Positions 1 through 23,301 of a stretch of DNA of 23,301 nucleotides are shown one piece after another; the stretch's first letter is position 1, and each line of letters begins with the position of its first letter. The notes under the pieces were generated by a model that worked only from the letters and a program-made list of their open reading frames with translations, made no database searches and had not been told where the DNA came from. Source of the DNA: a virus; the IMG/VR virus record IMGVR_UViG_3300028394_000321, positions 1 to 23,301 of that record. One strand, written 5' to 3'. The translations under genes and the position numbers were made by a program.

Positions 1-354
1 GAGCAAATGCGTGGCCAAATGAAACTCGCAGAAATAGGCGCACAAAGAGAGGCTGCCATTGATGTTGGCGTGATGGATGCTTTTAACAGTGCCATTCAGC
101 AACAGGCCGACATGGTCAAAGCAGCTGGTGGATGGGCCGCATCTTTATCGGCATCAGTCCGGCCCGTGGTCACATACTGGGTTTTATTTGTCTGGAGCTT
201 CATTCACGTTTGGTTTGCGTATAACGCATGGCTTGCCGGTGCGCCAGCCGTTGAAGTGTTCAAGACAATGATGACTCCAGATTTCTCGGCCTTACTGGCT
301 GGGACAATCAACTTCTGGTTTCTTGATCGCACATTGGCCAAGCGTGGGTTATGA
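1..354 (+). CDS. Holin, 3TM-type, 5' end cut by window
   Basis: Probable holin, the inner-membrane protein that opens a path for the endolysin at the end of infection. The frame is open from the first base, and the in-frame ATG at 7 is preceded by two sense codons, so the true start probably lies upstream. The visible part has an amphipathic helix-rich N-terminal stretch, then a Trp/Phe-rich membrane segment (about residues 55-77 counted from the ATG at 7, after Arg-Pro-Val-Val) and a second hydrophobic segment (about 93-107) ending in WFLDRTLAKRG. This resembles the C-terminal two-thirds of the 3TM holin family also seen in gene transfer agents. Its stop overlaps the start of the lysozyme gene (ATGA), the usual holin-endolysin coupling. 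The family call rests on remembered patterns and on context. Confidence 0.72.
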   Translation, partial: EQMRGQMKLAEIGAQREAAIDVGVMDAFNSAIQQQADMVKAAGGWAASLSASVRPVVTYWVLFVWSFIHVWFAYNAWLAGAPAVEVFKTMMTPDFSALLAGTINFWFLDRTLAKRGL

Positions 355-794
355 ACTTAGAGTTGGCAGCATCACTCTGTAAGCAATTCGAGGGCTTTCG
401 GGCTAGGCCGTATCTATGTCCAGCTAATGTTGCCACAATAGGTTTTGGCTCGACTTACTATGCCAATGGTACTAAGGTCACATTAAATGATCCTTTAATA
501 AGTTTGGAAGAAGCAAACAATCTTTTAATGTATGAACTGGAGCACACCTATTTGCCTGGTGTTGTCAGAAACTGTCCCATTCTTCTAACAGATGAAAGAA
601 AGTGCAATGCGGTCGTAGATTGGTGCTACAACCTGGGCGTGGGCCGTCTCCAGACATCCACTTTAAAGCGAAAAATCAATGCCCAAGACTGGGAAGGCGC
701 TCAAGAGCAGCTCATGCTCTGGACCAAGGGTGGGGGCAAAGTTTTGCCTGGTCTATTGAAGCGCAGAAAAGCTGAGTGCTTACTTTTAAATTAA
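351..794 (+). CDS. Endolysin, GH24 lysozyme (T4/P1-type muramidase)
   Basis: Muramidase that cleaves the N-acetylmuramic acid to N-acetylglucosamine bond of peptidoglycan and lyses the host. The 147-aa length suits a single-domain phage lysozyme. The N-terminus carries FEGFRARPY with catalytic Glu14, followed by Cys23 and Thr29. The Glu-9-Cys-6-Thr spacing equals the Glu-Asp-Thr triad of T4 lysozyme, and Cys in the middle position is known from P1 Lyz. The TIGFGST segment (29-35) and the NLGVG motif (about 94-98) are also typical. No signal peptide or signal-anchor helix is visible, so the enzyme should be cytoplasmic and depend on the holin just upstream, with which it shares an ATGA overlap. 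Confidence 0.93.
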   Translation: MNLELAASLCKQFEGFRARPYLCPANVATIGFGSTYYANGTKVTLNDPLISLEEANNLLMYELEHTYLPGVVRNCPILLTDERKCNAVVDWCYNLGVGRLQTSTLKRKINAQDWEGAQEQLMLWTKGGGKVLPGLLKRRKAECLLLN

Positions 795-824
795 ATTGAC
801 ATAAAAGTCATTTAAGGTGTTGAT

Positions 825-1199
825 ATGTCTAACATTCCCACACCAGAAGACTCCGCGCTTTTTGCACAAAGTGTGCGGAAATGGCAGCAAGTGCTTAATC
901 TTGGCGACTGGCGCATCGAGAAGGGATTGAAGCCTGCAAAGAATGCCATGGCATCAGTGGAATTCAATGAAGGCGCCAGACTGGCCACATATCGTTTGGG
1001 TGACTTTGGTGCTGAGAAGATCACCCCAGAATCTTTAGACCAGACGGCCCTGCATGAATTGCTTCATGTCTTTTTGCATGATCTTCTGACAGTGGCCCAA
1101 GACCCTAAATCATCTCAAGATGAGATTGAGGCTCAAGAGCATAGGGTGGTCAATCTGCTAGAAAAATTACTCTCTAAGGATTCCAATGGGCAGTTCTAA
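825..1199 (+). CDS. Putative zinc metallopeptidase-like protein (HELLH)
   Basis: A 124-aa protein with an HExxH zinc site, His77-Glu78-Leu-Leu-His81, in a hydrophobic helix (ALHELLHVFLHDLL). A later EAQEHRVVNLLEKL helix (about 107-120) may supply a third ligand. The N-terminus QSVRKWQQVLNLGDWRI resembles small phage proteins annotated as putative metallopeptidases or SprT-like. No substrate can be inferred; a role in host takeover or lysis would be a guess. The start is supported by AAGGTG six bases upstream of ATG 825. It follows the lysozyme after 30 bases and overlaps the next gene by 14 bases, so it belongs to the same lysis-region operon. Confidence 0.7.
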   Translation: MSNIPTPEDSALFAQSVRKWQQVLNLGDWRIEKGLKPAKNAMASVEFNEGARLATYRLGDFGAEKITPESLDQTALHELLHVFLHDLLTVAQDPKSSQDEIEAQEHRVVNLLEKLLSKDSNGQF

Positions 1200-2172
1200 C
1201 GAAACGTGTACTGATACCGAGTTTATTCAACTATGGGGTCAACTTCAATCTGCACAAAAAGTAGCAGATCATCTTGGCATTGCAAATAGGGCAGTTCATT
1301 TGCGTAGAAGATGGATTGAGAAGCACTACAACATGGCACTTTATGCAAGTGACCATCGTGGTGTTAAATACGACAAAAACAAACCCAAGTCATTTAGTCC
1401 ACTAAAGCAAGTTGAGCTTGGAATGCTAGATGGCACTGTGATTGTTTTCTCTGATGCCCACTTTATACCTGGTCAAAGGTCCACGGCCTTTAAAGGCTTA
1501 CTGTGGGCCATTCAAGAATTCAAGCCTAAAGCTATCATCTGTAATGGAGATGCGTTTGATGGGGCTTCAATAAGCCGCCATGATGTGACTGAACTTCCTC
1601 AGACTTCAGTCATTCAAGAATTGAAAGCCTGCCAAGGTGCATTGGGTGAAATAGAGGAAGTGGCCAAGGCAGCCAGACACAATGTAAAGCTACTGTTTAC
1701 ATGGGGAAACCATGACATTCGTTTTGGCAATCGACTGGCCCAGCACGCGCCACAATTTAAAGAGGTCAAAGGCTTTAAGTTAACTGACCACATTACTGAA
1801 TGGGACTTCTGCTGGGCAGTGTGGCCTACTGAGCAGTGCATCATCAAACACCGATACAAGGGGGGAATTCATGCTACCCACAACAACACTGTCAACGCTG
1901 GTGTCAGCATAATAACCGGTCATTTGCATTCATTAAAAGTCACGCCATTCAGCGACTACAACGGGGTTAGATACGGGGTAGACACGGGGACACTGGCCGA
2001 GACTGATGGCCCTCAATTTACTTATGCCGAGATCAATCCAAGCAATCACAGATCAGGCTTTGCGGTGCTGAACTTCTTTAATGGGACACTTTTGTGGCCA
2101 GAGCTGGTCCATAAGTTTGATGAGGACATGGTCCAGTTTAGGGGCCAAGTGATTGATGTGGGTCAATTTTGA
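1186..2172 (+). CDS. Calcineurin-like metallophosphoesterase with N-terminal HTH-like segment
   Basis: A 328-aa metal-dependent phosphoesterase. The core shows the family motifs in order: Asp90-Ala-His92 (VIVFSDAHF), Gly-Asp at 121-122 (ICNGDAFDG), Gly-Asn-His-Asp at 174-177, a His near 232 (ATHNN), and Gly-His-Leu-His at 245-248. These are the two-metal ligands of the calcineurin/Mre11 superfamily. Residues about 14-47, before the core, look like a helix-turn-helix (QSAQKVADHLGIANRAVHLR), suggesting a DNA-contacting or dimerising extension. The substrate (phosphodiester, nucleotide or phosphoprotein) cannot be told from sequence. The start codon lies inside the preceding gene (14-base overlap), which implies translational coupling. 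The next small gene starts on this gene's stop codon. Confidence 0.85.
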   Translation: MGSSNETCTDTEFIQLWGQLQSAQKVADHLGIANRAVHLRRRWIEKHYNMALYASDHRGVKYDKNKPKSFSPLKQVELGMLDGTVIVFSDAHFIPGQRSTAFKGLLWAIQEFKPKAIICNGDAFDGASISRHDVTELPQTSVIQELKACQGALGEIEEVAKAARHNVKLLFTWGNHDIRFGNRLAQHAPQFKEVKGFKLTDHITEWDFCWAVWPTEQCIIKHRYKGGIHATHNNTVNAGVSIITGHLHSLKVTPFSDYNGVRYGVDTGTLAETDGPQFTYAEINPSNHRSGFAVLNFFNGTLLWPELVHKFDEDMVQFRGQVIDVGQF

Positions 2173-2312
2173 GTGCCTGGCTGATCATTCTGACTGGTGC
2201 GATCTATGCCTATATTGCTGGGGAGCAGCTGCTTAAAGGCAATGCGTCTATGGCCGTGGTCTATGCAGGCTATGCATTTTCAAATGTGGGGCTGTACTTG
2301 ATGGCCAAATAA
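2169..2312 (+). CDS. 47-aa membrane protein with TTG start
   Basis: A short gene beginning at TTG 2169, which overlaps the stop of the phosphoesterase as TTGA. The product starts MSAWLIILTGAIYAYIAGEQ and ends GLYLMAK. It has two hydrophobic stretches (about residues 3-18 and 28-45) separated by a short polar turn (GEQLLKGN), so a two-helix membrane hairpin is likely. The tight overlap, the clean stop and the membrane composition argue that it is real despite the rare start codon. It is the last gene of the lysis operon. It could be a second holin/antiholin or simply a small membrane factor; I cannot choose between them. Confidence 0.68.
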   Translation: MSAWLIILTGAIYAYIAGEQLLKGNASMAVVYAGYAFSNVGLYLMAK

Positions 2313-2322
2313 GCCCCATTTG
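2281..2322 (+). other. Imperfect hairpin at the end of the lysis operon
   Basis: The segment CAAATGTGGGGC (2281-2292) can pair with GCCCCATTTG (2313-2322) with one bulged base, closing a 20-base loop that contains the stop codon of the 47-aa gene. No T-run follows, so it is not a standard intrinsic terminator. It lies where plus-strand and minus-strand transcription meet. Confidence 0.3.
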
Positions 2323-2333
2323 TAGCTTATAGA

Positions 2334-2561
2334 TTACAGCTCTTCTTTGGAATCTAAAGCGAAAGGTGGGATTTCCTCTTCTTCTGTGTCTTCATCTTCA
2401 AACTCTTCATCATCAAGGTCAACTGCTTCATATTCAACTGCCCAGCCGTGTTCTTCTTGAAAAGCAATGAAATCTTTGATGATCTCAATTTTCTCAAAAT
2501 CCCACGTTTCAATTGTAATTTTCTCATTTTCAATAAAACCCAAGTCCATTTCAAATTTCAT
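2334..2561 (-). CDS. Very acidic 75-aa protein, unknown function
   Basis: No family recognised. The 75-aa product has 29 Asp/Glu against 5 Lys and no Arg, with the densest acidic stretch at residues 48-63. The N-terminal part (FIENEKITIETWDFEKIEII) looks like alternating beta strand and helix. A good ribosome site (GGGGA, five bases before ATG) fixes the start. It is a single minus-strand gene between two plus-strand operons and has its own promoter-like sequence, which suggests an accessory gene expressed at a different time. A DNA-mimic or host-factor-binding role would fit such charge, but nothing specific shows it. Confidence 0.66.
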   Translation of the reverse strand: MKFEMDLGFIENEKITIETWDFEKIEIIKDFIAFQEEHGWAVEYEAVDLDDEEFEDEDTEEEEIPPFALDSKEEL

Positions 2562-2594
2562 GACATTCCCCAGTTAAAGCAGCCAATTGCTGCA

Positions 2595-2622
2595 AAATTA
2601 TCGTAGTCTGATTTTGTGTCAA
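2595..2622 (-). promoter_or_regulatory. Possible promoter for the acidic minus-strand gene
   Basis: Read on the minus strand there is a perfect -35 TTGACA (2622-2617), a 16-base spacer and TAATTT (2600-2595) as a weak -10. Downstream, GCAGC (2579-2583) and GCTGC (2589-2593) form a small inverted repeat between this site and the ribosome site, a possible operator. The -35 is convincing; the -10 is not. Confidence 0.4.
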
Positions 2623-2667
2623 TGAAAAGTCTTATCCATTGGGGGCTGTTTAGGGCAAAATTAGCCC

Positions 2668-3318
2668 ATGTCCAGCCAAACACAACAACTTGAGAATCCA
2701 GCACCACCGACCCTTGGTTATCCGACCGAGGTCTATGAGCGCAGGCACTTCAATGAGAACAATGGTTCGCTGACGATTTACTTTAAAAAGCTGGCCAGTG
2801 TGTTGGGGTCTTTATTTGGACCAAGAGGTGGTCGGTTTATGAATAACCCTTATGGGGCTTTTCAAGACTCGACCGACCAAGTGGCTGCCAATACCACCAC
2901 GGCCTATGCGGTCACATTCAACACCACAGACTTTTCCAATGGCGTGACAATGGCCAGTGGGTCCAGAATCACTGTGGCCGATGCCGGAATCTGGAACTTG
3001 CAGTTTTCCATACAGTTTACAAACACGACAAATGCTTCTCAAGATGTGGATGTCTGGTTTCGGGTCAATGGCACAAATGTGGCCAACTCAAACAGCCGAT
3101 TTGGCTTTGCACCTAGAAAAGGTGCTGGAGACCCGTACCACACCATTGCTGCCATCAACTACTTTGTGAGCTTAAATGCGACTGACTATGTTGAGATAAT
3201 GTGGAGGCCAACCGATGTCGGTGTATCCATTGAGCAATACCCTGCCGGAACAAGCCCCACACGGCCAGCAGTCCCATCAGCCATTGTCACAATGAGCTTT
3301 GTCTCAAACATTACTTAA
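2668..3318 (+). CDS. Virion structural protein, probable tail/receptor-binding protein
   Basis: A 216-aa protein. After a polar N-terminal segment (1-35) it has a likely helix (LTIYFKKLASVLGSLFG, about 35-51), then an NNPYGAFQDSTDQ stretch. The rest is rich in Thr, Asn and aromatic beta-strand pattern: FNTTDFSNGVTM, SRITVADAGIWNLQFSIQF, DVDVWFRVNG, and a final AIVTMSFVSNIT. The pattern of strands with ADAGIWNLQFSIQF resembles C1q/TNF-like jelly-roll heads found in phage tail proteins and in marine and freshwater phage virions. It opens the structural operon, nine bases before the stabilisation protein. No clear ribosome site precedes ATG 2668. The jelly-roll assignment is inference. Confidence 0.6.
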   Translation: MSSQTQQLENPAPPTLGYPTEVYERRHFNENNGSLTIYFKKLASVLGSLFGPRGGRFMNNPYGAFQDSTDQVAANTTTAYAVTFNTTDFSNGVTMASGSRITVADAGIWNLQFSIQFTNTTNASQDVDVWFRVNGTNVANSNSRFGFAPRKGAGDPYHTIAAINYFVSLNATDYVEIMWRPTDVGVSIEQYPAGTSPTRPAVPSAIVTMSFVSNIT

Positions 3319-3326
3319 ATACTGCC

Positions 3327-4805
3327 ATGTACATACCTTTAAAGCTACCCCCAGGTGTTTTCCGAAATGGTACTGAATACCAGGCAGCAGGCCGCTGGTA
3401 TGACGCAAACCTAGTTCGCTGGTATGAGGGGACACTGCGCCCCATCAATGGATGGCGCACCAGGTCAAGCTCACAGATGACAGGCTCATGCCGAGGCATC
3501 ATCACTTGGCGCGATAACAGTGGCAACCGATACATTGGCGCTGGAACGCATACCAAGCTCTACGCCATGAATGAGGCGGGGACACTCAAAGACATCACGC
3601 CCACGAGCTTCACAACCGGCTATGCCAGCTCCACAACCCTCACAGGCTATGGTTACAGCACTTATGGCACATTCGCCTATGGTGTGGCACGGCCAGACAC
3701 TGGAACGCCAATTGCAGCCACCACCTGGTCACTTGATACATGGGGCGAGTATTTGATTGCTTGCTCTAGCACCGATGGCAAGCTCTATGAGTGGCAATTA
3801 GGCTTTGCAACGCCTACCAAGGCAGCGGCAATCACCAATGCACCCACTGGAAACAAAGCAGTTTTAGTCACCCAAGAGCGAATTATCTTTGCCCTTGGCG
3901 CTGGTGGAAACCCAAGGAAAGTGCAATGGTGCGACCAAGAAAACAATACCCAGTGGACACCGGCAGGTGACAATCTGGCAGGCGACTATGACTTAGCCAG
4001 CCCTGGCTCACTCATTGCCGGCAAGCGGGTCAAGGGTGTCAATCTACTGTTTACAGATGTGGATGTCCACACGGCCCAGTATGTTGGCGCGCCATTTGTT
4101 TATGGATTTGAAAAGGCTGGCTCTGGATGTGGTCTTATTTCGGCCCAAGCAGTGGCGGCCATTGACACTGCTGCAATTTGGATGAGTAGGGCAGGCTTTT
4201 GGATTTATGACGGCTATGTCAAGCCACTGCCAAGTGATGTGTCGGATTACATCTTTGACAATATCAACTATGCGCAGGCATCCAAGATTTATGCGGTCCA
4301 TGTCAGCAAGTTTGGTGAGATTTGGTGGTATTACCCAAGTGCATCCAGTAATGAAAATGACAGTTATGTCACTTTCAACTACCGCGAAAACCACTGGAAC
4401 ATTGGCACATTGGCCAGAACTGCTGGGGTTGATGCTGGCGTGTTCACCTATCCATTGATGGTGTCAACCACTGGTTACATCTATGAGCATGAGGTCGGTT
4501 TTAACTATGACAGCGCCAGCCTTTACGCTGAGTCTGGCCCAGTCCAATTAGGCAATGGCGACAATATCATGTCGGTGCGTCAAGTCATTCCAGATGAGCA
4601 GACACTGGGTGAGGCGGTAGTTTCATTCAAAACGCGAAATTACCCGACAGGCACACAATCCACATTTGGACCATATACGGCAGCCAACCCGACTTCAGTC
4701 CGGTTTTCTGGGCGCCAGGTCAATGTGAAGGTGACTGGCAACACTTTGGCTGACTGGCGGGTGGGCGTGATGAGATTAGAGGCTGTGCCGTCTGGTAAGC
4801 GATGA
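3327..4805 (+). CDS. Packaged DNA stabilisation protein-like (P22 gp10 family)
   Basis: A 492-aa protein whose N-terminus, MYIPLKLPPGVFRNGTEYQA followed by GRWYDANLVRWYEGTLRPING, is characteristic of phage head-tail plug proteins annotated as stabilisation proteins. The body is a series of beta-strand repeats rich in Trp, Tyr and Gly (for example ITWRDNSGNRYIGAGTHTKLYAM, WSLDTWGEYLIACSSTDGKLYEW, AAIWMSRAGFWIYDGYVKPLP, DSYVTFNYRENHWNIGTL), consistent with a beta-propeller. In P22, gp10 closes the portal channel after DNA packaging. The gene overlaps the next one by four bases (ATGA at 4802). The family call rests on recognised N-terminal pattern and context. Confidence 0.72.
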   Translation: MYIPLKLPPGVFRNGTEYQAAGRWYDANLVRWYEGTLRPINGWRTRSSSQMTGSCRGIITWRDNSGNRYIGAGTHTKLYAMNEAGTLKDITPTSFTTGYASSTTLTGYGYSTYGTFAYGVARPDTGTPIAATTWSLDTWGEYLIACSSTDGKLYEWQLGFATPTKAAAITNAPTGNKAVLVTQERIIFALGAGGNPRKVQWCDQENNTQWTPAGDNLAGDYDLASPGSLIAGKRVKGVNLLFTDVDVHTAQYVGAPFVYGFEKAGSGCGLISAQAVAAIDTAAIWMSRAGFWIYDGYVKPLPSDVSDYIFDNINYAQASKIYAVHVSKFGEIWWYYPSASSNENDSYVTFNYRENHWNIGTLARTAGVDAGVFTYPLMVSTTGYIYEHEVGFNYDSASLYAESGPVQLGNGDNIMSVRQVIPDEQTLGEAVVSFKTRNYPTGTQSTFGPYTAANPTSVRFSGRQVNVKVTGNTLADWRVGVMRLEAVPSGKR

Positions 4806-5170
4806 GCGATCAAGAGCATTTGGAAAGGTTGCGCCACCATGTGGTAGCGGCATTAGAATACTCTGGAGGCACACATAATTTTGAAGATGTCGCTGAGATG
4901 GTCGAGGATCACAGATTACAGCTGTGGCCGGCCAAGGACTCGGTGGTGTTGACAGAGATCATTGTCTATCCCAGGCTAAAGAATTTGCATTATTTTCTGG
5001 CTGGTGGCGACCTAGATGAACTCTCACGGATGCGACCATTGATCGAATCCTGGGGCAAATCAGTTGGTTGCACCAGGGTGACTTTGGCAGGCCGAAGAGG
5101 CTGGGCAAAGACATTTTTGAAAGACGAAGGTTACAGCCCACAGTGGTCTGTAATGGCAAAGGAACTTTAG
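4802..5170 (+). CDS. Small GNAT-like phage protein
   Basis: A 122-aa protein. The strand-helix order resembles an acetyltransferase (GNAT) fold: a strand pair around DHRLQLWPAKDSVVLTEIIVYP (about 37-58), a helix DELSRMRPLIESWGKSVGC (about 71-89), a strand TRVTLAGRRGW, and a final KTFLKDEGYSPQWSVMAKEL. Proteins like this sit among virion genes of podoviruses; T7 gp13 has been compared with acetyltransferases. The classic acetyl-CoA loop (Q/RxxGxG/A) is not visible, so enzymatic activity is doubtful. It starts on the stop codon of the preceding gene and is followed after 10 bases by the next, with an AGGAG-type site. Confidence 0.6.
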   Translation: MSDQEHLERLRHHVVAALEYSGGTHNFEDVAEMVEDHRLQLWPAKDSVVLTEIIVYPRLKNLHYFLAGGDLDELSRMRPLIESWGKSVGCTRVTLAGRRGWAKTFLKDEGYSPQWSVMAKEL

Positions 5171-5180
5171 GAGAATAGAT

Positions 5181-6257
5181 ATGGCAATTTCAGCGGGACT
5201 TGCATGGTCATTGGCCAATGGCATTACTCAAGAAAAATTCAATGAGAATTTAATTAACGCATATGCAGCCGCCCAAGCAAAAGGCTTAACTGATGCGCAA
5301 ATTGAAAGCAACATGAATCAGTATGGCATCAGCGCTGCTGATGTTGCCAATGCGTTTCGTGTGCCGGTTTCAGATGTCCAGTCTAGGCTTGATGCGGCAA
5401 AGCCTACAACAACCACCGAAATTTCTTATGATCAAGCGGCTATGGCTGAACTTGCAAGACGTCAGGCTCAATGGGATGAACAGCAGCGCTTAAATGTTAT
5501 AAATAATCAGGCGCAGATTACTGCCAACCAAGCGGCTTATGCAGAGCAACAGCGCTTGAATGCTTTAGCAAGTGCCGAACAGCAGCGCTTGAATAATCTA
5601 GCGTATGCAGAGCAGCAGCGCTTAAATAATTTAAAAAATCAGCAGCAGATTACGACTAACCAAAAGGCTTATCAGGACTATTTGGCCAATCAAGCCAAGT
5701 TGGCATCAGAGCAGACTGACAAAACAACTGGCTTTCAGACTAGTGCAGGCACAATGCCATTTGCCAATGCGACCCAAGGCTTTGCACAGAACTTTCAGAA
5801 CTACCAATCCATTGCACCAGGCGCGCAATACAACCCAGCTGTCATGGCTGGTGGTGCATCCCCTTACAGCCTGATCAGAGGCCAAATGCAACCCATGGGC
5901 AATCCATACGCTGGCGTGGTAGCAGGCCAAGCAATGGGTGGCTATAACCCAGCTTTGTATGATCAGATCGCGGCTGCCAATGTGGCCAAGACTGCGGCAG
6001 AGACTGCGGCCACAACAGCTGCAACACAAACAGGCATGGAGCAAAGCAGCACTGGCGGCATGGCCAAAGGCGGCATGGTCGATGGTGGCTTGATGTTTGG
6101 TGCAAACCCTCCTGGTCCAGATGATGGCGCTGTCAACCTTGATATGGGTGAATATGTGATCAAGAAGTCTTCAGTCAATAAGTATGGCCGTGGACTTCTG
6201 GACATGATCAATGAAGGCAAAGTGCCTGCCAATAAATTAAAGTCTTTACTCGGATAA
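5181..6257 (+). CDS. Virion protein with hendecad (11-residue) coiled-coil repeats
   Basis: A 358-aa protein of unknown precise role. Residues 1-75 are helical, with two short repeats (LTDAQIESNMNQYGISAADV). Residues about 98-174 consist of consecutive 11-residue units, several carrying EQQRLN, predicted to form a long coiled coil. The middle is Gln/Asn/Ala/Gly-rich. The C-terminus has GGMVDGG and then PGPDDGAVNLDMGEYVIKK followed by helix NKYGRGLLDMINEG, a module I recall from other phage structural or internal proteins. It lies between the GNAT-like protein and further Ala/Gln-rich proteins, and the start is supported by AGGAG upstream. An internal-virion or tail-fibre-shaft role is likely. 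Confidence 0.62.
   Translation: MAISAGLAWSLANGITQEKFNENLINAYAAAQAKGLTDAQIESNMNQYGISAADVANAFRVPVSDVQSRLDAAKPTTTTEISYDQAAMAELARRQAQWDEQQRLNVINNQAQITANQAAYAEQQRLNALASAEQQRLNNLAYAEQQRLNNLKNQQQITTNQKAYQDYLANQAKLASEQTDKTTGFQTSAGTMPFANATQGFAQNFQNYQSIAPGAQYNPAVMAGGASPYSLIRGQMQPMGNPYAGVVAGQAMGGYNPALYDQIAAANVAKTAAETAATTAATQTGMEQSSTGGMAKGGMVDGGLMFGANPPGPDDGAVNLDMGEYVIKKSSVNKYGRGLLDMINEGKVPANKLKSLLG
5472..5702 (+). repeat. Tandem 33-bp (11-codon) repeats, order A-B-A-A-A-B-a
   Basis: Seven consecutive 33-base units encode 11-residue blocks. The A type contains EQQRLN (at 5478, 5544, 5577 and 5610). The B type reads NQAQITANQAA (5505-5537) and NQQQITTNQKA (5637-5669). The last unit (5670-5702) is degenerate. 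Synonymous differences between copies, such as CTTGAAT versus CTTAAAT, show that the units are not a recent perfect amplification. Confidence 0.88.
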
Positions 6258-6266
6258 GGTGGCAAT

Positions 6267-7220
6267 ATGTCAAAAGGTGGAACAACTACATCGACAAGCT
6301 CCATTGATCCACAGATCAAAGAAGCATTCTTGGCCAACTTTCAGCAGGCCCAAGGGGTCGCTGGTGCATTGCCGGTCCAGCAGTTTGCTGGCTACAACCC
6401 AATGTATCAGGCAGGCGAGGAGGCTCTGGTCAACACGGCCCTTGCTGGCCCAGGCATTAGTGGCACTGACTTGGCCGCACAGATGGCCGCTTATGGCGGT
6501 GTCTATCAGCCTGCACAGATTTCAGCGCAGCAGACTAATTTAAGCATGGGGCAAGGCCCAGGCTCAATTGGCAGCTACATGAATCCTTACACAAGCATGG
6601 TGCGTGAAAACGCATTGGGTGATTTGGAATCAGCAAGACGCGCTGCCATCCAGCAGACTGGTGAACGCGCAAACGCTGCACGAGCATTTGGTGGATCACG
6701 CCAAGGTGTGGCAGAGGCTTTGACCAATGCTGGATTTGCCAAGCAGGCCGCCACACTTGGCACAACATTGAACGAGCAGGCATTTAACCAGGCAATGGCC
6801 ATGCAGCAGGCCGACATTGGCCGCAGATCAGCAGCCGACATTGCCAATCAGCAAGCAGGCTTGCAAGGTGCGCAATTGAGGCTAGGCGGTGCAAGCCAGC
6901 TAGGCAATTTGGCTGCACAACAACAAGCATTGCGTCTTGGTGGCGCTCAAGCTGTTATGGCCGCTGGTGGTGCGCGTCAGGCTTTGGACCAGCAGCAGAT
7001 GGATGCCATTCGCAATATTGGCCTCCAGCGTCTGGGCGTGGTTCAGTCTTCACTCGGTGCGCAGCCTGCCAATCTTGGCATGGTGGCAACGACTCCATAC
7101 ACTCAGAATGTTGGCGCTGGCTTATTGGGCGGTGCATTGGCCGGCTCTCAATTGGCTGGCACTCTTGGTCTTACAGCAGGCACTGGTGCTGGCCTTGGTG
7201 CATTGGCTGCGCTGATCTAA
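6267..7220 (+). CDS. Probable internal virion protein, Ala/Gln-rich
   Basis: A 317-aa protein. It starts MSKGGTTTSTSSIDPQIKEA, then GYNPMYQAGEEAL, then YMNPYTSMVRENALGDLESARR (about 108-129). Next comes the very recognisable ERANAARAFGGSRQGVAEA (about 137-155). A long Ala/Gln helical region follows (160-260), and the C-terminus is Gly/Ala/Leu-rich and hydrophobic (about 285-317), possibly membrane-interacting. The NPYT and AFGGSRQGV patterns are familiar from uncharacterised virion proteins of uncultured aquatic podoviruses. A role as an injected or internal core protein is inferred from composition and position. RBS AAGGTGG precedes ATG 6267. Confidence 0.6.
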   Translation: MSKGGTTTSTSSIDPQIKEAFLANFQQAQGVAGALPVQQFAGYNPMYQAGEEALVNTALAGPGISGTDLAAQMAAYGGVYQPAQISAQQTNLSMGQGPGSIGSYMNPYTSMVRENALGDLESARRAAIQQTGERANAARAFGGSRQGVAEALTNAGFAKQAATLGTTLNEQAFNQAMAMQQADIGRRSAADIANQQAGLQGAQLRLGGASQLGNLAAQQQALRLGGAQAVMAAGGARQALDQQQMDAIRNIGLQRLGVVQSSLGAQPANLGMVATTPYTQNVGAGLLGGALAGSQLAGTLGLTAGTGAGLGALAALI

Positions 7221-7221
7221 C

Positions 7222-7671
7222 ATGAGACAAAACCCAACCCCAGAGCCACAACGCTACGCTGACGCGCAGCTGATGGCTTTGCTTGATCCATCAAGTAAGC
7301 GTGACACCATCTTGATCACGCCTGGATCACCGATGCCGTCTCGCATCCCTGATGGGCTGACAGTCGCTGAGACAAGCCGAGGCATTGTGATCACCAGCGA
7401 CCCTGCAAAGGTCAGGATCATTGACCAAGGGTCTGAGAAAGATGTGGGCATGGCGCTTTTTGGCTATGCATACGATCAGGCCAAAGGTTTTGACAATGTC
7501 GCGGTGGCCATGGATAGAGCTGGAACACCGGTGGCAGAACTAGCCATCAAGCCTGGTCAAGAGAGACGGGCCATGAGGGCTGCGTCTTTGCTTGCACCAG
7601 ATACAGGATCAACTAACATGATGAGCAGAGGCGATGTGGTCAATACTCGCCTCAAAGGTTTATTGGATTAA
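7222..7671 (+). CDS. Phage protein of unknown function in virion operon
   Basis: A 149-aa protein with no recognised domain. It has a Pro-rich start (MRQNPTPEPQRYADAQLMAL), a beta-rich middle (DTILITPGSPMPSRIPDGLTVA then RGIVITSDPAKVRII, about 29-68), a helix (DVGMALFGYAYDQAKGF, about 74-90) and a basic helical end. It starts one base after the stop of the previous gene and is followed after nine bases by the next, so it is co-expressed with virion genes. The TSDPAKVRIIDQGSEKDVGMALFGY portion looks like a segment found next to internal-virion genes of related phages; that is memory, not a search. Confidence 0.58.
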   Translation: MRQNPTPEPQRYADAQLMALLDPSSKRDTILITPGSPMPSRIPDGLTVAETSRGIVITSDPAKVRIIDQGSEKDVGMALFGYAYDQAKGFDNVAVAMDRAGTPVAELAIKPGQERRAMRAASLLAPDTGSTNMMSRGDVVNTRLKGLLD

Positions 7672-7680
7672 GGTGGAAAT

Positions 7681-9012
7681 ATGGCTAATGAATTTGACTT
7701 TGCAAGTTTAGGCAATATGTTTGGCGGTGGTGGTGTACAAACTGGCCTTGATGCATTGCTAACAGAAGATCAGCGCAAGCTCTTGGGCCGTAATGCTGCA
7801 CTGTCAGCAGCCGGTGCATTGCTTCAAGCCAGTGGCCGAAGTGCAGTCCCCATCAGCATGGGCCAAGCACTTGGATCAGCTTTGCAGGCTGGCCAGCAAG
7901 GTTATCAGCAAGCCCGTGCCACTTCTTTTCAAGATTTGCTTTTAAATCAGAAACTGAAAGAAGCCGAAAGAGAGGCAGCGGCCAATGAATCTTGGACAAG
8001 GTTCTTGACTGGTGGTGCTTCTCCAGTCACAGCAACTGGTGCGGCTCAACCCATGCCAACTGGACCAGGAGTGCCAACGGCAGAGAGGGACATGGCCATG
8101 CCAATGGCTGCACCAGCGCCATCGGGTGTGCTTTCTACATTAAGCCAAGAGCAACGTGCATTGCTTTCATCTTTGCCACGCAAAGAAGGTGTGTCAGAAG
8201 TTTTGAAAATGGCAGCGTCTCAGTCTGAGTGGGGTAAGTCAGAGCCAGTGGTTTTAAATGGCAAAACAGTCATGTTGCAGTACAACAAGATGGGCCAGTC
8301 AAGAGTCGCTGAAGGTGCTATGCCATACGAGGCATTGCCAACTGATATCAGAGCGCCTGAGTATTTACTTGGTAGAAATTTAAGCGGAACTGGTCAAGAA
8401 GGCATTGGCATAGTAAGCAAGTATCGTCAAGATATTGCACCAAAGACAAATGTCAATGTGCCAGTAAACATGACTGAAGGCCAAAAGGGCTTTGAGAATG
8501 AAATGAAATTGGCTGGTGCATTTAAGCAAGAGCCAATTTATAAAGACTATCAAGACGTAAAGTCTGCTTTTGGCCAAGTGGTTTCATCTTTGAGTCAAGG
8601 AACACCAATTGGTGATGTTGCCGGTGCAACCAAAGTGATGAAATTGCTAGACCCAGGCTCTGTGGTGCGCGAGTCTGAACTTGGCATTGCTATGGCGGCA
8701 GCAGGCCGCATGGACCGATTGCAGAGTTATTTCAGCAACATGATGAGTGGCCAGAAACTCACGCCCACACAGCGCGAAGACTTTAAGGCTTTATCTAATG
8801 AGTTATATGCAGCCGCTGGCGATGCGTACAACAAAAAACGCCAAGAATTCCAAGGATTTGGCCAAGCCTATGGATTTAAAAACCTTGATGCAGCTCTTGG
8901 CGCTCCAGCGACAATCCCATCAATTATGCGAACAAGACCTGGTGCAGCACCAGGCGGTGGTGGTGCAGTAAGACCATCTCTTGGTAATATCTTTGGAACA
9001 CCAGGAGGCTGA
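7681..9012 (+). CDS. Probable internal virion/ejection protein (443 aa)
   Basis: The N-terminus is Gly-rich then Ala-rich (FASLGNMFGGGGVQTGLDAL, then RNAALSAAGALLQASG, ALGSALQAGQQGYQQAR, about 8-80), a pattern typical of phage internal proteins that form helical, membrane-compatible bundles. A Pro/Ala/Met linker (about 115-150) follows. The C-terminal half is helical and better conserved-looking: FENEMKLAGAFKQEPIYKDYQDV (about 271-293), then LDPGSVVRESELGIAMAAAGRM, and AAAGDAYNKKRQEFQGFGQAYGF (about 372-395). The DPGSVVRESE motif recurs, from memory, in internal or lysis-type virion proteins of aquatic phages. It is the fifth of the structural genes after the stabilisation protein. No enzymatic motif is visible. 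Confidence 0.6.
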   Translation: MANEFDFASLGNMFGGGGVQTGLDALLTEDQRKLLGRNAALSAAGALLQASGRSAVPISMGQALGSALQAGQQGYQQARATSFQDLLLNQKLKEAEREAAANESWTRFLTGGASPVTATGAAQPMPTGPGVPTAERDMAMPMAAPAPSGVLSTLSQEQRALLSSLPRKEGVSEVLKMAASQSEWGKSEPVVLNGKTVMLQYNKMGQSRVAEGAMPYEALPTDIRAPEYLLGRNLSGTGQEGIGIVSKYRQDIAPKTNVNVPVNMTEGQKGFENEMKLAGAFKQEPIYKDYQDVKSAFGQVVSSLSQGTPIGDVAGATKVMKLLDPGSVVRESELGIAMAAAGRMDRLQSYFSNMMSGQKLTPTQREDFKALSNELYAAAGDAYNKKRQEFQGFGQAYGFKNLDAALGAPATIPSIMRTRPGAAPGGGGAVRPSLGNIFGTPGG

Positions 9013-9014
9013 TC

Positions 9015-11120
9015 ATGGATGGCATTAAAGACAAAATCAAAGAAGCTCAAAAGGCTGGTTATGGCGATGATGAAATTGTCCAGTTTCTAGCCCAAATGCC
9101 AACTGTTGGCACTCAAGTCACCACAGCACTTGAAAATCAATACAAGCCAAGTGAGATTCTTAAATTCTTGGCTGAGTCGAAATCAAAAGCCTATGAGGCT
9201 GGTGCAAAACTAGGCACAACAACACGCGCATTGGCCAGTGCGGCCGGTGGCCCAACATTTGGCTTTTCCGATGAATTGGCTGGTGTTATTGGCGCTCCAA
9301 TGTTAGCTATGCAAAAAGGTGTGCCATTGTCTGAAGCCTACACAATGGGCCGTGACATATTCCGAGGCGCTGCTGAGTCTTATCAGAAAGAATCACCATA
9401 CTATGCAGCCGCTGGACAACTAGCTGCCAGTGTGCCAATGATGATTGCCGGTGTTCCCGGCAAAGTCGTGCAAGAAGTTGGCAAACGAGTCATGCCTGCC
9501 ATTGAAGCGGTCGCTCCAAGTGTTGCACCAGCAATTGCCAAAGTTGGTCAATATGTGACTGGCGCTCCAGCTGCTGGTCAAATCATGGGCATGGGCCAAC
9601 GCGCAGTGCAGGCTGGTGTCTCTGGTGCAGGCTATGGATTGCTGGGTGGCATTGGCGAGTCAACTGGTCAGAGTGCTGAAGAAATACTAAAAGATGCGGC
9701 CAAGAGTACATTGATTGGTGGCACATTGGGTGCAGTGACTCAGCCAGTCATGGGCATAGTTGGCGCTGGTGGCCGTCAGGTCATGGCGCGTATGTCACCC
9801 ACTGCTGCTGGCACATACGCACAGCAAAAGGTGGCCGAGTCTTTGATTCGCGATGTGCCAGAAGGTCTTGCACCAAGTGCATTGACCATGGCCCAAGCGC
9901 GTTTGGCCAAATTAGGCCCAGAGGCTCGCATTGCAGATGTAGGTGGCAAGTCCACACGCAATTTGCTCGATGTGCAGGCCACATTGCCTGGCACAACGAC
10001 TGAGGCTGTGGAACGCGCCATTCGTGAGCGCCAAGCAGGCCGTGCTGGTCGATTGATGACTGCTGCCGATGAAAGTCTTGGCACTCAAGGCGCTCAATTT
10101 ATGCAAACACTTGATAAATTTAGCGCTCAAAGATTTGCTGAGTCTCGCCCATACTATGCAGCCATTGATCAAGCGGCTTTGAAAGTTGATAACACTTTGG
10201 CCGATGCATTGAACAAATCACAAGCAGTCCAAGGGTCTGCTGAACTGTTATTCAGAACAAAGACTGGCCAAACCATTGACTTGGCCAAGCTCAAAGTTGG
10301 TGATCCAGTGCCAATGAATGTCTTGGATACTTTGAAACAATCCCTTTACGACACTGCCCAAAGTCTGCGCAGAACTGGCAGCAATGCCCAGGCTAATGCA
10401 TACGATGATGTGCGCAAGCAATTGGTGGGTGTTCTTGAGGCTCAGTCTCCCAAAATTGGTGGCCAGTCTGCATACACCATGGCCATGAAGACATGGGCCG
10501 GTCCATCCCAAATGATGGATGCAGCTGAAGTTGGCCGTAAAGCCATGACTGGCGATGTGCTTGAACTTGGCCAAGCAATGAAGGGTTTCACGCCATCAGA
10601 GATCGATGCATTCCGCATTGGTGCTTTGCAGGCTTTGCGTCAGAAGACTGGCACAGAGGCTGGCCAGACATCTTTGCTCAAGATGTGGAAAGAGCCAGCA
10701 ACGCAAGACCGATTGAAGGAAGTATTTGGCAATGATTACAGAACATTTGCGTCTGCGGTGGCCAAAGAAGCTCGATTGAAAGGTCTGGAGTCTGCTGGCC
10801 GTGGATCACAAACTGCTGCACGTTTGGCTGGAACTGCTGATCTTGAAGTCGCACCATTGGGTCAAGCAGCTGCTGCGGCTGCTGCCGGAAGTCCAACTGG
10901 AATGTTGGCGGCAGCATCAAACATTGCAAGCCAGACAAGAACTCCAGAGGCCGTGAGAAATGAGATTGGCAAAATCTTGCTATCGCGTGACCAGCAGCAA
11001 TTGACAGATTTGGCTGAAGTGATCAGAAGATTGAACGAATCTCGCGCAAGGGCTGCTGGCATTTCCGGCAGAACTTCTGGCCAGATTGGTTCAATGCTGC
11101 CTGGTTATGTTGGCCAATAA
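9015..11120 (+). CDS. Large internal virion/DNA ejection-type protein (701 aa)
   Basis: The last and largest gene of the structural operon. Residues 1-60 hold short helices with an ALENQYKPSEILKFLAES motif. Then come GGPTFGFSDELAGVIGAPM (about 77-95) and a hydrophobic stretch QLAASVPMMIAGVPGKVV (about 134-151). A Gly/Ala-rich region with possible membrane-inserting helices follows (about 175-255: GVSGAGYGLLGGIGE, STLIGGTLGAVTQPVMGIVGAGG). A long helical body includes REIRQ-like arginine/glutamine helices and SRPYYAAIDQ. The end is an Ala-rich block (AAAAAAAGSPTG, about 616-627) and RTSGQIGSMLPGYVGQ. This build matches the ejected pilot proteins of podoviruses, which line a channel across the cell envelope. 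No lysozyme or transglycosylase motif is apparent. Confidence 0.62.
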   Translation: MDGIKDKIKEAQKAGYGDDEIVQFLAQMPTVGTQVTTALENQYKPSEILKFLAESKSKAYEAGAKLGTTTRALASAAGGPTFGFSDELAGVIGAPMLAMQKGVPLSEAYTMGRDIFRGAAESYQKESPYYAAAGQLAASVPMMIAGVPGKVVQEVGKRVMPAIEAVAPSVAPAIAKVGQYVTGAPAAGQIMGMGQRAVQAGVSGAGYGLLGGIGESTGQSAEEILKDAAKSTLIGGTLGAVTQPVMGIVGAGGRQVMARMSPTAAGTYAQQKVAESLIRDVPEGLAPSALTMAQARLAKLGPEARIADVGGKSTRNLLDVQATLPGTTTEAVERAIRERQAGRAGRLMTAADESLGTQGAQFMQTLDKFSAQRFAESRPYYAAIDQAALKVDNTLADALNKSQAVQGSAELLFRTKTGQTIDLAKLKVGDPVPMNVLDTLKQSLYDTAQSLRRTGSNAQANAYDDVRKQLVGVLEAQSPKIGGQSAYTMAMKTWAGPSQMMDAAEVGRKAMTGDVLELGQAMKGFTPSEIDAFRIGALQALRQKTGTEAGQTSLLKMWKEPATQDRLKEVFGNDYRTFASAVAKEARLKGLESAGRGSQTAARLAGTADLEVAPLGQAAAAAAAGSPTGMLAAASNIASQTRTPEAVRNEIGKILLSRDQQQLTDLAEVIRRLNESRARAAGISGRTSGQIGSMLPGYVGQ

Positions 11121-11507
11121 CTAAGACCCAAAAAACGCGGCCACAAGTGGGTCGCGTTTCACGACCCGTCTTTTCTGCCTGCGTCTGGCAGCGTCAAAGT
11201 CTTTATCGTCTGCACTCTTTTTGTCGCGATATTTCCGAATGCGATCAGCGCCTGGCACGGGACCAGGTGCAATGGCATCTTCTTCATTACCCCATGACCA
11301 CAGTGGCCGCCACTGGCCATTGTTGCTGACTCTGGTATATCCGCTGATATATACCAATTCATTGCAGTGAAGGTCAAACAGCTCTCTGGCCGCGCTACGT
11401 CTGCAACAAAAGCAAATCTTGGCCAGATCAAGGTCTGACAGATTGCCTTTCTTTTGTAGTGCTGCCTCAATGGCAGGGCCTACACGGGGTTTCAAGCCTC
11501 TGGTCAT
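11121..11507 (-). CDS. Winged-helix-like DNA-binding protein with basic tail
   Basis: A 128-aa protein ending the minus-strand operon. Residues about 22-72 read as a winged helix: LSDLDLAKICFCCRRSAARELFDLHCNELVYISGYTR, then a wing GQWRPLWSWG. Phage and prophage proteins with LxxxLxxxLxxxGLVxxxGW and xPLWxWG are common putative DNA-binding proteins. The C-terminal third is strongly basic (RKYRDKK, ARRRQKRRVVKR, about 90-118), apt for nucleic-acid contact. It starts on the stop codon of the 55-aa gene (ATGA at 11507-11504). The stops of this gene and the 701-aa virion gene abut tail to tail. A regulator of the operon or of late genes is possible; its target is unknown. Confidence 0.62.
   Translation of the reverse strand: MTRGLKPRVGPAIEAALQKKGNLSDLDLAKICFCCRRSAARELFDLHCNELVYISGYTRVSNNGQWRPLWSWGNEEDAIAPGPVPGADRIRKYRDKKSADDKDFDAARRRQKRRVVKRDPLVAAFFGS
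11130..11159 (-). terminator. Intrinsic terminator of the minus-strand operon
   Basis: AAACGCG (11133-11139) and CGCGTTT (11153-11159) form a 7-bp stem, with inner pairing CCA/TGG around a CTTG loop. Read on the minus strand the stem is followed by six T (complement of 11135-11130). It sits just before the stop codon of the winged-helix-like gene and 10 bases beyond the stop of the converging 701-aa gene. On the plus strand only three T follow, so termination there would be weaker. Confidence 0.72.
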
Positions 11508-11671
11508 GTCTGCTTATCCATTCTTACTTTCAAGCGCTCCAGCATTGTTTTGACAACGAATGCACGGGTTTTAACTTCATTGGGGATTGAGTGGCCAAAG
11601 ACTTCTGGGTGGAGTAAGTCTTTGACCAGGTCAAGGCAGGCATCAAGGGCTGGTGGTAATTCATTGTTCAC
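11504..11671 (-). CDS. 55-aa protein with GTG start, unknown function
   Basis: A small gene between the methyltransferase and the winged-helix-like gene. The start is GTG 11671, preceded by GGAG eight bases upstream. The product begins MNNELPPALDACLDLVKDLL, contains HPEVFGHSIPNEVKTRAFVV, and ends MLERLKVRMDKQT. It looks all-helical and amphipathic. The start overlaps the methyltransferase stop region, immediately following the TGA of the alternative frame, and its own stop overlaps the next ATG, so it is tightly packed in the operon. I do not recognise a family. The continuous packing is the main evidence that it is expressed. Confidence 0.62.
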   Translation of the reverse strand: MNNELPPALDACLDLVKDLLHPEVFGHSIPNEVKTRAFVVKTMLERLKVRMDKQT

Positions 11672-12421
11672 TCAAAATTCTCCATGCTGTTGCTGCCACT
11701 TCTGGAACCTGGCCATTTCCGCAGGCCTTAATTCTGTCCAATCGCGAGGCCATCCCATCATCCATTCCGTAAAACTCGGTGGCAAATGTTTTCCAGTCAT
11801 CAGTCGATAAGCACTTGTTAGCTTTGCTCCAAACTCCGTGCCAGTTTTGTGGCTTTTCCTCACAAATCTTTTGCCCGTGTAAGTTATTCCGTTTGTTTGA
11901 CCCGTCATAAAGTCTGTCGCTGTTGGAGTGGGCCACCAACCAAAATCGTTCCCGTCTATGGGGTGCGCCAACGAAGTCTGCTCCCACAATACCCCATCTC
12001 GCATCAAACCCCAGTTTGGAAAGGTCTGCAAGGACTCTGTCGAGTCCGTTATTAACGAGCATTGGGGAGTTCTCCACAAAGACAAATCTCGGTCTAACCT
12101 CGCCAATAATCCTCCCCATCTCTTTCCATAATCCACTTCTTTCTCCGTCAAGACCAGCCCCCCCCCCCATTTTGCGGTGGACAAATCTTGGCACGGAAAG
12201 CCTCCAGATACGACATCAACAATGCCTCGCCATGGCTCTCCTCTAAAACTTTGTACGTCATCCCAAACCGGGAAAGGCGGGAGAAGGCCGTCATTTTGTC
12301 TGGCGCACAATACGCTTGCTGGGTATGGCTCCCACTCGACTGCGCAGACTGTGCGCCATCCAAGGAGCTTGCCTCCGAGTATTCCTCCACCAGCGCCTGC
12401 GAAAAGAGCCAGCTCATTCAT
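11661..12421 (-). CDS. C5 cytosine DNA methyltransferase, frame broken at a G11 tract
   Basis: A Dcm-type DNA cytosine-C5 methyltransferase that would be about 253 aa if the two frames were joined. The start is ATG 12421 (AAGGA five bases upstream), overlapping the 93-aa gene; an upstream in-frame ATG at 12457 is less likely. The first frame has motif I LALFAGAGGGILGG (residues 4-17) and the catalytic motif IV GGFPCQDLS. At the run of 11 G (complement of 12158-12168) the family sequence continues in another frame: AGLDGERSGLW, motif VI-like VFVENSP, motif VIII HRRERFW, and motifs IX-X RLDRIKACGNGQVPEVAATA. The target-recognition region is short. One added G, two lost, or a -1 slip restores the enzyme. 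It probably protects phage DNA from host restriction or marks it. Confidence 0.82.
11672..12157 (-). CDS. Alternative frame overprinting the methyltransferase C-terminus
   Basis: Without a frame change at the G11 tract, translation of the methyltransferase N-terminus continues for 161 sense codons to TGA at 11672. The resulting segment is not random-looking. It has ten Trp and ordered motifs: SLWRTPQCSLI, FPNWGLMRDGVLWE, FGWWPTPTATDFMTG, LPPSFTEWMMGWPRDWTEL, and a final FQKWQQQHGEF. From memory, proteins annotated as phage DNA methyltransferases often carry WPTPTA, EW-MGWP--WT and Q-W---HG blocks like these. As sequenced, the expressed product from ATG 12421 would be about 249 aa: methyltransferase motifs I-IV fused to this segment. 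Whether it functions or is only an open shadow frame is unknown. Confidence 0.55.
   Translation of the reverse strand: MVLTEKEVDYGKRWGGLLARLDRDLSLWRTPQCSLITDSTESLQTFPNWGLMRDGVLWEQTSLAHPIDGNDFGWWPTPTATDFMTGQTNGITYTGKRFVRKSHKTGTEFGAKLTSAYRLMTGKHLPPSFTEWMMGWPRDWTELRPAEMARFQKWQQQHGEF
12158..12168. repeat. Homopolymer C11 (G11 on the coding strand)
   Basis: Eleven consecutive C on the plus strand lie inside the methyltransferase gene exactly at the frame break. The length is 2 modulo 3. Nine or twelve would give an intact enzyme frame. It is the longest G/C homopolymer I see in the window. Confidence 0.95.
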
Positions 12422-12695
12422 CACCATCCTTAAACTTCTCCAATGCAGACACTTCAATGTGGTCCACCATGGATTGCAAAATCATGTGGGCAATGTCCAC
12501 ATCAGTGCTAGCGATGTATGCGTTGTTGAGGGTCATGCACTCTTCAAGGTCAGGCTCATAAGGTGAGCCATGGGAGTCTGTCGAGCCTTTTTCTTCTGGG
12601 CTGTATTCCAGAAAGCATATAAGGTCAACGTCTTCAACTGAGCAGTCGAACTGAAACAAGCCTCTGGGGCAGTTAGGTGTTGGGCCGTATTTCAT
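12414..12695 (-). CDS. 93-aa acidic phage protein, unknown function
   Basis: Start chosen at ATG 12695, which overlaps the stop of the 31-aa membrane gene (ATGA); an in-frame ATG at 12707 would lie inside that gene. The product begins MKYGPTPNCPRGLFQFDCSV and has an acidic middle (EDVDLICFLEYSPEEKGSTD, then YEPDLEECMTLNNAYIAS). It ends with a helix TDVDIAHMILQSMVDHIEVS and acidic tail. This layout, with a DI-xxx-L helix and IE near the C-terminus, recalls a common uncharacterised phage protein, but I cannot name a family. It directly precedes and overlaps the methyltransferase gene by eight bases, whose AAGGA ribosome site lies within its last codons. Confidence 0.62.
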   Translation of the reverse strand: MKYGPTPNCPRGLFQFDCSVEDVDLICFLEYSPEEKGSTDSHGSPYEPDLEECMTLNNAYIASTDVDIAHMILQSMVDHIEVSALEKFKDGDE

Positions 12696-12787
12696 GAGGA
12701 CCACCATGCCACCAAGAGTGCAGCCAAGCCAACGCCAATGGCCAAGGCGGTCAATAAATCCATGAGGGTTTCGTTTGAGGGTTTCAT
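12692..12787 (-). CDS. 31-aa single-pass membrane peptide
   Basis: The first gene of the minus-strand operon. It starts at ATG 12787 and reads MKPSNETLMDLLTALAIGVG followed by LAALLVAWWSS. There is one hydrophobic helix (about residues 10-29) with an aromatic Trp-Trp end, preceded by a short polar N-terminus. The stop TGA overlaps the ATG of the next gene. A weak purine-rich ribosome site (GAAAG) lies upstream. Size, composition and the exact overlap argue for a real small membrane protein; its function is unknown. Confidence 0.58.
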   Translation of the reverse strand: MKPSNETLMDLLTALAIGVGLAALLVAWWSS

Positions 12788-12827
12788 AGGTTTCTTTCGT
12801 TTAAGTTGAATAGGAGTAACGGAGTCT

Positions 12828-12864
12828 GACAGAATTTAATTATCTTGCAAGAAGTAATTCTGTC
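12828..12864. promoter_or_regulatory. Probable operator: 9-bp inverted repeat over the minus promoter
   Basis: GACAGAATT (12828-12836) and AATTCTGTC (12856-12864) are perfect 9-bp inverted arms 19 bases apart, with a further perfect palindrome CTTGCAAG (12844-12851) near the centre. The element covers the -10 and most of the -35 of the minus-strand promoter and lies 40 bases upstream of the divergent HTH gene, the classic position for a repressor site. Confidence 0.62.
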
Positions 12865-12866
12865 CA
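12839..12866 (-). promoter_or_regulatory. Promoter of the minus-strand accessory operon
   Basis: On the minus strand TGGACA (12866-12861, 5 of 6 to the -35 consensus), a 16-base spacer and GATAAT (12844-12839, 5 of 6 to the -10 consensus) precede the 31-aa gene by about 50 bases. The inverted repeat at 12828-12864 overlaps it. Confidence 0.58.
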
Positions 12867-12868
12867 TG

Positions 12869-12898
12869 TTGTTTTTTTGCATATAACGCAATTAGAAT
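12869..12898 (+). promoter_or_regulatory. Possible promoter giving a leaderless HTH transcript
   Basis: TAGAAT (12893-12898) is a good -10, with a poor -35 TTGTTT (12869-12874) 18 bases upstream. The HTH gene's ATG is only six bases after the -10, so transcription would start at or next to the ATG. No ribosome site precedes the gene, which fits a leaderless mRNA. Confidence 0.38.
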
Positions 12899-12904
12899 GC
12901 GGCC

Positions 12905-13105
12905 ATGGAATCAATTCACGATATCAAGGCAAGGGCCAAGGCTCACAAGATAACCATGTCTGCGGTGTGCGATGAGGCTGGCATCCAGCAGTCCCAAGTC
13001 AGCCGGTGGCTGTCTGGAACTGTGGAGCCTCTGTGGACATCAGTCAATCAATTGCACTTGGCGCTTGAAAAGCTGATTAACAAATCACCAGTCGTTATCG
13101 ATTGA
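12905..13105 (+). CDS. Small Cro/CI-like helix-turn-helix regulator
   Basis: A 66-aa protein. Residues about 18-38 form an HTH of the XRE/Cro class: MSAVCDEAGIQQSQVSRWLSG, with the typical QSQVSRWLSG recognition helix. Residues 43-58 form a supporting helix (LWTSVNQLHLALEKLI). There is no dimerisation domain beyond this, so it resembles small Cro-type repressors. It lies divergent from the minus-strand operon with a strong inverted repeat between them, so it most likely represses that promoter, its own, or both. No ribosome site is visible before ATG 12905. Its 3' end overlaps the 3' end of the converging single-strand-binding protein gene by 21 bases. Regulatory target is inference. Confidence 0.78.
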   Translation: MESIHDIKARAKAHKITMSAVCDEAGIQQSQVSRWLSGTVEPLWTSVNQLHLALEKLINKSPVVID

Positions 13106-13645
13106 TTCGGCAGCTGGCGCTTTACCGGCCACCACACCAAAGTCACTGGCAGCCGATGGCTTTGCACCACCCAGCGAATCACCCTTAGACAAAAGCATGA
13201 TGTTGTTCAAACCATACGACACGCCCTTGTTGCCTGCCTGGTCATAAGCATAGGCATTCAAAGACACGCGGCCATAGTCACCAGAGACAATATCTTGTGA
13301 TCCAAGAATGTCATGGCCATGGGCATCCACTGCACCAGGCTTATTGGTGGATTTGGTGTTGAAAAAGTAATGCCCCGCATATTCAGCACCCAGTGGTGAG
13401 CCATCAGACTTGGTTTCAGTATCGCCATCACGCAAGGGATTGCGCACAGTCTTTGGGATTTTGTCCCCGAACTTGGCGGTCAATGCGGCCTTGGCTGCCG
13501 CTTTCAATTGGTTCACAGTCTCGGTGTCTGTCTTTGGGACAAGCACTTGCGTTGAGAACTCTTCTTTGCCGTTCATCTCATTCTTACGAGCAGTCAATGC
13601 TGAGAAATATGAAAAACGAACTTTGCCGGTTACAACTCTGGTCAT
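13085..13645 (-). CDS. Single-stranded DNA-binding protein, DUF2815/Enc34-type
   Basis: A 186-aa protein. The N-terminal VVTGKVRFSYFSALTARKNEMNGKEEFSTQVLVPKTD (about 4-40) is the opening of the DUF2815 family, shown for phage Enc34 to be an OB-fold single-strand DNA-binding protein. YFFNTKS (about 93-99) and DIVSGDYGRVSLNAYAYDQAG (about 117-137) follow, then GVSYGLNNIMLLSKGDSLGG. The C-terminus ends in an acidic, aromatic tail (ESIDNDW), as in replication SSBs that recruit partners. The ribosome site AAGGA lies eight bases upstream of ATG 13645. It is transcribed away from the helicase gene and is part of the replication module with the helicase, nuclease and primase. Confidence 0.85.
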   Translation of the reverse strand: MTRVVTGKVRFSYFSALTARKNEMNGKEEFSTQVLVPKTDTETVNQLKAAAKAALTAKFGDKIPKTVRNPLRDGDTETKSDGSPLGAEYAGHYFFNTKSTNKPGAVDAHGHDILGSQDIVSGDYGRVSLNAYAYDQAGNKGVSYGLNNIMLLSKGDSLGGAKPSAASDFGVVAGKAPAAESIDNDW

Positions 13646-13679
13646 GGTTTTTTCCTTTTAAGGGTTTAAGGTTTTTACG

Positions 13680-13699
13680 TTTCTGTCGTCAAACAGAAA
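13680..13699. promoter_or_regulatory. 20-bp inverted repeat between SSB and helicase genes
   Basis: TTTCTGT (13680-13686) and ACAGAAA (13693-13699) are perfect 7-bp inverted arms around CGTCAA. The element ends one base before the -35 of the helicase promoter and includes a TTGACG that could be the -35 of the SSB promoter on the other strand. A shared operator is possible. Confidence 0.45.
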
Positions 13700-13728
13700 T
13701 TGCACTTTAGCACAAATGCAGATATGAT
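13700..13728 (+). promoter_or_regulatory. Sigma-70-type promoter of the replication operon
   Basis: TTGCAC (13700-13705), a 17-base spacer and TATGAT (13723-13728) make a strong -35/-10 pair 28 bases before the helicase ATG. A GAGGA ribosome site (13745-13749) follows at a suitable distance. Confidence 0.66.
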
Positions 13729-13756
13729 CGCAACAACTTAAAACGAGGAAACGATC

Positions 13757-14983
13757 ATGCAGTTATTCCCGCATCAGCAAGAGGCCAAGCTCTTCTTGCT
13801 GTCTAGGCGCAGGGCCATACTGGCCGACCAGCCACGGGTTGGCAAGACGCTACCCACAGCAGCTGCTGCACTTGAAAACCTCCCAGCCCTGATCGTTTGC
13901 CCAGCCATTGCCAAGACAGTCTGGGAGGCGGCTTTCAGTAAGCTGGCGCCCAACGTCTCGGTCCATGTGGTCAATGGGAAACGTGAGGCTTCAGAGGTAA
14001 ATAGTGCAAATGTGACCATCATCAACTACGATGTCTTGCAGTATGGTGTAACTAATGTGGACAGATATAACACTCTGGTTCTCGATGAGTGCCACAGGAT
14101 TAAGAATCCAAAGGCCCAAAGGACCAAGGCCGCAATGCTGGCCATGAAGAAAGTGGACCATGTTTATGCATTGTCTGGCACACCCATCCCAAACAGGCCG
14201 ATTGAGCTGTGGCCTGTTCTGCACGGCCTTGGCATTTACAGAGGCGGCTGGTTTGACTTTGCGGCCAGATACGCAAAGATGTGGTCAGCGCCATGGGGCT
14301 TGGACACATCTGGCGCGTCTAACCTGGTCGAACTCAAAGACATGATGAAACCTCATGTCCTAAGACGTAAAAAAGAAAACATTTTTAAAGACTACAAAGA
14401 CCCACAAGTCAGTCTGATCACCTTTGATCTGCCCAATGACAAGCGCGAGCAAGCCTTTGATGCCGATGCCTTGATGGCCAACCCCAACGCGCTCATGGCC
14501 TTTGAAGGCTTGGCCGAGATCATGCGTGAGGCTGGTATGCGCAAAGTGAAGGCCGCCAGTGAATTCATCGATGACTTGCTCCAGGCCGAAGAGCCGGTGG
14601 TGGTCTTTGCGCACCATAAGGATGTGGTGGCCGAGCTAGACAAGCTGCTCATGGTCCATAAACCCGTAGTTATTACGGGTGAAACGTCACGGGCCAAGCG
14701 CGACAAGGCGCTTAAAGACTTTCAGTCTGGCCAGACCAAATGCATCATCGGCAACATTGCCGCCATGTCTGAAGGTGTGGACCTAAGTGCTGCCGACACC
14801 ATTGTTTTTGTTGAATGCACTTGGTCCACATCAGCACTGGAGCAGGCCAGCAGCAGGGTCGAGAACATCAATAAATCAGGCATTCCACCCATCATCTACA
14901 TTCTGACCATCAAAGCAAGCCTAGACCACAATGTCTTGGCCAAGGTCTTAAAGAAGCTCAATGTCGTTAATCAAATCATTTAA
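13757..14983 (+). CDS. SNF2-family DNA helicase/translocase (SF2)
   Basis: A 408-aa superfamily 2 ATPase. It opens with the Q-like LFPHQQEA and Walker A QPRVGKT (25-31), then motif Ia IVCPA, motif II DECH (110-113, VLDECHRIKNPKAQ) and motif III SGTP (140-143). The second RecA lobe holds VVVFAHHKDVV (about 282-292), ITGETSRAKRDKALKDFQSG and ASSRVENINKSG near the arginine-finger motif VI. DECH followed by HRIKNPKAQRTKA is typical of SNF2/SWI-type translocases that phages encode next to DUF2800/DUF2815 genes. It is the first gene of the replication operon, with a clear promoter and GAGGA. Remodelling of DNA during replication or recombination is the likely role. Confidence 0.88.
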   Translation: MQLFPHQQEAKLFLLSRRRAILADQPRVGKTLPTAAAALENLPALIVCPAIAKTVWEAAFSKLAPNVSVHVVNGKREASEVNSANVTIINYDVLQYGVTNVDRYNTLVLDECHRIKNPKAQRTKAAMLAMKKVDHVYALSGTPIPNRPIELWPVLHGLGIYRGGWFDFAARYAKMWSAPWGLDTSGASNLVELKDMMKPHVLRRKKENIFKDYKDPQVSLITFDLPNDKREQAFDADALMANPNALMAFEGLAEIMREAGMRKVKAASEFIDDLLQAEEPVVVFAHHKDVVAELDKLLMVHKPVVITGETSRAKRDKALKDFQSGQTKCIIGNIAAMSEGVDLSAADTIVFVECTWSTSALEQASSRVENINKSGIPPIIYILTIKASLDHNVLAKVLKKLNVVNQII

Positions 14984-14995
14984 CCAGGAGAAACC

Positions 14996-16009
14996 ATGCA
15001 ACACGAAACCCGAAAACACGCCCGACTGTCAGCATCACGCACAGACAGATTCATGCAATGCCCAGGCTCATACCGGCTCGAATCCCTCATGCCCTATGAG
15101 CCAGCAGGCGAGGCTGCGGCCGTAGGCACTGCGATCCATGAACTGTCAGAGATCATTCTGTCTGGCAAAGAAGTGCCAACCGGAACTGATCAGGACCATG
15201 TGGCCATGGCCCAAGGCTATGCCGACTTTGTCAATACTCTGGTTGAAAACCCACGCAAAAAGCTCATCGAGGTCAACTTGGATGAAGGTCTGAAGTCTCT
15301 GCACCCAGCACTGGGTGGCACGGCCGATGCAGTCCTGGTCGATGGGGACCATCTTCATGTCGTGGACCTAAAGACTGGCCGAGTCGCTGTGGATGCCACA
15401 GACAACAAGCAACTGCTGACCTATGCATTGGGAGCCATGAGGCAATTCAAAGCGCCTGCCAGCATCACTTGCACCATGCACATATTCCAGCCCCGTGTGG
15501 GTCACAGCAAGTGGACAGTGTCTGGCCAAGAACTGGTCGAGCATGGCGAAAGACTCAAGGCCGCAGCCGAGCTGGCGCTCTCAGGCGATGCACCAACAAG
15601 GCCAAGCCCAGATGCCTGCCGGTACTGCAAAGCCAAGACCATTTGCCCCAGTATGCGTGAGAAGGTCCAAGAGGTCGCTAGAAGCGATTTCAAGCCTGAC
15701 ACCACTGTTACCCCTGAGATGCTAGACAACGCGGCTTTGGTGGCCGCATGGGCCGATGCAGTGCAGTCTGCTGCTAAAGCTCAGATCATTGAGGGCAAAG
15801 CCATTGATGGCTGGACCATGCGCGCAGGCCGTAAGACAAAATTTTGGAAGGATGAGGCGCTGGTCATGGAGGCATTCAAAGACAACTTGAAGGTCTGGGA
15901 GCTGAAGTCGCCCAGTGCTGTCTTAAAACTCGGGGTCGAGGTGAGCGAAGACCTAGTCGGTGAGAAACAGGCTGCATCAAGCCTAGTCAAAGAAAAGGCG
16001 AAGGAATAG
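14996..16009 (+). CDS. DUF2800 / Cas4-RecB-like nuclease with Fe-S cysteines
   Basis: A 337-aa nuclease of the PD-(D/E)xK superfamily. The N-terminal HARLSASRTDRFMQCPGSYRLE (8-29) carries the first cluster cysteine Cys22. GTAIHEL gives His48. The active site is GGTADAV (Asp111), VVDLKTG (Asp124 and Lys126) and a following Gln139. The other three cysteines are Cys208, Cys211 and Cys217 (CRYCKAKTIC), the arrangement of a 4Fe-4S cluster in Cas4/AddB-type nucleases. The C-terminal region is helical and basic. It starts 12 bases after the helicase with an AGGAG site. An exonuclease role in phage replication or recombination is likely, by analogy with RecB-type enzymes. Confidence 0.85.
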   Translation: MQHETRKHARLSASRTDRFMQCPGSYRLESLMPYEPAGEAAAVGTAIHELSEIILSGKEVPTGTDQDHVAMAQGYADFVNTLVENPRKKLIEVNLDEGLKSLHPALGGTADAVLVDGDHLHVVDLKTGRVAVDATDNKQLLTYALGAMRQFKAPASITCTMHIFQPRVGHSKWTVSGQELVEHGERLKAAAELALSGDAPTRPSPDACRYCKAKTICPSMREKVQEVARSDFKPDTTVTPEMLDNAALVAAWADAVQSAAKAQIIEGKAIDGWTMRAGRKTKFWKDEALVMEAFKDNLKVWELKSPSAVLKLGVEVSEDLVGEKQAASSLVKEKAKE

Positions 16010-16033
16010 AATTCACATCCCTGCCAAAAGAAA

Positions 16034-16061
16034 GCCTGGTAGCGCGTTAACACTACCAGGC
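16034..16061 (+). other. Strong hairpin upstream of the primase-helicase gene
   Basis: GCCTGGTAG (16034-16042) and CTACCAGGC (16053-16061) are perfect 9-bp arms closing a 10-base loop. No T-run follows, so it is not a standard terminator. It lies in the 77-base gap between the nuclease and primase-helicase genes, 25 bases before the ATG, so it could act on mRNA processing, stability or partial attenuation. Confidence 0.6.
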
Positions 16062-16086
16062 CAAAGTCAACTCAAGGCAACTCACA

Positions 16087-18243
16087 ATGAAACCCCCAAC
16101 TAAAGGAATTTCAGTGCCAATCATAACTGAAACACCCCAAAACGACACATTTCAACAGTCCCAAAGCATTGCCTGCAAAATAGGCGCTGTGGCTCCTGAT
16201 GCCGTGTTCTGCACCTTTGCCCTGCAAGGCAACAAAAAAATCCCCTACAAGCGATCTGGCCAAGGCGTGGCACGGGATACAGACCAAAGCGATCTCTACA
16301 ACGCTGAAGACGTTTGGACCATGGAAGACGCACCCCATGGCCAATATCTTGGCTTAGTCCAGCAGCGCCCCATCATCAGCGCATCAGGGAACTATTTGGT
16401 TTGCCTTGATGTGGACATGAAACACGCCTCTGGCCCCACCAATGTGGCCATCCAGCGCATGGCCAAATATGTCAAGCAAAACAAGATGCTGACCGAGGTT
16501 TCTGTCTCAGGCCGTGGCCGCCATGTCTTTCTATGGGTCCAGCCACCCAAAGAATCTGACCAGGTGCTGCCCAAATACAAACTTGGCGGTGGCCAAGAAT
16601 TAGAAGTATTTGGTCTGCCAAACAGTGCCGGTAAGTCAGTGTTACTTAGTGGCAATCAATTGGTCGGTGAATTCCAAGAGGCCGTCAATTTGCATGAATT
16701 GTTAATGGACTGGGGCATCATCGAGCAGCATCAATTGCAAGAACCGAAGCAAAATCTTTCAAATGAAAGATTTGATTTCACCCAATTAGGCTCAAGAATT
16801 GAAGACAGCGATCTTGATCGCGCCATCAAGGCTTTGCACCATATCAGCCCAGACTGCGATTACGACCAGTGGATTGAGCTTGGCCAAGCGCTGCACACCG
16901 AATTTGGGGAACAAGGTCTCGGCCCATGGATGCAGTGGTCCATGGCTGGCCAGAAGTTTGCCGGCACAAAAGACATCGAGACCCACTGGAAGAGCTTTCA
17001 CCAGGGCAAAGGTGTTGGCATTGGCACATTGTTTAAGCACGCCAAAGACAATGGCTGGGAAGCGCCAACCAAGCAGACTGAGCGAAAAAGTGCAGTCGAA
17101 GACTTTGCAGCAGTGATTAATGCACCAGTCACAGAAGACGCACCAGACCCGTCATGGCCAGAACTAGCCTTAGACCTTACCAAACTCAACCCCATCGATT
17201 ACTTGATCGAAGGCTTCATGGCCCATTCTTTTTTCATCTTGGCCGGTCAGCCTGGCGTGGGTAAGACCACAGCAGTGCTATCAATGTGCATGGTCATGGC
17301 AGGGTTTGCAGTGGATGGCTGCGAGATTCACGCTAAAAAGAAACGCAAGTCAATTATCGTGACCGAAGACAGTGACCAGATAATCCGAACTCTTTTTGCA
17401 TATTCAAAGCATTACAAGATAAATAATCTAAACGACTGGTTTGTCGTTATTGATGCCAGAAGGTCTAATGTCAAAGATTTATTAAGACTTGCACATAATA
17501 TTGAGCGCCACACTCTCAATGGCATAAAGCCATTATTAGTCCTGGACACGGCCAATGCGACCATGGATATTGACAATGAGAATGACAACTCTGAAGTGGG
17601 TGCATATATTGCCGCCATCAAGCAGACCATATTTGTCCAGCAAAAAGCGCCAGTTTGCATTTTGACCCACACAAACAAAACTATTAGCCGACAAGACTCC
17701 GATGCCATGGCCCGTGGTGCAAGTGCATTCACAGGCGATGCAACCCTCACAGGAGTGCTTTTTATGGATGAGGATAACCAACGCTACTTAAAGCTGACAA
17801 AAACGCGCTATGAGCCTCAATTTAGAGAAATCAAATTCGACTCCATCACATTCCCAGAAATTGTCTTAACCCCAGCTGGTGATATGCAAGAGATTATTTG
17901 TCGGGTGGCCATTCCAGCCATGTCGTCAGAACAAGACCGAATGGCCGCCAAGCAATCAATGCAAGACAACGCCAAAGAGCAGCGCATCCAGGACAAGTGC
18001 GATGAGGTCTGCAACCATGTCCAAGCCATCATTAATGACAAAGGCAACGTCATCATGCGCAGAGGGCCAGGCAGGCCAGTCGTGCCAAAAGAACTTCAAA
18101 ACGCATATCAACTGGACTGGACTGAGATATTCAGCAGCGTAAAAGGCAGTGATGCAGGCTATATCCGCAAGCACATTGGCACGGCCATCTTCACCAGATT
18201 CGCACCAAATGGACCATCATCAGGCTGGGTGAAGTTGGCATGA
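16087..18243 (+). CDS. Primase-helicase: prim-pol, PriCT and RepA-like AAA domains
   Basis: A 718-aa replication protein with three parts. Residues about 25-215 are a prim-pol type primase: CLDVDMKH with Asp108 and Asp110 as metal ligands, SVSGRGRHVFLW (139-150) with His146, and ELEVFG as the third motif. Residues about 235-335 match a PriCT-like helical domain (RAIKALHHISPDCDYDQWIELGQALH, then ETHWKSF and LFKHAKDNGWE). Residues about 365-615 are a RepA/DnaB-like RecA-fold helicase: Walker A GQPGVGKTT (387-395), Walker B LLVLD with Asp487, a THTNK sensor and GASAFTGDATL. The C-terminal tail is helical and basic. It would prime and unwind DNA at the iteron origin directly downstream. The gene lies alone after a 77-base gap with a weak AAGG. 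Confidence 0.87.
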   Translation: MKPPTKGISVPIITETPQNDTFQQSQSIACKIGAVAPDAVFCTFALQGNKKIPYKRSGQGVARDTDQSDLYNAEDVWTMEDAPHGQYLGLVQQRPIISASGNYLVCLDVDMKHASGPTNVAIQRMAKYVKQNKMLTEVSVSGRGRHVFLWVQPPKESDQVLPKYKLGGGQELEVFGLPNSAGKSVLLSGNQLVGEFQEAVNLHELLMDWGIIEQHQLQEPKQNLSNERFDFTQLGSRIEDSDLDRAIKALHHISPDCDYDQWIELGQALHTEFGEQGLGPWMQWSMAGQKFAGTKDIETHWKSFHQGKGVGIGTLFKHAKDNGWEAPTKQTERKSAVEDFAAVINAPVTEDAPDPSWPELALDLTKLNPIDYLIEGFMAHSFFILAGQPGVGKTTAVLSMCMVMAGFAVDGCEIHAKKKRKSIIVTEDSDQIIRTLFAYSKHYKINNLNDWFVVIDARRSNVKDLLRLAHNIERHTLNGIKPLLVLDTANATMDIDNENDNSEVGAYIAAIKQTIFVQQKAPVCILTHTNKTISRQDSDAMARGASAFTGDATLTGVLFMDEDNQRYLKLTKTRYEPQFREIKFDSITFPEIVLTPAGDMQEIICRVAIPAMSSEQDRMAAKQSMQDNAKEQRIQDKCDEVCNHVQAIINDKGNVIMRRGPGRPVVPKELQNAYQLDWTEIFSSVKGSDAGYIRKHIGTAIFTRFAPNGPSSGWVKLA

Positions 18244-18540
18244 TCAATCTAATGCGGAAAGGCGGAACTAATACGGAACTAATGCGGAATTCCGTATTAG
18301 ACAATGGCAGGGATTGTTGGATAAGTGGGGTCATTAGACCCACTTATCCACAGACCAGTCTAGGCTTAGTGGCTACTCAGATTTCTAATGCGGAAAGGCG
18401 GAAAATTCCTTAAGGGTTTTCCGTATTAGAAACGAGCATTAGATGGTCCAACTAAAAGGAAAGTTATGCACAGGTTATCCACAATTGATGAAATAGTCGA
18501 AGATGAGCGCGTTTTCTGCCAAAACTGCGCTAATGCGGAA
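18244..18540. other. Probable replication origin with DnaA boxes
   Basis: The 222-base gap after the primase-helicase and the start of the next gene hold the iterons plus two perfect DnaA boxes TTATCCACA (18344-18352 and 18475-18483). A third site TTATGCACA (18464-18472) fits the looser TTWTNCACA. A large inverted repeat, GGATAAGTGGGGTC (18319-18332) with GACCCACTTATCC (18337-18349), could form a hairpin or cruciform with one bulged base, and its right arm overlaps the first DnaA box. Iterons plus DnaA boxes beside a primase-helicase are a standard origin signature. No coding sequence is seen in 18244-18465. Confidence 0.72.
18249..18540. repeat. Iteron array, 11-bp CTAATRCGGAA, both orientations
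   Basis: Seven full 11-bp copies occur. Direct: CTAATGCGGAA at 18249, 18279, 18385 and 18530, and CTAATACGGAA at 18268. Inverted: TTCCGTATTAG at 18290 and 18419. The copies at 18268, 18279 and 18290 abut without gaps. A longer 20-bp copy (the iteron, one base before it and AAGGCGGAA after it) occurs at 18248-18267 and 18384-18403. The last iteron lies inside the next gene. This is the form of a replication-initiator binding array. Confidence 0.88.
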
Positions 18541-18786
18541 ATGGTCGAACAACGCCAGTCGATGCCAGCCGAGCAGATGGAGAGGCACAGAAAGGTCAAC
18601 TCAAAGCCATTGCAATGGATGTTTGACCAGGCAAAGATTAGGAATGGATGGGCAACCATCACATGGTCCGAACATCAGTGCAGCCAAACAGGACTGGCTG
18701 CATTCCCAACCGATGTCAAACACCGATGCCACTTGTTTCAAGCCAAGGCCACGGCAGTAGAATCCGAATCATGGTGGTTGACATAA
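18466..18786 (+). CDS. Zinc-ribbon-like protein of unknown function
   Basis: A 106-aa protein starting at ATG 18466 (AAGGA six bases upstream). It has a Cys18-x2-Cys21 pair (VFCQNCANAE) and a second set Cys72 and Cys88 (HQCSQTG, KHRCHLF), which together could bind one zinc. The middle is a helix with PLQWMFDQAKIRNGW. The gene begins inside the DnaA-box cluster and contains one exact iteron copy at 18530-18540, so origin and gene overlap. It overlaps the nuclease gene by 16 bases. A DNA-binding or replication accessory role is possible from position only; I do not recognise a named family. Confidence 0.6.
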   Translation: MHRLSTIDEIVEDERVFCQNCANAEMVEQRQSMPAEQMERHRKVNSKPLQWMFDQAKIRNGWATITWSEHQCSQTGLAAFPTDVKHRCHLFQAKATAVESESWWLT

Positions 18787-19157
18787 AGCGCAAACGAAAA
18801 AGCATTGAACACATTGACCAGGTCAAAGTGGTGCAACACATTCGTGCGTTTTATCCAGACTGCATCATTGCAGCAATACCCAATGGAGGCGATAGAAGCG
18901 CCTCAGAGCGCGTTAGATTGCATTCTGAAGGGGTTTTAGCAGGGATGCCTGATCTTTGCGTCTTAGAGCCTAAAAATGGCTTTCACGGGCTTTTTATTGA
19001 GATGAAGACCAAGGCCGGAGTGGTTTCAGAGAAACAAAGTGCTGTGGGTTTGCAGTTAAACGCAAAAGGATATCTGTGCCTGGTCTCAAGATCAGCGCCA
19101 GATGCAATCAAAATCATTGAAGGGTATTTGAATGGCAAAAGCACAAACACTAAATGA
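18771..19157 (+). CDS. VRR-NUC domain nuclease
   Basis: A 128-aa nuclease when started at ATG 18771. The frame stays open back to ATG 18648, but that portion lacks family similarity and overlaps the zinc-ribbon gene. The domain fills the protein: EHIDQVKVVQHIRAFYPDCIIAAIPNGG (13-40), then GMPDLCVL with Asp61, FIEMKTKAG with Glu77 and Lys79, and SEKQ with Gln89. These are the PD-(D/E)xK residues of VRR-NUC enzymes, which in phages act on branched or single-stranded DNA during replication and packaging. Resolving junctions before packaging would fit its place next to the terminase genes. It overlaps the small terminase by 26 bases. Confidence 0.87.
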   Translation: MVVDIKRKRKSIEHIDQVKVVQHIRAFYPDCIIAAIPNGGDRSASERVRLHSEGVLAGMPDLCVLEPKNGFHGLFIEMKTKAGVVSEKQSAVGLQLNAKGYLCLVSRSAPDAIKIIEGYLNGKSTNTK

Positions 19158-19638
19158 GCTTGCTGACAACATTGTTGAGCGTCAGCTCACATTGCGTGAT
19201 CAAGCAGCTGTCGAGAGAAAAGAGATGTCTGGGATCAATAAGAAAATTCACGCCTTTGGCGGTGAAGCTATGCTCTTTGACCATATCTCACAAGGGAAGA
19301 CCATCGATTCAGTGATTAAGTCTTTGGACATAAGCATCGGTGGTTTCTACAAATGGATCGAAAAAGATGCAAAGCGGGGGGAACTGCTCGCACGCGCACG
19401 CACGCGAGGTGGGAGAAGTTTAGCAGAGCAGACGCTAGAAATTGCAGATAACGCAAGCCCTCAAGAGGCACAAGTGGCCAAGCTGAGAGTGGACACAAGG
19501 CGCTGGCTGGCCGCCAAGCAGGCTCCAGATGAGTATGGTGACAAGCAGCAACCCCTGGTCAATATCGACCTTGGAAGCATGGCCCTTGATGCATTGCGCA
19601 AGCGCAGTGTGACAATTGAGGATATGAATACCAAATGA
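19132..19638 (+). CDS. terS: Terminase small subunit
   Basis: A 168-aa DNA-recognition subunit of the packaging motor. Residues about 52-77 form an HTH (ISQGKTIDSVIKSLDISIGGFYKWIEKD) followed by a KRGELLARARTRGGRSLAEQTLEIADNA helix pair. The AQVAKLRVDTRRWLAAKQAPDEYGDK segment (about 113-138) is characteristic of Sf6-like small terminases, where this part drives oligomerisation. It begins inside the VRR-NUC gene, with AGGG seven bases before ATG. The large subunit lies 631 bases downstream, separated by a non-coding region and two tiny genes. The intervening region could include the packaging site. Confidence 0.83.
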   Translation: MAKAQTLNELADNIVERQLTLRDQAAVERKEMSGINKKIHAFGGEAMLFDHISQGKTIDSVIKSLDISIGGFYKWIEKDAKRGELLARARTRGGRSLAEQTLEIADNASPQEAQVAKLRVDTRRWLAAKQAPDEYGDKQQPLVNIDLGSMALDALRKRSVTIEDMNTK

Positions 19639-19948
19639 TTCAGTCACTTTATACAACGATCATTATGTTAAGTGGATAACTAGATATCCACAGAATTAAG
19701 TGCATTAAAGTATTACAGACCTACTTATGCACAGGAATCTGTGGATAAAGTTGGCCAAAATCTGGGGACAAGTCGGTGATGGCCGGTTGGCGGCTGGTGG
19801 CCGTGACCCCCCCTTGGCCGGTTTGGCGGGGGCGACTGTGGCGGCACTAAACACCTACAAAAAAAATTTTTTAAAAAAATTTTGAACTAGTTAACAAACA
19901 AGTCAAATTGTGCAAAAATGTCAACTCCACAAACAACGGAGTAACCGA
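19639..19948. other. Non-coding region: second DnaA-box cluster, GC block, A/T tract
   Basis: No gene is seen here. DnaA-like sites: TTATGCACA (19725-19733) and an inverted perfect TTATCCACA (19740-19748), plus one-mismatch sites at 19671-19679 and 19684-19692. Next is a GC-rich block (19781-19846) with a near-repeat GGCCGGTTGGCGG (19781-19793) and GGCCGGTTTGGCGG (19816-19829) flanking a run of seven C (19807-19813). Then comes a 25-base pure A/T tract, A8-T6-A7-T4 (19859-19883). The set fits a DnaA-dependent origin with an unwinding element, or a packaging (cos/pac) region between the terminase genes. Confidence 0.6.
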
Positions 19949-20113
19949 ATGAAATCTAAGCTAGCGACAGTGATTATTGATGGCCATGAATGGATCGTGA
20001 TCGACACTGATGAGGAAAAAGACGGCAAGGTCTTCTGCACCTTGATGGGCCAAGATGGGTTAGTAACCTGGCACGCATGGGTGAGTAAAAAAGATATCGT
20101 GGGGATAATATGA
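19949..20113 (+). CDS. 54-aa protein of unknown function before TerL
   Basis: Start chosen at ATG 19949 because GGAG lies seven bases upstream; an earlier in-frame ATG at 19910 lacks one. The product begins MKSKLATVIIDGHEWIVIDT and ends WHAWVSKKDIVGII. It looks like a small all-beta domain, with a strand pair around VIIDGHEWIVI, an acidic turn DEEKDGK, and strands VFCTLMG and LVTWHAWV. The stop overlaps the next ATG (ATGA). I recognise no family. Position suggests co-expression with the terminase. Confidence 0.58.
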   Translation: MKSKLATVIIDGHEWIVIDTDEEKDGKVFCTLMGQDGLVTWHAWVSKKDIVGII

Positions 20114-20277
20114 ATATCACGTTATTAACTAAAGTCAGACAGTTATTCAATGTTGATTATGTGCCGCGTAGCACTAATAGACATAATCAACTGCAATATA
20201 TTAAAGCGATGAGAATATTAGGTAATAAATGGTTGGTGCATAAAGATAATGAAATTCAAAGAATAAATAATGAATAA
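20110..20277 (+). CDS. 55-aa basic protein overlapping the TerL start
   Basis: A small gene of 55 codons. It starts MNITLLTKVRQLFNVDYVPR, continues STNRHNQLQYIKAMRILG, and ends NKWLVHKDNEIQRINNE. It overlaps the previous stop as ATGA and the large terminase start by eight bases. The core V-R-QLFN-VP-STNRHN-Q-IK--R-LG-KWL resembles a short protein that I recall just upstream of terminase genes in aquatic phages. Codon use is more A/T-rich than in its neighbours (many ATA and AAT codons), which suggests a different origin. Function unknown. Confidence 0.62.
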   Translation: MNITLLTKVRQLFNVDYVPRSTNRHNQLQYIKAMRILGNKWLVHKDNEIQRINNE

Positions 20278-21679
20278 TCCTAATGTCTTTGCGCAGTGGG
20301 TGGACCGGTATCAGCCGGACCCAGTGTTATTTGTGCGGGAGGTTTTGGGGGTTGACCCTGACCCATGGCAAGTGAAGTTTCTTAATGCAATAGCGCGTGG
20401 GGATAGGAAGATAAGTGTTAGGTCTGGCCACGGGGTGGGGAAATCCACGGCAAGCAGCTGGGCCATGCTCTGGTACTTTATGACCAGGAGTCCGGTCAAG
20501 GTGGTGGTGACTGCACCGACAAGCTCTCAGCTTTATGACGCGATGTTTGCCGAGCTGAAGAGGTGGATTAATGCGATGCCTTTGCCTTTGCAGGGGTTGT
20601 TGACTGTCAAGCAAGAGAGGATTGAATTCAATGCTGCACCGACTGAGATGTTTATTTCAGCCAGGACAAGTCGGGCCGAGCAGCCAGAGGCTTTGCAGGG
20701 GATTCACAGTGAGAACGTCATGCTGGTGGCCGATGAGGCTAGTGGTGTGCCAGAGCAAGTGTTCGAGGCCGCGGCTGGCTCGATGTCTGGCCACAATGCG
20801 GTGACGCTACTTTTGGGGAATCCGGTGAGGTCCAGTGGGTTTTTCTACGACACCCACACGCGCCTGGCCGATGAGTGGACCACGTTTCAAGTGGCCTGCA
20901 CCGACTCGCCCCGTGTCTCAGATGAGTACGTCAAAGAGATGGCCATGCGCTATGGGGAAGAGAGCAACGTCTACCGGATCAGGGTGATCGGTGAATTTCC
21001 TAAGGGCGATGATGACACTGTGATTGCCATGGACTTGCTCGAAAGCGCGGTCAATCGGGATGTCGCGCCAAGTGACTATGCGCCCATGCTATGGGGCTTG
21101 GATGTGGCGCGGTTTGGATCGGATAGGTCAGCGCTGTGCAAGCGCCAAGGGAATGCGGTCACTGAGAATATCCGGACATGGAAAAACTTGGACTTGATGC
21201 AATTGACTGGTGCGGTAGTGGCCGAGTACCAGGCGCTGCCACCAAGCCAGCAGCCGAAAGAGATTCTGGTGGATAGTATTGGATTAGGTGCTGGGGTGGT
21301 GGACCGGCTGCGGGAGCTGGGTCTGCCGGCCAGAGGGATCAATGTCTCAGAATCACCCGCGATGGGTGGAACGTACAGAAATCTGAAAGCAGAGCTTTGG
21401 TATAAGGCTCGGGCATGGCTTGAGGCACGGGACTGCAAGATGCCAAAGGATGAGGTGCTTATTGCTGAACTGGCCACAGTGCGGTACTCATTCACCTCAA
21501 ACGGCAAGATCGCCATCGAGGGGAAAGACGAGATCAAGCGCAGAGGATTGCCAAGTCCTGACAAGGCCGATGCCTTTGTCCTGACATTTGCCAGTGACGC
21601 GGTGGCGGGAATGTACGGGTCAGGTGGAAGCAATAAGTGGTCTCAGCCACTGCGCAGAAACCTTGTGCGGGTTGCATAA
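20270..21679 (+). CDS. terL: Terminase large subunit (ATPase and nuclease)
   Basis: A 469-aa DNA-packaging motor. The ATPase domain has Walker A SGHGVGKST (52-60), a downstream VVTAPTSSQ segment (79-87), Walker B MLVADEAS (151-158, Asp155-Glu156) and a coupling motif LLGNP (180-184). The RNase H-like nuclease domain follows, with GLDVARFGSD (Asp278), LVDSIGLG (Asp335) and SPDKADAF (Asp434) as the three metal ligands. Length and order are those of a complete subunit. It would hydrolyse ATP to pump DNA into the prohead and cut it at the ends of a headful or cos interval. The start ATG overlaps the 55-aa gene. The next gene begins 34 bases after the stop. Confidence 0.95.
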   Translation: MNNPNVFAQWVDRYQPDPVLFVREVLGVDPDPWQVKFLNAIARGDRKISVRSGHGVGKSTASSWAMLWYFMTRSPVKVVVTAPTSSQLYDAMFAELKRWINAMPLPLQGLLTVKQERIEFNAAPTEMFISARTSRAEQPEALQGIHSENVMLVADEASGVPEQVFEAAAGSMSGHNAVTLLLGNPVRSSGFFYDTHTRLADEWTTFQVACTDSPRVSDEYVKEMAMRYGEESNVYRIRVIGEFPKGDDDTVIAMDLLESAVNRDVAPSDYAPMLWGLDVARFGSDRSALCKRQGNAVTENIRTWKNLDLMQLTGAVVAEYQALPPSQQPKEILVDSIGLGAGVVDRLRELGLPARGINVSESPAMGGTYRNLKAELWYKARAWLEARDCKMPKDEVLIAELATVRYSFTSNGKIAIEGKDEIKRRGLPSPDKADAFVLTFASDAVAGMYGSGGSNKWSQPLRRNLVRVA

Positions 21680-21713
21680 TTCACATATCCACTAACCATG
21701 AAAGGGGATGGCC

Positions 21714-21902
21714 ATGAAGGCAATGACAAAAGCGCAAAAGAAGGTCGGCAAGGTAATGGGCGAGTACAAAGCCGGCAAGCTCCACAGCGGTGGAACTGGC
21801 AAAATTGTTAAGAATCCTAAACAAGCCATTGCCATTGCAATGTCTGAGGCAAAGATGCCCATGCGCGGTCAGCGCACAGCCACAAACAAAGGAAAGAAAT
21901 AA
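21714..21902 (+). CDS. Small basic protein, DUF6496-like
   Basis: A 62-aa, strongly basic protein. Start chosen at ATG 21714, six bases after AAAGGGG; an ATG at 21708 sits directly against that site. The sequence KVMGEYKAGKLHSGGTGKIV, then KNPKQAIAIAMSEA, matches my memory of DUF6496, short proteins common near terminase and portal genes. The Lys-rich ends suit DNA or RNA binding, but no function is known to me. It ends in TAATG overlap with the next gene. Confidence 0.72.
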   Translation: MKAMTKAQKKVGKVMGEYKAGKLHSGGTGKIVKNPKQAIAIAMSEAKMPMRGQRTATNKGKK

Positions 21903-22417
21903 TGGCCACCATGCAACGCACCATGCGCCAGGTCATGGACAACAAATCTGGCATGGCCCAGCAGGGCAGTGAGCAGTCATGCCCTATGCCCACACAAGAT
22001 GTGACCTTGAACCTAAAAAACCGCGCCAAGGCGATTACCACTGCGGCCTATGGTCCTGAGAATCCAGCGCTGCCGAACACGGCTTACTGGCAAAAGAAAG
22101 CTGACACTTGGGATGTGAGCATTGCCGATGCCAAGAAAAGCCGATGCGGTAACTGCGCGGCATTTAATGTGTCCGATAAGATCAAAGAGTGCATTGCTAA
22201 TGGCATTGGCATGGAAGCTGATCCATGGGGAACAATCAAATTGGCCGATCTTGGTTATTGCGAAATCTTTGACTTTAAATGTGCGGCCAGCCGAACTTGT
22301 GACGCATGGGTGGTCGGTGGCCCAAATACGGGTGAAGGCGATGGTCAAGACATGGGTGATGGCGAAGATTACTCAGAAGATTCTTTGATCACTATCAATT
22401 TGCATGGAAAGGATTGA
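21902..22417 (+). CDS. Cysteine-cluster protein, possibly iron-sulfur or zinc-binding
   Basis: A 171-aa protein. The N-terminal third is polar (MATMQRTMRQVMDNKSGMAQ, then NLKNRAKAITTAAYGP). The core holds six cysteines: CGNC (Cys82, Cys85), Cys97, LGYC (Cys120), FKC (Cys127) and RTC (Cys133), separated by DPWGTIKLADLGYCEIFDFKC. The arrangement recalls high-potential iron-sulfur-like proteins, which I remember as small phage proteins located after terminase genes; zinc is an alternative. The C-terminus is Gly/Asp-rich (NTGEGDGQDMGDGEDYSEDS). It starts on the stop codon of the DUF6496-like gene (TAATG) and may be a virion protein given its neighbours. Confidence 0.62.
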   Translation: MATMQRTMRQVMDNKSGMAQQGSEQSCPMPTQDVTLNLKNRAKAITTAAYGPENPALPNTAYWQKKADTWDVSIADAKKSRCGNCAAFNVSDKIKECIANGIGMEADPWGTIKLADLGYCEIFDFKCAASRTCDAWVVGGPNTGEGDGQDMGDGEDYSEDSLITINLHGKD

Positions 22418-22573
22418 ATGATGAAAGCCGGACTCTATGCCAATATCAATGCAAAGCAGGCTCGGATAGCAGCAGGCAGCAAAGAAAAGATGCGCAAGCC
22501 TGGCACTAAAGGCGCGCCAACAGCTGCTGACTTCAAGGCCGCTGCCAAGACTGCAAAGAAGCCAAAGAAATGA
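22418..22573 (+). CDS. 51-aa basic phage protein
   Basis: A gene of 51 codons. It reads MMKAGLYANINAKQARIAAG, then SKEKMRKPGTKGAPTAADFK, ending in Lys/Ala. AAAGG precedes ATG 22418 by five bases; ATG 22421 is equally possible. The MKAGLYANI--K--RI-AGS-EKMR-PGTKGAPTA--FK pattern is one I remember as a frequent, conserved small protein in aquatic phage genomes. Its stop overlaps the next ATG as ATGA. It is rich in Lys and Ala with no hydrophobic core, so a nucleic-acid-binding or disordered protein is likely. Confidence 0.68.
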   Translation: MMKAGLYANINAKQARIAAGSKEKMRKPGTKGAPTAADFKAAAKTAKKPKK

Positions 22574-22866
22574 AGACACCAGCTTGGCAGCGCAAAGAGG
22601 GCAAAAGCCCCTCTGGTGGCTTAAATGCCAAGGGCCGTGCCAGTGCGAAGGCCGAGGGCATGAACTTGAAAGCGCCAGTCAAAGCTGGCGATAACCCAAG
22701 GCGGGCCAGCTTCTTGGCGCGCATGGGCAATATGCCTGGTCCTGAGATGAAGGGCGGTGAGCCGACACGGCTGCTGCTGTCATTGAAGGCATGGGGTGCA
22801 AGCTCCAAAGCCGATGCCAAAGCCAAGGCGGCTGCAATATCTGCAAGAAACAAGGCCAAAAAATGA
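22570..22866 (+). CDS. 98-aa basic phage protein (DUF6321-like)
   Basis: Begins MKTPAWQRKEGKSPSGGLNA and continues KGRASAKAEGMNLKAPV, then RRASFLARMGNMPGPEMKGG, and an Ala/Lys helix (KADAKAKAAAISARNKAKK). The TPAWQRKEGK-P-GGLN-KGR signature followed by LKAPV and RRASF-ARM is, in my memory, DUF6321, often just before phage structural genes. It is highly basic and probably disordered in part. It overlaps both neighbours by ATGA, so the small genes after the large terminase form one translational unit. Confidence 0.7.
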   Translation: MKTPAWQRKEGKSPSGGLNAKGRASAKAEGMNLKAPVKAGDNPRRASFLARMGNMPGPEMKGGEPTRLLLSLKAWGASSKADAKAKAAAISARNKAKK

Positions 22867-23301
22867 TTTGTCCAATTGTCATTGCCACTGTCAAAGGCCA
22901 TGGTCTGGCCGTATTGCTTGAATCCATCAGGCAATACGCGCCAGAGTGTCCGGTCTATTTGCGCGGCCCTGAGTCGGTAATCGAGCATTTTGATGCTGAT
23001 TACAAAATCTATGGCCAGCCAAGGAACTTTGGCGAAGATTACAACGAAGTGATTGAGGCGGCCATGAAAGACTGGTCATCTTGCATTGTGGCCAATGACG
23101 ACATAGTGCTGACACCTACCAGCGTGAAGGTGCTGATGGAAGATGTGCAGATTGTGAAAAGCATGAATAGCATTAAGCCTGGCTGGGTGTCGGCAAGGTG
23201 CGATGCGGCACGGCCTATCCAGAATGTGCGAATTAGCAAAGAGGGTGAGAAGCTCAGTGGCTATAAATTCCCGTCTGAAAACTACATCAGAATGAGCCAA
23301 G
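22863..23301 (+). CDS. Glycosyltransferase family 2-like protein, 3' end cut by window
   Basis: The frame starts at ATG 22863 (overlapping the previous TGA as ATGA) and is still open at the window end, giving 146 codons so far. The N-terminus MICPIVIATVKGHGLAVLLE and SIRQYAPECPVYLRG look like the first beta-alpha-beta of a GT-A glycosyltransferase. NFGEDYNEVIEAAMKDWSSCIVANDDIVLTP (about 55-85) matches the family core, with Asn-Asp-Asp (78-80) at the DxD metal site. It may decorate the capsid or host surface sugars, or be one of the GT-like proteins seen next to terminase genes. No portal gene is in view. Confidence 0.68.
   Translation, partial: MICPIVIATVKGHGLAVLLESIRQYAPECPVYLRGPESVIEHFDADYKIYGQPRNFGEDYNEVIEAAMKDWSSCIVANDDIVLTPTSVKVLMEDVQIVKSMNSIKPGWVSARCDAARPIQNVRISKEGEKLSGYKFPSENYIRMSQ

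Follow-up and report, generated by a model that had tools for sequence, protein, structure and literature searches.

The methyltransferase locus and its two minus-strand frames

The window, that is, the whole stretch of 23,301 bases analysed, is a virus record whose genes include those for a terminase, an endolysin, a tape-measure-like protein, a single-stranded DNA-binding protein, a helicase and an exonuclease. On its minus strand lies a C5 cytosine methyltransferase locus read in two frames, designated A and B, both of which were matched by GenBank phages at identical places. The following features were located, with TRD denoting the target-recognition part of the enzyme:

12427–12431 (−): Shine-Dalgarno-like AAGGA, 5 nt upstream of the frame B ATG and 9 nt upstream of the frame A ATG (from the sequence; spacing equal in the near-identical locus L001)
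12419–12421 (−): ATG start of frame B, C5 methyltransferase, predicted catalytic subunit, MNELALFAGAGG... (from the sequence)
12415–12417 (−): start codon (ATG) of frame A, MSWLFSQALVEEY..., lying 4 nt downstream from the frame B ATG (from the sequence)
12169–12421 (−): N-terminal part of frame B, motif I (LFAGAGG) to motif IV (GGFPCQD); PF00145 positions 4–77, E 4.5e-8; phrog_363
12148–12417 (−): N-terminal extension of frame A over motifs I–IV, an 89-codon ORF, MSWLFSQALVEEYSEASSLDG... (ORF list); in relatives it runs on into the A core
12158–12168 (−): tract of 11 G following motif IV (C on the plus strand), the frame-swap site of the window (from the sequence)
11661–12157 (−): C-terminal part of frame B with motif VI (ENSP), motif VIII (HRRERFW), the TRD-region linker and motif X (GNGQVP), no motif IX; PF00145 positions 80–169, E 6.8e-14; phrog_363, E 2e-36; aligned by hhalign to canonical motifs I–VIII and X
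11672–12157 (−): frame A core, 161 codons, with SLWRTPQCSL, FPNWGLMRDG, WWPTPTATD and PPSFTEWMMGWPRDW, proposed as the target-recognition and motif IX subunit; phrog_1008, E 1e-13; no stops; purifying selection, exceeding that on frame B in the TRD region
11738–11785 (−): frame A block resembling motif IX, LPPSFTEWMMGWPRDW; from profile alignment with canonical C5 enzymes

In the ORF list, frame A stayed open for 161 codons (11672–12157, minus strand) before its stop, and frame B, in the ORF at 11661–12194 (−), carried ENSP, HRRERFW and GNGQVP; the register of A relative to B was +1. Frame by frame, the blocks of A lay over those of B in the pairs WWPTPTATD/LVAHSNSDR, FPNWGLMRDG/LSKLGFDARW, EWMMGWPRDW/GMDDGMASRL and LRPAEMARFQKWQQQHGEF/IKACGNGQVPEVAATAWRI. 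An earlier note on this DNA, made from the letters alone, had described two coherent frames in exactly this block register, and both descriptions were borne out. The same note had read motifs VI, VIII and IX-X in frame B, of which VI, VIII and X were present and IX was absent, and it had drawn the overlap as 486 bases, over which both frames were indeed open, but in relatives the overlap amounts to the whole gene (about 230–300 codons). The C5 motif set of the window copy was divided between the frames by the G tract, and the N-terminal extension of its frame A was out of frame with its A core. Two small genes beside the methyltransferase, at 11124–11507 (−) and 12417–12707 (−), had no PHROG match.

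Distribution, coding capacity and selection

Gene finders usually discard long same-strand overlaps in prokaryotes and their phages, where such overlaps are considered rare. The A core, with the consensus W[KR]T.Q, W..GMMR.G, LPTP.A.D and LNP..EWLMG.P.GW, was found in the +1 frame of C5 methyltransferases from phages of Mycobacterium, Sulfitobacter, Synechococcus, Bacteroides, Porphyromonas, Stenotrophomonas, Vibrio, Salmonella and Acinetobacter, as well as in plasmids of Nostoc, Leptospira and Bacteroides. It was further present at 70 bacterial-genome loci, in 195 phage records retrieved with one query, and in 11 of the 199 genomes of one Pseudomonas group; a Bacteroides-type query retrieved only three distant relatives. 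In PHROG, the two frames of the window matched separate families, phrog_1008 (A) and phrog_363 (B), both labelled DNA methyltransferase, yet the labels are silent on the overlap. With phrog_1008 so labelled, the statement in the earlier note that WPTPTA and QQHG endings recur in entries called DNA methyltransferase was right in substance.

Depositors have usually recorded one frame of the pair. In Pseudomonas phage VB_PaD_phPA-G (L248, 23175–23903), the annotated CDS was frame A, entered as a hypothetical protein, and the methyltransferase frame was unannotated. Both frames were annotated in Paenibacillus phage Diva, where g50 is a homologue of A that overlaps g49 in its +1 frame and carries the remark "g49 internal gene"; that annotation, however, is confined to one phage group, and no test of selection, subunit function or spread was found for it. 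In the passages retrieved from the paper on 48 Paenibacillus phages the internal gene is not discussed, and the literature searched contained no published account of dual coding in phage C5 methyltransferases. A hidden overlapping frame has been reported in the methylase of actinophage ShiLan, but it is an out-of-frame insertion of an HNH homing endonuclease and not a frame over methyltransferase motifs (PMC11855218). The suggestion of a real, undescribed dual-coded protein held as to "real", whereas "undescribed" has to be qualified by the Diva remark and by M.EcoHK31I (see below).

Overlapping frames of conserved genes are correlated in sequence, and GC-rich genes often have an open +1 frame; this favours regarding A as a mere shadow, left open by chance through the codon usage and motifs of the methyltransferase. 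The stop codon counts argued strongly against it. At all 101 loci compared (100 fetched plus the window), A lay in the +1 register of B, and across the B match, a region chosen independently of the extent of the A ORF, the +1 frame was stop-free except for one or two stops at or near the conserved end of A, as against a mean of about 12 stops in the +2 frame. At most loci A was open for about 230–300 codons, that is, over the whole gene. When codons were permuted synonymously within each gene, 183 stops were expected in the +1 register across 37 non-redundant loci and none was observed, the region scored being limited by the A ORF, which spans the gene there and is shorter only in the frame-swapped locus L031; in the +2 frame of the same loci stops exceeded expectation (558 observed, 464 expected). 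Controls behaved as predicted by chance, with 2164 stops against 2165 expected in 148 neighbouring ORFs and 46 against about 49 in four single-chain C5 methyltransferases of the same bacterial genomes (observed/expected 5/7.5, 8/10.3, 15/15.6 and 18/15.8). A search of these four enzymes for A found it absent, and the five dual-coded methyltransferases scored beside them had no stops and A-core scores of 295–350 bits. A compositional bias keeping the +1 frame open was therefore rejected on the permutation and control-gene counts. In diverged methyltransferases selected by their B frame, and hence free of the A-ORF limit, 15 stops were found between motifs IV and X where 135 were expected. Twelve of the 15 were in L282, the sole scored diverged methyltransferase with a decayed A frame (8.6 expected).

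The A proteins themselves were conserved, with a mean column identity of 52% and invariant W, G, P and C positions in an alignment of 32 of them (A1). The window and L001 differed at 2 of 486 sites, both of them synonymous wobble positions of A, which is again contrary to a shadow.

Single-nucleotide differences were then sorted, in a manner similar to OLGenie, by their effect on B (first letter) and A (second letter), S denoting synonymous and N nonsynonymous, so that SN/NS is the ratio of changes silent in B and altering A to those silent in A and altering B. Over 30 independent pairs NN/NS was 0.41 (0.34–0.47), compared with 0.71–0.85 in control genes, indicating that A is under purifying selection. 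SN/NS in the same pairs was 4.98 in motifs I–IV, 2.61 in motifs IV–VIII, 0.41 (0.26–0.59) in the TRD region and 1.48 towards motif X. The most variable site of the TRD region was the first codon position of B, which is the wobble position of A, and changes keeping A while altering B exceeded the reverse; in this region A is the main coding frame and the sequence of B is near to a shadow. Constraint thus moves from B over motifs I–VIII to A in the TRD region, both frames being constrained towards motif X, and constraint on A peaks where that on B is lowest. A very diverged prophage lineage, the relatives of Escherichia phage ESSI2_ev129, in which A begins only past motif IV, gave SN/NS values of 7.1 (before A begins), 1.84, 0.36 and 2.04, and is an independent repeat of the hand-over with an internal control.

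The earlier note had named stops at the chance rate in the alternative frame, with third-position constraint only in the methyltransferase frame, as the mark of a shadow; instead, A was stop-free, changes silent in B and altering A were suppressed, and the TRD region favoured A. The absence of stops where 183 were expected, together with SN/NS below 1 in the TRD region, refutes the shadow reading, which we regard as highly improbable, and from these sequence comparisons both frames are almost certainly coding.

Proposed division of the methyltransferase between the frames

In relatives, the start of A lies 4 nt after the usual methyltransferase ATG (ATGAATGAGC), and the B start position holds ATG, GTG or TTG in 174 of 201 of them. 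The ATG of A is embedded in the AATGAG of Asn-Glu codons of B, and the first three residues of A, M1, S2 and W3, were invariant in alignment A1. At most loci a single Shine-Dalgarno sequence could serve both starts; among 19 loci with a B start farther upstream, 16 had a Shine-Dalgarno sequence for A within the first codons of B. In gene 58 of the model phage N15 (L414, record positions 44546–45541), the open frame of A extends over 242 codons (44739–45464), and its ATG at 44823 is preceded eight bases upstream by GGGAGG, a strong Shine-Dalgarno sequence, within the loop codons after motif IV. These features would allow separate initiation of A in the +1 register.

Frame B of the relatives contained motifs I, IV (PCQ), VI (ENV/ENS), VIII (R.R) and X (GN) in order in one ORF. 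By hhalign, the B profile aligned to motifs I–VIII of canonical C5 enzymes (E 1.7e-20) and then, with the TRD and motif IX left unaligned, to motif X. Consistently, the match of B to M.HhaI was confined to residues 16–181 of 327, and the PF00145 match of dual-coded loci ran from position 4 to about 170–200 of 324, while canonical enzymes reach 320. Frame B thus lacked the combination of TRD and motif IX on one chain by which a single-chain enzyme is recognised. In four bacterial genomes (L101, L103, L106 and L126), a stop was found inside B and A was intact at full length, a pattern that would suit either recent decay or a role of A independent of B.

When the A profile was compared with canonical C5 enzymes, the alignment placed the block LNPxWVEWLMGWP on motif IX, with LNPTWVEWLMGWP on RLTPRECARLMGFE; the match was weak by itself (E 0.14), and a comparable score at this place was reached in 1 of 150 column shuffles. 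Two rearranged loci link A to methyltransferase parts. In a Spirochaetia contig (L164, 4001–5167, plus strand), a 389-codon A ORF comprised the A core followed by motif X in the same frame, and B terminated past motif VIII, giving a division like that of M.AquI. In an IncC plasmid of Vibrio cholerae (L372, 2704–3948, plus strand), B motifs I–VIII and X were followed, on a single chain and with no overlapping frame, by an A-like C-terminal segment, on which the A profile score was reached by none of 1811 scored shuffles; as a query in phages this segment gave no match. AlphaFold models of A were poor, with a mean pLDDT of 49 and 58.8 and a pTM of 0.32 and 0.27 for 32 and 136 sequences, respectively. 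Foldseek and VIA searches with these models matched no known fold, and a sequence search of the PDB with A found nothing.

The lack of TRD and motif IX in B, the motif IX-like block in A and the rearrangements in L164 and L372 together suggest that A is most likely the subunit carrying the TRD and motif IX, and the pattern of constraint by region places the TRD in frame A. We accordingly consider A to be the probable specificity subunit of a two-chain C5 methyltransferase.

The small subunit of M.EcoHK31I is encoded in an alternative frame within the gene of its large subunit. In this enzyme, specific for YGGCCR, the large subunit possesses motifs I–VIII and X and motif IX is on the small subunit, the TRD being reported in the large subunit (PMC3404938). 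Frame B resembles that large subunit in having motifs I–VIII and X and no motif IX; the present family differs in that the TRD appears, from the distribution of constraint, to lie in frame A, that A covers the whole gene in the clade of the window, and that the loci are those of phages, prophages and plasmids. M.AquI (CYCGRG) is likewise a split enzyme, and L164 is divided similarly (I–VIII and TRD-IX-X), but the split of M.AquI follows the order of the motifs, whereas here both chains are encoded on the same DNA in two frames. The frame-split form would be a new and very widespread version of a known kind of two-polypeptide enzyme rather than a new type of system.

On this evidence, the gene is likely to encode a C5 methyltransferase of the M.EcoHK31I kind, split over two frames into two subunits, a form that would be widespread among phages and prophages, N15 being one of them. 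Frame B would supply the catalytic subunit (motifs I–VIII and X), and A, initiated separately in the +1 register of the shared mRNA, a second subunit with the TRD and motif IX; the two would assemble into one complete enzyme, and A would decide which DNA site is methylated. Such a gene probably originated when the TRD and motif IX of a single-chain enzyme dropped into the +1 frame, after which A would have gained an upstream start by overprinting motifs IV–VIII and, in the clade of the window, the whole gene. Counting against the two-subunit reading are the poor AlphaFold models of A, its weak motif IX match, the four genomes with a stopped B, and the location of the TRD in M.EcoHK31I.

Some of these points would equally be expected if A were a separate phage protein, acting for example in anti-restriction or regulation, whose gene overlaps the methyltransferase without encoding a subunit of it: A remains open in the four genomes in which B is internally stopped, and no relative of known structure was detectable for it. 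Such a protein would hardly account for the near-constant presence of A at a C5 methyltransferase locus, for the parts absent from B being those that A appears to supply, for the fusions that link A to methyltransferase parts, or for constraint on A being highest where that on B is lowest, and we hold this alternative to be rather unlikely.

The overlap is conserved across mycobacteriophages, Bacteroides phages, cyanobacterial plasmids and enterobacterial prophages and provides a measurable hand-over of selection along one gene. If the two-subunit reading is correct, many phage cytosine methyltransferases, usually annotated as one protein, are probably described by only half the enzyme. Cloning of the annotated frame alone should then yield an inactive or aspecific enzyme, and predictions of prophage methylomes from the annotated protein alone would overlook the probable determinant of target choice.

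The poly-G tract and the frame swap of the window

Of 198 distinct loci, 31 had a tract of 8–15 G after motif IV, at 245–252 nt after the A/B start, among them the window, L001, L004, L031, L097, L147, L184 and L212; outside this place, these loci contained 12 such runs (at least eight G) in 1.1 Mb. This enrichment at the junction, and the continuation of the N-terminus of B into the A core in the window, L097 and L184, are what would be expected if the true product were a single polypeptide, made by programmed frameshifting or slippage from the N-terminal part of B into the A core, with the start of A unused. The tract is absent from most loci, however; the conserved motifs VI–VIII and X of B would be lost from such a product, and the ATG of A, which does not vary in the alignment, is often preceded by a separate Shine-Dalgarno sequence, so that this explanation appears very improbable. 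Ribosomal or transcriptional slippage as a general route to A was likewise rejected, as most loci have no G tract.

Although the junction of the window itself could be a homopolymer error (11 G, compared with 12 G in L001), the notion that the pair is one gene broken by sequencing errors in annotation or assembly is already refuted for the family and has virtually no chance of being correct, both frames being open at full length in nearly all loci, including N15 and many isolate genomes. The widespread frameshift artefact that the earlier note had offered as an alternative thus shrinks to small changes in the length of a single poly-G tract, seen in the window and a few other records.

The near-identical L001 keeps both frames intact. 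With 11 G instead of 12, motifs I–IV of the window are joined to the A core, and the N-terminus of A and the C-terminus of B are each severed; as written, this copy should not encode a working enzyme. The 11-G tract may represent either slippage that switches the enzyme or a sequencing error: tract length differed between loci and tracts were enriched at the junction, and error could also produce such a difference. We tentatively propose, as a possibility that we consider less probable than its opposite, that a large and ancient share of the "orphan" C5 methyltransferases of phages is frame-split with the specificity subunit hidden in the +1 frame, and that in some lineages the poly-G junction serves as a slippage switch by which the enzyme is turned off or its halves are traded. 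Five records were out of frame (the window, L031, L097, L147 and L184), and most tract-bearing relatives were in frame.
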